Assembly (NCBI RefSeq): GCF_003130705.1
Contig: NZ_CP021354.1
Coordinates: 6,448,001-6,512,000, forward strand
Length of the DNA stretch: 64,000 nt
Direction of reading: 5' to 3'
Source of the DNA: Rhodococcus oxybenzonivorans
GTDB taxonomy: Bacteria > Actinomycetota > Actinomycetes > Mycobacteriales > Mycobacteriaceae
How positions within the stretch are numbered: position 1 is the first letter of the stretch; the number at the start of each line of letters is the position of its first letter. Below, piece after piece: positions 1 through 64,000 of the stretch. Under the pieces are notes generated by a model, which saw nothing but the letters and a program-made list of their open reading frames with translations, was not told where the DNA came from and did not search any database. Position numbers and translations under genes: made by a program.

Positions 1-142
1 TGGGGTCGAGGGCGGGGACCTTGTCCAGGGCAGCCTGCACCATCTGCGCGGCCAGGTCGTCCGGGCGCATGCCCTTGAGCGACCCCTTCATGGCGCGACC
101 GATCGGGGAACGGGCGATGGAAACGATGACGGCCTCGGGCAT
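1..142 (-). CDS. Thiolase (acetyl-CoA acyltransferase), N-terminal fragment
   Basis: Only the first 47 codons lie in the window; the gene runs off the left edge. The N-terminus has the pattern of degradative and biosynthetic thiolases: MPEAVIVSIARSPIGRA, then a short basic segment and a DDLAAQMVQAAL helix. The family catalyses reversible thiolytic cleavage or condensation of acyl-CoA. The catalytic Cys and the C-terminal His/Cys motifs are outside the window, so the chain-length class cannot be assigned. The ATG at 142 is the natural start. Two dyad repeats lie just upstream and probably control it. Confidence 0.85.
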   Translation of the reverse strand, partial: MPEAVIVSIARSPIGRAMKGSLKGMRPDDLAAQMVQAALDKVPALDP

Positions 143-166
143 GCGGAACTCCTACCGATTCGATTC

Positions 167-199
167 TAAGCGTCTGCTTATTTTCTAAGCGTTTGCATA
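167..199. promoter_or_regulatory. Tandem TAAGC-N4-GC(T/A)TA dyads upstream of thiolase
   Basis: TAAGCGTCTGCTTA at 167-180 has perfect 5-bp arms around a 4-bp spacer. A second, imperfect copy, TAAGCGTTTGCATA, lies at 186-199, 19 bp downstream. The sites are 25-57 bp upstream of the thiolase ATG on the minus strand. The size and symmetry fit a TetR-type operator, as is common for actinobacterial fatty-acid genes. The identity of the regulator is inference. Confidence 0.5.
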
Positions 200-433
200 T
201 ATTGACTGTCGGGCTCATATCCTGTCAAGGTCTGCGGCCCGTGCGCCTTTCTGGTTTGTCAGCAGCTGTCGCGGGTCTGACGGCCGGATTCACGGGTCGC
301 GCGCGCTGCCCGCCGTGCTTCGTCCATCGTCGTCACTCCTCTTGTATGTATGCCAAACGAGAGGAGTGACGGGCGTCGCTCACGCGTCTTCCGACCCCGC
401 TCGTCAGCCACCGCCGGGGTTACGCTGCTCACC

Positions 434-2248
434 ATGTTTTCTTCCGTGGGAGCGAAGATCCGTGTGGTGGTGGCATTGTTGCTGACCGCCCTGATGGCGC
501 TGACCCTGTCGTCGTGTTCGAGCGACAGCAGTTCTTCGGGGGCGGCGCCACAGGATCTGTGTGCGCCACCGGGAGTCGGCGCCGCGACCGCTGCGCCCAC
601 CAACCTGGACGCATCGGCGGGCGCCGGCGCGGAAGATCGCTACACCACGCCCGATGTCACCCCGCTGAACCAGATCGATACGTCGAAGCTGAACCTCATC
701 ACCCCCGGCGTTCTGACAGTGGGCACGCTGTCGGACGCACCCCCGAGCATCTGCGTGAACGCCGAGAACCAGTTCACGGGATACGACAACGAACTCCTGA
801 AGGCCGTCGCGGCGAAGCTCGGTCTGCGCGTCGACTTCGTCGGCACCGAATTCGCCGGACTCCTCGCGCAGGTGTCGGGGCGACGGTTCGACGTGGGATC
901 GTCCTCGATCACGACGACGGACGAGCGGCGTAATACCGTCGGCTTCACCAACGGCTACGACTTCGGCTATTTCTCCCTCGTCGTCCCCAACGGCGGACCC
1001 ATCAAGGGCTTTGACGACCTGAACGCGTCCACCCGCATCGGCGTCGTGCAGGGCACCGTGCAGGACGACTACGTCGTCAACACACTGAAGCTCGACCCGG
1101 TGAAGTTCCCCGACTACGCCACGGCGTACGCGAACCTGAAGTCGGGGCAGATCGACGCATGGGTGGCGCCGTCGCAGCAGGCGGAAGGTGCCATCGCGCC
1201 CGGGGATCCGACGTCGATCGCGCAGAACACGTTCAGCGTCAACAACTTCGTCGGGTGGGCTGTCGCGAAGGAGAACCAGCCTCTGATCGACGCGCTGAAC
1301 TCCGGTCTCGACGCGACCATCGAGGACGGCACGTGGGCGGAACTGTATTCGGACTGGGTGCCTCGCGAACTGCCCGAGGGATGGAAGCCCGGCAGCAAGG
1401 CGGCGCCGAAGCCGAACCTGCCGGACTTCGCGGCGCTCGCCGCCGAGAACATCGAAACCGACGCCGAGACCCCGGTGAACGAACCGAAGTCGACACTGGC
1501 ACAGCTGAAGGACACGTTCTTCGACTGGGACCTGTACGCGCGGGCATTCCCCGATCTACTGAAAACCGGCCTGCCGAACACCCTGATTCTCGCGTTGGCG
1601 TCCGGCATCGTCGGCACCGTGCTGGGCATGCTGCTCGCGATGGCCGGAATCTCCCGCACGCGGTGGCTGCGGTGGCCGGCTCGGGTCTACACCGACGTGT
1701 TCCGCGGGCTTCCCGCCGTGGTGATCATCCTCATCGTCGGGCTCGGTGCGGGACCGGTGGTGAGAGGCCTCACCGGAAACAACCCGTACTGGCTGGGGGC
1801 CGCCGCACTGTCGCTGCTGGCGTCCGCCTACATCGGTGAGATTTTCCGGTCAGGAATCCAGAGCGTCGAACCGGGGCAGCTCGAGGCCGCCCGGGCCCTG
1901 GGTTTCAGTTACCGCAAGTCGATGACGCTGGTGGTGATCCCCCAAGGTGTGCGGCGGGTGCTGCCCGCACTGATGAACCAGTTCATCTCCCTCATCAAGG
2001 ACTCGTCGCTCATCTACTTCCTCGGCCTGCTCGTCACGCAGCGCGAATTGTTCGCCGTGGGACGCGATCTCAACGCGCAAACCGGAAACCTGTCGCCCCT
2101 CGTCGCGGCCGGCCTGTTCTATCTCGCCATGACGATTCCGCTGACACACCTCGTCAACTACATCGACCACCGTCTGCGCACCGGCCGCGCCGACACGTCC
2201 GGCACGCTCGATCCGGTGGAGCAGTCCATCGTCGTGGAAAGGGGATAA
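434..2248 (+). CDS. Amino-acid ABC transporter, binding protein-permease fusion
   Basis: A polar amino-acid uptake protein of 604 residues that fuses a family 3 extracellular binding domain to a HisM-type permease. With the ATG at 434 the N-terminus is a lipoprotein signal: basic start, hydrophobic stretch, and lipobox LSSC with Cys28. An upstream in-frame ATG at 350 would add 28 unlikely residues. The binding domain spans about residues 90-320 ([32 protein letters not shown]). The permease spans about residues 375-590, with several membrane spans and the [13 protein letters not shown] coupling loop (EAA motif). The ATPase gene follows 4 bp downstream, so the two form one transporter. The substrate cannot be read from the sequence; glutamine, glutamate or another polar amino acid is likely. 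Confidence 0.88.
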
Positions 2249-2252
2249 GGCG

Positions 2253-2978
2253 ATGGCCGTCTCTCTCACTGGCACCAACCTGCACCTCGCGTTCGGCACC
2301 AACAAGGTGCTCCGCGGCGTCGACATCCACGTCGACGCCGGGGACACCGTCACCGTGATCGGCCCGTCCGGTTCCGGAAAGTCCACCCTGCTCCGAGTGC
2401 TCAACCGGCTGCACGAACCGGATCAGGGCGATATTTTGATCGACGGCAAGTCGGTGCTGAAAGACAACCCGGACACGTTGCGGCAGCAGATCGGCATGGT
2501 GTTCCAGCAGTTCAACCTGTTCCCGCACAAGACCGTCGTCGACAACATCGCACTCGGCCCACGCAAGCTCAAGGGCCTGTCCAAGGAGGAGGCGCGGACG
2601 CTGGCGCTCGAACAGCTCGAGCTCGTCGGACTGGCGCACAAGGCCGATTCGCGGCCGGGCAACCTGTCGGGCGGTCAGCAACAGCGGGTCGCGATCGCCC
2701 GGGCGCTGGCCATGAAACCCGAGGTGATGTTCTTCGACGAGGCCACCTCCGCGCTCGACCCCGAACTGGTGAAGGGGGTCCTCGCGTTGATGGCCGACCT
2801 TGCCAAGGGCGGTATGACCATGGTCGTGGTCACCCACGAGATGGGCTTTGCCCGTGAGGTGTCGGACACGGTGCTGTTCATGGACCACGGTGCTGTGGTC
2901 GAGACCGGTACGCCGGAGCAGCTTTTCGACAAACCGCAGACCGAGAGACTGCAGCAGTTCCTGTCCCAGGTGCTGTAG
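2253..2978 (+). CDS. Amino-acid ABC transporter ATP-binding protein
   Basis: A 241-residue GlnQ/HisP-type ATPase that powers the fused binding protein-permease upstream. It has Walker A GPSGSGKS at about residue 37, a Q-loop ([12 protein letters not shown]), the signature LSGGQQQR, Walker [14 protein letters not shown] and the switch His in VVTHEMGFA. Its length is normal for the polar-amino-acid subfamily. It starts 4 bp after the permease stop, so the genes are co-transcribed. The complex would sit at the inner face of the membrane. Confidence 0.93.
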
Positions 2979-2991
2979 GCCGCTGCGCCGC

Positions 2992-3675
2992 CTATCGAAT
3001 CAGCCCGTAGAACCCCTCGATGTGTTCGCGGACGAGGGTGGACGCCTTGGTGCCGTGCCCGCGGCGTAGGGCGTTGACGATGGCGCGATGCTCGCAGCGC
3101 AGGTTCTGCGCGACCTCGTTCCAGTCGTCGAGCTGCGGGACGGCCTGCATGACGTAGCCGGAAATCGATTCGCGGAGCGAGACCATCATGGCCTCGACGA
3201 GGACGTTGCCAGCGAGCGCGGCCATCGCGACGTGCAGATCGGCGTCGAGCCGGTGGAAGGCCTCCGGCGTCAGGGTTTCGTCGTCCATGGCGTCAAGCAG
3301 TGCATCGAGCCCCTGCAGGTCGAGTTCGCTCGCCCGTTCGGCAGCCTCCTGCACCGCCCACGACTCCAGCAGGATGCGAGTCTGGACGACGTCACGGATC
3401 GGCAGCGTGTGCGTCGCCATATGCAGTCGCAGGGCCACTCCGATGGACGCGGCCGGATCTGCCGCCACGATTGCCCCCGAGTCCGGGCCCGAACCCACCG
3501 CCGTGCGGACGATGCCCATCGCTTCGAGCACTCGGATGGCCTCCCGGACGGAGGAGCGGCCGACCCCGAGCTCTTCGGCGAGCGCACGTTCGGCGGGCAA
3601 TCGGCCGCCGACCACCAGTTTTCCGTCCGACAGATCCCGCTCGATCCGCTGCAGGACTACCTCGTGTGTACGCAC
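2992..3675 (-). CDS. FadR-family (GntR) regulator of the lut operon
   Basis: A 227-residue repressor with an N-terminal winged HTH (about residues 5-70: AERALAEELGVGRSSVREAIRVLEAMG) and a C-terminal helical FCD ligand domain. It is divergent from lutABC. Two perfect TGGTCNNACCA sites, the FadR/LldR-type operator sequence, lie just upstream of its start between the two transcription units. Family knowledge (LldR, LutR) suggests it releases the DNA on binding L-lactate. It probably represses both itself and lutABC. The lactate ligand is inferred from the neighbours. Confidence 0.85.
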   Translation of the reverse strand: MRTHEVVLQRIERDLSDGKLVVGGRLPAERALAEELGVGRSSVREAIRVLEAMGIVRTAVGSGPDSGAIVAADPAASIGVALRLHMATHTLPIRDVVQTRILLESWAVQEAAERASELDLQGLDALLDAMDDETLTPEAFHRLDADLHVAMAALAGNVLVEAMMVSLRESISGYVMQAVPQLDDWNEVAQNLRCEHRAIVNALRRGHGTKASTLVREHIEGFYGLIR

Positions 3676-3692
3676 AGTCGGAGTTTACCTGG

Positions 3693-3731
3693 TGTGGTCT
3701 GACCACAGTGCGCTACTGTGGTCAGACCACA
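3693..3731. promoter_or_regulatory. Twin FadR/LldR-type operators
   Basis: A 17-bp perfect inverted repeat, TGTGGTCTGACCACAGT at 3693-3709 and its reverse complement at 3715-3731, separated by 5 bp. Each arm itself contains a palindromic operator, TGGTCTGACCA at 3695-3705 and TGGTCAGACCA at 3719-3729, with centres 24 bp apart. The block ends 21 bp before the lutA ATG and begins 17 bp before the regulator's start, so one block can control both directions. Confidence 0.85.
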
Positions 3732-3752
3732 GCCCAGCCGGTTGGAGGACCG

Positions 3753-4505
3753 ATGAAGATCGCCTTGTTCGCCACATGCCTGGCGGATGCCCTGTTTCCC
3801 GACTGCGCCACCGCCACGGTCCGGCTGCTCGAACGCCTCGGCCACCAGGTGGTGTTTCCGCCGAAGCAGACGTGTTGCGGGCAGATGCACGTCAACACCG
3901 GTTACCAGGCGGAGGCGCTTCCGCTGGTCCGCCATCACGTCGAGGCGTTCGAGAGCGAATCCTGGGATGTGGCGGTCGCACCGTCCGGTTCGTGTGTCGG
4001 GTCCGTCCGTCATCAGCATGCAATGGTGGCGCGACGCTACGGTGACGAGTCCCTCGCCTCGCGTGCCGAGGATCTCGCTGCCCGCACCTACGAGCTGTCG
4101 GAGCTGCTGGTCGACGTTCTGGGTGTCACCGACGTCGGCGCCTACTACCCGCATCGCGTCACCTACCACCCCACCTGCCACTCGCTCCGGATGTTGCGGG
4201 TAGGCGATAAACCCCTGCAACTGCTCCGCGCGGTTCGCGGAATGAGGCTGATCGAACTTCCCGCCGCCGATTCCTGTTGCGGTTTCGGCGGAACCTTCGC
4301 CCTGAAAAATTCCGACACCTCGACGGCCATGCTCGCCGACAAGATGGGCAACGTGCTCCGCACCGGCGCCGAAGTGTGCAGCGCCGGCGACTCGTCCTGC
4401 CTGATGCACATCGGCGGCGGACTGTCCCGGCTACGCAGCGGAGTGCGCACCGTCCACCTCGCCGAGATTCTGGCGAGCACCGAGAAGATCGGGAGCAACG
4501 CATGA
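3753..4505 (+). CDS. lutA: L-lactate utilisation protein LutA ((Fe-S)-binding, CCG domains)
   Basis: A 250-residue cytosolic protein with two cysteine-rich CCG domains, QTCCGQMHVNTGY near residue 45 and DSCCGFGGTF near residue 175, as in LutA/LldE/YkgE. With LutB and LutC it forms the iron-sulfur L-lactate oxidase complex that yields pyruvate. The ATG at 3753 follows a GGAGGAC ribosome site; longer in-frame extensions would run through the operator block. Its stop overlaps the lutB start (ATGA), showing translational coupling. Confidence 0.93.
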   Translation: MKIALFATCLADALFPDCATATVRLLERLGHQVVFPPKQTCCGQMHVNTGYQAEALPLVRHHVEAFESESWDVAVAPSGSCVGSVRHQHAMVARRYGDESLASRAEDLAARTYELSELLVDVLGVTDVGAYYPHRVTYHPTCHSLRMLRVGDKPLQLLRAVRGMRLIELPAADSCCGFGGTFALKNSDTSTAMLADKMGNVLRTGAEVCSAGDSSCLMHIGGGLSRLRSGVRTVHLAEILASTEKIGSNA

Positions 4506-5980
4506 CCACGTTCCTCGGCTCACCCACCTTCCATGCGGGCACCGGAAACATCCGGGGCACAGAATCTTTCCCCGACGCGGCGCGAAAGTCACTCGCTGAT
4601 ACCCAGTTGCGCGCCAACCTGGGGGCGGCAACCACCACCATCCGAAACAAGCGGATCGCCGCGGTCGCCGAGGTCGACGATTGGGAGGAGCTGCGCCGAG
4701 CGGGCAGTGCACTGAAGTCGCAGGTGATGGCGCGGCTGCCGGAACTGTTGGTGCAATTCGAGGAAAACGTCACCGCCCGTGGGGGAACCGTCCACTGGGC
4801 GCGCGACTCGGAAGAGGCCAATCGGATCATCACCGACCTCGTCCGGGCCACCGGATCCGACGAGGTCGTGAAGGTCAAGTCGATGGCCACCCAGGAGACG
4901 GGCCTGAACGAGTACCTCGAGGTGAACGGGATCGCGGCGATCGAGACGGACCTCGCCGAGCTCATCGTGCAACTCGGACACGACAAGCCGAGTCACATCC
5001 TGGTCCCCGCAATTCACCGGAATCGCGCCGAAATCCGCGAGATCTTCTTGAAGTCGATGCCGGACATCGATGCCGGCATCACCGACGATCCGCGGGCGCT
5101 GGCAATGGCCGCGCGGGCACACCTTCGACGAAAGTTCCTCTCCGCCAGGGTGGCGATCAGTGGCGCGAACTTCGGTGTCGCCGAGACGGGGACGCTGGCG
5201 GTGGTGGAATCGGAGGGCAACGGACGGATGTGCCTCACCCTCCCCGACACCCTGATCACGCTGATGGGCGTCGAGAAGCTGGTGCCCGCGTTCACCGACC
5301 TCGAAGTCTTCATGCAACTGCTTCCCCGCTCCTCGACGGCCGAACGCATGAATCCGTACACCTCCATGTGGACCGGCGTTCATCCCGGTGACGGACCGCA
5401 GAACTTCCACGTCGTGCTGCTCGACAACGGTCGCACCAACGTTCTCGCCGACGATGTGGGACGCTCAGCTCTGCACTGCATTCGGTGCAGCGCCTGCCTG
5501 AACGTGTGCCCCGTCTACGAGCGAGCGGGCGGCCACGCGTACGGCTCCGTCTATCCCGGGCCGATCGGCGCGATCCTCAGCCCGCAACTCACCGGCACCA
5601 CCGGCCACGACGACCCCAATGCCTCACTGCCCTATGCGTCGACACTGTGCGGTGCGTGCTTCGACGCGTGCCCCGTACGCATCGACATCCCGAGCATCCT
5701 GGTGCATCTGCGGGCCGAGCAAGTCGATTCGGAACGGCACGGCCTCCCCGGCGGGCAGGACCTCGCGATGAAGGCCGCCGGCTTCGTGATGGGATCCGAG
5801 AAGCGGTTCGCCGCTGCCGAGACGGCGTCCAGGATCGGCCGGGTGCTCGGCGGGAAGAAGGGACGCATCACGTCGCTGCCGTACCCGGGATCGAAGTGGA
5901 CGTCGAGCCGAGACCTTCCCTCCCCACCGAAGGAAACCTTCCGGCAGTGGTGGGCCCGCACCCACGAGGACACCGAATAA
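4502..5980 (+). CDS. lutB: L-lactate utilisation protein LutB (ferredoxin-like Fe-S/LUD)
   Basis: 492 residues. The N-terminal two thirds form a LUD domain (about residues 65-300, including GANFGVAETGTLAVVESEGN). Two 4Fe-4S motifs follow: HCIRCSACLNVCP near residue 325 and LCGACFDACPVRIDIP near residue 385. This is the LutB/LldF/YkgF architecture and normal length. It is the electron-transfer subunit of the lactate oxidation complex. Start and stop overlap lutA and lutC by 4 bp and 1 bp. Confidence 0.94.
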   Translation: MTTFLGSPTFHAGTGNIRGTESFPDAARKSLADTQLRANLGAATTTIRNKRIAAVAEVDDWEELRRAGSALKSQVMARLPELLVQFEENVTARGGTVHWARDSEEANRIITDLVRATGSDEVVKVKSMATQETGLNEYLEVNGIAAIETDLAELIVQLGHDKPSHILVPAIHRNRAEIREIFLKSMPDIDAGITDDPRALAMAARAHLRRKFLSARVAISGANFGVAETGTLAVVESEGNGRMCLTLPDTLITLMGVEKLVPAFTDLEVFMQLLPRSSTAERMNPYTSMWTGVHPGDGPQNFHVVLLDNGRTNVLADDVGRSALHCIRCSACLNVCPVYERAGGHAYGSVYPGPIGAILSPQLTGTTGHDDPNASLPYASTLCGACFDACPVRIDIPSILVHLRAEQVDSERHGLPGGQDLAMKAAGFVMGSEKRFAAAETASRIGRVLGGKKGRITSLPYPGSKWTSSRDLPSPPKETFRQWWARTHEDTE

Positions 5981-6591
5981 TGTACGCCCGCAACGCTATA
6001 CTGGCCAGGATCCGATCGGCGATCGCTGATGCACCCACTCCCGAACCCGTGCCCCGCGACTATCACCGGAAGCCGATGTCCGGTCCCGGAGACGTCGAGA
6101 AGTTCGCCCACACCGTCGACGACTACCACGCCCAGGTCCATCGCGCCGACGAGAGCACGGTCGCCGAGGTCGTCACCGGGTTGATCGCGGAAGGGGCGCG
6201 CGCCGTCGTCCCACCGGATCTGCCGGAGTCGTGGCGACCACGACGTGGCGTCGTCGTCGACGGTGCACCCGCGGAGTTGTCGACACTCGAACTCGACGCG
6301 ATAGAGGTCGTCGTCACCGGGTGCACTCTGGGCATCGCGGCCACCGGGACAATTGTTCTCGACGGCGGCGTCGGTCAGGGCAGACGGGCACTGACCCTGG
6401 TCCCCGATCACCACATCTGCATCATCCGCGCCGACCAGATCGTCGACACCGTGCCGCAAGCCTTCCACGCCCTAGACCCGACCAGGCCGCTCACGTTCAT
6501 CAGCGGCCCCAGCGCCACCAGCGACATCGAGCTCAACCGCGTCGAAGGCGTCCACGGCCCCCGCACCCTGGACGTCGTGATCGTGCGCTAA
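5980..6591 (+). CDS. lutC: L-lactate utilisation protein LutC (LUD domain)
   Basis: A 203-residue LUD-domain protein, the third gene of the lactate operon. The conserved LUD segment TGCTLGIAATGTIVLDGG lies at about residues 113-130, followed by DHHICIIRADQIV and FISGPSATSDIEL. The ATG at 5980 uses the last base of the lutB stop codon (TAATG). It completes the set needed for L-lactate to pyruvate conversion; no lactate permease gene is present beside it. Confidence 0.93.
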   Translation: MYARNAILARIRSAIADAPTPEPVPRDYHRKPMSGPGDVEKFAHTVDDYHAQVHRADESTVAEVVTGLIAEGARAVVPPDLPESWRPRRGVVVDGAPAELSTLELDAIEVVVTGCTLGIAATGTIVLDGGVGQGRRALTLVPDHHICIIRADQIVDTVPQAFHALDPTRPLTFISGPSATSDIELNRVEGVHGPRTLDVVIVR

Positions 6592-6632
6592 CGCCTGTGC
6601 GTGGCCGGCGAGTCCAGAGACTCGTTAACCAC

Positions 6633-7478
6633 TCACGGGGCGCGGAGCGCCCTCTCGGCGAGGGCCACGGTGGCGTCGACGATGGTGGCACCGCCGAACA
6701 TCACGGCGTCGTTGTGCCCCACGCCTGGCAGTGCCACCCGCTCGACCGGTCCGCGGGCGGCGTCGGCGACCCGTTCGCTGTGGTCGGGAGGCACGATGGT
6801 GTCGGCCGTCCCGTAGACCACGGTGGTGGGTACGTCGACTCGTGCCACCGACTCCGCGACCGGGAATCGGTCTCGCAGCAGCAACCGGACCGGCAGGAAC
6901 GGGTAGTGCCGGGCCCCGAGCGAGGCCAGGTCGACGAACGGTGATCGCAGCAGCATCCCCGCCGGCGGATACTCGGTGGCGAGTTCGGTGACCACACCGG
7001 TGCCCAAGCTTTCACCGAAGTACAGCAACCGCTCGTGGGGCACCCGGCGCTCCTCGACGAGGTGTCGGTATGCCGCTCGGACGTCGAGTGCCAGTCCTTT
7101 CTCGCTGGGCTCACCGGGATTGCCGCCGTACCCGCGGTAGTCGAAGAGCAGGGTGGCGAAACCGGCGTCCGCCAGATCGGACGCCAGCAATGCCCGATCC
7201 GCCCTGTTACCCGCATTCCCGTTGGCGACGAGCACGGTCATCTCCCGGCTCGCACCGACCGGAGGCACGTACCAGGCGCCCAGCTCGAGGCCGTCCGACG
7301 TCGTCAGTGTGACGTCCTCGGCGCGGGTAAACAGCTGTAGGGCCGATGGCACCGGGGAGGCGTCGGGGAAATAAATCAGCTTTCGCTGCAACGCCCACAT
7401 GGCAGCGATCAGCAACGCGGCGACCGTGAGCGCAATGAGCAGGCCACGGGTCAGTGCCGGTGGGGTGCGCCGGTCCAC
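6633..7478 (-). CDS. Membrane-anchored alpha/beta hydrolase
   Basis: 281 residues with one N-terminal membrane segment (about residues 11-28) followed by an alpha/beta-hydrolase fold of the Bem46 kind. Seen are an oxyanion-side VLVANGNAGNR, the DYRGYGGNPGEPSEKG loop, the nucleophile elbow GESLGTG and a late catalytic His in GVGHNDAVM. Substrate unknown. It starts with GTG and overlaps the end of the PHP gene by 28 bp on the same strand, so they are probably one operon. Confidence 0.8.
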   Translation of the reverse strand: MDRRTPPALTRGLLIALTVAALLIAAMWALQRKLIYFPDASPVPSALQLFTRAEDVTLTTSDGLELGAWYVPPVGASREMTVLVANGNAGNRADRALLASDLADAGFATLLFDYRGYGGNPGEPSEKGLALDVRAAYRHLVEERRVPHERLLYFGESLGTGVVTELATEYPPAGMLLRSPFVDLASLGARHYPFLPVRLLLRDRFPVAESVARVDVPTTVVYGTADTIVPPDHSERVADAARGPVERVALPGVGHNDAVMFGGATIVDATVALAERALRAP

Positions 7479-8467
7479 GCCAGCAGCTCGGTCACGGGCA
7501 GAGTGTTGATCACGTTCGCCGGCTCGACGCCGCGTTCGGCGGCGCGTTCACAGGCGTAGCCCTGCCACGCGAGCTGACCGGTGCAGTGGGCGTCGGTGTC
7601 GACGGAGAACAGGCAGCCGCTCGCGAGCGCGAGATCGATCAGGCGGCCGGGCGGATCCCGCCGCTCGGGCCGGGCGTTGATCTCCACCGCTGTGCCGTGC
7701 TCGCGGCACGCGTCGAATACTTTCTCCGCATCGAACTTCGATTCGGGCCGCGTGCCCCTGTTTCCCGCGACGAGTCTTCCGGTGCAATGCCCTAGAACAT
7801 CGACGTGTGGGGACTTGACCGCCTGCACCATCCGCTTCGTCATCGTGGCGCGGTCGCTGTCGAGGTGGGAGTGCACACTGGCGACGACGACATCGAGGTC
7901 CGCGAGCAGATCGTCGTCCTGGTCGAGGGACCCGTCGTCGAGGATGTCGACCTCGATGCCGGTGAGGACGCGGAACGGCGCGAGTTCGGCATTCAATTCG
8001 GCGATCACGCTCAACTGGGCGAGCAGGCGCTCCGACGTCAGTCCGTTGGCGGCCGTCAGTCGCGCCGAGTGATCGGTCAGCGCGCAGTACTCGTGCCCCA
8101 GGGTGGCCGCCCGGCGCATCATTTCCTTGATCGGGCACCGGCCGTCCGACCAGTCCGAATGCGTGTGCAGGTCGCCGCGGAGGGCGTCGAGTAATTCCAT
8201 GCCGCCGAGTCCGATCGGCTCGGCGGAACTCCGCAGGTACGTGAGATAGAGCGGCACCGACTCCGCGCACTCCCGGATGATCGCGGCAGCTTCGGCCCCG
8301 ACGTCGGGTAGCGACTTCCAGTTGTCGTTCTGCTGGGCGGCTCGCTCCCGGGCCGACAGATTCGCGACCACGTCCGCGGCCCGCCGGAAAGCGGCAATCC
8401 GGTATGTCTCGGCACGTGAGCGCTCGAGCCAGAACGCTATTTCCCGCAGCGCCTCCACCGGGTCCAT
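7451..8467 (-). CDS. PHP-domain phosphoesterase (PolX/YcdX-like)
   Basis: A 338-residue protein starting at MDPVEALREIAF (an in-frame start at 8515 would add 16 residues). An N-terminal helical region resembles the helix-hairpin part of X-family polymerase-associated PHP proteins. A PHP metal site follows: LHTHSDWSDG, LTDHS, GIEVDIL, SVHSHL, LGHCTGR and VDTDAH, which supply the His/Asp ligands of a trinuclear metal centre. Family activity is phosphoesterase, often histidinol-phosphatase-like or DNA-repair related; no specific substrate can be given. Confidence 0.82.
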   Translation of the reverse strand: MDPVEALREIAFWLERSRAETYRIAAFRRAADVVANLSARERAAQQNDNWKSLPDVGAEAAAIIRECAESVPLYLTYLRSSAEPIGLGGMELLDALRGDLHTHSDWSDGRCPIKEMMRRAATLGHEYCALTDHSARLTAANGLTSERLLAQLSVIAELNAELAPFRVLTGIEVDILDDGSLDQDDDLLADLDVVVASVHSHLDSDRATMTKRMVQAVKSPHVDVLGHCTGRLVAGNRGTRPESKFDAEKVFDACREHGTAVEINARPERRDPPGRLIDLALASGCLFSVDTDAHCTGQLAWQGYACERAAERGVEPANVINTLPVTELLAWTGAPHRH

Positions 8468-8621
8468 CTCTCCATGGTGCACGGCCGACAGGCCGTCCGC
8501 CAGACGTAGAAGCAACGACTTAGGGTCGCCTCGTTCGTCGCCCGTTCACGCAGGTGTTCCCTTTCCCTTGTTTACGACTTCTACGGTGCCGAAGTTATTC
8601 CACTTCTAATCGGGAGCCACG

Positions 8622-10691
8622 GTGAGCTTGAAACCCCTCGCACTGTTCGTCACCCACGACGGCGTGTCGTCGCGCGCCGCCGTCACCTGCCAGTACAAGT
8701 GCGGCAACGCCTGCTCCCACGACGTGCCCAACGATTCGCAGGGTGAGTACTTCCGCGACATCGCCCGTGCGGCACTCTCCCGGCGGGGCGTCCTGCGCGG
8801 TGCCGGGATGGCGGTGCTCGCCGTGGGTGCGGGCAGTGCGCTCGCAGCATGTTCGACCGACTCGGACAGCGGCAGTAGTTCGAGCACAGGGGGCTCGGAC
8901 AATGCCGCGCCGAACGGCACGAACTTCACGGCCGTGGCCCCGAACACCGAGGACGCCGTCGTCGTTCCCGAGGGATACGAGCAGGCGGTCGTGATCGGCT
9001 GGGGTGACCCGGTCCTCGCCGGCGCCCCCGCATTCGACTTCGACAATCAGACCGCGGCCGCGCAGGCGCAACAGTTCGGATACAACAACGACTTCGCCGG
9101 ACTCCTCCCCGTCGACGGCCGGCCCGACACGTTCCTGTTGGTGGTCAATCACGAGTACAGCAGCGAGCCGTTCATGTTCAAGGGGTATGACGCCGACAAT
9201 CCATCTCCCGAACAATTCCAGATCGCACTCGCCGCCCATGGACTGTCCGTGCTGCAGGTGAAAGGTCAGAGCGGCTCCGGCAAGCTCACTCCCGGTTTCG
9301 GACCCTACAACCGGCGCATCACCGCGACCACCGAGTTCGTCGTCACCGGGCCCGCGGCCGGCAGCGACTTCCTGAAGACGTCTGCCGATCCGACGGGCAC
9401 CAGGGTCCTCGGCACCCTCAACAACTGCTCCGGCGGCCTCACGCCATGGGGCACGGTGCTGTCGGGTGAGGAGAACTTCAACCAGTACTTCGCGAACGCC
9501 GAACTGGTCACCGACCCGGTCGTCGCCGCGCGCTTGAAGCGTTACGGCCTGGAAGGTGCTGCCTCCGAACGTAAGTGGGAGCGTTTCGACCGCCGTTTCG
9601 ATTTGACGCAGGACCCCAACGAGGTGAACCGCTTCGGGTACGTCGTCGAGGTGAATCCCTGGGATGCCGCGTCCGCGCCGGTCAAGCACACCGCACTCGG
9701 CCGGTTCAAGCACGAGGCCGCGACCATCCACGTCACCGACGAGGGCACCGTGGTCGCCTACAGCGGGGACGACGAGCGCTTCGATTACATGTACAAGTTC
9801 GTCTCCAGCCGAAAGATGATGGACGGCAACAGCCAGGCGGCCGTGCGCCACAACATGACATTGCTCGACGCCGGCACACTGTACGTCGCCAAGTTCAGCG
9901 GCAACTCCTCGGACGAGATCGACGGCTCCGGCACGCTGCCGTCGAGCGGTTCCTTCGACGGCACCGGCGTGTGGATTCCGTTGCTTCGCACCGGCGAAGA
10001 CGGCAGGGGCGAGTCCCTCGTCGACGGCATGAGCGCCGAGGAGGTCGCGGTTTTCACCCGCGAGGCCGGCGACAGGGTCGGTGCCACCAAGATGGACCGC
10101 CCCGAGGACTTCGAGCCGAACCCGAAGACGGGCAAGGTGTATGTGGCGCTGACCAACAACACCAAGCGAGGCGTCGACGGCGCTGCCGCCGCCGACGAGG
10201 CGAATCCCCGCAACAACAACAAGAACGGGCAGGTTCTCGAGCTCACCGACGACCACGCCGGCACGTCGTTCACCTGGAATCTGCTGCTCGTCTGCGGCGA
10301 CCCGAAAGAAGCCGACACCTACTTCGGCGGGTTCGACAAGGCGAAGGTCAGCCCCATCTCGTGCCCCGACAACCTGGCGTTCGACACGCACGGCAATCTG
10401 TGGATCTCCACCGACGGCAACGCGCTGAAGTCGAACGACGGACTGTTCAGCGTCACCCTCGACGGCGCGAACCGCGGCGAAACCAAACAGTTCCTGTCGG
10501 TGCCGAAGGGCGCCGAGACGTGCGGGCCGATCATCGACGAGGATCGAGTGGTCGTGTGCGTGCAGCACCCGGGTGAATCCGACGACGCCAGCGCCGACAA
10601 CCCCGCCTCACACTGGCCCGACGGCGGAAGTTCGCAGCCGCGTCCCGCTGTCGTCGCCGTGTGGAAGTCGGGCGGCCGGATCGGCGCCTGA
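8622..10691 (+). CDS. PhoX-family alkaline phosphatase (DUF839)
   Basis: 689 residues, GTG start with GGGAG just upstream. A twin-arginine signal (SRRGVLRGAGMAVLAVG) sits about 55 residues in and is followed by a lipobox LAAC, so the protein is probably a Tat-exported lipoprotein. PhoX landmarks include NHEYSSE, the NCSGGLTPWGTVLSGEEN segment, GRFKHEAATIH, DDERFDYMYKFVS, DRPEDFEPNPKTGKVY and SCPDNLAFDTHGNLWISTDG. PhoX enzymes are calcium/iron-dependent monoesterases used in phosphate scavenging. The leader before the RR motif is long but typical of actinobacterial members. No Pho box was identified. Confidence 0.92.
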   Translation: MSLKPLALFVTHDGVSSRAAVTCQYKCGNACSHDVPNDSQGEYFRDIARAALSRRGVLRGAGMAVLAVGAGSALAACSTDSDSGSSSSTGGSDNAAPNGTNFTAVAPNTEDAVVVPEGYEQAVVIGWGDPVLAGAPAFDFDNQTAAAQAQQFGYNNDFAGLLPVDGRPDTFLLVVNHEYSSEPFMFKGYDADNPSPEQFQIALAAHGLSVLQVKGQSGSGKLTPGFGPYNRRITATTEFVVTGPAAGSDFLKTSADPTGTRVLGTLNNCSGGLTPWGTVLSGEENFNQYFANAELVTDPVVAARLKRYGLEGAASERKWERFDRRFDLTQDPNEVNRFGYVVEVNPWDAASAPVKHTALGRFKHEAATIHVTDEGTVVAYSGDDERFDYMYKFVSSRKMMDGNSQAAVRHNMTLLDAGTLYVAKFSGNSSDEIDGSGTLPSSGSFDGTGVWIPLLRTGEDGRGESLVDGMSAEEVAVFTREAGDRVGATKMDRPEDFEPNPKTGKVYVALTNNTKRGVDGAAAADEANPRNNNKNGQVLELTDDHAGTSFTWNLLLVCGDPKEADTYFGGFDKAKVSPISCPDNLAFDTHGNLWISTDGNALKSNDGLFSVTLDGANRGETKQFLSVPKGAETCGPIIDEDRVVVCVQHPGESDDASADNPASHWPDGGSSQPRPAVVAVWKSGGRIGA

Positions 10692-10696
10692 CCCGG

Positions 10697-10741
10697 TCGG
10701 TTGACCCCGGGCGGCTCACCGAGGCGCCTGGGGTCAACCGA
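10697..10741. terminator. Bidirectional hairpin between phoX-like and GH25 genes
   Basis: Perfect 12-bp arms TCGGTTGACCCC (10697-10708) and GGGGTCAACCGA (10730-10741), extended inward by GGCG/CGCC. It lies between two convergent genes, immediately after the PhoX stop. There is no clear T-run, as is usual in actinobacteria. Confidence 0.7.
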
Positions 10742-10749
10742 CAGGTGGC

Positions 10750-11496
10750 CTAACTGCCGAACGGCGACGCGCTGTTGGAGTACCGGGCGAAGTCGCCCTG
10801 CGCTCCGCTGTAGACGTTGAGGTCGACGTTGCCGTTGACACCGGGAATGCGGCCGGTGCTGGTGTACTGCCAGAAGCTCCACGTGTTCCAGCCGCCCGGA
10901 AGCGGTCCGGGGGCGTTCTGCCCGTTGTAATCGGCGATCCACAGGGGATACCCGGCGAATTCGTGGGTGTCGGCCATCGCCGTGCGCCAGAAGTTGGGAT
11001 ACGTGTAGATGATCGGCTGACGTCCGGTGAGCGCCCGCACCGTGTTCAGGTAGCGGTGCGTCCAGTCGATCAACGCGGCGGGCGGTAACCCACCGGAATG
11101 CTCGATGTCCAGAACCGGTGGCATGTCGCCGGGGCCGTTGATGCCCAGCACCACCGTCGAATAGAAGGCGGCCTGCGCTTCCGGTGACTGAGTGGGGTCG
11201 GCGTAGTGATAAGCGCCGCGGGACACTCCGGCCACCCGCATGGCCAGACAGTCCTGCACGAAGAACGGATTGACGTAGTTCAAGCTCTCGGTGGCCTTCA
11301 CCATTGCGAAGTCGTGGCCGGCGTTGCGGACGGCGAACCAGTCGATCGGCGAACCGCCCGGATGTTGCCAGGATGCGACGTCGGGCCCCCTGACGGGTTC
11401 GGCGGCGGCAATCCCCGGCACCGCTGCTGCAACAGCCCCCGCGACGAGAATTGGTGCGATTTTGGACAGCTTTCGGACGTTCTCCCCGATATCCAT
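10750..11496 (-). CDS. Secreted GH25 lysozyme-like muramidase
   Basis: 248 residues with a Sec signal peptide (about residues 1-32, cleavage near AAA-EP). A GH25 domain follows: GPDVASWQHPGG, the acidic pair in PPVLDIEHSGG, GAYHYADP, IIYTYPNFW and PLWIADYN, then WSFWQYTSTGRIPGVNGNVDLN. GH25 enzymes cleave the MurNAc-GlcNAc bond of peptidoglycan. It may act in wall remodelling or against other bacteria; nothing in the context decides. It converges on the PhoX-family gene. Confidence 0.88.
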   Translation of the reverse strand: MDIGENVRKLSKIAPILVAGAVAAAVPGIAAAEPVRGPDVASWQHPGGSPIDWFAVRNAGHDFAMVKATESLNYVNPFFVQDCLAMRVAGVSRGAYHYADPTQSPEAQAAFYSTVVLGINGPGDMPPVLDIEHSGGLPPAALIDWTHRYLNTVRALTGRQPIIYTYPNFWRTAMADTHEFAGYPLWIADYNGQNAPGPLPGGWNTWSFWQYTSTGRIPGVNGNVDLNVYSGAQGDFARYSNSASPFGS

Positions 11497-11517
11497 GCGC
11501 CCGAGGTTAGCGCTTCG

Positions 11518-11567
11518 CGCCTGTGAGTACTTGTTAACCGCGGAGTGTTAATAAGTACTCACAGGCG
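11518..11567. terminator. Long hairpin downstream of glucosylglycerate hydrolase
   Basis: 15-bp perfect arms (11518-11532 CGCCTGTGAGTACTT, 11553-11567 its complement) enclose a 20-nt loop that contains a second GTTAAC/GTTAA pairing. It starts 3 bp beyond the stop of the minus-strand hydrolase and 22 bp before the GH25 start, so it is most likely the hydrolase terminator. It would also form in reverse. Confidence 0.65.
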
Positions 11568-11569
11568 GG

Positions 11570-12907
11570 TCAGCCCAACCAGTCCAGCACCGCGGCGGCG
11601 GTCCACGACTGCTGCATGCTGCCCAGGGGTTCGCCCGTGAACGGTTCGTAGTACTCGGCGAAGCTGCCGTCGCTAGCCTGTCGCAAGCCTTCGGATCGGA
11701 GCATGTGCGAGCGTTCCGCCCACCCGCGCCGTGCGAAAGCCCATGAGAACAGCCAGGTCATCACCGGCCACACCGGGCCGCGCCAGTATTCACGGGACCG
11801 GAAGTCGCGCGACACCGGGGATGTCGACGGCGGCACCGCATACCGGAGATCGGGGTGTCCGCAGAATTTCGGGCCCTCGAAGGTGCGCAGCAGGGCTCGT
11901 TCGGCGTCCCGGCTCAAACCGCCGCACAGCAGCGGCGAGAACATGGCGAGGGTTTCGGTGGAAATCCACTTTCCGCTCCGCAGGTCGAAGTCCCGTGCGG
12001 CGCCGGATCGTTCGTCGGTGGTGGTGAGCACGCCCTGGCGGAAGCGTCCGGCCCAGCCGTGCAGCTCCCGCACGTCGGAATTCGGCATCGAGTGCTCCTC
12101 ACCGATGGTGGCGAGGACTTCGCATGCCATCGAGAAGACCGCGCTGACGAACACGTCCTCCACGGCGAAACTCATGGCGGTGGCCAGTTCTTCGTCATCG
12201 TAGCGGACGCTCTTCATCTCCTCGAGCAGCCACAGGTACCGGTCGTACTCGCCGTTGGACGGACGCTGCGACGTATCCGCGACGACGGTCAGATCCTCGC
12301 GCAAGTACTTCGGCATCGTCCCGGTCACCACGTTGGCGTACGCGAGGTCCCAGCGCGGCGAGTTGTCCATGCCCGACTCCCAGCCGTGGAACAGGGCGAT
12401 CCGGCCGTTACCGTCGAGGTCACGCGCGTGGGCCAGCCATCGGTGCCAGCGGACGAGGTCGGGCCAGCGACGGTCGAGGAATTCCTCGGCCACGGCGCGG
12501 GTGGTGCGCCCGTGCCGGCGTGAATGGTCGAGGATGCGCTGCACGGCGATGGCATGGACCGGTGGTTGCGTGATGCCGGACGTCTGCGGCCCGTTGGGGG
12601 CGTGCGCCGCGAGCGTCGCGGTCTCCCACCTGGCCGGCCCGGGAAAGTAACCGTCCACCCCGTTAGCGAACACGATGTGCGGAATCATCCCGTTCTTCCA
12701 TTGCGCCGACAGCAGGGTGTCGAGTTCGACTACGGCTCGTTCGACGCTCAGCGGCGCCAAACCGACAGCAACGAACGCGGCGTCCCAGCTCCACATGTGT
12801 GGGTAGAGGCGGGGCGCCGCGCTGGTCATCGTGCCCAGGTCGTTGCCGCGAAGCAGGTACGCAGCACGCGCTGCGAGCTGTGTCGGGGTGAATCCGGGGT
12901 CCGCCAT
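11570..12907 (-). CDS. ggh: Glucosylglycerate hydrolase (GH63)
   Basis: 445 residues, one fewer than the characterised mycobacterial enzyme as I recall it. Starting at MADPGFTPTQ, the (alpha/alpha)6 GH63 fold is shown by MWSWDAAFVAVGL, MIPHIVFANGVDGYFPGP, GWESGMDNSPRWD and the C-terminal SFAEYYEPFTGE. Asp181 and Glu418 fall where the general acid and base of the mycobacterial GgH lie (family knowledge). The enzyme releases glucose and glycerate from glucosylglycerate, a compatible solute recovered after nitrogen or salt stress. The open frame continues 5' to 13381, but that part overlaps the permease gene in another frame and is not protein-like. Confidence 0.87.
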   Translation of the reverse strand: MADPGFTPTQLAARAAYLLRGNDLGTMTSAAPRLYPHMWSWDAAFVAVGLAPLSVERAVVELDTLLSAQWKNGMIPHIVFANGVDGYFPGPARWETATLAAHAPNGPQTSGITQPPVHAIAVQRILDHSRRHGRTTRAVAEEFLDRRWPDLVRWHRWLAHARDLDGNGRIALFHGWESGMDNSPRWDLAYANVVTGTMPKYLREDLTVVADTSQRPSNGEYDRYLWLLEEMKSVRYDDEELATAMSFAVEDVFVSAVFSMACEVLATIGEEHSMPNSDVRELHGWAGRFRQGVLTTTDERSGAARDFDLRSGKWISTETLAMFSPLLCGGLSRDAERALLRTFEGPKFCGHPDLRYAVPPSTSPVSRDFRSREYWRGPVWPVMTWLFSWAFARRGWAERSHMLRSEGLRQASDGSFAEYYEPFTGEPLGSMQQSWTAAAVLDWLG

Positions 12908-12951
12908 CGCACCATTGTGCTGCGGGTTCCGTCGGATTGCGCGCCGTCGGG

Positions 12952-14382
12952 CTATGAAGCCGGCGACACCGGTTCGTTGGACTCGAGTTTCGAGTGCGTC
13001 CGGGAGTAGAAGAAGTACACGAGGAGGCCGAGAATCAGCCAGATTCCGAATCGCAGCCAGGTCTCCCAGGGGAGGGAGAGGATGAGCCACCCGGAGAAGA
13101 CCACACCGATGATGGGCACCACCGGCATGAACGGCAACCGGAAGGAGCGGGGCACCTCGGGGCGGGTATGCCGTAGGACGGCCACTGCGATGCAGACGAC
13201 GATGAAGGCCGACAGGATGCCGATGTTGGTCAGCTCGGCCACCGTGTTGATGGGCAGGAAGCCGGCCATCAGTGCGGAGCCGACGCCCACGATCCAGGTG
13301 ACCCGAGTGGGCACCTTCCGCACCGGATGGGTCTTGGCGAACCATTCGGGCAGCAGGCCGTCCCGGCTCATCGCGAACCACACCCGGGTCACGCCGAGCA
13401 TGAAGGTGAGCACCACGGTGATGATGCCGACGATGGCGCCGACGGCGATGATGTTCGCGACTCCGGGCATCCCGACGGACTCGAATGCGGTGGAGAAGCC
13501 GCTGTCAGGGCTGATCTCGGTGTACTTCTGCATTCCGGTGAGTACCAGGGTCGCGAGCACATACAGGGCCATGGCGATGCCGAGCGAGTACAGGATCGCC
13601 TTGGGCAGATGCTTCTTCGCTTCCTTCGACTCCTCGGCGGCGGTGCTCATCGCGTCGTAGCCGAAGACGGCGAAGAACACGGTCGCCGCTCCGGTCATCA
13701 CTGCGGCGGTGCCGAACGGAAAGTAGGGGGTGTAGTTGGCGCTGTCGATGTGGAACACGCCGAGCACGATGATCAGCACGACGAGCGCCACCTTGATCGC
13801 GACCGCGACCGTCTCGAATCGCCCGACACTCTTGATGCCACGGGAGAGCACCCAGGCCGTGCCGAGGCAGAACAACGCGGCGAAGACGTCGAAGACGTGA
13901 CCGTCACCGGTACCGAGTGCGCCCATCATCCAGTCGGGCAGGGATATGCCGATCTGCTCGAGTAGGAACCGGAAGTACCCGGACACGCCGATCGCGACAA
14001 CCGCGGCGACCGCCACGTACTCGAGGAGCAGATCCCAGCCGATGAACCAGCCGACTACTTCACCGAGGGCGACGTAACCGTAGGTGTAGGCGGAACCGGC
14101 CTTGGGGATCATGCCCGCGAATTCGGCGTAACAGAGCGCGGCGGCGGCGCTGGCGATTCCCGCGATCAGGAAGGAAATCAACACGGCCGGCCCGGTCACC
14201 GAGTGCGCGACGGATCCGGCGAGGGAGAACACCCCGGCACCGATGATGCCGCCCACCCCGATCGCGGTGAGCTGCCACAACCCGAGCGATTTGGCGAGTC
14301 GCTCGTCGGCAGGCGTGTCCTCCTCGATCTCCTCGAGCGGTTTGCGGCGCAGCAGTTGGGTTCGCAACGTGACGAGTGACAT
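12952..14382 (-). CDS. APC-superfamily amino-acid permease
   Basis: 476 residues with about 12-14 membrane spans and a cytoplasmic N-terminus. The first helix carries GVGGIIGAGVFSLAG, the substrate-binding glycine-rich break of APC transporters. Further landmarks are CYAEFAGMIPKAGSAYTYGY and FFAVFGYDAMSTAAEESK. This is the cationic amino-acid transporter (YfnA/CAT) branch. Its start is preceded by GGAAAGG. It lies upstream of ggh on the same strand with a 44-bp gap, so read-through is possible, but a shared role is not evident. Confidence 0.88.
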   Translation of the reverse strand: MSLVTLRTQLLRRKPLEEIEEDTPADERLAKSLGLWQLTAIGVGGIIGAGVFSLAGSVAHSVTGPAVLISFLIAGIASAAAALCYAEFAGMIPKAGSAYTYGYVALGEVVGWFIGWDLLLEYVAVAAVVAIGVSGYFRFLLEQIGISLPDWMMGALGTGDGHVFDVFAALFCLGTAWVLSRGIKSVGRFETVAVAIKVALVVLIIVLGVFHIDSANYTPYFPFGTAAVMTGAATVFFAVFGYDAMSTAAEESKEAKKHLPKAILYSLGIAMALYVLATLVLTGMQKYTEISPDSGFSTAFESVGMPGVANIIAVGAIVGIITVVLTFMLGVTRVWFAMSRDGLLPEWFAKTHPVRKVPTRVTWIVGVGSALMAGFLPINTVAELTNIGILSAFIVVCIAVAVLRHTRPEVPRSFRLPFMPVVPIIGVVFSGWLILSLPWETWLRFGIWLILGLLVYFFYSRTHSKLESNEPVSPAS

Positions 14383-14494
14383 CGCCGGCTTCCTTTCCCA
14401 GTGGCGCGAGACGCAGGTGAGAACAACTCAATACCTTCCGCGACCGACGTGTGACGGAAAACGCCGAACCAGGCGACAGGAGACCTTGCGCAAG

Positions 14495-14514
14495 TACCAT
14501 AGGGGGGTATGGTA
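14495..14514. promoter_or_regulatory. CsoR operator upstream of the copper operon
   Basis: TACCATAGGGGGGTATGGTA, with 7-bp arms around a G6 core. This is the classic CsoR-type site (ATACC/GGTAT flanking a G/C run). It lies 47 bp before the copZ start codon, and a csoR gene is within the operon, implying copper-relieved autoregulation. Confidence 0.88.
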
Positions 14515-14561
14515 GCTGTCAGAGTCGGACATCGAGAGCCCAGAGAGAGAAAGGCACATCC

Positions 14562-14768
14562 GTGAGCACTTCGACCGTGATCGTCACCGGAATGACCTGC
14601 AACCATTGCGTCGCGTCGGTGAGCGAAGAAATCGGCGCCATTCCCGGAGTCACCTCCGTGGACGTCGACCTCGCCACCGGCAAGGTCGTCATCGACAGCA
14701 CCACCGACCTCGATCCGTGCGCCGTCACCGACGCCGTAGAAGAGGCCGGATACTCCGTCGCCGGCTGA
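14562..14768 (+). CDS. copZ: Copper chaperone (HMA domain, CopZ-like)
   Basis: A 68-residue single heavy-metal-associated domain. GTG start after an AGAGAGAAAGG ribosome site. The metal motif is GMTCNHC near residue 10, followed by the usual beta-alpha-beta-beta-alpha-beta pattern. It would bind Cu(I) in the cytosol and hand it to CopA and to the CsoR sensor. It is the first gene after the CsoR box. Confidence 0.9.
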   Translation: MSTSTVIVTGMTCNHCVASVSEEIGAIPGVTSVDVDLATGKVVIDSTTDLDPCAVTDAVEEAGYSVAG

Positions 14769-14801
14769 ATCGCCGCCCACCTGTCCGCAGGAGTAACCAT
14801 C

Positions 14802-15737
14802 ATGAACGCCACCGGTAAGTTCGCCGGTTTCACCCTCGGTCTCGTCGCCGTCTTCGCTGCCGCGACGGGAGTGGGAGCGTTGGTCGGACCGGACATCGAC
14901 GAACCCGCAGCACACGCCGCCGACGACCCCGGCCACGGTTCCGCGGGCGACGGCACCGAAGGCCATAACACCGGAGGCCACGACCCCGGAGGCCACCCGG
15001 AAGCCGCCGACGCGACACCGAAGGGACTGCGCTCCACGCAGGACGGCTACACCCTGGAACTGGCGTCGTCGGTCGCCACTACCGGCACCGACGTCCCCGT
15101 GCAGTTCCGCATCCTCGACCACACGGGAACTCCCGTGACGCGATACGCCGACCAGCACGAGAAACAACTGCACCTCATCGCGGTGCGCCGCGACCTGACC
15201 GGCTACCAGCACGTTCACCCGACCCTCGACGAGTCGGGCACGTGGAGCGTCTCACTCGATCTGGCCCGGGCAGGTGATTACCGGGTGTTCGCCGACTTCA
15301 TGCCTGCGGGCGGGGACGCGCTGACCCTCGGTACCGACCTGCGGGTCGCCGGCAGCTACGACCCGCAGCCCCTACCGACGGCGGAGACGACGACCACCGT
15401 CGACGGCTACACCGTCACCCTCGACGGCACCCTCGAACCCGGACAGACCTCCACCCTGACCCTCGCGGTCGGTCGTGACGGATCGCCGGCCACCGACCTG
15501 CAGCCCTACCTCGGCGCCTATGGCCACCTGGTCGCTCTTCGCACCGCTGACCTCGGCTATCTACACGTGCACCCAGAGGGACATCCCGGGGACGGTGTGA
15601 CGCCCGCGGGGCCCGGCATCGACTTCGCGGTCACCGCACCCAGCTCAGGCGAGTACCGCTTGTTCCTCGACTTCCAGCACGCCGGGGCGGTTCACACCGC
15701 CGAGTTCACGGTTTCCGCACATTCCGAGGAGGAATGA
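14802..15737 (+). CDS. Histidine-rich exported protein of the copper operon
   Basis: 311 residues. One N-terminal hydrophobic segment (about residues 6-30) is a signal or anchor. A low-complexity Gly/His/Asp stretch with repeated GGH/EGH units follows (about residues 43-65). Two related beta-rich domains then come (about residues 75-185 and 205-305), each with a conserved HLxAxRxDLxxxxHxHP-like core ([37 protein letters not shown]). The His clusters and operon position suggest extracellular copper binding or buffering. I do not recognise a named family. It overlaps copA by 4 bp (ATGATGA). Confidence 0.75.
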
Positions 15738-17998
15738 TGACCCGCACCACCGACGTTCCTGCGCCTGCGGGCTCCCAGGTCGAGTTGTCGATCGGCGGAA
15801 TGACGTGTGCGTCGTGCGCCAACCGCATCGAGCGCAAGCTCAACAAGCTCGACGGGGTGACCGCCACCGTCAACTACGCCACCGAGAAGGCGCGGGTGCA
15901 CTACTCGGCCGACGTGTCCCCCGACGACCTTGTGAGCACCGTGGAACAAGCCGGGTACACGGCGCGCTTGCCCGAGACCGGGCGACCCGTCGTGGAGGAG
16001 GACGACCCCGCCGCGAGCCTGCGACAGCGACTCCTGGTTTCGGCCGCGTTGACCGTTCCGGTCATTGCGATGGCGATGGTCCCGGCACTGCAGTTCACCA
16101 ACTGGCAGTGGCTGTCCCTCACGCTCGCCGCACCGGTCGTGGTCTGGGGTGCGTGGCCCTTCCACCAAGCCGCCTGGACCAATCTCCGGCACGGCACCGC
16201 CACCATGGACACCCTGGTGTCGATGGGCACGCTCGCCGCGTTCGGCTGGTCGCTGTACGCATTGTTCTGGGGAACGGCCGGAATGCCGGGCATGACACAC
16301 CCCTTCGAACTGACGATCGCGCGCATCGACGGCAGCGGCAACATCTATCTCGAAGCCGCCGCCGGTGTCACCACCTTCATCCTCGCGGGCCGCTACTTCG
16401 AGGCTCGCGCCAAGCGCCGGGCAGGCGCAGCGCTGCGGGCACTACTGGAGATGGGCGCCAAGGAAGTATCGGTGCTGCGCAACGGAGTCGAACAGTTGAT
16501 CAGCGTCGACAGGCTGGCCGTGGGCGACCGCTTCGTGGTTCGTCCCGGTGAGAAGATTGCCACCGACGGCGTCGTCATCGAGGGATCTTCCGCCGTCGAC
16601 GCGTCGATGCTGACCGGGGAGTCGGTGCCCGTGGAAGTGGCGCCCGACTCCGAGGTCGCGGGCGCCACCGTGAACGTCGGTGGCCGAATCATGGTCGAGG
16701 CCAGCCGGATCGGCTCCGACACCCAACTTGCCCAGATGGCGGAAATGGTCGAGGACGCCCAGACCGGCAAAGCGCAGGTGCAACGGCTGGCAGACCGGAT
16801 CTCCGGAATCTTCGTGCCGATCGTGATCGCTCTGTCGGTGGCGACCCTCGGATTCTGGATCGGTACCGGCGGCTCCGTCGCTGCAGCCTTCACGGCCGCG
16901 GTCGCCGTCCTGATCATCGCGTGCCCGTGCGCCCTCGGCCTCGCGACTCCGACCGCCCTGATGGTGGGCACCGGGCGCGGCGCACAGCTGGGAATACTCA
17001 TCAAGGGCCCGGAGGTGCTGGAATCCACCCGCCGCGTCGACACCGTCGTGCTCGACAAGACCGGCACCGTCACCACCGGCACGATGTCGCTGCACAACGT
17101 TGTGACCGACGGAAGCACGGACGAGAACACCGTCCTGCGGTACGCGGGAGCCTTGGAAGATGCCTCCGAGCATCCCATCGCCCGCGCCGTCGCACGCGCC
17201 GCGCGGGACCGACTCGGCACGTTGCCGGAGGTCGAGCAGTTCGCCAACATCGAGGGACTCGGCGTTCAGGGTGTCATCGACGGACATGCGGTGGTCATCG
17301 GACGACCGACGTTGCTCCGTGATTGGTCACTGCACCTTCCCGCCGCGCTCCGCGAGGTGGTGGACGCGGCGGAAGCGAAGGGCCGCACCGCGGTCGGGAT
17401 CGGCTGGGAGTGTGAGGCCCGCGGTGTGCTGGTAGTCGCCGACTCCGTGAAACCGACCTCACGCGAGGCAGTGTCGCAGTTCCGCCGTCTGGGTCTCACC
17501 CCGATCATGCTGACCGGCGACAACGAATCGGCAGCACGGGCCATTGCCGCCCAGGTCGGCATCGACGAGGTGATCGCGGAAGTCCTTCCCCAGGACAAGC
17601 TCGATGTGGTGAAACGACTGCAGGCCGAGGGGAAAGTGGTGGCGATGGTCGGTGACGGTGTCAACGACGCCGCCGCCCTCACCCAGGCCGACCTGGGGCT
17701 GGCCATGGGCACCGGAACCGATGTCGCGATCGAGGCCAGCGACCTCACCCTCGTGCGCGGGGATCTACGGGCCGCCGCCGACGCGATTCGCTTGTCCCGC
17801 AGAACATTGAGCACCATCAAGGGCAATCTTTTCTGGGCCTTCGCCTACAACGTGGCCGCACTGCCCTTGGCCGCTGCCGGACTGCTCAACCCGATGCTGG
17901 CCGGCGCCGCGATGGCGTTCTCCTCGGTGTTCGTCGTCAGCAACAGTTTACGACTGCGCCGATTCCAACCACTCACCTCCGACCCGAAAGAGCGATGA
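15734..17998 (+). CDS. copA: Cu(I)-exporting P-type ATPase CopA
   Basis: 754 residues. An N-terminal HMA domain has [13 protein letters not shown] near residue 20. P1B-ATPase landmarks follow: TGES in the actuator domain, transmembrane [10 protein letters not shown], phosphorylation site [24 protein letters not shown] and [12 protein letters not shown]. The C-terminal membrane pair has [12 protein letters not shown] and [15 protein letters not shown] with these C-terminal residues defines the Cu+/Ag+ (P1B-1) type, which expels Cu(I) across the membrane. It overlaps csoR by 4 bp. Confidence 0.95.
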
Positions 17999-18318
17999 CC
18001 ATGGCTTCCGCAGACACCCCACACGACGAGCATGCCGGACACGGCTACATCAGCGGAAAGGACGAGTATCTCAAGCGGTTACGCCGGATCGAGGGACAAG
18101 CCCGCGGCCTTCAGCGGATGGTCGAGGACGAGAAATACTGCATCGACATCCTCACTCAGGTCTCCGCGATGACCAAGGCGCTGCAAGCCGTGGCGCTCGG
18201 TCTGCTCGACGACCACATCAGCCACTGCGTCGTCGACGCCGCCGTCGCAGGCGGGCCGGAGGCCGAAGCCAAGATCAAGGAAGCCACCGACGCCATCGCA
18301 CGCCTGGTGCGTTCCTGA
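17995..18318 (+). CDS. csoR: Copper-sensing repressor CsoR
   Basis: A 107-residue all-helical DUF156 protein. The Cu(I)-binding Cys-His-Cys set is visible: Cys in DEKYCIDIL, then His and Cys in [11 protein letters not shown]. An [14 protein letters not shown] helix near the N-terminus carries the DNA-binding basic residues. As Cu(I) binds, CsoR leaves its operator, here the site at 14495-14514. Being inside the operon gives feedback control. Confidence 0.93.
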
Positions 18319-18354
18319 CCCACCGAAACGAGCACAGCTTCCAAGGGAGCAGCC

Positions 18355-20418
18355 ATGTCTCACCAACATCAACAAGAAGTACACGTCGGGCACGACAGCC
18401 ACCAGGAACACGGTGACCGGCACGCCGGACACGGGGCTCACGGCGAGATGTTCCGGGAGAAGTTCTGGGTCAGTCTTCTGCTGTCGGTGCCGGTGGTGGC
18501 GTTCAGCCACATGTTCGCCGACCTCCTCGGCTACATGGTTCCCGACTTCCCGGGAGCGTCCTGGATTCCCCCCGTCCTCGGCACCGCAATCTTCGTCTAC
18601 GGCGGCGCCCCATTTCTCACAGGCGGATGGGCCGAGCTGAAGTCGCGCCGGCCCGGCATGATGCTGTTGATCAGCATGGCCATCACGGTGGCGTTTCTGG
18701 CGTCGTGGGTGACGACACTGGGACTGGGTGGGTTCAACCTCGACTTCTGGTGGGAACTGGCGCTTCTCATCGTCATCATGCTGCTCGGCCATTGGCTGGA
18801 GATGCGGGCCCTCGGCTCGGCGTCCGGCGCACTCGACGCGCTCGCGGCGCTCCTTCCGGACACCGCCGACAAGGTTACCGATGACGGAATCACCGAAGTG
18901 CCCGTCTCCGAATTGTCGGCGGGTGACCTGGTTCTGGTGCGCGCAGGCGCCCGTGTCCCCGCCGACGGCACCGTGGCGGACGGGCAGGCAGAGGTCGACG
19001 AGTCGATGATCACCGGCGAATCCGCCCCTGTCCTCCGCACCACCGGCGACAGGGTCGTGGCCGGAACCGTCGCCACGGACAGCGCCCTCCGTGTCCACGT
19101 CGACGCAGTGGGGGCAGACACCGCACTCGCCGGAATTCAGCGTCTCGTCGCCGACGCCCAGGCCTCGTCGTCGCGCGCCCAGGCCCTCGCGGATCGTGCC
19201 GCGGCGTTCCTCTTCTACTTCGCCTCGCTCGCAGGCGTTCTCACCTTCCTGGTGTGGTCGCTTCTCGGGAACGTCGACGAAGCGGTCGTGCACACGGTGA
19301 CCGTTCTGGTGATCGCCTGCCCGCATGCCCTCGGTCTGGCCATCCCCCTCGTCATCGCCATCTCCACCGAACGCGCCGCGAAGGCCGGTGTGCTGGTGAA
19401 GGACCGCCTCGCACTCGAGCGCATGCGAAATGTGGACGTCGTGCTGTTCGACAAGACCGGCACGCTGACGCAGGCCAGGCATGCGGTCACCGGAGTCGTC
19501 GCCGTCGCCGGCACCACGGAGCACGAACTGCTCGCTCTGGCAGCAGCGGTCGAGGCAGACAGCGAGCATCCCGTGGCCCGCGCCATCGTCGCCGAGGCCG
19601 CCGCCCGGGTACCCGCGAACATACACACCGACGCGTCACAGTTTCGTTCGGATCCCGGCCGGGGCGTGCGCGCGGTCGTCGACGACCATACGGTCGCGGT
19701 GGGTGGACCGGCCATGCTTGCCGGACTGGAGATCGTTGCCCCGGAATCGATTACGCGCACTATCGCGGGATGGATCGATCGTGGCGCTTCCGTACTGCAC
19801 GTGGTCCGCGACGGGGCGGTTCTGGGTGCGCTCGCGCTCGAGGACGCCGTCCGCCCGGAGTCGCGGCAGGCGGTCGACGCACTCCACGCCCGCGGTGTGA
19901 AGGTCGCGATGATCACCGGCGACGCCCGGCAGGTGGCGGACGCCGTGGCGGCCGACCTCGGCATCGACGAAACCCTCGCCGACGTACTGCCCGAGAACAA
20001 GGACGCCGAAGTCGCTGCACTGCAAAAGCGGGGACATCGGGTGGCGATGGTCGGGGACGGTGTCAACGACGCACCGGCGCTCGCCCGTGCCGATGTGGGT
20101 GTCGCGATCGGGGCGGGAACGGACGTCGCCATCGAATCTGCCGGCGTTGTCCTGGCCGCCGACGACCCCCGAGCGGTGCTGTCGATCATCGACCTCTCCC
20201 GCGCCAGCTACCGCAAGATGTGGCAGAACCTGGTGTGGGCAACCGGATACAACATTATCGCCGTCCCACTGGCCGCGGGTGTGCTCGCCTTCGCCGGTGT
20301 CGCAATCTCACCGGCAGTGGCCGCGATCCTGATGTCCGTGTCCACCGTCGTCGTCGCGCTCAACGCCCAGTTACTGCGTCGGCTCGACCTCGATCCACGA
20401 CGACTGGGGCGGTCCTGA
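18355..20418 (+). CDS. copB: CopB-type P1B ATPase with His-rich N-terminus
   Basis: 687 residues without an HMA domain. The N-terminus is a histidine-rich tail of about 33 residues. The transmembrane metal motif is CPH (ACPHALGLAIPL), defining the P1B-3/CopB group. Also present are TGESAPV, FDKTGTLTQA, SEHPVARAI, MITGDA and [12 protein letters not shown]. CopB-type pumps export Cu or Ag, in some reports preferring the Cu(II) or lower-affinity site. Paired with CopA and the His-rich exported protein, it gives this operon two distinct copper pumps. Confidence 0.92.
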   Translation: MSHQHQQEVHVGHDSHQEHGDRHAGHGAHGEMFREKFWVSLLLSVPVVAFSHMFADLLGYMVPDFPGASWIPPVLGTAIFVYGGAPFLTGGWAELKSRRPGMMLLISMAITVAFLASWVTTLGLGGFNLDFWWELALLIVIMLLGHWLEMRALGSASGALDALAALLPDTADKVTDDGITEVPVSELSAGDLVLVRAGARVPADGTVADGQAEVDESMITGESAPVLRTTGDRVVAGTVATDSALRVHVDAVGADTALAGIQRLVADAQASSSRAQALADRAAAFLFYFASLAGVLTFLVWSLLGNVDEAVVHTVTVLVIACPHALGLAIPLVIAISTERAAKAGVLVKDRLALERMRNVDVVLFDKTGTLTQARHAVTGVVAVAGTTEHELLALAAAVEADSEHPVARAIVAEAAARVPANIHTDASQFRSDPGRGVRAVVDDHTVAVGGPAMLAGLEIVAPESITRTIAGWIDRGASVLHVVRDGAVLGALALEDAVRPESRQAVDALHARGVKVAMITGDARQVADAVAADLGIDETLADVLPENKDAEVAALQKRGHRVAMVGDGVNDAPALARADVGVAIGAGTDVAIESAGVVLAADDPRAVLSIIDLSRASYRKMWQNLVWATGYNIIAVPLAAGVLAFAGVAISPAVAAILMSVSTVVVALNAQLLRRLDLDPRRLGRS

Positions 20419-20540
20419 CCGGGACATCGGAAGTAGACCGGCGCCGAAAACTGGTTTAGTAGCAACGGGCTTGGTGGGGTTGATGAGGACTGAGGTCGCT
20501 GCCGTCCGGCCTGGGCGCTTGGCATTTGGCACGACGGCAT

Positions 20541-20580
20541 GCCGGCTCCGCAACAGGAGTGGTCCTGTTGCAGAGTCGGC
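20541..20580. terminator. Hairpin between copB and the HNH gene
   Basis: GCAACAGGA (20550-20558) pairs with TCCTGTTGC (20563-20571) around a 4-nt loop, and flanking CCGGCTC/GAGTCGG extends the stem imperfectly. It lies between the convergent copB and HNH genes and can serve both. Confidence 0.6.
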
Positions 20581-20603
20581 AAGTGTGTGTCGCGCCTCGG
20601 GGG

Positions 20604-21929
20604 TCAGGCCGCTCGGGGTCGGGCCTGGTTGTGCGCGGGTATGGGTGTGCGTTCCCGGTCGACTTGCCGGGGCGGGATGAAGGCGGGGTGCCGGTCTGCT
20701 CCGATTTCGATTTCCCAGTCACTGTGGTGGAGCAGTCGGTGATGGAACCCGCAGAGCAGCACGAGGTTGTCCATGTCGGAGGGTCCACCTTTGGACCAGT
20801 GGACGATGTGATGGCCCTCGCACCATGAGGGTGGTGCACCGCATCCGGGGAATGCGCATCCTCGATCTCTCGCGACCAGCGCTTTTCGTTGTCGTTTGGT
20901 CACGGTCCGGGTGGTGGTGCCGAGGTCGAGTGGCGCGTCGTGGTCGTCGAGCACGATCGGCGTGTAGATCGAGTCACAGCTGAGGAGCCGAGCCGCTCGC
21001 AGGCTCAGCGGTCCCATCCACTCGGTCCACGCGACCCCGTCGACCGCGAACAGCGACGGGTCGGTCGCGCAGGCGCCGCGCTGATCTTCTGCGCTGGCGC
21101 CGGCATGGTCGCCGTGGTCGGCGAGGTCTTTGACGTTGATGTGGAGGGAGACGTGGGGTCGTTCTCGGCCTTCTTCGCCGGCGATTGCGGAGTTGAGGTA
21201 CCGGCGCAGCAGTTCGGTGAACCCGGCGGCCCTGCGCTGTCCGGGGGTGCGGGTGTCTATGGTTCCGTCCTGCGCGGGTCGCGGCTGGGAGAGTCCGGAG
21301 AGCGCGGAGAGCAGCATTTCACCGGTGACGGCGTCGAGGTCGCCTTTGACGGCGACGCGTCCGTTGAGCGTTCTGGAGGCGTGGAATTCGTTGAGTTCGG
21401 TGTCTTCGGCGGGCGGCGGGTCGTCGGATTCGAAGGCGCGTTCGAGGCGCGCGATGACGGCCCGCACGGCGTCGGTGTTGGCGGTAGGACCGCTCGCCGC
21501 GTACAGCAATGCGTTTCGGCAGTCGTCCATCGCAGCGAGTGGCATGCCTTGGGGCGGTCTCTCGCAGAATTTCATGATCAGTGCGGCGTGCTCCGCCGAC
21601 ATCGTGGTGTCGAAGTATGCGTCCGCGATTTCCGGTTGGGAACGTAACCCTCGTCCCAACATCACGATTCGTCCCGCCGCACCGACCTCGAGCAATGTTG
21701 TGGAGGCCAGCCACATCTTGGTGTTCGGAAACCCGAGCACATCGACCTTGCAGCGGTGGTCGACGGCACCGACGAGCCTGACCCGCAAAGCCTCGAGTCG
21801 CTGAATCTCCTCCGACACAGCAACCACCGATTCGAGCAACTCGGCCTCGGCCAGACGCCACGCATCACCGACCGCAGTCGCCAGAATCTCGTCCGACAAC
21901 GCCCCCTGGATATCCTCCCCGATCCCCAT
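20604..21929 (-). CDS. DUF222/HNH endonuclease-domain protein (13E12-like), SOS-boxed
   Basis: 441 residues. The N-terminal DUF222 region is helical (about residues 20-330). A C-terminal HNH motif follows: RDRGCAFPGCGAPPSWCEGHH, then HWSKGGPSDMDNLVLLCGFHH, with paired Cys suggesting a zinc-ribbon ββα-metal nuclease. The family matches the mycobacterial 13E12 repeat proteins, which occur in many copies and whose role is unresolved. A perfect LexA box lies 14 bp upstream of the start, so expression should rise on DNA damage. Confidence 0.88.
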   Translation of the reverse strand: MGIGEDIQGALSDEILATAVGDAWRLAEAELLESVVAVSEEIQRLEALRVRLVGAVDHRCKVDVLGFPNTKMWLASTTLLEVGAAGRIVMLGRGLRSQPEIADAYFDTTMSAEHAALIMKFCERPPQGMPLAAMDDCRNALLYAASGPTANTDAVRAVIARLERAFESDDPPPAEDTELNEFHASRTLNGRVAVKGDLDAVTGEMLLSALSGLSQPRPAQDGTIDTRTPGQRRAAGFTELLRRYLNSAIAGEEGRERPHVSLHINVKDLADHGDHAGASAEDQRGACATDPSLFAVDGVAWTEWMGPLSLRAARLLSCDSIYTPIVLDDHDAPLDLGTTTRTVTKRQRKALVARDRGCAFPGCGAPPSWCEGHHIVHWSKGGPSDMDNLVLLCGFHHRLLHHSDWEIEIGADRHPAFIPPRQVDRERTPIPAHNQARPRAA

Positions 21930-21942
21930 GATTCAATTCTAG

Positions 21943-21960
21943 CTCGAACGTTTGTTCGAG
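21943..21960. promoter_or_regulatory. LexA SOS box
   Basis: CTCGAACGTTTGTTCGAG is a perfect inverted repeat with TCGAAC-N4-GTTCGA, the consensus actinobacterial LexA site. It is directly upstream of the HNH gene on the minus strand and close enough to the ATG to cover the promoter or transcript start. Confidence 0.88.
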
Positions 21961-22079
21961 TCAATGGCGAGAACGACCCACCCGTCCTCGACGCCGTCTC
22001 AACGCGCCGACTGGACAACATCACAGATCTGTAGGGGCTCATTCATCACAACCGCAGGGGCTGGCAACTGGTTGCCTCG

Positions 22080-22591
22080 GGTGTCCCGGGTTCGGATGTG
22101 ACACTCGCGCAGGCTTTCTGTTCACCGAGTGCATCATCGGCGACAGGGCGGATACCGCGGCGATCCGGTACTGCAACAGTGTCGACGGGCACGGGATCAA
22201 CACCTACAACGTCCTCGACGTCGACCTCGCCTCGGGGATCTTCCTGCCCGACAACGGCATCAAACGCAACATTTACACCCCCTCCTCCTGCGGGGTATGT
22301 GGGACGGCGTTCCTCGACGCGATCCGGCAACGCACGAAGGATTCCCCGGCCACCGATCCGGTGCGCATCGACTCGGCCACCCCCGCAATGTTGTCGGACA
22401 CCCTGCGGGCGGCGCAGAAGGTGTTCGACACCACCGGCGGGTTGCACGCGGCCGATGTTCACTGCCACCGGGGACCTGCTGACGGTCAAGGAGGACGTCG
22501 GCCGGCACAACGCGGTTGACACGCCCCCACGACACCGGACTGACCCTCTTCGGATTCCTCCGCGGCACCACCATGAACATCTACACCCACC
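22080..22591 (+). pseudogene. fdhD: Degenerate fdhD (formate dehydrogenase accessory sulfurtransferase)
   Basis: FdhD-like peptides appear in order but in different frames: GVPGSDVTLAQAF (from 22080), then RAGFLFTECIIGDRAD and IYTPSSCGVCGTAF (22105 to about 22450), then MFTATGDLLTVKEDVGRHNAVD in the first frame again, and finally DTGLTLFGFLRGTTMNIYTH in a third frame. At least three frameshifts are needed, and the N-terminal about 60 residues are missing. The active-site CxxC is retained as CGVC. FdhD transfers sulfur to the molybdenum cofactor of formate dehydrogenase. No formate dehydrogenase gene is near, so this is a relic. Confidence 0.85.
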
Positions 22592-22828
22592 CCCCACCAC
22601 ATCATCAACGTCCGTACGTTGACGAACCAGCCCTAGCACCGATCGGCCTCTGGACCGGTGTCCGCCCGATTCTTCCCACCCTGACGCCGGCAAACGCTTT
22701 TCGGCGACTGGATGGCTGCCGGTATCTAGAATGGGGTAGGCGCAGTGCGAGGAGGCCCTCATGGGCAGGTGTTGGTCGGTCCGGGCACGCCGCATCGGCG
22801 AACCAGGCGACGTGCGCTGAGGCTTGCC

Positions 22829-25800
22829 ATGCCGGACGACGCCACCGAGAGCACGCAACGACAGGTCGACGCAGACGTCGTCGCGGAGTTGGCGGCTGAA
22901 GGTTTCGAAAACGCGTGCATCGTCGGCCGCGGCGGCTTCGGCATCGTGTACCGGTGCCGGCAGCCGACGCTCGACCGCGTGGTCGCCGTCAAAGTCCTGA
23001 GCCCAGACCCGGACCACATGGATCGGGCCCGTTTCCTGCGCGAGCAACAGGCGATGGGGCGGTTGTCCGGACACCCGAACATCGTCCACGTGCTGCAAGC
23101 GGGAATCACCTACACCGGTCGCCCCTACATTGTGATGCCATTTCACCGCCGTGATTCCCTCGATTCCTGGATCACCAAGCACGGCGCGTTGACGGCTGCA
23201 GAGGCGCTGGCCGTCGGTGTCAAACTCGCCGGTGCTCTGGAAACCGCTCATCGCGCGGGAGTACTGCATCGCGACATCAAACCGGGGAACATTCTGTTGA
23301 CCGAGTACGGCGAGCCGCAGCTGACCGACTTCGGCATCGCACGCATCACGGGCGGCGAGGAGACCACCCGGGGTCTGGTGGCCGGGTCACCCGCTTACAC
23401 CGCCCCGGAACTGCTCAGCGGCGCCGACGCGTCGGTGGTCACGGATGTCTATGGCCTCGGGGCGACACTGTTCACGGCACTGGCGGGCCGGCCCGCGTTT
23501 GCCCGTCGCCGCGGCGAGCAGGTCTTCGCCCAGCTGATGCGCATCGGCACGGAGCCGCTGCCCGATCTGCGAGATGCGGGTGTCCCCGAAGCGGTGTGCG
23601 ACGTGGTCGAGTCGGCAATGGCCCGGGACCCAGCGGAGCGCCCCGCCACTGCTGCGGACCTGGGCGGCGCGCTGCGACGGGCGGGCGAACACATCGGCCT
23701 GGCCCTGGCGGATATCCCGCTTCCGATCGTCGACGAGGCAGACCGCCCCTTCCTGCCCTCGGATGAGGTCGAGGTCGGCGTGTCCGAGTACCTTCGATAC
23801 CGACGGGGCAGCGGGACCCGGCTGGATCGTCCTCCGCCACCGAGTGCGTCCACCAAGTACCGTCCACCGGTTACATCGGGTGCGGCGGTGGCGCGCACGC
23901 AACTGCTCGAGCGCCTCCGTCGGAGCGGGCGTCGGCGTCTAGTGCTCATTCACGGACCTGTCGGGTTCGGTAAGAGCACGCTCGCCGCTCAACGGCTTGC
24001 GGCCCTGCGGGAGGAAGGGGTGGCTACCGCTTGGCTGACAATCGACAACGACGACAACACGCTCATCTGGTTCCTCACCCACCTGATCGAGTCCATTGCG
24101 GTGGCGGAACCAGCTTTCGGCCGAGAGCTGGTTCGTGAACTCGAAGTCTACGGCGCGGACCGCGAACGGTATGTTCTCACCTCGTTGATCGACAAGCTTC
24201 ATTCGGCCGACCAGCACGTCGCAGTGGTCATCGACGATTGGCACCGCGTGAGCAACGAAGACACGCGGTTGGCGCTGGCATTCCTGCTCGAGCACGGCTG
24301 CCACCATCTACATTTGATCGTCACCAGCCGCACCCGGCTGGGTCTGCCGCTCAGTAGATTGAGCGTGCGCAACGAACTCGTCGAAATAGATTCCTCCGCT
24401 TTGCGTTTCGACGTCCGGGAGTCGACCCAGTTGTTGGTGGACCGCTCCGGCCTCCACCTGGACGCACCTGACATCGTCGAGCTCGAACAGTCGACGGACG
24501 GATGGGCAGCGGCACTACAACTGGTCTCACTTGCCCTGCGTGATCACCCGGACCCACGGAGGCTGATCGACCACCTGTCCGGAGGGAATCGGGCAATAGG
24601 CGAGTATTTGGCCGAGAACGTCCTCGGCAATCTCGATCGAGGCACCCTCGATTTCCTCCTCGCGACCTCGATCACCGAGAAAATCTGCGGCAGCTTGGCA
24701 CGCGCGCTCACCGACAGCCGGGAAGGGCAAGCGACGCTCGAGGACATCGAGTCCCGTGATCTGTTCCTGCGACGGCTCGATGAGGAAGGGAGATGGTTCC
24801 GCTACCACCATCTGTTCGCCGAGTTCCTGCAACACCGCCTCGAGCGTGACGATCCCGACCGAATTGTCGAGCTTCATCGTCGAGCAGGTCGGTGGTTCGC
24901 GGACCGGCACCTTCTCAGCCAGGCGGTTGACCACTACCTCCTCGCAGGTGAGGAAGACGATGCTGTCACGCTCGTCGAGGACGCCGCGATGGATTTACTC
25001 GAGCAGTCGCAGATGGGGACGCTTCTCGGTCTCGCCGCGAAGCTGCCGGCGAAGGGAACTACCGATCGGCCCCGCTTACACATCGCTATCGCGTGGGCGC
25101 ACGCGTTGCTGCATCATCCGCGCGACGCCGAACACAATCTTTCCGTCGCGGAGACCGCACTGGCCAGCGGCGACGATGGCGACCACGCTGTCGTAGATAT
25201 GCGCGTCGAAGTGACATCCATCCGGGCTGCTGTCGCCGCGTTCGACGACAAGATCGACGGACTCGATGAGACCGTCGAGAAGTGTATGGCCCGGGCGGAC
25301 ACACTGCGGCCATGGGTACTGTGCGGAGCCGCCGACGTCGCATCCTTCCGCGCTATCTACCAATTCGATTTCGACGAAGCCCGCCGATGGCAAAAATGGG
25401 CCCTACCCTTCCACCAACGGTCCGCCGGGCCCTTCAGCGTGTTGTACGGATATTGCATGGCCGGGATCGCGGCACGCGAACAACTCGATCTGCCAGCGGC
25501 TGAGACCAGTTTCCGGCACGCTATGACACTGGCCTCGGAGGCCGAAGAGGGTCTCGGCTACGGCACCCGGCTCACCGCTGCCCTACTCGGCGACCTGCTG
25601 TACGAACAGGGGCACCTCGCCGACTCGGATCAACTCCTCGACCGTAGCCACACCTTGGGTGCCGAGGGTGGCACCGTCGACTTCATGCTTGCCACCTACG
25701 GCACGGGTGCCCGACTGAAACTCCTACTCGGACAAAAGGATGCGGCGAAGGCGCGTCTCGACGAGGGTGCCCGGCTGGCGCAACAACTGGGCTTGCCCCG

Positions 25801-26305
25801 TTTGGCAGCGCGCATTACCAACGAACGAGTTCGAACCGGGATTGGACACGCGGCTTCCGGGCCCCCGGTTATCGACCTCGAGAGCCGACAAATGCCCGAC
25901 CGGAACAACGGAATCGCCGTCGTGACTTTCGAACTGGAAGAGGATTCGGCGATTCGGTCAGCACTGACCGCCCACGATCAGGACCTCGCGCCCGTCTACG
26001 AAAGGGCACACGCCCTCGTCGAGTCGATCGATCGACGGGTTCGCCCGCGGGCATTCCTGCACGCCGCCCTGCTGCAGGTGGAAGTGTCGGCCACCATGGG
26101 ACAGGAAGATGAGGCACTGACGGAACTGTTGCCGCTCGCCGAGCAGTGCGCTCGGCTCGGGCTGGTACGACCGATACTGGACGCCGGACCCGCGGTGAGC
26201 AGGTTGGCACGACGTCTCCGCACACATCTTCACGAGCGCGCCGTCGCTGCCGCCTCCACCGGCTTGAACCAGTACCTCGACGACTTGGAGAAGCAACCGA
26301 CCTGA
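22829..26305 (+). CDS. pknK: Serine/threonine-protein kinase PknK
   Basis: 1158 residues. Kinase domain at about residues 25-285: glycine loop GRGGFGIVYRC, Lys in VAVKVL, catalytic HRDIKPGN, DFGIAR and SPAYTAPELL. A linker follows, then a MalT-type STAND ATPase with Walker A GPVGFGKS near residue 375 and AVVIDDWHRVSN, then TPR-like helices to the end. The whole layout and many segments match mycobacterial PknK (about 1110 residues). As there, no LuxR HTH follows. The ATG at 22829 is chosen because MPDD leads straight into the PknK-like N-terminus. PknK is a cytosolic kinase linked to control of transcription factors and growth phase. Confidence 0.92.
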   Translation: MPDDATESTQRQVDADVVAELAAEGFENACIVGRGGFGIVYRCRQPTLDRVVAVKVLSPDPDHMDRARFLREQQAMGRLSGHPNIVHVLQAGITYTGRPYIVMPFHRRDSLDSWITKHGALTAAEALAVGVKLAGALETAHRAGVLHRDIKPGNILLTEYGEPQLTDFGIARITGGEETTRGLVAGSPAYTAPELLSGADASVVTDVYGLGATLFTALAGRPAFARRRGEQVFAQLMRIGTEPLPDLRDAGVPEAVCDVVESAMARDPAERPATAADLGGALRRAGEHIGLALADIPLPIVDEADRPFLPSDEVEVGVSEYLRYRRGSGTRLDRPPPPSASTKYRPPVTSGAAVARTQLLERLRRSGRRRLVLIHGPVGFGKSTLAAQRLAALREEGVATAWLTIDNDDNTLIWFLTHLIESIAVAEPAFGRELVRELEVYGADRERYVLTSLIDKLHSADQHVAVVIDDWHRVSNEDTRLALAFLLEHGCHHLHLIVTSRTRLGLPLSRLSVRNELVEIDSSALRFDVRESTQLLVDRSGLHLDAPDIVELEQSTDGWAAALQLVSLALRDHPDPRRLIDHLSGGNRAIGEYLAENVLGNLDRGTLDFLLATSITEKICGSLARALTDSREGQATLEDIESRDLFLRRLDEEGRWFRYHHLFAEFLQHRLERDDPDRIVELHRRAGRWFADRHLLSQAVDHYLLAGEEDDAVTLVEDAAMDLLEQSQMGTLLGLAAKLPAKGTTDRPRLHIAIAWAHALLHHPRDAEHNLSVAETALASGDDGDHAVVDMRVEVTSIRAAVAAFDDKIDGLDETVEKCMARADTLRPWVLCGAADVASFRAIYQFDFDEARRWQKWALPFHQRSAGPFSVLYGYCMAGIAAREQLDLPAAETSFRHAMTLASEAEEGLGYGTRLTAALLGDLLYEQGHLADSDQLLDRSHTLGAEGGTVDFMLATYGTGARLKLLLGQKDAAKARLDEGARLAQQLGLPRLAARITNERVRTGIGHAASGPPVIDLESRQMPDRNNGIAVVTFELEEDSAIRSALTAHDQDLAPVYERAHALVESIDRRVRPRAFLHAALLQVEVSATMGQEDEALTELLPLAEQCARLGLVRPILDAGPAVSRLARRLRTHLHERAVAAASTGLNQYLDDLEKQPT

Positions 26306-26604
26306 GCGACTACGACTCTCTCGCTGTATGGAATGTTGGCTTAGGCAGGCCGAACGGCCTTGTGACGCCAACTCTCGCTCGATGACCCGTCAGCCTTTCT
26401 GATGTTCTGACGCCGTGAAATGCGGTAGGCCTTCTATTGCGGACCCACTCGACCCGAAGCGCGGCCCCACTGCTGCATGCAACGGGACCGACATCTGATT
26501 GCGGTACCGGATAGGCCGCCTCGCTCGAACCTTTATGACTGCTTCAACCCGCTTCTGCGACGCTCCCGTGCGGACGTTCACACAGGCTCCGACGCGCCCG
26601 AAAG
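26306..26604. other. Gap after pknK, nothing recognised
   Basis: About 300 bases between the pknK stop and the AbiEii-like remnant. Short open frames exist on both strands but none has a convincing start, ribosome site or family motif. It probably contains decayed sequence. Confidence 0.4.
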
Positions 26605-27003
26605 TCATTTCAGGCTCGCCCATGCGGTGCGGACGGTGTGGAGGGCCTCGGTGGCGGTGATGGTGAGTCTGGTTTGGCCGGCGGGTTGTGTGTGCCATTC
26701 GTTGTCGCTGGGCGGGCGGGTGAAGACGTAGGCGCCGAGGTTCTTCCCGGTCGGCCCGAGCTTGCGGAACAGTGCGCGGTCTCGGGGTTGATCGCGCCGA
26801 TGTTGGTCAGTCCCCATAGGTCCCAGAGGTCGCGGGCCGCGGCGCGATCGCACCAGGTGGCGGTTTTGGATGCGGCGAACGCGGGCAGGGTGGGCACGAA
26901 CAGCCGGGCGGGTGGGGCGTCGCTGTAGCGCTGGATGAGGGTGCGTGATTCGGTGGGCCAGAGGGTGCGGTCGGTGGAGGAGAGGAGTTGAATCTTCACC
27001 GCG
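26605..27003 (-). pseudogene. AbiEii/AbiGii-type nucleotidyltransferase toxin remnant
   Basis: Read across one frameshift near 26780, the minus strand encodes a C-terminal segment with VPTLPAFAASKTATWCDR and AARDLWDLWGLTNIGAINPE, then LGPTGKNLGAYVF, DNEWHTQPAGQ and ALHTVRTAWASL. This 'Axx K.xxW xxR xAxRDLxDLWxLxxxGAI' pattern is what I know from the C-terminal half of AbiEii/AbiGii toxin nucleotidyltransferases. The N-terminal catalytic GSxxxD half and any antitoxin gene are absent. Non-functional as it stands. Confidence 0.55.
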
Positions 27004-27378
27004 AGCGAGAGCTGCGGCCCATTGAGTCTGACCGGTATAGCTTCCACCGAACATGCCGATCTTGCCGTTGTTGCCGGGAAGGCCAGTCGCCCAGACGACG
27101 GTGTCGTACCCCTCCTGCTGCTCGTAGGCCCAGGGCAGCCACTCTCCGTCGGAATCGGATCGGCCACGGGTGTCCTGCTGCACGACGATGTAGCCACGCT
27201 TCACTGCAGTCAGGGTGTCGAAGATCAGAACGTTCAACGATGCCGTCCGGTCGTGCGGGGTGCGCTGGATCAGCACCGGACACGAACCCGCCGCCGCCGG
27301 CCGATAGACATCCGCCCTGAGAATCATGCCGTCGCGCATCGGCACCTCCACATTGAGATCGATGCTGATCTGACTCAT
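27003..27378 (-). pseudogene. CocE/NonD-family hydrolase, N-terminal fragment
   Basis: From the ATG at 27378 about 125 residues read as the start of a CocE/NonD (peptidase S15) serine hydrolase: VEVPMRDGMILRADVYRP, QDTRGRSDSDGEW, then the nucleophile elbow GMFGGSYTGQTQ. Homology then stops abruptly, and the same frame runs on through the toxin-like remnant to 26605. Full-length family members have over 500 residues with the Asp/His later, so the enzyme is truncated by a deletion or rearrangement junction near 27003. Confidence 0.78.
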
Positions 27379-27535
27379 TTGGGGTTTCCTACCTTCATTC
27401 GAACACCAACTCGATGCACACCCGGTGCTCGGGAACGCGCCTGGAGTGTGCGGGAGCACCGGGTGTGGATCCTGTGATTGCGGTCACTCATTAGGTACAC
27501 AAACGGGTACGAGTAGGCAGGGAAACGTACCCCAC

Positions 27536-28402
27536 TCAGGGCTGGGCAAGGAATTCGAGCACTTCAGGAACGAATCGCTGGTGGTACTGAAAGACCCCGC
27601 CGTGTCCGGAGTTGGGATAGATCGTCAACTGCGAGTTCGGCAGTTGCCGCGCCAGGTCCTCCGAGTGCTCGCTCGCGACCATCAGGTCGTGGTCGCCATT
27701 CGCGACGAAGGTGGGGTGGGTGACCACCGACAGGTCGTCCGGAGTCGCCTTTCCGCCTCGTACGATCGCTGCGATTTGCGCAAACCTGGCTTGGATGGAA
27801 ATCGGCTTGTCGCGGCCGTCGGTTCGCTCGGCCAAACGTGCGAAGTAGTCGTTCGCTGCACGTTTGCCTTCAGAGGTGCGGGGAAAGAAGAGGAAGTGCC
27901 GTGGGTCCTTGCGCGTGAGCGCTGCCTTCAGATACGCACTGGTGACGATTCGAGCCATCTTGTCGATACCGCTACCCCCACGCGGCCCGGTACCGGCGAG
28001 CACCATTCGTCGCACGAGCCGAGGTTCTCGCAGCGCGATGACTTGAGCCACCGCACCTCCGAGCGAAAAACCGAACAAGTCGACCGCGTCGTGGCCGAGA
28101 GCGCGGATGAATGCAATTGCGTCGACGCCCATCTGCGTGAGGTCGGCGGGTACTCGCGAGCCGCTGGCACCCACCCCGCGATTGTCGAACGCGATCACAT
28201 GGTGGTGCCGAGCGATGCCGTCCAACACTCGGGGGTCCCAGTCATCCATGACCGCGGTGAAATGGTGAAGAAACACCACCGGCACTCCGCCCCTGGGCCC
28301 CAGTTCGCGGTACGCGAACGGCACACCGTTGACGTCGATGACTTTTGTCGGCGCCTTTGCCCAAGCAATTGCGTCGCTGTCTTGCGCGTTGTGAAGAGAC
28401 AT
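27536..28402 (-). CDS. Alpha/beta hydrolase (epoxide hydrolase/perhydrolase type)
   Basis: 288 residues from the ATG at 28402, which follows a strong AAGGAG ribosome site. Features: VVFLHHFTAVMDDW (oxyanion loop), AFDNRGVGASG, nucleophile elbow FGFSLGGAVAQ, Asp in VANGDHDLMV and His in PNSGHGGVF. The FSLGG elbow and overall pattern fit the alpha/beta-fold hydrolases often described as ester or meta-cleavage hydrolases. It is divergent from a TetR regulator 152 bp away, which may control it. Substrate unknown. Confidence 0.85.
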   Translation of the reverse strand: MSLHNAQDSDAIAWAKAPTKVIDVNGVPFAYRELGPRGGVPVVFLHHFTAVMDDWDPRVLDGIARHHHVIAFDNRGVGASGSRVPADLTQMGVDAIAFIRALGHDAVDLFGFSLGGAVAQVIALREPRLVRRMVLAGTGPRGGSGIDKMARIVTSAYLKAALTRKDPRHFLFFPRTSEGKRAANDYFARLAERTDGRDKPISIQARFAQIAAIVRGGKATPDDLSVVTHPTFVANGDHDLMVASEHSEDLARQLPNSQLTIYPNSGHGGVFQYHQRFVPEVLEFLAQP

Positions 28403-28554
28403 TTCTACTACTCCTTGTAGCTCGACATCGATCGTTTGCCGACCATCGAGCCGATTAGCGTACGACCATAATATTACGAACGTCAGGCTATCGCGTAGAC
28501 TCATGGCTGGCAAGGAAGACGCCGTGGTGACCTATGAAGCAAGGTGGTGCAGAA

Positions 28555-29148
28555 ATGGCGCGGTACGACGAAGCGCACAAGGCTCAGACGCGTCGTCGCA
28601 TACTCGACACTGCGGGTCGGCGACTCAAGCGCAGCGGTATCGATGGTTCCGGCGTGAGCGCGCTCATGCCGGACGCGGGTCTGACCAATGGCGCTTTCTA
28701 CGCGCACTTCGGTTCGAAAGATCAGCTCGTCGCCATTACCGTCACGGATCAGTTGACAGCGCAGGAGGAAACGCTGCGTTCGTTGCTCTCCGACGACGGT
28801 TCGCTCCAATCATTCGTCGAGGAGTACCTGTCGTGCGACCATCGCGATCATCCAGATCAGGGTTGTCCCTCAGCCGCCTTGCTGGACGAGATCGGGCGGG
28901 CGAGCACTGAGATCCGCGGTGCATATACCGAAGGAATCGCGAGAATTATCGAGGTGGTGGCGAGCCGCGCCGACGGTGACGAATCAGCTTCTGCCAGAAG
29001 CACAGCCATTGGCCTCATTGCGGTACTTGTCGGCACGATGCAGCTCGCCCGAGCCGTAACCGATGAACAGCTGTCGGCGGAGATACTGGCTTCTGGAATC
29101 GCCAACGCGGGCCGGCTTCTGGAGCACGCCGAGCCGAACTCCCACTGA
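28555..29148 (+). CDS. TetR/AcrR-family regulator
   Basis: 197 residues starting at MARYDEAHKA (ATG after AAGGTGG; an in-frame start 21 bp upstream is less likely). The HTH is ILDTAGRRLKRSGIDGSG to TNGAFYAHFGSKDQLV, a typical TetR N-terminal domain. The helical C-terminus resembles the LmrA/YxaF-like group with its CPSAALLDEIGR segment. Being divergent from the hydrolase at 27536, it probably represses that gene and itself. Confidence 0.88.
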   Translation: MARYDEAHKAQTRRRILDTAGRRLKRSGIDGSGVSALMPDAGLTNGAFYAHFGSKDQLVAITVTDQLTAQEETLRSLLSDDGSLQSFVEEYLSCDHRDHPDQGCPSAALLDEIGRASTEIRGAYTEGIARIIEVVASRADGDESASARSTAIGLIAVLVGTMQLARAVTDEQLSAEILASGIANAGRLLEHAEPNSH

Positions 29149-29191
29149 GCACCGCCCCAGGTCGCCGACCCACCGGTTCACCTCGGCCGGC

Positions 29192-30436
29192 CTATCCGCC
29201 CCGCTTGGGTCGAAAGGATGTCCGGCCGTTGCGACGCAACAGTGCGACCGTGGTGGCGAGCAGCCCCCGATTCAGATCGGGTTCGAGACCGGCGCTGATG
29301 CGGTGCAGCTGGTCGGTGTGCCAGCCGAGATCGAGGAGCCCGTCCAGCGCCTTGACGTCGACTACCCTACCCAGGACACCCCGCATTCCGGATCGCGACT
29401 GATGAGTGGTGAGGGCGTCGGCGCGCCCGGCGAGGATGACGTCGGCAGCATCGGTGGTCGTCGCAGTGGGCCGTCCGATCCCGACGACATCGCACTCGCC
29501 GGCACCGATCGCCCCCTCCATGGCGGTGCGGGAGCGGAAACCGCCGGTCACTGCCAACGGGACATCTCCTGCCAGCGCGCGGACAGTGCGTGCGTAGTCG
29601 AGAAAGTACGCCTCACGAGCGCGGGTACTCGCCGCGGCACTGCCCATCATGGCGGGAGACTCGTAGCTTCCTCCGCTGACCTCGATCAGGTCGAGGCCTT
29701 CCTGGGCCAGCGCCGCGACCACAGCGCGGGACTCGTCCTCGGTGAATCCGCCGCGTTGGAAGTCGGCCGAGTTGAGTTTGATGCCGACCGCGAAGCCCGG
29801 TGACACCCGCGCGCGAATGCGACGCACCACCTCGAGGACGAAGCGCATCCGGCGCTGCGGGTCACCACCCCACTCGTCATCGCGCCGGTTCACCAATGGT
29901 GAGAGGAACTGGGCGACGAGGTAGCCATGGGCACCGTGAATCTGCACGCCGTCGAAACCTGCTGTCTCACAGACGAGCGCGGCAGCGGCGAAACGTTCGA
30001 CGATGCCCTCGATTTCACCGGAGGTCAGCTCCCGCGGGGTGGACGCGCCGGGAATATCGAGCGGCACCGGACTCGGTGCGACGGGAGTGTTTCCGAGGGC
30101 GAGCGGGTTCGCCTGACGTCCGGGATGATTGAGTTGAACCCAGATCGGGACACCGGCATCTTTGGTCGTCTTCGCCCAGCGGGTCAGCGCGTCGAGATCA
30201 CGCTCGTCCTCGATGACGATATTGCCCGGCTCACCGAGCTGGGTGCGGTCGACCATGACGTTGCCGGTGACGAGCAGCCCGTAGCCGCCTCGGCTCCAGG
30301 TGGCGTAGAGCTGTTCGAGGCGGTGGTCAGGAGAGTTCCGTCTATCACCGAGCGCTTCACTCAATGCGGACTTCATGATTCGGTTCGGAAGTATCTGACC
30401 GCAGGGCAACGGTAATGGATCGTGCAGGGAGGCCAT
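29192..30436 (-). CDS. Old Yellow Enzyme-family NADH:flavin oxidoreductase
   Basis: 414 residues, a TIM-barrel FMN oxidoreductase. Landmarks: LPNRIMKSALSE at the N-terminus, WVQLNHPGRQ, GFDGVQIHGAHGYLVAQFLSP, NRRDDEWGGDPQRRMRF, GIKLNSADFQRGGF and VTGGFRS. These match the OYE/2,4-dienoyl-CoA reductase/xenobiotic reductase family, which reduces activated C=C bonds. The start is an ATG inside the GGGAGGCC region. It is the last gene of a four-gene minus-strand set (enoyl-CoA hydratase, hydrolase, CoA ligase, OYE) and presumably takes part in the same degradation route. Confidence 0.88.
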   Translation of the reverse strand: MASLHDPLPLPCGQILPNRIMKSALSEALGDRRNSPDHRLEQLYATWSRGGYGLLVTGNVMVDRTQLGEPGNIVIEDERDLDALTRWAKTTKDAGVPIWVQLNHPGRQANPLALGNTPVAPSPVPLDIPGASTPRELTSGEIEGIVERFAAAALVCETAGFDGVQIHGAHGYLVAQFLSPLVNRRDDEWGGDPQRRMRFVLEVVRRIRARVSPGFAVGIKLNSADFQRGGFTEDESRAVVAALAQEGLDLIEVSGGSYESPAMMGSAAASTRAREAYFLDYARTVRALAGDVPLAVTGGFRSRTAMEGAIGAGECDVVGIGRPTATTTDAADVILAGRADALTTHQSRSGMRGVLGRVVDVKALDGLLDLGWHTDQLHRISAGLEPDLNRGLLATTVALLRRNGRTSFRPKRGG

Positions 30437-30465
30437 GAAGCAGTACCTTTCGCAGGGATTGATGG

Positions 30466-31929
30466 TTACGACGGCGCAGGGGCATGTGCGGCCCGCAGTG
30501 TGTTCTTGTCGATCTTGCCGACCGCATTCTTGGCGATGGCTTCGACGACGACGATCGACGTCGGCCGCTTGTAGCGGCTGAGTTTCTGCGTGCACAGTGC
30601 ATGCAGGGCAGCCGGATCGACGGTCGAATCGGGTGCCGGTTGCACGTAGGCGACAACGACCTCGCCCCAAATGTGGTCGGGTACGCCGATCACGGCGGCC
30701 TCGAGCACGGACGGGTGGCCGGCGAGGACGTCCTCGATTTCCTTGGGGTAGATGTTCTCGCCGCCGCGGATGATCATGTCTTTCGATCGCCCGACCAGTG
30801 TCAGATAGCCTTCCGCATCGAGGTGGCCGACATCGCCGGTGTGCAGCCATCCGTCGACGATGACGCGGGCCGTTTCGTCCGGGCGGCCGAGGTAGCCGCG
30901 CATGACATTGGGGCCGCGCACGACGACCTCTCCGTCCATACCCACACCCATGTCGGTGCCGTTCGGGTCGACGATGCGAATTTCTTGACCTGGGAAGGCA
31001 ATCCCGACCGTTCCGGCGCGCCGGGGCCCCGACACAGGGTTGAGGGTGGACGCGCAGGTTCCTTCGGACAGCCCGTAGCCCTCGAGGAGGGGAAATCCGT
31101 ACCGGTCCTCGAATCTGCCCAGTAACTCCGCTGAGGCGGGTGCTGCGCCGCAGATGCCGAAACGAAGTGAGGATGTGTCGGGCCGAACCTCGTTCGGGAG
31201 GGCCGCCAGGATGCTGTAGATCGTCGGCACCGCGCTGAAGAAGGTCGGGCGTTCGGATTCGACGAGATCGAAAAAGGTTCGAGGATCGAATCGGCCGGCG
31301 ATGACGACGCTCGCGCCGGCGAGCAGCGGGGTGAGGACGCTGACGACGATGCCGTTGACGTGGAAGAGCGGCAGGATCAGCAGGCATCGGTCTGCCTCAC
31401 CCAGTTGCAGTGCCTGGGCACCCATCTCGGCCATGGCGTCGATGTTGGTGTGGTCGAGCATCACCCCCTTCGGCACTCCGGTGGTGCCGCTGGTGTAGAT
31501 CAGGAGGGCGGGGGCCGACGTATCTGCGGGAGGTGCGGGGTCCGCCGCCACGGGCGCGTCGTACAGATCAGCGACACGGAGAGTGACGACATCATCCGCG
31601 GGCGTCGGGCCGTCCTCGACGACGAGCAGCCGTGCAGCGGAGTCGGCGAGCTGCCGAGCGACCTCGACGTCGGTCAGGGCCGGGTTGACCGGGGTGATCG
31701 TGGCACCGAGTCGCCAGGTCGCGAACAGCAGCACCACGAACTCGGAGCGGTTCGCCAGCTTCAGGGCCACGACATCTCCGGGCCCGATTCCCCGGTGCTG
31801 GAGGTGGCGTGCTGCCGCGCGGACCCGGCTCAGCAGCTGAGCGTTGGTGAGCGAGCCGGTGGCGTCGGAGATTGCGGGTCCGTGCGGGTCGAGATCGGCG
31901 CGGCGGTCGGGCAGCGATGCGAACGTCAT
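30466..31929 (-). CDS. Acyl-CoA synthetase (AMP-forming)
   Basis: 487 residues starting at MTFASLPDRR; the longer open frame upstream lies on top of the neighbouring hydrolase and is not protein-like. ANL-superfamily motifs: P-loop LIYTSGTTGVPKGVML, GYGLSEGTCA (A5), GWLHTGDVGHLD (A7), GRSKDMIIRGGENIYPKEIE (A8) and the adenylation Lys in NAVGKIDKN (A10). It activates a carboxylic acid to its CoA ester through an acyl-AMP. The substrate is not readable, but the context points to a medium-chain, alicyclic or terpenoid-like acid. Confidence 0.9.
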   Translation of the reverse strand: MTFASLPDRRADLDPHGPAISDATGSLTNAQLLSRVRAAARHLQHRGIGPGDVVALKLANRSEFVVLLFATWRLGATITPVNPALTDVEVARQLADSAARLLVVEDGPTPADDVVTLRVADLYDAPVAADPAPPADTSAPALLIYTSGTTGVPKGVMLDHTNIDAMAEMGAQALQLGEADRCLLILPLFHVNGIVVSVLTPLLAGASVVIAGRFDPRTFFDLVESERPTFFSAVPTIYSILAALPNEVRPDTSSLRFGICGAAPASAELLGRFEDRYGFPLLEGYGLSEGTCASTLNPVSGPRRAGTVGIAFPGQEIRIVDPNGTDMGVGMDGEVVVRGPNVMRGYLGRPDETARVIVDGWLHTGDVGHLDAEGYLTLVGRSKDMIIRGGENIYPKEIEDVLAGHPSVLEAAVIGVPDHIWGEVVVAYVQPAPDSTVDPAALHALCTQKLSRYKRPTSIVVVEAIAKNAVGKIDKNTLRAAHAPAPS

Positions 31930-31940
31930 GGTGGTCGTGT

Positions 31941-32888
31941 TCACCTTCGGTGTGGTGCCGCCCGGCCCGGTGAGGGTGTGACCGGTGCTGCATCGAGATG
32001 GCGGGTGAGGAACTCGATCTGATCGCTTACCAGGGCTTCGAAGGGTTCGCCGAGGTAGAAGTCGAAGTGGCCGGCGTCGTAGGTCTTGATCTCGCCTCGT
32101 GGTGCGGTACGCGCGTAGCGGAGAGTCTGAGCGGGTGGGGTGACGGTGTCGGTGTTGCTGATGCAGAACAGGATCGGAAAGTCGATGTTCTGCGCTGCGC
32201 GCCCCGGCCGGTAGGTGACCAGGCTGGGAATCACCCGGGCCGCTACCTCGTTTCGGAACGTCGCCCCGGTCGGCACGATAGCTCGGTAGCCGGGAAGTGC
32301 ATCCGGGGCATTCATCAGGGCCAGTGAACCGGGTGCGCCGGCGAGCGGAATCATGACCGGCTCGCGTCGGCGAACCTTGGCCGCCAGATCCCGGGCGATC
32401 AGAGGCGAGGCTTTCACCGAGGCGGCCGGACCGAGTGCGAGCGCGGAGGCCAGCCCGTCGGTGAACGGGCATTGGGCGACGGCTGCTCGCAGTTCCGGAT
32501 GCCGCGACGCGACGGTGATGGCGTGTCCACCGCCGAAGGAACTGCCCCACACGGCAATGCGTGTGCTGTCGAGACCGTCACGAGCCTTGACCCACGCAAT
32601 GGCGGAATCCCAGTCGGCAAGCTGCTTCTTGATCGACAGCAGCTGGCGGGGATGGCCGCCGCTGTCGCCGAAGTGCCGATAGGTGAACGCGAAGGCGGCG
32701 ATGCCTGCCTTGGCGAAACGCTCGGCGAAAGCGTCCAGACGCATGTCGCGGGTGGCTCCCAGGCCGTGGCCGAGGATGACCACGGGCGGCGAGGTGACGC
32801 CGGTGGGCAGATACAGCCATGCCGCGCAGGAACTGTCACCGGAGGAGAAGAGGACGTCGTGACGGGTGTAGGGCTTCTTGTTGGCCAT
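31941..32888 (-). CDS. Alpha/beta hydrolase (acetyl-xylan-esterase/dienelactone-hydrolase-like)
   Basis: 315 residues from ATG 32888. Features: VVILGHGLGATRDMRLDAFAERF, TYRHFGDSGGHPRQLLSI, the nucleophile elbow WGSSFGGGHA, Asp in SNTDTVTPP and His in YDAGHFDFYLG. This is the family of alpha/beta hydrolases with a distal lid seen in lipid and xenobiotic catabolic clusters. It sits 11 bp from the CoA-ligase start and overlaps the region just 3' of the enoyl-CoA hydratase, so it is co-transcribed with both. Confidence 0.82.
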   Translation of the reverse strand: MANKKPYTRHDVLFSSGDSSCAAWLYLPTGVTSPPVVILGHGLGATRDMRLDAFAERFAKAGIAAFAFTYRHFGDSGGHPRQLLSIKKQLADWDSAIAWVKARDGLDSTRIAVWGSSFGGGHAITVASRHPELRAAVAQCPFTDGLASALALGPAASVKASPLIARDLAAKVRRREPVMIPLAGAPGSLALMNAPDALPGYRAIVPTGATFRNEVAARVIPSLVTYRPGRAAQNIDFPILFCISNTDTVTPPAQTLRYARTAPRGEIKTYDAGHFDFYLGEPFEALVSDQIEFLTRHLDAAPVTPSPGRAAPHRR

Positions 32889-32896
32889 GGCTGGTC

Positions 32897-33865
32897 TCAC
32901 TGTCCGTTCGTCGAGCGGGACCCGGGCACGCGCCCGGATACGAGCGCCTGTTTGTAGATGTCCGGATTGTAGAGGGGCAGCTCCCCGGTGGAATCGGTGC
33001 TCTCGAGATAGTCGAGCATCAACTGCTGACCGTCCTCGGACTGATCCGTACCGAGGAACTCGGTGCGCTCGACATGCAGTCCCTCCGCCAGCGACATCGA
33101 GCCGCCGAAATACACCGACCGCTTGACCGCCGCGACCGCTTCCCTCGGGCGGGCGCCGAAGTATTCGGCGAGTTCGGTCGCCCGGGAAACCACGTCGCCC
33201 GGCGCAACGACCTCGTCGACGGCTCCGTTGGCGAGGGCCTGCGCGGGGGTGAACGGTCTGCCTTCGAGTATGGCGACCAGGGACCTATGGGTACCGATCA
33301 GTCGAGTCAGGCGCTGAGTACCGCCACCGCCCGGATTGATTCCCAGCAGTACCTCGGGCTGACCGATGAAGAAATCGCCGTCAGCCATGACCCGCAGGTC
33401 ACACGCCCAGGCGAACTCCGCACCCAGACCGAGCGCCGAACCGTTCAGGGCAGCAACGAAAATGACGCCGCTCGCGTTCATCCGCAGGAACGTCGCATGC
33501 AGACGGTCGAGCTGGACTGCTCCCCACAGCGGGGTTTTGCGCATCACAGGCTCGAGGGCACGAGCGCGATCCGCACCTCGGGCCACCCGCGCGATCGCGG
33601 AGGCACCGCGCCGGCCGAACGGCGGGACCGCCGCCCCCTCTTCCTGCAGCCACCGCACATCCGCATGGCTGACGAATCGGCCCGGCCGTGTGCCGGTGAA
33701 CACCACGGCGCGGATGCCCGGATCCCGGTCGACCCGGTCTACCAACTCCTCGAGCTGGTTGGCGATATCGATGCCGAACAGGCTGTGCGGGCCGCCGTCG
33801 ACCCGCACGATCAACACCTCTCCGCGGTCCTCGACCTCGAGATGTCCCTTGGTTTTGTATGTCAT
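32897..33865 (-). CDS. Enoyl-CoA hydratase/isomerase family protein
   Basis: 322 residues in the crotonase fold. Seen are the N-terminal VLIVRVDGGPHSLFGIDIANQL, an oxyanion-hole strand FVAALNGSALGLGAEFAWACD, then GQPEVLLGINPGGGGTQRLTRLIG. The catalytic-Glu position of true hydratases reads as QPEVLLGINPG, compatible with hydratase or isomerase activity. A 50-residue insertion between the first two blocks makes it longer than the usual 260 residues. It is the first gene of the minus-strand catabolic set and faces the TetR gene across two operator-like repeats. Confidence 0.85.
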   Translation of the reverse strand: MTYKTKGHLEVEDRGEVLIVRVDGGPHSLFGIDIANQLEELVDRVDRDPGIRAVVFTGTRPGRFVSHADVRWLQEEGAAVPPFGRRGASAIARVARGADRARALEPVMRKTPLWGAVQLDRLHATFLRMNASGVIFVAALNGSALGLGAEFAWACDLRVMADGDFFIGQPEVLLGINPGGGGTQRLTRLIGTHRSLVAILEGRPFTPAQALANGAVDEVVAPGDVVSRATELAEYFGARPREAVAAVKRSVYFGGSMSLAEGLHVERTEFLGTDQSEDGQQLMLDYLESTDSTGELPLYNPDIYKQALVSGRVPGSRSTNGQ

Positions 33866-33935
33866 GAGATTTCACCTTCGTGAATGGAGGAAGGGGGAAG
33901 CATGTCCGGCGTGCCGGAGTCGGTGCCAGCCGCCA

Positions 33936-33973
33936 GTAACTTCGTTATGGGAGTACTGTAACCTCGTTATTGG
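33936..33973. promoter_or_regulatory. Two TetR-operator-like repeats, GTAAC(T/C)TCGTTAT
   Basis: GTAACTTCGTTATG at 33936-33949 and GTAACCTCGTTATT at 33958-33971, a 22-bp repeat interval, each with dyad character (GTAAC...GTTAT). They lie between the enoyl-CoA hydratase and the divergent TetR gene. The same 14-mer, inverted, recurs at 34815-34828 before the SDR gene. Confidence 0.72.
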
Positions 33974-34037
33974 CTAGTGGCAACCGTCACTCGGATCGAT
34001 GGATGCCCCAGCGGAAGATGCGAAGTCAGGTGTAGAT

Positions 34038-34763
34038 ATGGGAGAGACGTCGTCGGTGCCGGTTCCCGGGAGTGTTCCGGAACGGTTGGTTCTGGCCACG
34101 GTCGGTCTGCTGGCCGAACAGGGCCCGTCCGCGATCAAGGCGCGAACCGTGGCGTCCGCGGCCGGTCTGTCGACGATGGTGGTCTACCACCACTTCGGCG
34201 GGATACCCGAGCTCGTCCGCGCGGTCGCAGACCATGGGTTCACCGAACTCGGCACCGCCTTTTCCCGAGTGCCGGAGACTGAGGATCCGGTCGTGGATCT
34301 GTTCGCACTGGCATTGGCGTGTCGGCGCCTGGCGCGCGAGAACCCCCATCTATACGACCTGATGTTCGGACTGTCCATCCGCGCTACCTACCGGCCGCTG
34401 GAGTCGGACGTGCGATTGAGTGGACATTCCCTGGCGTTCCGCGAAGCCTACGCACGCGTCATCCATGCATGTGCACGTCTTGTGAGTTCCGGCAGGGTCG
34501 AGCCCCACGCCCCAGAGGTGGTCGCTGCCCAACTGTGGAGTTACGTCCACGGTTTCATCACCCTCGAGCTGGGCGAGCATTTCGCCGAGTTCGACGACGC
34601 GGTGCTGCAGGTTATGTTGCCGATGGGAGTGAACTTTGCCGTCGGCTTCGGCGACACCCGCGAACTCGCCCAGGCCTCACATGAGCGGGCGTTAAGCCTC
34701 TACGGGTCGGCCGAGCCGGCGGGAAGTTCGACGGGCGAGTCGGAAGTGGCCTCGGGCGCGTAG
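34038..34763 (+). CDS. TetR-family regulator of the adjacent catabolic genes
   Basis: 241 residues. The ATG at 34038 has an AGGTG ribosome site; an in-frame ATG at 33999 would add 13 residues. The N-terminal HTH reads VLATVGLLAEQGPSAIKART to STMVVYHHFGGIPELVRAV. The C-terminal region is a WHG-like helical ligand domain. Operator-like repeats lie 65-102 bp upstream of it and again before the SDR gene, which suggests that it controls both arms of this cluster plus itself. The inducer is unknown. Confidence 0.87.
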   Translation: MGETSSVPVPGSVPERLVLATVGLLAEQGPSAIKARTVASAAGLSTMVVYHHFGGIPELVRAVADHGFTELGTAFSRVPETEDPVVDLFALALACRRLARENPHLYDLMFGLSIRATYRPLESDVRLSGHSLAFREAYARVIHACARLVSSGRVEPHAPEVVAAQLWSYVHGFITLELGEHFAEFDDAVLQVMLPMGVNFAVGFGDTRELAQASHERALSLYGSAEPAGSSTGESEVASGA

Positions 34764-34814
34764 CGAGCTCGCCGCACTCAGTGCAGATTTCGGTTGAGGG
34801 TATTGCGCTCGTCA

Positions 34815-34828
34815 CATAACGAAGTTAC
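34815..34828. promoter_or_regulatory. TetR-operator-like site before the SDR gene
   Basis: CATAACGAAGTTAC is the exact reverse complement of GTAACTTCGTTATG at 33936-33949. It lies 10 bp before the SDR ATG, in the core promoter or leader, consistent with repression. Confidence 0.72.
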
Positions 34829-34837
34829 AGTCGAGCT

Positions 34838-35740
34838 ATGAAACGAGATCTGGTGGGACGGAAAGTGATTGTCACGGGGGCCGCGCGAGGCATCGGCGAG
34901 CAGGTGGCGCGCCTGGCCGCGGCCCAGGGGGCCCGTGTCGCTCTGATCGGCCTCGAGCCAGACAGACTGCAAGCCCTCGCCGCGGAACTGGGGCCGTCGT
35001 CCCATTGGTGCGAGGCGGACGTGCGGGACAGCACAGCGCTGCAGACCGCGATCGACGAGTGCGCCGGTGCCATGAACGGTGTCGACATGGTCGTCGCCAA
35101 CGCCGGAGTGGCCGCCTATGGAACGGTGCGGCACGCGGACGAAGCGTCCTTCGAGCGAGTCGTGGACATCAACTTGAACGGCGTATTCCGCACACTCAAG
35201 CATGCGACACCCCACCTGCAACGCAGCGGAGGCCACGTGCTGATCGTGGCATCCGCGCTGTCCTTCACCTCGATAGGCGGTCTTGCCTCCTACGGTGCGA
35301 GCAAGGCCGGGGTCGAGGCGCTCGCGCTCGCCTACCGCGGTGAAGTGGCCCATCTCGGGATCACCGTCGGCCTGGTTCATCCGTCGTGGATCGACACCGA
35401 CCTGGTGCGAGGCGCCGAGGTCGACATTCCCTCCTTCCAACAGATGCGCAACCGCCTCCCGTATCCGGGGAACGTCACGACCAGTGCCGAGCGGGCGGCC
35501 TCGGCGATCGTGGACGGACTCGCATACCGGCGCAGTCGCGTCTATGTGCCGCGGGCCGTCGTCGTCGCCAACTGGGCGAAGGCCCTGTTGAACTCACCGC
35601 TGGTCTGGCCGTGGACGAGGCGGTTCTCCGCCCTGACAATCCCGTCGCTCGAGACCGAAGTTGCCGCCTTGGGCCGCAACGACCAGCTCGTTCCACGCTT
35701 CGAGTCGTCCGGCCGAGAGCGATCCCCGGTTTCCGCCTGA
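34838..35740 (+). CDS. Short-chain dehydrogenase/reductase
   Basis: 300 residues in a Rossmann fold: cofactor loop TGAARGIGEQVA, VVANAGVAAYG, the catalytic Ser region VASALSFTS and YGASKAGVEALAL (YxxxK). The C-terminal extension with a hydrophobic RVYVPRAVVVANWAKALLNSP segment is typical of SDR relatives tied to lipid or cyclic ketone metabolism in actinobacteria. It is followed 37 bp on by a quinone-oxidoreductase-like gene, so the pair is an operon under the operator-like site just upstream. Confidence 0.88.
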   Translation: MKRDLVGRKVIVTGAARGIGEQVARLAAAQGARVALIGLEPDRLQALAAELGPSSHWCEADVRDSTALQTAIDECAGAMNGVDMVVANAGVAAYGTVRHADEASFERVVDINLNGVFRTLKHATPHLQRSGGHVLIVASALSFTSIGGLASYGASKAGVEALALAYRGEVAHLGITVGLVHPSWIDTDLVRGAEVDIPSFQQMRNRLPYPGNVTTSAERAASAIVDGLAYRRSRVYVPRAVVVANWAKALLNSPLVWPWTRRFSALTIPSLETEVAALGRNDQLVPRFESSGRERSPVSA

Positions 35741-35777
35741 GCGGCGCCCCGACACAAAAAGCAAGGAGAAGACCACG

Positions 35778-36779
35778 ATGAAGGCAATCGTTCTCGATCG
35801 TTACGGAAGCAATGACGGCGTGCGGTTCGGCGAAACTCCCGACCCGGAAGTGGACCCCGGTGACGTCCTGGTTCAGATTCACGCCGCGAGTGTGAACCCG
35901 CTCGACCTGAAAATTAGAGAGGGAAAACTCAAACCCGTCCTGCCGTATCGCCTGCCGATCGTGTTGGGCAATGACCTGGCCGGGGTGGTCGTCAAGGTTG
36001 GACGTGATGTGCGGAGATTCCAGCCAGGTGACGAGGTGTATGCGCGACCGGACCAAGGCCGGATCGGCGCCTTCGCGGAACTCATCGCAATGCGGGAAGA
36101 CGATGTGGCTCTCGCGCCACGAGAGCTCACCATGGAGGAGGCGGCTTCGATACCTCTGGTCGGCCTGACCGCGTGGCAAGCGTTGGTCGAGAGGGCGAAT
36201 CTGCAGGCCGGACAGAAGGTTCTCATCCATGCCGGCTCAGGTGGGGTGGGTACCTTCGCGATCCAATTGGCCAAGCACCTCGGTGCGACCGTGGCCACGA
36301 CGACGAGCACCGCGAATATCGACTGGGTGCAACGTCTCGGTGCCGACATCGTCATCGACTACAAGAAGGAAGACTTCGCGGCGGTCCTACGCGATTACGA
36401 TCTCGTCCTCGACACCCTGGGTGGGGACACGCTCGCGAACTCCCTCCGCGTTCTCAAACCGGGCGGCAAGGTCATCTCGGTTGCCGGTCCGCCGGATCAC
36501 ACTTTCGCGAAAGAAGCCGGCCTGAACTGGATCGTGCAACAGGTGATGCGCCTTCTGAGCTTTCGGATCAGACGAAACGCCAAGCGTCACCACGTCACTT
36601 ACTCCTTCCTCTTCATGAAATCGAGTGGAGACCAGTTGCACCAGCTCGCGTCCATCATCGATTCCGGCGCCATACGTCCAGTGGTGGATCGAATCTTTCC
36701 GTTCGAACAGACCAAAGAGGCTCTGGCATACGTCGACCAGGGGCGCGCAAAGGGCAAGGTCGTCGTCAAGGTCAGGTGA
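35778..36779 (+). CDS. Zinc-independent NADP-dependent oxidoreductase (quinone oxidoreductase-like, MDR)
   Basis: 333 residues, medium-chain dehydrogenase/reductase fold without structural or catalytic zinc ligands. Motifs: HAASVNPLDLKIREG, LGNDLAGVVVKVG, AASIPLVGLTAWQAL and the nucleotide loop HAGSGGVGTFAIQLAK. The ATG at 35778 follows AAGGAGAAG. Family members reduce quinones or alpha,beta-unsaturated carbonyls with NADPH. It is co-transcribed with the SDR gene and probably serves the same catabolic route as the enoyl-CoA hydratase arm. Confidence 0.88.
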   Translation: MKAIVLDRYGSNDGVRFGETPDPEVDPGDVLVQIHAASVNPLDLKIREGKLKPVLPYRLPIVLGNDLAGVVVKVGRDVRRFQPGDEVYARPDQGRIGAFAELIAMREDDVALAPRELTMEEAASIPLVGLTAWQALVERANLQAGQKVLIHAGSGGVGTFAIQLAKHLGATVATTTSTANIDWVQRLGADIVIDYKKEDFAAVLRDYDLVLDTLGGDTLANSLRVLKPGGKVISVAGPPDHTFAKEAGLNWIVQQVMRLLSFRIRRNAKRHHVTYSFLFMKSSGDQLHQLASIIDSGAIRPVVDRIFPFEQTKEALAYVDQGRAKGKVVVKVR

Positions 36780-37018
36780 GATTTTCTGAGCAGCGGGCGG
36801 CCGGACGACGCGTGCTGCCCGTCGTTGCCGGGCTCAACCCACCAGATGGTCCGGGTGATGGTGCCGACCAGAGCTCGATTGGCCTGCACCGCTGCACCGT
36901 TGGACTCCATGGTCAACTGCTGGGTAAGCACGAAACCGGGCGAGATCGTTCGGATACGTCAGGATGGTCCGGATTTCGGTGTTGCGGCGATGTCCGGTTG
37001 GGTCGAGGTTGTCACGGG

Positions 37019-37918
37019 TCAGGCGATTCCGGACGATGCGGCGGACCGGACGGCGTGTCCCCCGAACTGATTACGCAGTGCCGAAACCGCTTTCATGGCG
37101 GGGGAGTCGTCCTGGCGGGAAGCGAACCGCGCGAACAATGCGGCGGAGATCACCGGCGCGGGAACCGCGTGGGCGATGGCCTCTTCGACGGTCCAACGGC
37201 CTTCACCGGAATCCTCGGTGTAGCCGGAGATCGCGGCCAATTGGGGATCGTCGGACAGGGCCTGCACCAGGAGGTCGAGCAGCCAGGAACGGACCACGGT
37301 GCCCTTGGACCACGCGCGCAGCACGGCGGGCACGTCGACGATGGATTCCTCCGCCGCGAGCAGTTCGTACCCCTCGGCGTAGGCCTGCATCAGTCCGTAT
37401 TCGATACCGTTGTGCACCATCTTCGCGTAGTGGCCGGCGCCAACCGGGCCGACGTGCACAAAGGAATCCTCCCGCGCACCGTCCGGGCGCAGCGCATCGA
37501 AGACCGGCATCAACCGGTCGATGTCGGCCGCGTCGCCGCCGGCCATCAGCGCGTACCCGTTCTCGCGTCCCCACACCCCGCCGGAAACGCCGCAGTCGAG
37601 GTAACAAATGCCGTGTTCGGCAAGAATTTCCGAGTTGAGCGTGTCGTCGGTGAACCGGGAGTTGCCGCCGTCGACGACGACGTCCCCGGGGGCCAGGAGG
37701 CGAGAGAGTTGTCCGATGACCTGACGGGTCGGCGCCCCAGCGGGCACCATCACCCATACCGCGCGGGGAGCGGGAAGTGACTCGACCAACGCTTCGAGGC
37801 TGTCCGCGTCGCTGTCGGCGGAATTCGGATCGTATCCGATTGCCTGTAATCCACGGTCGCGCAGACGCTCCCGCATGTTCAGTCCCATTTTGCCCAGACC
37901 GACCAGTCCCAGTTTCAT
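37019..37918 (-). CDS. gnd: 6-phosphogluconate dehydrogenase, decarboxylating (short, GndA-type)
   Basis: 299 residues starting at MKLGLVGLGKMG (GGGA ribosome site; an ATG 9 bp upstream is possible). Rossmann loop GLVGLGKMGLNM, VWVMVPAG, the signature DGGNSRFTDD, DCGVSGGVWGRENGYALMAGG and the catalytic HNGIEYGLMQAYAEG. The roughly 300-residue size is that of NAD-preferring short 6PGDHs, not the 470-residue NADP type. It converts 6-phosphogluconate to ribulose-5-phosphate and CO2. With zwf, hps and phi nearby it closes a dissimilatory RuMP cycle. A 48-bp element shared with the zwf promoter lies upstream. Confidence 0.92.
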   Translation of the reverse strand: MKLGLVGLGKMGLNMRERLRDRGLQAIGYDPNSADSDADSLEALVESLPAPRAVWVMVPAGAPTRQVIGQLSRLLAPGDVVVDGGNSRFTDDTLNSEILAEHGICYLDCGVSGGVWGRENGYALMAGGDAADIDRLMPVFDALRPDGAREDSFVHVGPVGAGHYAKMVHNGIEYGLMQAYAEGYELLAAEESIVDVPAVLRAWSKGTVVRSWLLDLLVQALSDDPQLAAISGYTEDSGEGRWTVEEAIAHAVPAPVISAALFARFASRQDDSPAMKAVSALRNQFGGHAVRSAASSGIA

Positions 37919-37986
37919 CGTCACCATTCCCGTTTCACATCGGCGATCTTGCCGAGATCTATGTCTACGGGGGAATCGGGTCGACC

Positions 37987-38034
37987 TCACCTGACCGGAC
38001 GGGCAGCCGGCACTGGCCGCTCGGCCAAGTGCAT
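37987..38034. repeat. 48-bp element, copy 1, upstream of gnd
   Basis: Positions 37987-38034 match 40161-40208 at 47 of 48 bases. The core contains TGGCC-GCTC-GGCCA at 38014-38027 within a wider near-palindrome CACTGGCC...GGCCAAGTG. It lies 69-116 bp upstream of the gnd start. It is probably a regulator-binding site, since a diverged copy of its core also precedes phi. Confidence 0.75.
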
Positions 38035-38105
38035 CTTGGCGGCGCTACGCGAAGCCTGAGGTGATCGGCGATTCGGAGCTCGTACTCGTCCCAACGGCGC
38101 CGCGG

Positions 38106-38606
38106 TCATGCCGGGAAGCGTGAGTAGGCGTCCTCGGGGTCGATGGCGGCAAGGACGCGTCTGTTGATTGCGGTCATTTGGCGAAGCTGCGCCTTGGTGA
38201 GGGGGTCGATGACAAGGCGCCGGACCTCGGTGACGTGGCCGGGGGCAGTGTCGACGACTTTGTCCCACCCCGCACTGGTCAAAATCGCCAACGTCGAGCG
38301 ACCGTCGGCGGGGTCGGGTATGCGGCGCACCCACTGCGCCTTCTCGAGCCGCCCGACTGCGTAAGACAACCGCGACAACGATCCTTCGGCCAACTCCGCG
38401 AGTGCGCTCATCCGCAGGGTTCGTTCCGGCGACTCGGACAGTGCGGCCAGGATCTGGTACTCGAAGTGCGACACGCCCGCGTCACGTTTGAGTTGAGCAT
38501 CGAGGGCCGGTTGCAATCGCATGAGGACGCTCGCCAGAGACAACCAGGCCGCGCGCTCGTCCGCTTCCAGCCATCGGGTGTCCGGTTCTTCTTCCTCCGC
38601 GTTCAC
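38106..38606 (-). CDS. MarR-family regulator
   Basis: 166 residues: a winged HTH with FEYQILAALSESPERTLRMSALAE, SLSRLSYAVGRLEKAQWVRR and the wing Asp-Gly-Arg in PDPADGRSTLAILT. It diverges from the extradiol-dioxygenase-like gene with AT-rich operator-like repeats between them. Inference: it represses that gene and itself until an aromatic or quinone ligand binds. Confidence 0.9.
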   Translation of the reverse strand: MNAEEEEPDTRWLEADERAAWLSLASVLMRLQPALDAQLKRDAGVSHFEYQILAALSESPERTLRMSALAELAEGSLSRLSYAVGRLEKAQWVRRIPDPADGRSTLAILTSAGWDKVVDTAPGHVTEVRRLVIDPLTKAQLRQMTAINRRVLAAIDPEDAYSRFPA

Positions 38607-38661
38607 TCGGTCATCGTATCCGGATTGCTACGCGTGGAACGCGAGTAGGGTTGGCTTGACT

Positions 38662-38704
38662 GTTCAAGTAATACTCCGTAGTCTTCATTTGAACATTTAA
38701 GTAA
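38662..38704. promoter_or_regulatory. Operator-like repeats between MarR and dioxygenase genes
   Basis: An AT-rich island in GC-rich DNA holds TTCAAGTAA (38663-38671) and TTTAAGTAA (38696-38704) as direct repeats 33 bp apart, plus a TTCAA...TTGAA inverted pair. It lies between the divergent MarR and dioxygenase genes, where a MarR dimer would bind. Confidence 0.5.
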
Positions 38705-38770
38705 CTGTGGCGCTGGAGCAGTCGCAGGACACGTTCGCCGGAACCCGGATGATGAAAGTGAGGGATATCG

Positions 38771-39649
38771 ATGACCTCCCACGCCCCCGACCCGTTCAAC
38801 CCCGCGGTTCCCGCCGGCGCCTACGACGCCTTGCTCGCACGCGTGTTGCCGCAGGCACGTGGACACAGGGCTTGGGCGGCTGGAGACGGGCCGCTGCCGT
38901 CGTTGTTCGTCAGCCACGGCGCGCCACCTACCCTCGACGACCCGCAGTGGCTCGATGATCTGTTCTCCTGGGCGCAGTCCATGCCGAAGCCCCGCGGGAT
39001 TGTCGTCGTCTCGGCGCACTGGGAGGACGCCCCGGTCGCCATCACCGGTGCGGCAGCGGGTACACCGCTCTACTACGACTTCGGCGGCTTCCATCCGCGT
39101 TACTACACCCTGCAGTACGCCACACCCGACGCCACCCACCTGGCTCGCCGCCTCACGCGAACGCTCAGCCGCACCACCACCGTGCACGAGTTCACCGACC
39201 GCGGTCTCGACCACGGTGCCTTCATACCGCTGATGGCGATGTACCCCGCCGCCGACGTACCGGTCGTGCAGCTCAGCATGCCCAGCCTCGACCCCGAGGC
39301 GCTGCTCAACCTCGGCCAGCGACTGCGCCACCTGCGGGAGGAGGGATTCCTCATCATGGGGTCGGGCTTCATGACGCACAGCTTCGCCGTCCTGCGTGAC
39401 CCCGGGCTGCGAGGACACATCACGGCATTCGACGAGTGGGCCGCCGACGCGCTGAGCTGCGGCGACGTCGACGCCCTGGTCGACTACCGCACCAAGGCGC
39501 CCGGTGCACATGTTGCGCACCCGACGGCCGACCACTTCGTGCCACTCCTACTGACGATGGGCGCCGCCACAGACGTCGGTGCCGCCGCGACCACCGCCAT
39601 CGATCGAATCGCCTGGGGAAACTCCATCCGGTCAATTCAGGTAACTTGA
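38771..39649 (+). CDS. Class III extradiol dioxygenase-family protein (LigB/DODA/YgiD-like)
   Basis: 292 residues. LigB-fold metal ligands are visible: SLFVSHGAPP (His), VVVSAHWED (His) and the late HPTADHFVPLLL with a further His. RGLDHGAFIPL also fits. YgiD/DODA homologues open aromatic diols such as DOPA or bind zinc or iron. Its control by MarR suggests a role in catechol or quinone handling. It separates gnd from zwf and does not obviously belong to the formaldehyde module. Confidence 0.88.
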   Translation: MTSHAPDPFNPAVPAGAYDALLARVLPQARGHRAWAAGDGPLPSLFVSHGAPPTLDDPQWLDDLFSWAQSMPKPRGIVVVSAHWEDAPVAITGAAAGTPLYYDFGGFHPRYYTLQYATPDATHLARRLTRTLSRTTTVHEFTDRGLDHGAFIPLMAMYPAADVPVVQLSMPSLDPEALLNLGQRLRHLREEGFLIMGSGFMTHSFAVLRDPGLRGHITAFDEWAADALSCGDVDALVDYRTKAPGAHVAHPTADHFVPLLLTMGAATDVGAAATTAIDRIAWGNSIRSIQVT

Positions 39650-39665
39650 TCCCGCAGAGGCGGAT

Positions 39666-40056
39666 TCATCGGATCAGTGTTTCGAGGGCGTAGGCCGCGA
39701 TTTCGAGCAGGCAGTTCTTCACCGACGCCTGATCTCGTGCGTCGACAGACAGGATCGGGATGTGAGCGGCGATTGCCAGCGCGGCCCGGATGTCGGTGAT
39801 CGGATAGCGGGGCGCGCCATCGAATTCGTTGACAGCAACGACGAAGGGAAGCCTGCGGGATTCGAAGTAGTCGACGGCTGCGAAGCTGTCGTCGAGGCGG
39901 CGAGTATCGATCAGGACGATCGCACCGACCGCGCCGCGCACGAGGTCGTCCCACATGAACCAGAACCGTTGCTGCCCGGGGGTGCCGAACAGGTAGAGGA
40001 TCAGATCGTCGGCGAGGGTGAGACGTCCGAAATCCATTGCTACGGTGGTTGAGGGA
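39666..40056 (-). pseudogene. 5'-truncated conservon GTPase (CvnD-like)
   Basis: The reading frame gives STTVAMDFGRLTLADDLILY, then LFGTPGQQRFWFMWDDL, GAIVLIDTRRL and VVAVNEFDGA. These are the G3 and G4 regions of the MglA/CvnD-type GTPases that close actinobacterial conservons. The N-terminal P-loop (G1) and about 60 residues before STTVAMDF are missing; homology ends near 40056, where the zwf upstream region begins. No CvnA, B or C partner is present. It is a leftover cut at a rearrangement junction. Confidence 0.82.
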
Positions 40057-40160
40057 CGCCATCGCGCTTTCCGGGGCCGTGTCTGTCGACAGTGAATGGT
40101 GCGAGCCCATCCCCGCCCAGGCTGCGGCCTGACCCCATCGATCCGGCGGCACAACCGCGT

Positions 40161-40208
40161 TCACCTGACCGGACGGGCAGCCAGCACTGGCCGCTCGGCC
40201 AAGTGCAT
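40161..40208. repeat. 48-bp element, copy 2, upstream of zwf
   Basis: Second copy of the element at 37987-38034, with one mismatch at 40183. The dyad TGGCC-GCTC-GGCCA is at 40188-40201. It lies 85-132 bp before the zwf GTG start and is close to the end of the truncated GTPase. Confidence 0.75.
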
Positions 40209-40292
40209 TCCGGCTCGCCGCCTTCGACACTGGTACCCGACGCATTGTCTGAATGCGCCTGTAGTGGAGCGAAAAGACGGAGTGCAGCTGAA

Positions 40293-41909
40293 GTGACCGT
40301 ATCTGAAGTGCAGGAGCGAAACCCGCTGGCAGGCGGCCCAGGCGTTGTCGGCGAGGCATTGATCGGCAACACCGGTCAGGTCGCAGAGCCGGCGTCGATG
40401 GTGATCTTCGGGGTCACCGGTGATCTCTCGCGCAAGAAGCTGATCCCGGCCATCTACGACCTCGCGCACAGTGGTCAGCTGCCGCCGGACTTCGATCTCA
40501 TCGGGTTTGCCCGGAACACCACGGATGTCAAAGCCCGCCTTCGCGAGTCCGTGAGGGAACACGCGCGTACACCGTTCGATCCGGTGGTGTGGGACGAGCT
40601 GGCCGAGCGTATCGACCTGGTACAGGGGTCGTTCGACGACACCGCGGCTTTCGCCCGGCTCGCCGCCCGGCTGGCCGAGCTCGATGTCCGCCGCGGCAAA
40701 CCGGGCAACTACGTGTTCTACCTGTCGGTTTCGCCCTCGGCGTTCGAGGCGGTCTGCGACCAACTTGCGATCACCGGACTGAACCGGACTGCGCACGGCT
40801 GGCGCCGGGTAGTGGTGGAGAAACCGTTCGGGCACGACCTGGCCAGCTCGCAGGCCCTCGGTGCCGCACTGGAGAGGGTGTTTCCGCCGTCGTCGATCTA
40901 CCGCATCGACCACTACCTGGGAAAGGAGACGGTGCAGAACATCCTCGCACTGCGCTTCGCTAACGGGATGTTCGAGCCGTTGTGGAACAATCGGCACATC
41001 GACCATGTGCAGATCACCATGGCCGAGAGTGTCGGAGTGGCCGGGCGTGCCGGGTACTACGACGGTGTCGGTGCCGCCCGCGATGTCATCCAGAATCACC
41101 TGCTGCAACTCTTGGCGTTGATCGCGATGGAAGAACCGGTCGCGTTCGACGCCGACAGCATCGCCGCCGAGAAGATCAAGGTCCTCTCTGCCACCGAGCT
41201 CCTCGGCCCACTGGCGGAGACCTCGGCTCGCGGCCAGTACGGTGCGGGTATCGAGAACGGTGTTCCCGTAGCAGGATTGGTTGACGAGGCGGGATTCCCC
41301 GCCGACTCGGCGACCGAAACCTTCGCGGCACTGACGGTCGGTGTCGCGACCCGCCGATGGGCCGGCGTTCCGTTCTTCATCCGTACCGGAAAACGCCTCG
41401 CTCGGCGGACGACTGAGGTTGCAGTGACCTTCAGACCGCCCGCTCACGGTTCACCGGCCGCGCGAGCTGCTGCGGTGTCCAATGTGCTCGTCTTCCGGGT
41501 ACAACCGGACGACGGCATCGAACTCCACATCGGCGCCAAGCGCCCCGGCGACGGCATGCACATTCAGCCGGTCAGCCTCGGGATGGATTTCCGGTCGGTG
41601 TTCGACCCGGCCCCGGAGGCCTACGAACGGCTGATCTGCGACGTGCTGCGTGGAGACGCCACACTCTTTCCTCGCCGGGAAGAGGTCGAATGGTCCTGGC
41701 GGGTCATCGATCCCCTTCTCGACTATTGGGCCGGTGTCGGTCGGCCGGACAACTATCTCTCCGGGACGTCCGGCCCGGAGTCGGCGGATCGGATGCTCAG
41801 CCGGTCCGGCCGTGCGTGGCGGTCGCTCCGACCCGATAGGGCAGGGAGGCTCGGCGAGGTGGGACCGATCGAGGGGTTCGGTCCCACCTCGCTAGCGGAC
41901 AGAAGCTGA
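40293..41909 (+). CDS. zwf: Glucose-6-phosphate 1-dehydrogenase
   Basis: 538 residues. The GTG at 40293 follows a GGAG site; longer in-frame extensions would cross the conserved element. N-terminal Rossmann loop VIFGVTGDLSRKKLIPAIYD, active-site RIDHYLGKETVQNILALRFAN and EKPFGHDLASSQ. It makes 6-phosphoglucono-lactone and NAD(P)H from glucose-6-phosphate. The C-terminus runs about 30 residues past the usual end with an RSGRAWRSLRP tail. In the RuMP context it supplies oxidative flux with gnd. A strong bidirectional terminator follows. Confidence 0.95.
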   Translation: MTVSEVQERNPLAGGPGVVGEALIGNTGQVAEPASMVIFGVTGDLSRKKLIPAIYDLAHSGQLPPDFDLIGFARNTTDVKARLRESVREHARTPFDPVVWDELAERIDLVQGSFDDTAAFARLAARLAELDVRRGKPGNYVFYLSVSPSAFEAVCDQLAITGLNRTAHGWRRVVVEKPFGHDLASSQALGAALERVFPPSSIYRIDHYLGKETVQNILALRFANGMFEPLWNNRHIDHVQITMAESVGVAGRAGYYDGVGAARDVIQNHLLQLLALIAMEEPVAFDADSIAAEKIKVLSATELLGPLAETSARGQYGAGIENGVPVAGLVDEAGFPADSATETFAALTVGVATRRWAGVPFFIRTGKRLARRTTEVAVTFRPPAHGSPAARAAAVSNVLVFRVQPDDGIELHIGAKRPGDGMHIQPVSLGMDFRSVFDPAPEAYERLICDVLRGDATLFPRREEVEWSWRVIDPLLDYWAGVGRPDNYLSGTSGPESADRMLSRSGRAWRSLRPDRAGRLGEVGPIEGFGPTSLADRS

Positions 41910-41958
41910 TCCAGTCTTGGACACAGGCACACTGCAGCCGACACCGCACCATCAATAG

Positions 41959-41996
41959 CGAAGGGCCCCAAACACTTTTGTGTTCGGGGCCCTTCG
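41959..41996. terminator. Strong bidirectional terminator between zwf and hps
   Basis: Arms CGAAGGGCCCC (41959-41969) and GGGGCCCTTCG (41986-41996), with an inner AACAC-TTTT-GTGTT stem. It lies between the convergent zwf and hps genes. Confidence 0.88.
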
Positions 41997-42010
41997 CGAC
42001 TGGATGATGA

Positions 42011-42640
42011 CTACTTGGTGAGGGCGTCCTTGAGCGCCTTCGCGGCCGCGGCCGGGTCCTCGGCGCTGTAGATGGCGCCGCCGGCGACGGCGACGTCGGC
42101 ACCGGCGTCACGGACGGCGGCGATGGTGTCGACCTTCACACCACCGGCGACGGAGAACGGGACACCGGCGATCTTGCCGTCGTCGAGGAGGGTCTGGATG
42201 GAATATCCGGGCTGGGCCTGCTCGTCGAGACCGGCGTGAATCTCGACGAACGCGACACCGAGCTTGGCGATCTCACGGGCGCGCTCGACACGGTTCTCGA
42301 CGCCGATCAGGTCCGCGACGACCTTCTTCCCGTGCTTCTGACCCGCTTCGACCGCACCCTTGATGGTGGCATCACCGGCGGCACCGAGGACGGTGACCAG
42401 GTCGGCGCCGGCAGAGAACGCCAGGTCGGCCTCGAGAAAGCCGGCGTCGGCGGTCTTGAGGTCGGCGAAGACCTCCTTGTCCGGGTGCGCCGCCTTGATC
42501 GCGCTGATGGCACTGAGGCCGGCGCTCTTGATCAGCGGGGTGCCGAGTTCGATGATGTCGACGTACGGGGCCACCTTGTGGGTCAGCGCCAGCGCGTCAG
42601 CAGTGGTGAGCAGATCGACTGCAACCTGCAGCTTCGTCAT
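42011..42640 (-). CDS. hps: 3-hexulose-6-phosphate synthase
   Basis: 209 residues, a TIM-barrel of the OMP-decarboxylase suprafamily. MTKLQVAVDLLTTADAL, IELGTPLIKSAG, VFADLKTADAGFLEADLAF (metal-binding DxKxxD-like), VEIHAGLDEQAQPG and VAGGVKVDTIAAVRDAGADVAVAGGAIYSA are the HPS signatures. It condenses formaldehyde with ribulose-5-phosphate to hexulose-6-phosphate, the entry step of the RuMP cycle. It is downstream of phi in one operon (45-bp gap) and meets zwf tail to tail. Confidence 0.94.
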   Translation of the reverse strand: MTKLQVAVDLLTTADALALTHKVAPYVDIIELGTPLIKSAGLSAISAIKAAHPDKEVFADLKTADAGFLEADLAFSAGADLVTVLGAAGDATIKGAVEAGQKHGKKVVADLIGVENRVERAREIAKLGVAFVEIHAGLDEQAQPGYSIQTLLDDGKIAGVPFSVAGGVKVDTIAAVRDAGADVAVAGGAIYSAEDPAAAAKALKDALTK

Positions 42641-42685
42641 GTGTTTCTCCTGTTATCTATCTCGGGTGGGGTTGGGGGTTTCGGG

Positions 42686-43267
42686 TCAGCCGATGTTGGC
42701 GTGGCGTTCCCACAGCCGCTCGGCGGTCTGGTCTTCGTTGTCCCACAGCGCCTGGAACAGTGCGTCGAACGCGAGGAGCACGGACTGCTCGAACAGGCTG
42801 CCCGCGTATTGGCGGGTGATAGTCGCGCTGTGGTCCTGCTTGTCGGCCGCCGGCAAGACCAGCACCTCGTCGGCACGCCGGGCGAGCGGCGAGTCGGATG
42901 CGGTGGTGACGGCCAGGAGCGAGGCCCCCACCTTCTTCGCGGTGTCGGCGGCGCCGACCACCGATGCGGTAGTACCCGACCCTGACACGGCGATCAGTAC
43001 GTCACCGGTGCCGATCGCGGGGGCGGTGACCTCACCGGCGACGTGCACGCGCAGGCCGAGGTGCATCAGCCGCATGGCTGCCATCTGCACGGCCAGGCCG
43101 CTGCGTCCGTTGCCGATCACGAACACCGCCCGAGCGGAGGTGATCAGCGAGCCGGCGCGGTCCCATTGTTCCGCAGCAACGGAATTGAGCAGCCGCTCGT
43201 TCTCGGCGAGCACGATGCGGCGCCCGTCACTGAACCGTGTGCGTGTCTGCTCGACGGTGACGGTCAT
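42686..43267 (-). CDS. phi: 6-phospho-3-hexuloisomerase
   Basis: 193 residues from the ATG 43267, which has an AGGAGG ribosome site. SIS-domain isomerase with FVIGNGRSGLAVQMAAMRLMH, DVLIAVSGSGTTASVV and LLAVTTASDSPLA. It converts 3-hexulose-6-phosphate to fructose-6-phosphate. First gene of the phi-hps operon. The dyad element lies about 90 bp upstream, shared with the divergent LuxR/ATPase regulator. Confidence 0.93.
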   Translation of the reverse strand: MTVTVEQTRTRFSDGRRIVLAENERLLNSVAAEQWDRAGSLITSARAVFVIGNGRSGLAVQMAAMRLMHLGLRVHVAGEVTAPAIGTGDVLIAVSGSGTTASVVGAADTAKKVGASLLAVTTASDSPLARRADEVLVLPAADKQDHSATITRQYAGSLFEQSVLLAFDALFQALWDNEDQTAERLWERHANIG

Positions 43268-43355
43268 GATCCTCCTCGGTGATAGCCGTTCTGTGGTGAA
43301 CTCGACACTGCCAACTACCGCCTGCTTCGACACCCGGCCGCTCGGTGGGTTCGGG

Positions 43356-43375
43356 CTGGCCGATTGGCCAGTGCC
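43356..43375. promoter_or_regulatory. Diverged third copy of the RuMP promoter dyad
   Basis: Read on the minus strand, these 20 bases match 17 of 20 positions of the core in the gnd and zwf elements (38009-38028 and its counterpart). The dyad TGGCC-GATT-GGCCA is at 43357-43370. It sits between phi and the LuxR-type regulator, 90 bp before phi and 37 bp before the regulator start. Confidence 0.65.
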
Positions 43376-43406
43376 CGCCCGCCCCTACCGGCGATACGGT
43401 GGATGC

Positions 43407-44678
43407 GTGGTAAGCACGGAGGACTCTGTTCGGTTGCAGGTCGACCCCTGGGTGGAGATGCGGAAGGTGATCACGGGACCGCTCCCGGACATCGCGACGC
43501 GCTTCTCCCGGTTCCTCGGCCAGTTGTGGCCGCACGAGGCACTGGTCATCTTCACCCGCGAGTGCACGGGGCGTCCCCGCAAAGTAGCCGGTAAACGCGC
43601 CATCGTCGACCGGGTCACCATCGACGAACTCGACGAGATCAAGCAATCCCTCGAACCCGGCGGCGTTTACGACGGCGTCGCCATGCTGGCCGGCGTCCGC
43701 CGCCGAGTGTGGGCCATCCGCGACGTCTGCGACACCCTGCTGGTCCTGGTTCCGCGGCCGTCTGAGACAGGTGCACCCGACCCCGATGAGGTCGCCGCCG
43801 TGTTCGGGATCGTCGCCACGTCGATCCAGCACCAGGTGGCGCAGGCCAGCCCCGACTATCTCGCCGAGTCACGGGCCGCGTCGAGTGAACGTGCCCGCAC
43901 CATTGCCGAATTGACGGAGGTTCACGAGGCGACCCTCTCCTCGATCCTCGGAACCCTGCGCTCGAACGATCTCGACGACCGCCGTTCGCGGATCACCGCC
44001 AGCGAAACAGCCTCGGCCGCGTTGATTTCGCTGCGGTCCGCAAGTGCCGCCGACCGTGCCCTGTCCGAGGAAGCGGTCACCACCGCATTCGCCAAACTGC
44101 ACGGGGAATTGCGACCACTGCTCAAGCACCGTGAGGTCGACGTCGAATACATCGAACCGCCGGCCGACGGCCGTCCACTCCCCGGTGAGGTGGCGCACGC
44201 GGCGCGGGCGATGGTCCGGGCTATCGTCCTGGCATTCCTCGCCCAACCGGTACTGACCAGAATGCGGATCGCGTGGGATTGCGACGGCGACAACGTCCTG
44301 ATCGAGGTCCGCGACCAGGGTCCCGGGATCATCGACCGAAATGCACTGACACGGCAGCTGTCCGGACGCCTGAATACTTTGCGCGGGCGGATTGACATCG
44401 AATCGATCCCCGCGTGGGGGAGCAGAGTGACGCTCACCATTCCGTTGGACCCACCCGCCGCCCGACCCGACGAGCACTTACTCTCCACCCTGAACCCGCG
44501 CGAACTCGAAGTCCTCGCCCACCTCGCGATGGGCAAACGCAACCGCACCATCGCCGAGGAACTCGGAATCAGCCAGAGCACCATCAAGTTCCACGTCGCC
44601 GGCGTGCTCAAGAAACTCGACGTCGCCAACCGTGGAGAGGCCGGGGCCATTGCAGCGCGGGCCGGCATCGTGCCGTAG
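43407..44678 (+). CDS. Regulator with histidine-kinase-like ATPase and LuxR HTH
   Basis: 423 residues from GTG 43407. An N-terminal sensor-like region (about residues 1-165) has no clear assignment. A DHp-like helix contains a candidate His in ELTEVHEATLSSILGTL (about residue 175). An HATPase_c domain (about 285-350) shows VLIEVRDQGPGI and the G2 box WGSRVTLTIPL, and a LuxR HTH follows (about 360-415: LNPRELEVLAHLAMGKRNRT, ISQSTIKFHVAGVLKKLDV). So kinase-like ATPase and DNA-binding output share one soluble chain. It is divergent from phi-hps and is the natural candidate to bind the shared dyads. Confidence 0.82.
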   Translation: MVSTEDSVRLQVDPWVEMRKVITGPLPDIATRFSRFLGQLWPHEALVIFTRECTGRPRKVAGKRAIVDRVTIDELDEIKQSLEPGGVYDGVAMLAGVRRRVWAIRDVCDTLLVLVPRPSETGAPDPDEVAAVFGIVATSIQHQVAQASPDYLAESRAASSERARTIAELTEVHEATLSSILGTLRSNDLDDRRSRITASETASAALISLRSASAADRALSEEAVTTAFAKLHGELRPLLKHREVDVEYIEPPADGRPLPGEVAHAARAMVRAIVLAFLAQPVLTRMRIAWDCDGDNVLIEVRDQGPGIIDRNALTRQLSGRLNTLRGRIDIESIPAWGSRVTLTIPLDPPAARPDEHLLSTLNPRELEVLAHLAMGKRNRTIAEELGISQSTIKFHVAGVLKKLDVANRGEAGAIAARAGIVP

Positions 44679-44964
44679 ACCCAGTGCTTGGCCGGCGTAA
44701 TCGAGGGCCATGTGTTCTCGCTCGAGAAGTCGGCGGTGGCATCAGGCCACGACGAATGATCGAATGTCATTTCTCGAACGGCTCGGCCGCGCTGAGTGCG
44801 AGGAGTCGGTCCCAGCTTTGGTGGCTCAGTATCTCACGCCGATCGGTCCGTTGAAAACCGAGAAAGCAACCCCTAGTGACCTGAATGTTAGTGGGAGTGA
44901 TGCCCGCGCGGCACCCGATTACTCCATGTCCGCATGTTCGGAATGTTGATAACCTGCCGGAAGT

Positions 44965-45100
44965 CTATTGCCACACTAGTTGCTGCAAGAACTTCCGCAG
45001 TGCTGCCACTGCTGCGGCCGGTTCGTCCCAGAACAGCATATGGGCGGCGCCGGGCACCTCGATCGGTTGTGCGGGCCGGATTGGCTTGCGCAGCGACTCG
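44965..45100 (-). pseudogene. Alpha/beta hydrolase C-terminal remnant
   Basis: Reverse-strand translation ends VPGAAHMLFWDEPAAAVAAL, then RKFLQQLVWQ and a stop at 44965-44967. The PGAAHMLFWDEP pattern is the catalytic-His loop and last helix of alpha/beta hydrolases. No start, oxyanion loop or nucleophile elbow is found upstream, so it is a relic; its upstream edge is approximate. Confidence 0.5.
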
Positions 45101-45485
45101 TGCCGTTCCAGTTCCTGCTGACGTCACGGCCAACGTGGCCAGAATTTGAGCCACGTCATCGGCGTACCGCTATTGGCATGGTGGGAGGTGATCGCGTGAT
45201 TGGCATGCTGCCTGACATCGGCTCGGGTTCATGAATGACACGAGGCCTGGCCTATGACAATCAGCACCGTGACCGCGATGCGCTACCTACACGCCGCGCA
45301 TTCACACCGCTCTCAGCCACCCCACTGAACTTCGGAACCGATTCCGCTTCGATATCTCATGAAATCCGGGCACAAGAGATCGGGTGCGACCGTCCATCCG
45401 GCTGCGGTCAGCCATCGTTCCACCGGTTTGGTCAGGTCGCAGTTATTCGCCTTCTCCGCGACAGTTCCGGCGAGGATGGGTCCGA

Positions 45486-45546
45486 CTGACCCAGTACGGG
45501 TCAGTCATGTCTCATGACCGAGAATCCGGGAACCCGCGCGGGTTCC
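45486..45546. terminator. Hairpin pair downstream of the P47K-like gene
   Basis: CTGACCC-AGTAC-GGGTCAG (45486-45504) and the 18-bp palindrome GGAACCCGCGCGGGTTCC (45529-45546). They lie beyond the stop of the last gene of the nitrile operon on the minus strand, fitting a terminator. Confidence 0.6.
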
Positions 45547-45608
45547 TGAACTAGGCGACCGATCGGCATTTGCTGCCATCGGGACGGCGGAGGTCAGATG
45601 GCGCTTCT

Positions 45609-46820
45609 TCAGGCAAACGTGCGGGTGACCTGGTCGGTAAGATTGTCGCCGAGTGGGTCGTGCCATGTTGTCCAGGTGTCGGGGCCGAGTTCGATCTCGG
45701 TGGTGGTCAGCAGGCACGCGTCGAGTTGCTGACGCAGTGTGTCGGGGTCAATTTCTTGACCGATGAAAACCAGTTCTTGCCGGCAGTCACCAACTGGCTC
45801 TTCCCATTTGTCGAGTATTCCCGTGCGGCGGTAATCGTCACTAGGCCAGTAGGACTCGGGTAGAAATTTCCACCACCGTCCGATGTAGCCGTGTCGGATC
45901 AGGTGGCCGGCCTGGGAGATGCTGCCGATCTCGGTGAATCGGCTCGCGTTCCAGTAGTAACCTTTGGCGCGCAGGAGACGCCCGTTGGCCCATTCGCGGG
46001 TGAGGAACTGGTGTAGCCGCCCGGGGTGGAAGGGGGCTCGTTCACGGTAGACGACGGAGCTGATTCCGTATTCCTCCGTCTCGGGGGTGTGTTGGCCCTG
46101 TAATTCTTGGAGCCATCCGGGGGCCTGGGCGGCCTTCTCCAAGGAGAACAGACCGGTGTCCAGAATGGTTTCGAGTGGGATCTGGCCGTGGGACATCGAC
46201 TGTATGCGCGCAGTGGGATTGAGTGAGCGCAGGACCGCGGTCAGTTCGGTCAGGTGCTCTGCTGTGACGAGGTCGGACTTGCTGACCAGAATGACATCGG
46301 CGAATTCGATCTGATCGACCAGCAGGTCGGAGATGTCGCGTTCGTCGTCTGGTGCATCGGCCTCGACGCGGCCACCGGTCTGGTAATCGTAGAGGAAGCT
46401 GTGGGCGTCGACGACGGTCACCATGGTGTCCAGGCGGGCGACATCTGCCAGCGCGTGTCCGTCGGTGTCGATGAAGGTGAACGTTTCAGCGACTGGTAGC
46501 GGCTCGGAAATACCGGACGATTCGATCAGGAGGTAGTCGAATCGTCCATCGGCTGCCAGTGCACTGACTTCCGCGAGAAGGTCCTCGCGAAGGGTGCAGC
46601 AGATGCAGCCGTTGGTCATCTCGACGAGCTTCTCTTGTGAGCGGCTCAGTGAGATCTCCCGTTCGACTTCGGCGCTGTCGATGTTGATCTCGCTCATGTC
46701 GTTGACGATGACGGCCACCCGCCTGCCTTCACGGTTGCGCAAGATTTGGTTGAGGAGCGTGGTTTTCCCGGCGCCGAGAAATCCTGACAGCACGGTCACG
46801 GGAAGTCGTGTGTCGGCCAT
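45609..46820 (-). CDS. Nitrile hydratase activator, CobW/P47K-family GTPase
   Basis: 403 residues. P-loop [16 protein letters not shown] at residue 12, the metal motif [12 protein letters not shown] near residue 71, [13 protein letters not shown] (NKxD-like) and a CobW C-terminal domain. Known as P47K or Nha3, such proteins deliver iron to Fe-type nitrile hydratase and are needed for active enzyme. It is the last gene of the operon, directly after the beta subunit. Confidence 0.92.
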
Positions 46821-46935
46821 TGCGTTGAATCCTTCCGAGAGGTCGGGGAGGTCCCGGCTGTGGATGTGGCGGCGGCGGGCACGCGAACTGGGGATGCGTA
46901 CCCGCCGACGCAGTTGGTGACAGTGTGGGAGCGGG

Positions 46936-47574
46936 TCAGGCTGCCGGTTCGAGGTAACCCTCGAATAGGTCGACTACGACGCTGCCGGCGTCGGTGTCGT
47001 CACCGAAGAGGTCCTCGGCCGCGAACTGGACGTGGTAGGTCGGTTCCGCCCCGGCGTCGTTGCGGCCGTGGCCGATGGCGTCGGGGAAGGGCCACTGGTC
47101 GCCGGTGCGGTGCGTGACGGTCCCGACCCGGCCGCGGCAGTAGGCCGGCATGCGGATGTGCCCCGGGACGTACTCGTCGCGCACCCGGACACGTTGCCCG
47201 ACCTCGAAGGTGATGGTGTCGGTGCGGGCCGGACGTCCCTCCGACTCGGCCGGCCGGGACAGCGGGAACGGGCCCCCGGCAAGCGCTTCGAGTTCCTCGT
47301 GGGTGAGGATGCCCTTTTCGACCATGAGGGTGGCAACGCCGATGGCGTACCTCTCGTAATAGGGCGTCATCATGTAGTGGCGGGGTTCCATCCGCTCGAC
47401 GACGTAGCGGACCTCGTCGACACTGAAGGCCCCCAGCTCCGCCACTCCGAGGAAGAACAGGCTGTAGGGCAGGTGTTCCCAGTCGGCGTGGAAGGTGGGA
47501 CCGATATCGGCGTTGACGGTGTGGGGCACCTTGCCGAACCCTTGAACACCGGCGAGATCGTGTACTCCATCCAT
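46936..47574 (-). CDS. nthB: Nitrile hydratase beta subunit
   Basis: 212 residues from the ATG 47574, the normal size for Fe-type beta subunits. N-terminus [37 protein letters not shown], then [19 protein letters not shown] and an SH3-like C-terminal domain with [13 protein letters not shown]. Its two arginines in the ERM/YYER segments approach the alpha-subunit metal site in known structures. It follows nthA by 26 bp; both are needed for the heterodimer that hydrates nitriles to amides. Confidence 0.95.
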
Positions 47575-47600
47575 GGGTTTATCTCCTATGATTCGGTGGA

Positions 47601-48224
47601 TCAGTTGGCCGGGACCTGCGGGACTGCGACCCCGATCAGGCAGTCCTTGGTGACGATCTGCTGTAGTTGCTCCTGGGTCCAGCCTTCGGTGCCGGCGGGC
47701 CGTTGGGGGAGCACGATGTAGCGGGTCTCGGCGGTGGTGTCGTACACCCGGATCTCGACATCCTCGGCGATGTCGGTACCCATCTCGGACAGCACTTTTC
47801 GAGGTTCGCGGACGACGCGGGCACGGTACTCGAAGCTCTTGTACCAGGTCGGCGGCAACCCGAGGATGGGCCAGGCGGTGCAGGAGCAGAGGGAGCAGAC
47901 AATCACGTTCTTGAGGGTGGGGGTGTCCTCGAGCGCGACGATGTATTCGCCCTGCGGTCCCAGATAACCGTACTGGTCCACGGCCGCGGTGCCGTCGGTG
48001 AGGAGCAGTTCGCGGAACTCCGGGTCGGTCCAGGCCCGCGCGACGAGTTCGGCGCCGCGCTTCGGGCTGAAGTCCTCCTCGAAGGTCTTCTTCCACGCTT
48101 CGGTGTAGCCCTCGGGGACCACGCCCTTCCCGTCGAGCGCACGGAACAGTGCCCACGCGCGATCCGACGCCGGCGCTTGAGCTGGTGCGGCATTGTCTGG
48201 TGTGTGTTCGATCGTTGAGGTCAT
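47601..48224 (-). CDS. nthA: Nitrile hydratase alpha subunit, Fe-type
   Basis: 207 residues from ATG 48224 (a GTG 9 bp upstream is possible). The metal-binding loop reads CSLCSC at residues 110-115, the iron-type motif (cobalt-type enzymes have CTLCSC). Cys113 and Cys115 would become sulfinic and sulfenic acids. The protein closely follows Rhodococcus N-771 alpha in length and sequence as I recall it. It hydrates nitriles made by the aldoxime dehydratase encoded upstream. Iron-type enzymes can be light-sensitive through nitrosylation. Confidence 0.96.
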   Translation of the reverse strand: MTSTIEHTPDNAAPAQAPASDRAWALFRALDGKGVVPEGYTEAWKKTFEEDFSPKRGAELVARAWTDPEFRELLLTDGTAAVDQYGYLGPQGEYIVALEDTPTLKNVIVCSLCSCTAWPILGLPPTWYKSFEYRARVVREPRKVLSEMGTDIAEDVEIRVYDTTAETRYIVLPQRPAGTEGWTQEQLQQIVTKDCLIGVAVPQVPAN

Positions 48225-48288
48225 TGTTTCCACTTTCTGTAGGGGGCTGGTACGTACGAAGTGGGAATTTGGTGTGTCGGGAAGCGCT

Positions 48289-49362
48289 TTAGGGTAGGTC
48301 AGCGGCTAATGCCACGGTTTGTGCATCGCGCAGCATGCCGGTCCGGGGATGGCAGTTGATGTACTCGTACAGTTGGTCGCGTGCATCTGACACCGATACC
48401 TCGTGATACAGACGCAGCTTCGACAGACCCTCGGCGACTCGGAAAAAGGTAGTGAAGATTCGCAGATGGGTGGGATGGGATTCTGCCCAACGCTCCAGTT
48501 GGTCGAGCGAAGCCCAGTGCCCGATGTTGTAACTCAGATCAAGGAAGTTCCCTTCCAGGTCGATATTGCGTACGAACCTATTGCTGTAGCAGCCGACCGT
48601 CTCGCCGCTGTCGCGAAGAAAGTCCATGCCCTGCTGCAATGTTGGGAGGATGTCATCGAGATACAGGGATCGTTCTTCTGATTCGGCATCCTTCCAATCC
48701 TGACCGGAGCGAATCAACGCGATGTTGTCGTGGCCCTGGATCATTACCCGACCACCAACGGCGGGATCACCACTGATCACCCGCAGTTCGCCCGAAGGCT
48801 GCATCCAATCAGTTTGGGACAGCGGGAAACGTTCGCGCATCGAGCCCCAGTACCCGTGCTCGTTGATGTCGCCGCTGATCCCGTCCATCACCGCGCCGAT
48901 ACCAGGGAGGTCTTCCTGGAAGGCGTACAAAGTCTCGAATTGCTCGGCCCGGGGGGCGACGGTCTCGCGAAAGTAGCCGAGTCCCTCGGACAGTCGTTCG
49001 TCCGATGCCCACCAGTCGGCGACAACGGAGGTGCTTATCCAACGGGTGTAGGAAGCAACATCTTTCCAGTAACCCACCACCATCAGGTTCTCGTAGCCCT
49101 CGTTGTCCTCATGGTGGGTCAGGTCGTGGTGCCGCGGGCCGTCCTCCATATCGAAGCTCGAGACGATGCCGCGCATTGCCGCAAGAGCGGCCGTCCGGTG
49201 CTCGTCGCCGCGGAACTGCACGCCGAGATACGCCATCACCACCTGCTGGAGGGTTTCATCAGCGCGCCCGACCCACATGGGGAAGGGAGGTTGGTAGTTG
49301 TCGGGCACACGTCGGCTCAACGTTCGGGGACATACGAGGTGGTCGCTGATTGCAGATTCCAT
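48289..49362 (-). CDS. oxd: Aldoxime dehydratase (haem, OxdRE-like)
   Basis: 357 residues, close to OxdRE/OxdRG. Key residues fall at the published positions: proximal haem ligand His299 (HPTHL), distal catalytic His320 (LYHEVS), Arg178 (RERF) and Ser219 (IRSG). The N-terminus MESAISDHLVCPRT and PPFPMWVGRADE match the family start. The enzyme uses ferrous haem to dehydrate aldoximes to nitriles, which the nitrile hydratase downstream then hydrates. It lies between amidase and nthA on the same strand. Confidence 0.96.
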   Translation of the reverse strand: MESAISDHLVCPRTLSRRVPDNYQPPFPMWVGRADETLQQVVMAYLGVQFRGDEHRTAALAAMRGIVSSFDMEDGPRHHDLTHHEDNEGYENLMVVGYWKDVASYTRWISTSVVADWWASDERLSEGLGYFRETVAPRAEQFETLYAFQEDLPGIGAVMDGISGDINEHGYWGSMRERFPLSQTDWMQPSGELRVISGDPAVGGRVMIQGHDNIALIRSGQDWKDAESEERSLYLDDILPTLQQGMDFLRDSGETVGCYSNRFVRNIDLEGNFLDLSYNIGHWASLDQLERWAESHPTHLRIFTTFFRVAEGLSKLRLYHEVSVSDARDQLYEYINCHPRTGMLRDAQTVALAADLP

Positions 49363-49616
49363 AAGGACTCCTGTTTCATCGAGTTGGGGCTTCGAGAGAA
49401 TCTCGGAAACTCGTATAGGTCAGAAGCTACCGTCCACTAACGGTGTGAATTTGACCACGAGCGACTGATAGTTCGACGATGAGCGACAGTCAGTGAAGAA
49501 GCCGGAGAATTGCCGGAAACGGACCGGAATCGCAGGCCTTCTCCCATTCGGCACGGAAGACAGTCCGCGTCAGGACAAGGCCGAGCCCGTCCGTGTCCTG
49601 AGGACGAATACTTTGT

Positions 49617-51170
49617 TTACGCGAAACTTCTTGCGGTCGCGGCCGCCGGTGGTGAAGGAAACGCGCCAACAGCATGTTCGTAGGTGTGTGCCACGCGCAG
49701 GACCGTGGCGTCGTCGAAACGCTTGCCGACGATCATCAGACCGGTCGGCAAGCCACCGACCAGACCGGCAGGGACCGAGCACGCCGGGTGCCCGGTGACG
49801 TCGAAGGGAGCGGTGTTGCCCACCATCGACAGCGCGACATGCAGGTAATCGGCCAGGCCGGCATCGGCTGGGGGAATCTGTTGGGCGGTGTAGGGGACGG
49901 TGGGCATGACCAGTACGTCGAAGCGGGTCAGTGCGGCGTCGTAGGCGGCGCGCAACTCGGGTACGAGTTGGCGGGCCATGGCGTAGTACTTGCCGCCGCC
50001 GACCTCGAAGGTATAGCGACCCGACAATCCCACCAGCTTCACGGTCTTGGACAGCTCGTGGCCTCTGTGGAGGCGCTGGGCGGCGAAGTGCGCGACCAGC
50101 TCCGGGTCGTAGAAGCCGTCGGTGTTCATCCCGTAGGCGTTGCCGTCGAGCATCTGATAGGCGGCGCCCTCGGTGGCGATCACGTTCCACACGTGCATGG
50201 CGTCGAGATGCCAGGGAATCGACACCTCCTCCGCCGCCAGTCCGGCACCGCGCAGGACGTCGACCGCAGCCCGGACGGCAGCGTCGACGTCCGGATCGGA
50301 CACGGGTGTGCCGAAGCCTTCGGTGACGACACCGACACGGAGCCCGGACGCCGATTGGGTGATCGCCGACAGGTAATCGACGACCTCGATCACGGTCGGC
50401 TGGCGGGGATCGGCGCCATCGGGTCCTGCCAGCACACCGAGCATGACGGCCGCATCGGCAACGGTGCGGGTGATCGGGCCGAGGTGATCGATGGTTCGCT
50501 CGATGGGAAACGCCCCGGTGTAGGGGACCAGTCCGTGCGTCGGCTTGTGACCGACGGTTCCGCAGAACGCTGCGGGGATCCGGATGGAGCCGCCCTGGTC
50601 GCCGCCGACGGCCATATCGACGTCTCCGTTCCCAACGAGTGCTCCACTGCCGCTGGAGGAGCCGCCGGAATTGCGTGTCGGGTCCCATGGGTTGCGGACC
50701 GGTGCGGGCTGTGATGTGAAACTGGCCCCGGAGAAACACAGGTCCTCGCACACTGCCTTACCGGTGATCGTCGCACCGGCATCGAGGAGCCGGCGGACCA
50801 CCGTCGCATCGCGGCGAGGGATGAAGCCCTCCACGGTGCGGGATCCGTTCATCATCGGGACACCGGCGACCGCGACATTGTCTTTGACTGCCACCGTCTT
50901 TCCGGACAATGGGCCGTCCGGTGCGCCGGCGATCTCGGTGGTGACGTACCAGGCACCGAGACGGTTACGCTCCGGTGCGGCCGGCGCCCATTCCCGCTGC
51001 GGGGTCGGTGGGGCGGAGCGCCGATAGAGGTTCTCGACGGCGGTCGACGCACCGAGGGACGCTTCGACCGCAGGTGCAAATTCCTCGAGTTCCGCAGCGG
51101 ACAGGCCGAACCGAAAGTGCCGGTCAAGCGCGGCCAGGCGTGCGGAATCGGGTGGGGGCAATGTCGACAT
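49617..51170 (-). CDS. amiE: Amidase (amidase-signature, nitrile-pathway type)
   Basis: 517 residues from ATG 51170. The Ser-cisSer-Lys triad is at Lys96 (VAVKDNVA), Ser171 (NSGGSSSGSG) and Ser195 (GGDQGGSIRIPA), the positions reported for the Rhodococcus N-771 amidase. It hydrolyses the amides produced by nitrile hydratase to acids and ammonia. It is first on the minus-strand operon and lies across a 576-bp gap from the divergent AraC gene. The symbol is generic; the family is amidase-signature, not aliphatic amidase/nitrilase fold. Confidence 0.93.
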   Translation of the reverse strand: MSTLPPPDSARLAALDRHFRFGLSAAELEEFAPAVEASLGASTAVENLYRRSAPPTPQREWAPAAPERNRLGAWYVTTEIAGAPDGPLSGKTVAVKDNVAVAGVPMMNGSRTVEGFIPRRDATVVRRLLDAGATITGKAVCEDLCFSGASFTSQPAPVRNPWDPTRNSGGSSSGSGALVGNGDVDMAVGGDQGGSIRIPAAFCGTVGHKPTHGLVPYTGAFPIERTIDHLGPITRTVADAAVMLGVLAGPDGADPRQPTVIEVVDYLSAITQSASGLRVGVVTEGFGTPVSDPDVDAAVRAAVDVLRGAGLAAEEVSIPWHLDAMHVWNVIATEGAAYQMLDGNAYGMNTDGFYDPELVAHFAAQRLHRGHELSKTVKLVGLSGRYTFEVGGGKYYAMARQLVPELRAAYDAALTRFDVLVMPTVPYTAQQIPPADAGLADYLHVALSMVGNTAPFDVTGHPACSVPAGLVGGLPTGLMIVGKRFDDATVLRVAHTYEHAVGAFPSPPAAATARSFA

Positions 51171-51746
51171 GAAAACTGTGTCTCCTTCGGTTGAACCGCG
51201 GCACGCCCGCAGGGGCATGTTCCGAGGACAGTTGAGAGTCCTGTGCTGCCAGGGCAGTAGATCTCATCGGCAGTGGCAGGGCTCGGATGGGGCCGTGGAT
51301 GAGGCCGCGTGCTCGCGAGCAGGCATCAGGTGCCTCGGTGGCGATGAACCATCCGACGGTGCAGGCGCAGTCGATGACTTGTTCGTCCACGTTTGCGCAG
51401 CCTCCAGCACACAACATCATCAGTCCAGGAGGTCCCCTGAACACCCCCGGGATTTCCGGCGTACTCGAACGGTAGGCGCTTCCGGGGCGTGGCGTTTGAC
51501 GCTGAGCGCCAGCCAACTTTGCACGTTGCGACACTCGTCGCAGGGGCCAATCACCAGATTGGGAACGGAGGACTCAGCGGATCGGGTCATGGCGCCGCGC
51601 GCGGTGGGGCGGCTCGTCCACAAGGCGTTGCCTGCTCCTCGCCGCCGGGTCGGTGGCATGCTGCTTCGACGTAGGCAGTCCGTGCAGGTTGACATGTGAT
51701 TTCATCGCTCTTAGCGTGGTGTTCGCGCGAGCAGAAGGAGCCGTTC
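51171..51746. other. Long divergent intergenic region, amidase/AraC
   Basis: About 576 bases between two divergent starts. No protein-coding region was recognised on either strand; the open frames present are not protein-like. It should hold both promoters and the binding sites of the AraC regulator; GGCAGT at 51253 and 51269 is a weak candidate direct repeat. Confidence 0.5.
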
Positions 51747-52790
51747 ATGTCGTCGTTGCCGCCGCCGGATGGTGACATGGTGGACGATGACTGCCCGGAC
51801 TGCCGCCGCTCCGGCGACTTGATCAAGGTAGCGCCTGCTCCAGTCCCATCGACACCCCACCAGGGCCGCGAAGTGGTGCGAACCACCGCTCTCGGCACCT
51901 GGATCGAAACGATCCGCGACACGTTCGTGGCACTGGACATCGCGCCGATCGAGCCAGAGAACTTTACCGGGGCGGTGCAGACCCGCCATTTCGCGCACCT
52001 GATGGCGGCCGACGTCACGGCCACATCCCAGATCTTCCGCAGAACGGCCAGGCTTGCCAACCGCCATCCGCTCGAGTTGATGCAGATCGGCATGGTCGTC
52101 GCCGGTGAGGGGCAGCTCATCCAGGACGGGCGCACGTGCACCCTCGGCCCGGGAGATTTCGCCCTCTACGAGACTTCGCGGCCATTTACCTGGAGTTTGC
52201 ATCCGGAGTGGCACCTGCGCGTGTTCACTTGGCCACGGGCCTCGTTGTCGCTCACCGAGACTCAGTTGCAGGACTTGACGGCGCGGACCGTACGATCCAC
52301 CTCACCCGTGGGACAGTTGCTCTCACCGATGCTCTCCACCCTCCTGGTGGCCGATGGGGAGGTATCGTCCGCCGGTGCCATCGGCCTGGCAAGCGGGCTG
52401 GCGGACCTGGCCATCACGGCGGCCCAAGAGGAAGGTCGATCCAAGGACCCTGATCCAGGTCTGCGAGACCTCTACGCGAGTATGGTGCAGCACATCGAAC
52501 GCCACCTGGACGATCCGGATCTGTCCCCCAGCGGTATCGCCCAGGCGTTCTTCGTCTCCACTCGAACGGTTCACAGAGTGTTCGCACGCTTCGGCGCAAC
52601 CGCTGCCGCCACGATTCGCGAGCACCGGCTCGAGGCCTGTCGTCGCGCGATGATGGCTCCACGCAACAGATCCCGATCCCTGACCGACATCGCCTTCCAG
52701 TTCGGATTCGTCGATCTATCGGTCTTCAGCAGAGCATTCACGACGACCTACGGCATCAGTCCGAGCCGGTACCGCGAACAACATCGATGA
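51747..52790 (+). CDS. AraC-family regulator of the nitrile operon
   Basis: 347 residues from ATG 51747 (GAAGGAG ribosome site). An N-terminal ligand domain of the AraC_binding_2 type (about residues 60-215) precedes a double HTH at the C-terminus: LSPSGIAQAFFVSTRTVHRV and LTDIAFQFGFVDLSVFSRAF, then YGISPSRYRE. The N-terminal residues 1-45 include a CPDC pair (DDCPDCRR). Divergent from the amidase-oxd-nth operon, it probably activates it on nitrile, amide or aldoxime exposure; in Rhodococcus nitrile clusters this regulator type is known. Confidence 0.88.
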   Translation: MSSLPPPDGDMVDDDCPDCRRSGDLIKVAPAPVPSTPHQGREVVRTTALGTWIETIRDTFVALDIAPIEPENFTGAVQTRHFAHLMAADVTATSQIFRRTARLANRHPLELMQIGMVVAGEGQLIQDGRTCTLGPGDFALYETSRPFTWSLHPEWHLRVFTWPRASLSLTETQLQDLTARTVRSTSPVGQLLSPMLSTLLVADGEVSSAGAIGLASGLADLAITAAQEEGRSKDPDPGLRDLYASMVQHIERHLDDPDLSPSGIAQAFFVSTRTVHRVFARFGATAAATIREHRLEACRRAMMAPRNRSRSLTDIAFQFGFVDLSVFSRAFTTTYGISPSRYREQHR

Positions 52791-52878
52791 ATCATGGACC
52801 GAAATGCTCGACCATAGCCGGTTCGACTGTGCAGCAACAAGAGACGTCGTTGAACTACTGAGTGCGCAACGAGCGCCG

Positions 52879-53178
52879 CTACCGGGGCCGGTCGGATTCT
52901 CGATTCCCCTCGTCGGCAGTTGTTTTCAGCATCCGGTCCAGCTCTCTGCCTGCGTCGTCGTAGCCGGCGTCGGAGATTCGTTGCAGTTCGCGCAGGTCAC
53001 CGGCCGACACTGCGCGTCGAGTGAGCAGAAACCCGGCGCGCATGGATCCCTCGTCCAGCAACTCGCTCAGCTCCGCGAGGTCACCGGTCGCGTCGGCGAG
53101 ATCGGCCAACCGGTCCAGAGCGGTCTCGTTGCCCTCATAGGCCAGCGCGCGCAGGGTCTCCCGATCGATGTTCTCCAT
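52879..53178 (-). CDS. Small helical protein, unknown
   Basis: 99 residues starting at MENIDRETLRALAY. It is leucine-, alanine- and aspartate-rich and shows repeated helix pairs (ALDRLADLADATGDLAELSE, ELQRISDAGYDDAGRELDRM), resembling a short TPR/Sel1-like solenoid. No catalytic motif, signal or membrane segment. Divergent from the MerR gene with a 55-bp gap, so it may be its target. Codon usage fits a real gene, but the family is not recognised. Confidence 0.6.
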   Translation of the reverse strand: MENIDRETLRALAYEGNETALDRLADLADATGDLAELSELLDEGSMRAGFLLTRRAVSAGDLRELQRISDAGYDDAGRELDRMLKTTADEGNRESDRPR

Positions 53179-53233
53179 GTGGCCATTCTGCAACCCTTCC
53201 CCAGGGGAAAGGTCAAGTGGAACGATTGGCCGA

Positions 53234-53965
53234 GTGATCACCATCGGGCAGCTGGCAAGATACGTGGGAGTGTCGATCAAAACCATTCGCGTCTATCACG
53301 ACAAGGGGCTGCTCCCTGAACCCGACCGCGATTCATCCGGCTACCGGCGGTACGGCGCGAATGACGCCATCGACCTGATCAAGATCCGAACGCTGGCCGA
53401 AGCGGGTGTTCCCCTGGCCCGTATCGGGGACCTGAGGTCGGCGACCGAGGAAAAGTTCCAGCAGGCGCTGCGCGAGATCGACTACAAACTCACCGCCCAC
53501 ATTCGTGACCTGGAGGCAACGCAGGGCCGTCTGCGTCAGCTCGCCGCCGGGCATCTGGTGCCGCTGCCCACGGAGGTCGGTGCCCATCTCGAAGACCTAC
53601 TCCGGTTGGGATTCACACCCCGTTGGGTCGACCTGCAACGCGACCTGTGGATCCTCGTGTTCGCCACCCACCCAGACCACGCGATGACACTGTTTCACGA
53701 TCAAGCCGACATTCTTGCCGACCCGCTGCTGCGGCAGCTTTTCCGCGACTACGACCACACGTACGTCCTCGACGCCGATGATCCCCGTATCGACGACCTC
53801 GCGCGCCGGATCGTGGCGGCGACGCAGGAACGCTACGGAAAGGGCGAACTCCCGGAGCTGAATGAACCTTCCGAAATCCCTGCCTTGATCCAACAGACGG
53901 TCAACGCCTCGTCCCCGGCATGGCAGCGACTCGACACACTGATACGTGACCAACTGGACCCGTGA
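53234..53965 (+). CDS. MerR-family regulator
   Basis: 243 residues from GTG 53234. Winged HTH at the N-terminus: TIGQLARYVGVSIKTIRVYH, then KGLLPEPDRDSSGYRRYG and IKIRTLAEAGVPLARIGDL. A coiled-coil linker with KLTAHIRDLEATQGRLRQLA follows, then a helical effector domain of about 120 residues. No clustered Cys typical of metal sensors, so it is likelier a drug- or redox-type member. It faces the 99-residue gene. Confidence 0.88.
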   Translation: MITIGQLARYVGVSIKTIRVYHDKGLLPEPDRDSSGYRRYGANDAIDLIKIRTLAEAGVPLARIGDLRSATEEKFQQALREIDYKLTAHIRDLEATQGRLRQLAAGHLVPLPTEVGAHLEDLLRLGFTPRWVDLQRDLWILVFATHPDHAMTLFHDQADILADPLLRQLFRDYDHTYVLDADDPRIDDLARRIVAATQERYGKGELPELNEPSEIPALIQQTVNASSPAWQRLDTLIRDQLDP

Positions 53966-54074
53966 TTCGACCCGACAGACAACGGTGCATCCGTCAGCGC
54001 GCGCCGCGGAACATCGGGGCCGGATGTGAAGAAGCCGCGAGAGCGATGTTCTTGTCGTTGCGGAGTCGGCTGTG

Positions 54075-54428
54075 TCAGGTCATCGATCGACCTGAGGGGG
54101 GAGAATATGGATAGGTGTCGGCGAGTGCTCTGACGGTTTCGGCGTCGACGCCGACCTCGGCGACGAAGTGGCGAAGCATCTGTACGAAGCGAGTACGTGT
54201 CATGCCGAAGCTGACGAAGATGTCCTCGTCAGTCGCGCCGCCGTAGGGAATCCACGCTCGAGCGAATTCGATGAATCGAGCGGCTTCTCCCCGGGACTTG
54301 CACTCGGTCTGTATCTGTCGCCTGGTGTGTTTGGTCCGGCGCGATTTCTGATACTCGCGCGTGTAGGTTTCGACGCCCGTAGAGTCTGCGCCGGTTTTTG
54401 TTGGCGTCAATGGACAGCTTCCTGACAT
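54075..54428 (-). CDS. DUF3263-like small protein
   Basis: 117 residues, start uncertain. The C-terminal half carries IEFARAWIPYGGATDEDIFV, then SFGMTRTRFVQMLRHFV, which resembles the HTH-like core of the actinobacterial DUF3263 family. The N-terminal half is basic and low in conservation and may not be translated. It may bind nucleic acid. Isolated between MerR and the MFS gene. Confidence 0.55.
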   Translation of the reverse strand: MSGSCPLTPTKTGADSTGVETYTREYQKSRRTKHTRRQIQTECKSRGEAARFIEFARAWIPYGGATDEDIFVSFGMTRTRFVQMLRHFVAEVGVDAETVRALADTYPYSPPSGRSMT

Positions 54429-54578
54429 CCGCTTCTACCCTGGCGGTCTGTTTGCTGATGTGGTCACCCGTGCAGGTGCGGCAGTCAGCGGAGTGGCGGA
54501 CTCACCGGAGACTGCCGCACCCGAATTTCGACGACGTCGAGTCGACGACTACTTCTGACGTAACCGGGTGGGGTCAGG

Positions 54579-56021
54579 TCAGTCGGTCGAAACCCTGGTG
54601 GGGACCAGTGGTTCTGCTCCTTGTGCCGAAGTTGTCACTTTCCGTGGCAGAAGCAAGCAGCTGACGGCAACCAGGGCTGTGACGACGATGCCCATCACGA
54701 ACACGATCGTGAAGGAAGTCCAGGTCGGCGCAGCCGTACTGGTGCCGGTAGTGAGGATGCTTCCCGAAAGTTGGACGCCGAGTGTGCCACCGACTGCCTT
54801 GACGACAAACGCGAGACCGCTGAATGCCCCGATCCGGCTGACCGGAGACGTCAACGCCACTGTGTTCATTGCCTGCGTCAGTGTGATCCCACCCGAAGCG
54901 CCAATGAGGATGGTCGCTCCCATGACCATGAGGAAATGTCCGTTTGCAGTGAGAAGAAGGACGAACGACGCCCCGGCCAGAATGACACCCGTGAGCATGG
55001 TGGTTCGTCCACCGACCCGAAGATCGAGCCAACCTGTCAGCGGTGCTACAACGGCGCCGGCCAAGCCGAGGGGGAGCAGGAGAAGGCTCGTCGTGAACTC
55101 GGAGGCGCCAAGACCGAACCCTGTGTCGGTCGGTTGTTGCACCAGCATGGGTACCGCCAGAAACAGCGCATTGGTAGCGAACCCACACAGCAGATACACG
55201 AGGCAGCTCACTGCAAGTGGCCGCGTCGCAAGCAAGCGCACGTCGATGAGCGGCTCGGACGAACGAAGCTCGAGGACGACGAAGGTTGTCAACAGCGCAA
55301 CGCACACAAGCACTGTTGTTCCGAATTCAATAGAAAGCCAACCCCATTCGGGCGCTTTGGTGATGCCGACGAGAATGACGGCCATTCCGCTGCCGAGGAA
55401 AGTCGCGCCCGTGTAGTCGACGCGGCCGTGATTGGCAGGAGGACACGATGGCACCAGGCGCCACGCGGCGACGAAGATGACGGTGATGATGACGAAGGGG
55501 ACTGAGAACAACCAACGCCACGGGAGAACGCTCACGAGCAGCCCGGAGCCGACGAGCGCAAACGCCGTCCCAGCGTAGATGAAGGCAATGACCGAACCAT
55601 TGCCCGACTTGATCCGGGCTTCGGTCTGAGTATCGCGAATAATCCCGAAGGCAAGGGGGACGACCGCGAGGCCAACTCCCTGCAGGAGCTGTCCCAAGGT
55701 AAGCATCAAGATCGAATTCGAAAGACCCGAGACTGCGGTTCCGGTTGCGACGATTGCGAGTACGGCAAGGAGGATCGACTTCTTGTCGCGAATGTCGGAC
55801 AGGCGGCCGATCAAGGGGGTGGCCACAGCACCCGTGAGCAGCACACCGGTAATCACCCACGCGATTTGAGCTTCTGTTGCGCCGAGGGACTCTTGAATCA
55901 GCGGTAGAGCAGGGGAAAGGATCGATTCGAGACCCTTGTAGGCAAATACTGAGGCAACAACGACCGCAAGCGTCAGCGTTGGATTGACGCGGCGCCCCTG
56001 CGATCTTTCGGATAATGTCAC
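54579..56021 (-). CDS. MFS transporter (DHA2-like multidrug exporter)
   Basis: 480 residues from GTG 56021, which has GGAGG 9 bp upstream; an ATG at 56087 is in frame but weaker. About 14 membrane spans. Motif A appears as GRLSDIRDKKS after the second span, and ITLTQAMNTVAL lies in a late helix. Such proteins export drugs or metabolites by proton antiport. Divergent from the kinase-LuxR gene 460 bp away, which may regulate it. Confidence 0.86.
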   Translation of the reverse strand: MTLSERSQGRRVNPTLTLAVVVASVFAYKGLESILSPALPLIQESLGATEAQIAWVITGVLLTGAVATPLIGRLSDIRDKKSILLAVLAIVATGTAVSGLSNSILMLTLGQLLQGVGLAVVPLAFGIIRDTQTEARIKSGNGSVIAFIYAGTAFALVGSGLLVSVLPWRWLFSVPFVIITVIFVAAWRLVPSCPPANHGRVDYTGATFLGSGMAVILVGITKAPEWGWLSIEFGTTVLVCVALLTTFVVLELRSSEPLIDVRLLATRPLAVSCLVYLLCGFATNALFLAVPMLVQQPTDTGFGLGASEFTTSLLLLPLGLAGAVVAPLTGWLDLRVGGRTTMLTGVILAGASFVLLLTANGHFLMVMGATILIGASGGITLTQAMNTVALTSPVSRIGAFSGLAFVVKAVGGTLGVQLSGSILTTGTSTAAPTWTSFTIVFVMGIVVTALVAVSCLLLPRKVTTSAQGAEPLVPTRVSTD

Positions 56022-56481
56022 TTCTGGTCCTCCGGAGAGATGATGGTGATTGCCGTCGATTGCACCCGACTGAACTTCACTGATCATCTGGTTTCTGTTG
56101 CGTAGCGCGACTCCTTGGTTTCCAGCGAGCAGGGTTGGTCGGGACCAGAGCTGATCGGGCAGCCAGGCCCGTCAGCTCGGACGTGCGAGACCGTGGTGAT
56201 CCGCGACACACAGAGACAGTATTCCTGGTTGGAGCAACGACAAATGTCCGCCGGAGACACACTGCCCTCGACTTTGTGTCCCCGAGGGGGTAGCCAGCCG
56301 TTAGTGCGAGTTCGTGACGGTGCATTTTAGGATTGCGGGGCCGTCGAATTTCCAGTTTGCGGTCTTCAGCCCACGGCCGTCGCACACTGTTGGGTGACGC
56401 CTCCAGCGATATCCTGGTTATCCAGGAGGTGTCGGCCGACACCTCGACAAACCCCTCAACAGGGCAAAGAGCGCATCGTAG
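56022..56481. other. Divergent intergenic region, MFS/kinase-LuxR
   Basis: 460 bases without a recognised gene. It contains both promoters. No clear dyad longer than 8 bp was noticed. Confidence 0.4.
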
Positions 56482-59400
56482 ATGGCGACCGACAATGATC
56501 CCTTCGCAACACAGCGTGTCGACAACGCTGTGTTGGTGACGGACCTGGAATCGGCGGGATTTTCCAATGCCGAGGAGATCGGGCGCGGTGGCTTCGGCGT
56601 CGTGTATCGCTGCACGCAGACCGCTCTGGACCGCACTGTCGCGGTGAAGGTTCTCACCGCAGACTTCGACGACAACGAGAATCGGGAACGATTCCTCCGC
56701 GAACAGCGGGCGATGGGGAGGCTGACAGGGCACCCGAACATCGCGAATGTCCTGCAGATAGGTACCACCGACAGTGGTCGGCTCTTTCTTGTGATGCCCT
56801 ACTACGCCCGTGGCTGCCTCGACACGCGAGTCCGCCGGCACGGACCTCTCCCACTGGACGAGGCCCTTCGCTTCGGGGTGAAGATAGCGGGCGCCCTCGA
56901 AACAGCACACCGGCTCGGCATCCTGCACCGCGATATCAAACCCGCGAACATCTTGCTCTCCGACTACGACGAGCCCGCACTGGCCGACTTCGGTATCGCG
57001 CGCATTCAGGGGAGTTTCGAAACCGCCACCGGTACCGTCACCGGCTCACCTGCGTTTACCGCGCCCGAGGTTCTAGCCGGGAAGTCGCCGAGCCCGGCCT
57101 CGGACGTCTATGGGCTGGGCGCCACTCTCTTCTGCGCATTGACCGGCCATGCTGCTTTCGAGCGGCGCAGCGGTGAGCAGCTGGTCGCGCAGTTCGTTCG
57201 CATCACCACCGAGCCCGTTCCGGACCTTCGGGAACAGGACATCGCTGAAGACGTCAGTGCGGCGGTGGAACGGGCGATGGCCACATCCGCACCAGACCGG
57301 CACTCCGCCGCCACCCTCGGTGAGGCCCTCCGGCGCGCGCAATTCGACCACGGTTTCGCGGTCGACGACATGGCGCTCCACACCGGTTCCGGAGGTGAAC
57401 GGCCGCAAGAGGCCCTGCCGAACTCCATGGTTGTTCGTCCCGCCGGAGGCGGTTCCTATCCTGGCCCGACTCGGTTGCCGGGCAGGACGACAGGGAACTT
57501 GCCGGTGGAGCTGACTAGTTTCGTCGGTCGCAGGCATGAACTGTCGGAAGTGAAACGCTCCCTGGAAACATCGCACTTGGTGACACTGACCGGTTTCGGA
57601 GGCGTCGGCAAAACACGCCTCGCACTCAGGGCAGCTGACAGTGTGCGACGCGGATTCAACGACGGAGTATGGCTGGTGGAGTTCGCCGAGCTATCGGACG
57701 GTTCATTGGTGGCAGACCTTGTGGCTGCAGCTTTAGGCTTGCGGGATCAACGGGCGAGCAACCAGCTCGACGGCCTGTTGAACTTTCTGGCTCCACGCGA
57801 GCTCTTACTGGTGCTCGACAACTGTGAGCAGGTAGTGGACGCGGCGGCAGAGCTGTCCGCAACCCTTCTTCGCGGCTGTCCGCAATTGCGTATCCTCGCC
57901 ACCAGTCGCGAGCCTCTCGGCATCGCCGGGGAAGCTGTTCTGCGCGTCCCGCCGCTCACCATTCCCGAGCATGTGCCCTCACTTCGAGGAACACCTAGCT
58001 ACGACGCCGTCACATTGTTCGCCGAACGCGCCGCCACGGCTCTCCCGACGTTCACACTGACCGAGGACAACGCGGGCACGGTCGCCCAGATCTGCCATCG
58101 GCTCGACGGATTACCGTTGCCCATCGAACTCGCTGCGGCCCGGGTGCGAGCCATGTCGCCAGAGCAAATCCTCCAGCGGCTGACCGACCGCTACACGCTG
58201 CTGTCCCGCAGCAGCCGAACCGCCCCGACCCGGCAGCAAACGATGCGTCTGTGCGTCGACTGGAGCTACGACTTGTGCAACCCCGTAGAGCGGTTGCTGT
58301 GGGCCCGGCTTTCGGTGTTCGCGGGGAGCATCGAACTGGATGCGGCCGAGCAGATTTGCGGTAGTGACATGAATGCGCAGGAGGTACTCGATGCGCTGAC
58401 CTCTCTGGTCGACAAGTCGATCCTTATTCGGGAGGAGTCCGGCGCAGTAGTGCGCTTCCGGTTGCTCGACATCCTGCGGGACTATGGCAGGGAATTCGCG
58501 CAGAGAAACGAGGAGTACGCAGATCTGCGCTGTCGCCACCGAGACTGGTACCGGCAGTTGGCGCTCGAGGCAGAGTCGGATTGGATCAGCCCCCGACAGC
58601 TCGACTGGATTTCCCGCTTGGATCGCGAACAGACCAACCTTCGCGAGGTGATGGAGTTCTGCCTGGGTGACGATCCTGAGATCGGACTGACGATCGCCGC
58701 CGCCCTCCAGCCGTTCTGGCAGGCGCGTGGACTGTTCAGCGAGGGTCGGCGCTGGCTCGACCGACTCCTTGCTGTGCCGTGGAAGACTCCGACGGTGGAG
58801 CGGGTGAAGGCCTTGCATGCACACAGCGTCCTGGCCGAACTGCAGGGCGACCTGACCGCGGCCTCCGCCTCGGTAGCCGAGGCACGCATGGTGGCCCAGA
58901 GGGTTTCCGACTCTACGGCAGATGCATTCGTCGCCCGAGCCGAAGGAACACTCGCTCTGTACCGCGGCGATTTTGCGCGGGCGCGATCACTGCTGGAAAC
59001 CGCGATCGAAAAGTTCGGCGCTCACGATTTCTCGCACATCGAGGTGCTTCACATGCTCGGACGGGCATGTGACCAGGCGGGTGACGAACGAGGAGCGAAC
59101 GAGTGCTATTCACAGGCACTCGCGATCACCGAGTCCTGCGGCGAGGTCGTACACCGCGCCGCGACCCTCCGGGCACTGGGCATCGCCGCATGGCGACGAT
59201 CAGACCACCCCGGCACGGTTGAACTGCTGCGGCACGCACTGCAGTTGTCCCGTGAGGTAGGCGATCTCCGTACGACCGCAACGTGCCTCGAGGTCCTTGC
59301 CTGGATCGCAGCCGAGAACAAAGATGCGCGGCGTGCAGCTGTACTGATAGGTGCCGCGGAGGAAATGGCGCAGTCCGTAGGGACTTTCACGCTGTGGTTC

Positions 59401-59790
59401 CCGAACCTGCTCCATTATCACGACGAGTGCGAGCGCAGAACGATGCAGGCGCTCGGCGAACCGACATTCGCGGCTTCCCGAAGGGACGGCCGAGGCCTCG
59501 GATTCAATGCTGCCATCGCCTATGCCCTCGGTGAGAAAACGCCCACGCCGCCGCCCACACCTGGGGAGACCGCGAAGTTGACCAAGAGAGAACGTCAGAT
59601 AGCAGAGGCCGTCGCGGAGGGCCTGACCAACAGGGCCATCGCCACCCGATTGGTCATTTCCCCGCGCACCGTTCAAGGCCACGTCGAGCACATTCTGTCC
59701 AAGCTCGGGTTCAACAGCCGCGCGCAGATCGCAGCGTGGGTCGTCGAACAGAAGCCGACTAGGCATCAGCCTCCAGTGTGTTCTGATTGA
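56482..59790 (+). CDS. Ser/Thr kinase fused to STAND ATPase and LuxR HTH
   Basis: 1102 residues. Kinase domain (about 25-280): GRGGFGVVYRC, VAVKVL, HRDIKPANIL, DFGIAR and SPAFTAPEVL, close to PknK. Then a NB-ARC/AfsR-like ATPase with ELTSFVGRRHELSEVKRSLE, P-loop LTGFGGVGKTRLAL near 370 and LLVLDNCEQVVDAA, TPR helices, and a LuxR HTH at about 1030-1090 (LTKRERQIAEAVAEGLTNRA, ISPRTVQGHVEHILSKL). So one chain joins kinase, STAND switch and DNA-binding domain. Its 3' end overlaps the convergent PucR gene by 32 bp. Probably a transcription factor controlled by (auto)phosphorylation; target unknown. Confidence 0.9.
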   Translation: MATDNDPFATQRVDNAVLVTDLESAGFSNAEEIGRGGFGVVYRCTQTALDRTVAVKVLTADFDDNENRERFLREQRAMGRLTGHPNIANVLQIGTTDSGRLFLVMPYYARGCLDTRVRRHGPLPLDEALRFGVKIAGALETAHRLGILHRDIKPANILLSDYDEPALADFGIARIQGSFETATGTVTGSPAFTAPEVLAGKSPSPASDVYGLGATLFCALTGHAAFERRSGEQLVAQFVRITTEPVPDLREQDIAEDVSAAVERAMATSAPDRHSAATLGEALRRAQFDHGFAVDDMALHTGSGGERPQEALPNSMVVRPAGGGSYPGPTRLPGRTTGNLPVELTSFVGRRHELSEVKRSLETSHLVTLTGFGGVGKTRLALRAADSVRRGFNDGVWLVEFAELSDGSLVADLVAAALGLRDQRASNQLDGLLNFLAPRELLLVLDNCEQVVDAAAELSATLLRGCPQLRILATSREPLGIAGEAVLRVPPLTIPEHVPSLRGTPSYDAVTLFAERAATALPTFTLTEDNAGTVAQICHRLDGLPLPIELAAARVRAMSPEQILQRLTDRYTLLSRSSRTAPTRQQTMRLCVDWSYDLCNPVERLLWARLSVFAGSIELDAAEQICGSDMNAQEVLDALTSLVDKSILIREESGAVVRFRLLDILRDYGREFAQRNEEYADLRCRHRDWYRQLALEAESDWISPRQLDWISRLDREQTNLREVMEFCLGDDPEIGLTIAAALQPFWQARGLFSEGRRWLDRLLAVPWKTPTVERVKALHAHSVLAELQGDLTAASASVAEARMVAQRVSDSTADAFVARAEGTLALYRGDFARARSLLETAIEKFGAHDFSHIEVLHMLGRACDQAGDERGANECYSQALAITESCGEVVHRAATLRALGIAAWRRSDHPGTVELLRHALQLSREVGDLRTTATCLEVLAWIAAENKDARRAAVLIGAAEEMAQSVGTFTLWFPNLLHYHDECERRTMQALGEPTFAASRRDGRGLGFNAAIAYALGEKTPTPPPTPGETAKLTKRERQIAEAVAEGLTNRAIATRLVISPRTVQGHVEHILSKLGFNSRAQIAAWVVEQKPTRHQPPVCSD

Positions 59791-61729
59791 GCCGATGAAG
59801 TTTCAGCGCGAGACGGAGTTCGCTCGTTCGATCCACCGTTCTCCAATCGTCTCCCAATAGGTCCTTCAACCGCTGCATTCGCTGTTTCACCGTACTGACG
59901 TGAACATGCAGAACTTCCGACGCCGCTGTCGGACTTCCATCCGTTGCAAGGAGGGCCTCGAGAGTGCTCAACAATTCGGTGTGGTGTGCCGCGTCGTACC
60001 GGGCCACTGGGGCAAGCGTCGTCCGCACGAATCGATCCACATTCGGTCGATTGCTCAGAACCAGTCCGACGAACCCGAGATCTTCCAAGGTGCCCGACAT
60101 GGCACCGCCCTGTATCCGTTCCATTGCATCACTGCAGGTCACTGCCTCGTCGAACAGCTCACGCACGCCGGCTACCGCGCGCGCCGGTCCCGCGCCGGCC
60201 ACCGATGGCGTCACCCGTCCGGCGCGCGCGATTGCCGAGGACAGCTCCGCGGAATTCGACCGCGGATCATTTCCTGGAATCAGGGCTACTACCGACGACT
60301 TGTTTCCGCGCTGCAGGATATGGCTTTGCCCGGCCAAGCCCCCTCGGATCTTCGCTGCTTCGTCTGCGAGGTAAGCAAGCCGACGTTGCTGCAAGGGTGC
60401 TCGCACGACATGAACGGTGTACGGCTGACGCAGCTCCATTCGCAGCTGCGCGGCGCGGTGGATAAGGCGGCTGGGAGCTTCGTCGCCAGACAGGAGATCG
60501 TCGATGAAGTCGTCGCGACGAAAACCCGCGGCTCCGGCCTCTGCCTCGGCCAAGAGTAGGAGCAAGGCGGCGACGACTGCTGCACGTTCGAGGATCTGAA
60601 TGTCTGGCTTCGCGGGGGTCTCGTCACCTTGGTAGTACAGAATGCCGAGAAGTCTGGCAGCCGCCAAGATCGGGATTGCTACCAGGCTCCCGGACGTTTG
60701 AGTGGTCCGCGCGAGAGCCGCTTGACGAATCAACTCGGGAGGCTGCGCAGTTCCGCTGAGGTCGCCGACGTCAGCGAGTAGGCGGTCGTCCGGATCGAAC
60801 ACAGCCAACTCACCGCCGACGATCTTGACGACTTCCTGAACGAGATTGTCGATGTTTCCGCCGGCCAAGGCGACCTGGGATAGCGTGAAGTGAGCCGTGG
60901 TCGCGCGCTCGGACTCGGCGTTACTCCGGGCCAGCTCTCGGTTCGCGTCCTCGAGTGACCGGAGTGCAGTCTTGGTTTCCTCGGCAAGCCTGGAGCGTTC
61001 GATCGAGATGGCGGCATGCCCAGCCAGCGAGTGCAGAAGGTCCAGATCCGCTGGAGTGTAGGCACGTTCGTCACGGTTGGCGGCGATCAACGCACCGAGC
61101 CGTTTAGACCCGTTGACCAGGGGCACGCCGACGGTCGCAACGATTTTCTCCCGCTCCATGACCCGGTCGACATCCGGAAAATGCACAAAATTCGGATCGC
61201 CGAAGTACCTCGTAACGATTAACGGCATTCCGCTCTCTATTATCCGCCCTGTCATCGCCATCCCCGCCGGTACACGAAGATCGAGAAGCTCGGAAGTCAT
61301 GCCCCCCGAGGTCGCACCCAGGTGAGCGTATTCACCGTCTCGTTCCGCTAACCAGAGGTAAACGACGTCGGCGCGAAGAAGCCTCCGCGCACGATCGGCA
61401 ATACCGCCGAGAAGCCTGTCCGGATCGTCTTCCGAGGTGATGTCAGCGACGGTGTCCAACAGTGCGCGATACCGATCATCTCGCGCCTCGTGCTGCCCGG
61501 CGACTTCTCTGACGAGAGCAAGCAGGGCCGGATGGAACCCAGGCTCCTCAGCGTTGACCGGGAGCTCCGAAGTCGCGCTCAAGATCTCGATGACCGTGCG
61601 CTCGACCTCCCGGAGATCCGAGCCCGTGCGGGAGACTACGCGCACCAGCTCAGAGGCGACTCGCAGGATGTTGGTGGCTGTACCACCCGCGAGATTCTCG
61701 GAAGATGCGAGCCGCAATTCGTGTTTCAT
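59759..61729 (-). CDS. GAF-PucR/CdaR-type transcriptional regulator
   Basis: 656 residues. A GAF-like sensor lies at about residues 90-240 (RARRLLRADVVYLWLAERDG, VATVGVPLVNGSKRLGALIA). A middle region resembles the CdaR GGDEF-like fold (HVVRAPLQQRRLAYLADEAA), and the C-terminal PucR HTH is at about 565-645 (LSTLEALLATDGSPTAASEV, HVHVSTVKQRMQRLKDLLGD). Divergent from the acyl-CoA ligase, which is the probable target, with an aromatic or acyl compound as possible ligand. Confidence 0.87.
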   Translation of the reverse strand: MKHELRLASSENLAGGTATNILRVASELVRVVSRTGSDLREVERTVIEILSATSELPVNAEEPGFHPALLALVREVAGQHEARDDRYRALLDTVADITSEDDPDRLLGGIADRARRLLRADVVYLWLAERDGEYAHLGATSGGMTSELLDLRVPAGMAMTGRIIESGMPLIVTRYFGDPNFVHFPDVDRVMEREKIVATVGVPLVNGSKRLGALIAANRDERAYTPADLDLLHSLAGHAAISIERSRLAEETKTALRSLEDANRELARSNAESERATTAHFTLSQVALAGGNIDNLVQEVVKIVGGELAVFDPDDRLLADVGDLSGTAQPPELIRQAALARTTQTSGSLVAIPILAAARLLGILYYQGDETPAKPDIQILERAAVVAALLLLLAEAEAGAAGFRRDDFIDDLLSGDEAPSRLIHRAAQLRMELRQPYTVHVVRAPLQQRRLAYLADEAAKIRGGLAGQSHILQRGNKSSVVALIPGNDPRSNSAELSSAIARAGRVTPSVAGAGPARAVAGVRELFDEAVTCSDAMERIQGGAMSGTLEDLGFVGLVLSNRPNVDRFVRTTLAPVARYDAAHHTELLSTLEALLATDGSPTAASEVLHVHVSTVKQRMQRLKDLLGDDWRTVDRTSELRLALKLHRLNQNTLEADA

Positions 61730-61979
61730 GATCGCCTCATCTCATCCTGCGCGCATTCAGCCGCAGCAGTTGCCTTCACCATACGGTGCATGTCCACCAC
61801 GGACCAGAATCGGCGCAAGTACCGTCTCCGTCGGACATATCGACACGGACGCGACGAACGTAGGCTTCGGCGGAGGCCCGATTGACGCACGAAGTGTAGG
61901 GCAGCCCGAACACGTTGTGGGTGCTCGACGAGACACCGAGAACGATCCGAGATATGTACGCCAATCTGTGAGGTGCACG

Positions 61980-63563
61980 TTGGACGCCGTTGCCTGCGCA
62001 ACATTCGCACGAACCTGGAACGAGACGGTCGCGGTTCACGCGAGCGAGACCTTCTTGGTCTTCGAAGGGTCGACGAACGACGTCACGCAATGGACCTATG
62101 AGGAGTTCGATCGAATCGTCGATTCGACGGCCGCCGCGCTCGAAGAGGCGGGGGTTGCGCCCGGGTCAGCGGTCCACGTCGTCTTGAAGAATTGTCCCGC
62201 CTTCGTGGCGGTGTGGCTCGCTGCGGCGCGCATCGGCGCAACCGCCATCTTCGCCGATCCGGCGTCCTCCGCCAGGGACATCGCGATGCATATTCGTCGA
62301 ACGACACCGACTGTGGCGCTGTGCGGTTCCCGGAATGCCGACACGTACCTCCAGGGCATCAAGCGTGCGTCCGACGAGGGTGTGGGGCCGGCACTCGATA
62401 TAGGACTTATTGTCCTGAAGGAAGACTCGATCGACGTGCTTCCTGGCAGCCTCCTGGTCTCCCGCGACCGCCTCCCACGTCTTGTCGACGAACCAGGCCC
62501 GCATGACCGGCTGGCAGTGATGTTCACGTCTGGAACGACATCCGAGCCCAAAGCTGTTGTGCTGACGCAGTGCAACTATGCACACGTCGCCCAGGCGATG
62601 GCGAAGGCCGCCGACCTGAGACCGGGGGATCGCTGGTTGGTCACACTTCCACTGTTCCATGCGAACGCCCAATACTATTGCTTTGCTCCGGCGATCGCGG
62701 TAGGTGCAAGCGTGGCCCTGACCCACACATTCTCGGCCTCTCAGTGGGGTAAGCAGGCCGCCCGACTCGAGGCCACCCACGCCAGCTTATTCGCGGCACC
62801 GATTCGGATGATTCTTGCGCGGCGTCCCGAGGACACACCACAATTGAATCTCAGGCATGTGTGGTTCGCCCAGAGCCTCGCTCCCGGTCACTTCGACGAG
62901 TTCGCGTCGATGGTGGGATGTGCACCGCGCCAGCTGTACGGAATGACCGAAACCGTTGCCATGGTCACGGCGGAACGCCGTGAAGACGCGAGTCCGGTCT
63001 TCATCGGCAACCCCAGTGACGCAGGGCGGAGAACCGCCATTGTCGATCCCCACAGCCTCGAGCCCGTCGAAACGGAAACCCCCGGTCTCTTGTTGGTAGC
63101 CGGCACCCCCGGGTGTGACCTTTTTGCGGAATATCTCTCGGATCAGAAGGCGACGTCGGCCGCACTTCTCGAAGAAGGCGGCGAGACGTGGCTACGAACT
63201 GGCGACCTGGTGGTGTCCGATCAGGACGGGCGCCTGCGATTCGTCGGCCGGGTCGACGACGTCATCAAGGTCTCCGGCGAGAACGTCAGCCTCACCGAGG
63301 TCGAGGCCGCATTGGCGCAGGCCCCGGGTGTTCTGGAGGTCGCGGTCGTCCCGCGGCCGGACCCCATTCGGGACGTTGTTCCCGTCGCCTATGTAGTAGC
63401 GCGGAACGTGGAGCCTCCGCTCGACATCGACGAGCTCACCGCCTGGGCATCGAATAACCTTCCACCACAGGCATGTCCACGCGATTGGCACCAGGTGGCG
63501 GAACTTCCACGAACAAGTGTCGGCAAGATCAGACGCTCACAGCTGAGGTGTGAGGACGCGTAA
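61980..63563 (+). CDS. AMP-dependent acyl-CoA synthetase/ligase
   Basis: 527 residues. TTG at 61980 is chosen because GAGG lies 6 bp upstream; a GTG at 61968 lacks a ribosome site. ANL motifs: MFTSGTTSEPKAVVLTQ (P-loop), YGMTETVAMVT (A5), ETWLRTGDLVVSDQDGRLRF (A7), GRVDDVIKVSGENVSLTEVE (A8) and Lys of the late SVGKIRRSQLR (A10). It makes an acyl-CoA by way of an acyl-adenylate. Compared with typical long-chain ligases the N-terminal domain is normal; substrate unknown. Divergent from the PucR-type regulator. Confidence 0.87.
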   Translation: MDAVACATFARTWNETVAVHASETFLVFEGSTNDVTQWTYEEFDRIVDSTAAALEEAGVAPGSAVHVVLKNCPAFVAVWLAAARIGATAIFADPASSARDIAMHIRRTTPTVALCGSRNADTYLQGIKRASDEGVGPALDIGLIVLKEDSIDVLPGSLLVSRDRLPRLVDEPGPHDRLAVMFTSGTTSEPKAVVLTQCNYAHVAQAMAKAADLRPGDRWLVTLPLFHANAQYYCFAPAIAVGASVALTHTFSASQWGKQAARLEATHASLFAAPIRMILARRPEDTPQLNLRHVWFAQSLAPGHFDEFASMVGCAPRQLYGMTETVAMVTAERREDASPVFIGNPSDAGRRTAIVDPHSLEPVETETPGLLLVAGTPGCDLFAEYLSDQKATSAALLEEGGETWLRTGDLVVSDQDGRLRFVGRVDDVIKVSGENVSLTEVEAALAQAPGVLEVAVVPRPDPIRDVVPVAYVVARNVEPPLDIDELTAWASNNLPPQACPRDWHQVAELPRTSVGKIRRSQLRCEDA

Positions 63564-63622
63564 CGGTCACGTCCATCGAACACCCTGCAGAATCCCGGGA
63601 GCGCGCGCCAGGCCAGAGAACA

Positions 63623-64000
63623 CTAGTTCCAGTCCACTACCTGGTCCAGCACCTCGGGACAATTCTTCTCCAACGCGTCGACATAACTCCGAATATGATC
63701 ACGCATGAGGCGCTCAGCTTTTTCGGAATCACCACTCTTGATGGCGTCGGCGATTTGATCGTGCGATACCGGCAATTCTTCTCGGGGAATCTTCTCGTCG
63801 GCGGATTCATCGACATATATGCTGCGGAGTCCGTCCGCGAATAACAGTAAGATCGGGTCGCCGGTGAACCGGGCCACTGAAAAGTGGAAACTTCCGGACT
63901 CCGCGTTGTCCCCGATCCCGTCCGCCTCGTCAGGATCCCAGGGTATACCCGACTTCACGCGTTCACTCGCGAGCCGAGCCATCAAAGGCTCGACCTGCAG
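63623..64000 (-). CDS. GntR-family regulator, FCD domain, partial
   Basis: The 3' part of a gene running off the right edge; 125 codons seen. It has the helical FCD features: FHFSVARFTGDPILLLFADG, HDQIADAIKSGDSEKAERLM and RDHIRSYVDALEK. The N-terminal wHTH lies outside. The two His residues (SFHFSVAR, ...MRDHI) are the metal ligands of FCD regulators. It follows the acyl-CoA ligase gene convergently and may belong to another cluster. Confidence 0.85.
   Translation of the reverse strand: MQVEPLMARLASERVKSGIPWDPDEADGIGDNAESGSFHFSVARFTGDPILLLFADGLRSIYVDESADEKIPREELPVSHDQIADAIKSGDSEKAERLMRDHIRSYVDALEKNCPEVLDQVVDWN

Follow-up and report, generated by a model that had tools for sequence, protein, structure and literature searches.

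Computational comparison of the window (the whole 64,000-nucleotide stretch of Rhodococcus oxybenzonivorans DNA analysed here) with other genomes established an operator of fixed geometry, the genes that it precedes and its co-occurrence with a family of regulators. The operator consists of two dyads, and it probably serves the family to which the regulator gene at 43407 belongs, which would activate the RuMP genes and mscR in response to formaldehyde. That hps, phi, zwf and gnd, the dissimilatory RuMP cycle set, occur together here, as had been proposed earlier, was borne out: all four scored above their NCBIfam cut-offs (Table 1). The cofactor of gnd is ambiguous, since TIGR00872 describes an NAD-dependent enzyme and NF007161 is named for an NADP-dependent one, and both were above cut-off.

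Table 1. Genes, operators and predicted promoter elements of the 5.4-kb region and its flanks (window positions)
Feature	Position	Strand	Evidence or remarks
gnd, short-form 6-phosphogluconate dehydrogenase	37019..37918	-	TIGR00872 333 bits (cut-off 297), NF007161 409 (cut-off 271)
gnd -10-like hexamer TAGACA	37962..37967	-	31 bp from centre of nearer dyad
Operator copy 1 (48-bp repeat)	37987..38034	.	dyads 37991-38006 and 38013-38028; pair score 25/28, 0/2000 shuffles
Insert within ancestral gnd-zwf intergenic region	38035..40160	.	comparison with relatives, Pfam
marR (in insert)	38106-38606	-	Pfam
ligB-type gene (in insert)	38771-39649	+	Pfam
ATP-binding protein fragment, 5'-truncated (in insert)	39666-40154	-	Pfam match from profile position 67 of 240
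Operator copy 2 (48-bp repeat)	40161..40208	.	dyads 40165-40180 and 40187-40202
zwf -10-like hexamer GACACT	40226..40231	+	xAnnnT at offset 31
zwf, glucose-6-phosphate dehydrogenase	40293..41909	+	TIGR00871 588 bits (cut-off 401)
hps, 3-hexulose-6-phosphate synthase	42011..42640	-	TIGR03128 252 bits (cut-off 200)
phi, 6-phospho-3-hexuloisomerase	42686..43267	-	TIGR03127 229 bits (cut-off 160)
phi -10-like hexamer CAGTGT	43305..43310	-	xAnnnT at offset 31
Operator 3, phi/regulator intergenic	43334..43371	.	dyads 43334-43349 and 43356-43371; pair score 23/28, 0/2000 shuffles
Regulator -10-like hexamer TACGGT	43395..43400	+	xAnnnT at offset 31 (8/12 phi-linked regulator promoters)
Regulator: GAF-like N-terminus, DesK/DosS/VraS-like ATPase domain, NarL/LuxR HTH	43407..44678	+	
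Codons 52-59 of regulator, ECTGRPRK	43560..43583	+	alignment of 32 family members

An earlier note had pointed to a 48-bp element before gnd and zwf, to a TGGCC-N4-GGCCA dyad in both copies and between phi and the regulator, and to an inverted copy of the core at the last of these sites. The two 48-bp copies indeed show a single difference (98% identity), and the dyad is present at all three sites (38014, 40188 and 43357). Three occurrences in the window compare with 0.10 expected, a number that none of 100 shuffles reached. Genome-wide, however, this simple dyad is unspecific: it occurs at 12 places in the 8.0 Mb, three of them inside these 5.4 kb, and the nine outside all lack a partner dyad 22 bp away (best 6/14), so it was rejected as the operator. 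The predicted operator is larger: two 16-bp dyads (CTGGCCG-NN-CGGCCAG-like) at a spacing of 22 bp, each with a 7-2-7 layout of two inverted heptamers and a 2-bp gap. A two-dyad pattern built from these sites and allowing up to 3 mismatches matched the genome exactly three times, at the three sites (reversed control 0), and a more generic two-dyad pattern likewise found only these places (reversed control 1 match per strand). An inverted match is present at the third site (22 nt, 86% complementary), but a direct ungapped alignment spans both dyads, and the reading as an inverted copy was rejected on this ground; the inversion is only apparent, because the element is itself dyad-symmetric.

Comparison with relatives indicates that the 48-bp repeat is a single ancestral gnd-zwf operator that has been duplicated in this genome, with one copy on each side of a 2.1-kb insert. 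The insert is missing between gnd and zwf in L014, L015, L018, L020, L025, L026 and L030, and has only partial homologues in the other 27 genomes of the genus. The two copies border it exactly, as would suit a repeat that was a mere by-product of insertion, without regulatory meaning; we regard this as extremely improbable, given that relatives retain the element as a single copy and that its two-dyad layout recurs at phi/regulator and at mscR. The caveat that the repeat might be only a recent duplication was half right, because its copy number is derived yet the element itself is conserved. Nor does the description of the transcription units as dispersed fit relatives such as L015, where they are contiguous; in L014, 4.7 kb separate zwf from hps.

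Among the 28 genomes of the genus, the composite element is found in 8, the same 8 that carry an RuMP-type regulator (at least 77% identity) and hps (7 above the cut-off, plus a partial match of 169.9 bits in G016). Of the 20 remaining genomes, 15 have a more distant member of the regulator family, without the window operators. Loci were obtained for 30 of 43 gnd matches. Many of the promoters compared in this study are phylogenetically related, and counts such as the following are not independent: gnd loci with an adjacent zwf, together with the window's own copy, all score 20-25 (10/10), and paralogous gnd loci (<75% identity, n=19) score 13-18. A gnd copy adjoining hps (L146) has no dyad pair. 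The composite pattern misses G042, which has phi, hps and a 76% regulator and whose dyad pair (L044) is weak (11/2000 shuffles), as is that of L059 (37/2000). Not every family member appears to be autoregulated through a dyad pair, because no clear pair (scores 14-18) is present upstream of the paralogue next to fdhD (L045-L047, L065) or upstream of non-divergent members. Scattered composite matches with 3 mismatches in other family genomes (7 genomes, one each) were put down to chance, the reversed control having 8 in 7 genomes; a match with 2 mismatches between mscR and a regulator in G280 was retained. A lone dyad conserved in five genus genomes (L023, L024, L028, L029, L031) was set aside: it has no partner dyad, and its 3-kb loci lack all 13 query proteins (RuMP, insert, regulator, mscR/fdh).

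The two-dyad operator is also found ahead of mscR, the gene for a mycothiol-dependent formaldehyde dehydrogenase, both outside the window in this genome and in other genera, and mscR seems to belong to the regulon as well. A 68% paralogue of the 43407 regulator lies beside fdhD/mscR in this genome, and the adjoining mscR operon carries the operator. Among the 20 family loci of non-RuMP type, taken with 1.5-kb flanks, mscR is present in 11 and fdhD in 3; the promoter analysis covered 16 mscR-bearing loci. The operator was found in 15/15 mscR promoters from regulator-family loci (scores 16-25), all of them from loci chosen for holding the regulator, and in 0/30 from genomes without the family (scores 6-13), which include 5 from the window's genus. 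When the training set was limited to mscR promoters from other genomes, the resulting matrix, scanned over 2.0 Mb of the 8.0-Mb genome, gave mscR 26.4, phi 26.0, gnd 17.4 and zwf 16.9, and the best match outside the operators scored 10.0; the regulator-facing reading of operator 3 scored 8.8, under unrelated matches. With an RuMP-only matrix (2.0 Mb), the genome's own mscR site ranked 8th (12.3), after one unrelated match of 14.3.

These distributions also bear on which protein would occupy the sites. A somewhat unlikely alternative is that in this genome the 68% paralogue is the main protein acting at the window operators, or that the two proteins can replace each other there: their putative recognition helices share 14 of 16 residues, and the paralogue stands beside an operon with the same operator. 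Yet the window operators are confined to the 8 genomes with the RuMP-type ortholog, even though most of the others have a distant family member, a pattern that linkage could also explain. We consider it quite unlikely that the operator is bound by some other protein of NarL type, for instance a two-component response regulator, and that the neighbouring regulator is merely co-inherited. Further NarL-type proteins are presumed in this genome, linkage alone could explain co-occurrence within the RuMP island, and 7-2-7 sites are known for NarL itself, according to the available part of PMC4549865. This reading fits poorly with the mscR promoters of family-free genomes, 30/30 of which, those from the window's genus included, score below all promoters with the family, and with the operator's presence, in separate lineages, in the intergenic region that the regulator shares with phi or with mscR. 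Moreover, the available part of PMC11303327 describes one single perfect site, that at mno, for MnoR, a response regulator for methanol in Mycobacterium smegmatis. We therefore favour the 43407 regulator family as the ligand of the operator; the proposal that this regulator acts through the dyads on gnd, zwf and hps/phi gains good comparative support, with the amendment that the operator is a tandem dyad pair and not TGGCC-N4-GGCCA.

Measured from the centre of the nearer dyad, a -10-like hexamer of the form xAnnnT begins at 31 bp in 12/12 phi, 9/9 zwf, 8/12 phi-linked regulator and 4/4 mscR promoters, and at any other offset in no more than 2 per promoter group. In these counts, and in that for gnd, the hexamer was not imposed, which makes the test a free one. 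It is missing at this offset from 4/12 phi-linked and 4/4 mscR-linked regulator promoters and from all gnd promoters (0/9), where TAGACA or TACACA is found instead (9/9). For 15 mscR promoters, a spacing of 22 with an offset of 31 was the best of 390 combinations (z 8.4), and the same combination gave z 7.9 when only the 11 promoters without a divergent regulator were considered; the scores on the mscR sets require xAnnnT at the tested offset, and its presence there is no evidence. Class II activators sit about 43.5 bp from the start, and the dyad centre, 31 bp from the -10 and at about -43.5 from the predicted start, would occupy such a place. That the regulator represses through these sites, and that formaldehyde relieves the repression, is unlikely in our estimate. 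Its gene has a site of its own, as many autorepressors do, and its start is close to that site, but for several promoter types the dyads are positioned upstream of the -10, at the class II distance, and not over the start. This is not a strong argument against repression, as the promoters were judged by their -10.

In its apparent architecture, the regulator has a GAF-like domain, then a kinase core of degenerate DesK/DosS type, and last an HTH of the NarL type. Residues ~145-350 comprise a helix and a degenerate DesK/DosS/VraS-like ATPase domain with a GHKL ATPase fold, for which the Pfam HATPase_c match was below cut-off (21.3 of 26.4), and residues ~357-420 form the NarL/LuxR HTH, identified as a C-terminal GerE domain. 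Pfam scans found no receiver domain with a phospho-acceptor Asp and no match to the HxlR/DUF24 winged-helix; the sole models that matched at E 0.001 were GerE and two of sigma-70 region 4. Foldseek gave nothing for the N-terminal domain at E 0.001 or better, and its GAF-like reading rests on another comparison. The ECTGRPRK motif is invariant in 32/32 aligned members; C53 is the only invariant Cys and K59 the only conserved Lys outside the HTH. T170, also invariant in 32/32, occupies what we take to be the place of the phospho-acceptor His in DesK/VraS/DosS kinases. The 12 members inspected have [EQ][LM]T and [PS]GE.A motifs and have lost the N-box Asn. The kinase core is probably a pseudokinase; because H173, three residues after T170, is nearly invariant (Gln in L056), some room is left for phosphorylation.

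Direct binding, activation rather than repression, and the inducer are what we infer from this arrangement. Each 7-2-7 dyad would take one NarL-type HTH dimer, and the 22-bp separation would place two dimers on the same face of the DNA; in the divergent gnd-zwf and phi-regulator regions, each dyad would serve the promoter on its own side. The regulator would activate hps-phi, zwf, gnd and its own gene, and hps-phi, zwf and gnd would with Pgi complete a dissimilatory RuMP cycle, while activation of mscR by the regulator or its 68% paralogue would promote mycothiol-dependent formaldehyde oxidation. The likely signal would be formaldehyde or its thiol adduct, sensed by the GAF-like domain. Breakdown of methoxylated lignin compounds by actinobacteria releases formaldehyde, and the available part of PMC9618137 reports up-regulation of mycothiol-dependent formaldehyde genes in Rhodococcus GD02 on acetovanillone. 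If this scheme is correct, a regulator family with an exact operator and promoter geometry would predict targets across genera and tie two formaldehyde routes to one switch, and the promoter-sensor pair could be used in lignin-converting Rhodococcus. It makes formaldehyde control in these soil actinobacteria directly testable.

In the open-licence literature, as far as its available text extends, no regulator of hps/phi or mscR in Rhodococcus was found, nor any expression data on the 43407 regulator or its hps/phi targets. MnoSR of M. smegmatis likewise controls C1 metabolism in an actinobacterium, but it is a true kinase/regulator pair acting at mno; the available part of PMC11303327 does not describe MscR as its target and gives no support for MnoSR as the controlling system here. 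The 43407 family differs from the DesK, VraS and DosS kinases in its T170 for His, its missing N-box Asn and its sub-threshold HATPase_c match. With NarL, VraR, LiaR and DosR the regulator shares the sequence family and fold of the HTH, and the conserved operators share with NarL the 7-2-7 layout; NarL binds such sites as a dimer, those at napF/yeaR lying at -38 to -49 (PMC4549865, in part). Unlike these response regulators, it lacks a receiver domain in Pfam scans, and its HTH follows a kinase-like module in one chain. A comparable role is that of HxlR, the formaldehyde-responsive activator of the hps-phi pair hxlAB in Bacillus (PMC8879981, in part), a response that we would ascribe to the 43407 regulator as well. 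In HxlR, formaldehyde is sensed through a methylene bridge joining Cys11 to Lys13 (PMC7835342, in part). A doubtful proposal is that the 43407 protein is itself a direct formaldehyde sensor, in which formaldehyde bridges C53 and K59 of ECTGRPRK in the GAF-like domain and the dead kinase core relays the signal to the NarL-type HTH; HxlR-like Cys-Lys chemistry would have been reached independently, in a general switch of mycothiol-using actinobacteria that governed first mscR and later the RuMP cycle. HxlR is a MarR/DUF24 winged-helix protein; in the 43407 protein a GAF-like and kinase-like core precedes a NarL-type HTH, and zwf, gnd and mscR are predicted as further targets.

The two 48-bp copies at gnd and zwf differ by a single mismatch, and the dyad is present again between phi and the divergent LuxR/NarL-type regulator gene, as the earlier note had described. 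The gnd/zwf and phi/regulator elements align without gaps in direct orientation and have two dyads in common, each resembling CTGGCCG-NN-CGGCCAG, with centres 22 bp apart. That TGGCC-N4-GGCCA is special to this locus holds in part: three sites fall within 5.4 kb, but 9 of the 12 in the 8.0-Mb genome lie elsewhere. At these nine, no second dyad was found at 22 bp (best partner 6/14). A conserved dyad, CTGGCCGTTCGGCCAT in the relative locus L028, was also seen in L023, L024, L029 and L031 (five genus genomes), with no partner dyad in any of them; in L028 it is flanked by genes that we take to resemble a DadA-type oxidase and a PucR-type regulator.

Pairs were scored out of 28 in 12 regions picked as divergent or gnd promoters, significance being the number of 2000 dinucleotide shuffles that scored as well (see table). 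Upstream of non-divergent regulator-family members, and of the fdhD-adjacent paralogue, pair scores reached only 14-18.

Features and scored promoter regions (unprefixed coordinates are window positions; L, loci and G, genomes of relatives)
Feature	Position (strand)	Pair score	Shuffles scoring as well
48-bp copy 1, gnd	37987-38034	25	0
48-bp copy 2, zwf	40161-40208
5'-truncated conserved ATP/GTP-binding protein fragment at insert edge; homologous DNA stops at ~40049	39666-40154 (-)
Regulator gene	43407-44678 (+)
phi-regulator		23	0
ORFs past the regulator, putative CobW/P47K-type activator and nitrile hydratase subunits (VCSLCSC motif)	45609-48233 (-)
Nocardia L021		25	0
Mycolicibacterium L017 phi-regulator		23	0
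Mycolicibacterium L017 gnd		24	0
G280 mscR-regulator		25	0
G091 mscR-regulator		20	0
L019		19	0
L018 gnd-zwf		21	1
L051		19	3
L044		18	11
L059		17	37
L056 mscR-regulator region, apparent third dyad-like sequence before the pair (by eye)	L056 1264-1503
L028 lone dyad	L028 ~1502-1517

Outside the window, the gene for S-(hydroxymethyl)mycothiol dehydrogenase, mscR, emerged as a probable further target. Among 20 loci of the regulator's more distant relatives (L045-L064, with 1.5-kb flanks), mscR was present in 11, fdhD in 3 and neither in 6. The 68% paralogue in this genome adjoins fdhD, a formate dehydrogenase-like gene and an mscR, the only one of 64 matches here to exceed the mscR cut-off (704 bits against 513). 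Five mscR promoters of genus g9 (L048, L049, L050, L052, L061) have a common divergent version of the pair starting CTGTAC, and L051, under the same genus label, carries another version. The g9 promoters suggest that the operator site drifts along with its regulator.

Matrices trained on other genomes (36 RuMP and 14 mscR promoters) were scanned over 2.0 Mb of the 8.0-Mb genome (3,999,736 strand positions). With all 50 promoters, the window operators read 32.6-44.7 and mscR 28.1, the next match being 13.7. The RuMP-only matrix gave 37.5-49.1 for the window operators, then one unrelated match at 14.3, then mscR at 12.3. With the mscR-only matrix, mscR (26.4), phi (26.0), gnd (17.4) and zwf (16.9) rank first, followed by further gnd/zwf operator readings (16.0, 10.4) and the first unrelated match (10.0); the regulator-facing reading is just 8.8, under several unrelated matches. 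This matrix finds mscR partly because a close ortholog was in training (L109, 95% protein identity); its recovery of phi, gnd and zwf is not explained in that way.

The operator also co-occurs with the regulator. Of 28 genomes of the genus, 8 carry the composite two-dyad element, and the same 8 carry a RuMP-type regulator (at least 77% identity); hps is above cut-off in 7 of them, with a partial match in the eighth. Family-wide, the composite pattern matches 17 of 301 genomes: 9 RuMP carriers, G280 in its mscR-regulator region, and 7 others with single 3-mismatch matches, no commoner than in a reversed control (8 matches in 7 genomes). G042, a RuMP carrier outside the genus, escapes the pattern, and its pair is weak (L044). 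In a gnd survey of the genus (loci for 30 of 43 matches), pairs scored 20-25 in 10/10 gnd copies that adjoin zwf or are the window's own, and 13-18 at 19 paralogous loci, including another copy in this genome. The gnd of L146 (G005 C4; 81% identity) scored 14 and lacks a separate operator; since it adjoins hps on the same strand it may share the phi promoter, as if relocated into the phi-hps unit.

For mscR, 15 promoters from regulator-holding loci, reached via the regulator and so not a random sample, score 16-25, and the scores of 30 taken from regulator-negative genomes are 6-13. The nominal p of ~3e-8 overstates independence because of relatedness. The RuMP-only matrix splits the two sets without overlap (-4.7 to 40.4 versus -33.7 to -11.1). 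The 36 regulator-negative genomes comprise 20 listed as negative and 16 inferred so from their absence among 77 listed positives; 34 have mscR, and loci were obtained for 30, five of them from the window's genus.

As to promoter geometry, the motif xAnnnT, the portion conserved in actinobacterial -10 hexamers, was tested at offsets 20 to 45 from the nearer dyad's centre. It lies at offset 31 in phi (12/12), zwf (9/9), phi-linked regulator (8/12) and mscR (4/4) promoters, and in none of the gnd (0/9) or mscR-linked regulator (0/4) promoters; each remaining offset had at most 2 per promoter group. In 9/9 gnd promoters TAGACA or TACACA stands exactly at that place. Over a grid of 390 spacing and offset combinations, spacing 22 with offset 31, taken from the RuMP promoters, tops all others on 15 mscR promoters (16 found, one near-duplicate removed), with a mean of 18.87 (grid mean 11.29, sd 0.99). 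It is likewise best on the 11 not divergent with a regulator (18.36; z 7.9). This genome's mscR promoter has a pair of 20/28 and TAGTGT at offset 31.

In seven relative loci (L014 R. wratislaviensis, L015 R. jostii, L018 R. koreensis, L020 Rhodococcus sp. JCM 9791, L025, L026 and L030), of which L025 looks like the L015 genome over again, one ~200-bp intergenic region with a single element copy separates divergent gnd and zwf. In the window a 2126-bp segment lies between them, with a copy at either end; it holds marR, a LigB-type gene and a 5'-truncated ATP-binding protein fragment. Homology with relatives runs outward from both copies, leftwards from copy 1 and rightwards from copy 2, and ends at the repeat, which indicates that an insertion duplicated one shared operator. 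The 48-bp repeat is thus a duplication, as the earlier note had feared, in that its copies apparently arose by insertion, but the single-copy element is kept in relatives. The flanking duplication is far longer than usual for insertion sequences, and no transposase is among the genes named in the insert. A search of the 27 other genomes of the genus turned up partial homologues of its genes only, and nowhere the complete insert. On the L020 draft contig, phi and zwf are broken across reading frames (tblastn pieces), possibly by sequencing artefact or decay.

In a tree of 32 regulator-family members, drawn with a midpoint root and some long branches, the nine RuMP-linked proteins group with a single protein that is unlinked (fork support 93/88, not starred; 2 changes are required for the label). 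Those linked to mscR fall on either side of the drawn root. This arrangement suggests control of mscR as the older role, with the operator taken over later for hps-phi and gnd-zwf.

The operator is real and conserved, on strong DNA-side evidence. A regulon spanning two formaldehyde routes is probable, for which we infer both the protein-DNA link and the inducer. If transcription starts seven bases past the hexamer, as assumed, the nearer dyad's centre would lie at -43.5 on either side of each divergent pair, a position typical of class II activators. The NarL sites described in the cited passages lie at -40 to -49 (napF) and -38 to -47 (yeaR) (PMC4549865). MSH-dependent formaldehyde genes are reported up on acetovanillone in Rhodococcus GD02 (in a passage of PMC9618137) and such an enzyme up on lignin (in a passage of PMC10662689); one-carbon gene clusters are mentioned as upregulated in R. 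opacus, with no regulator named in the portion cited (PMC9582017). No description of this operator/regulator system was found in the literature searched on formaldehyde. The types of part are already known; their combination appears new within the literature searched.
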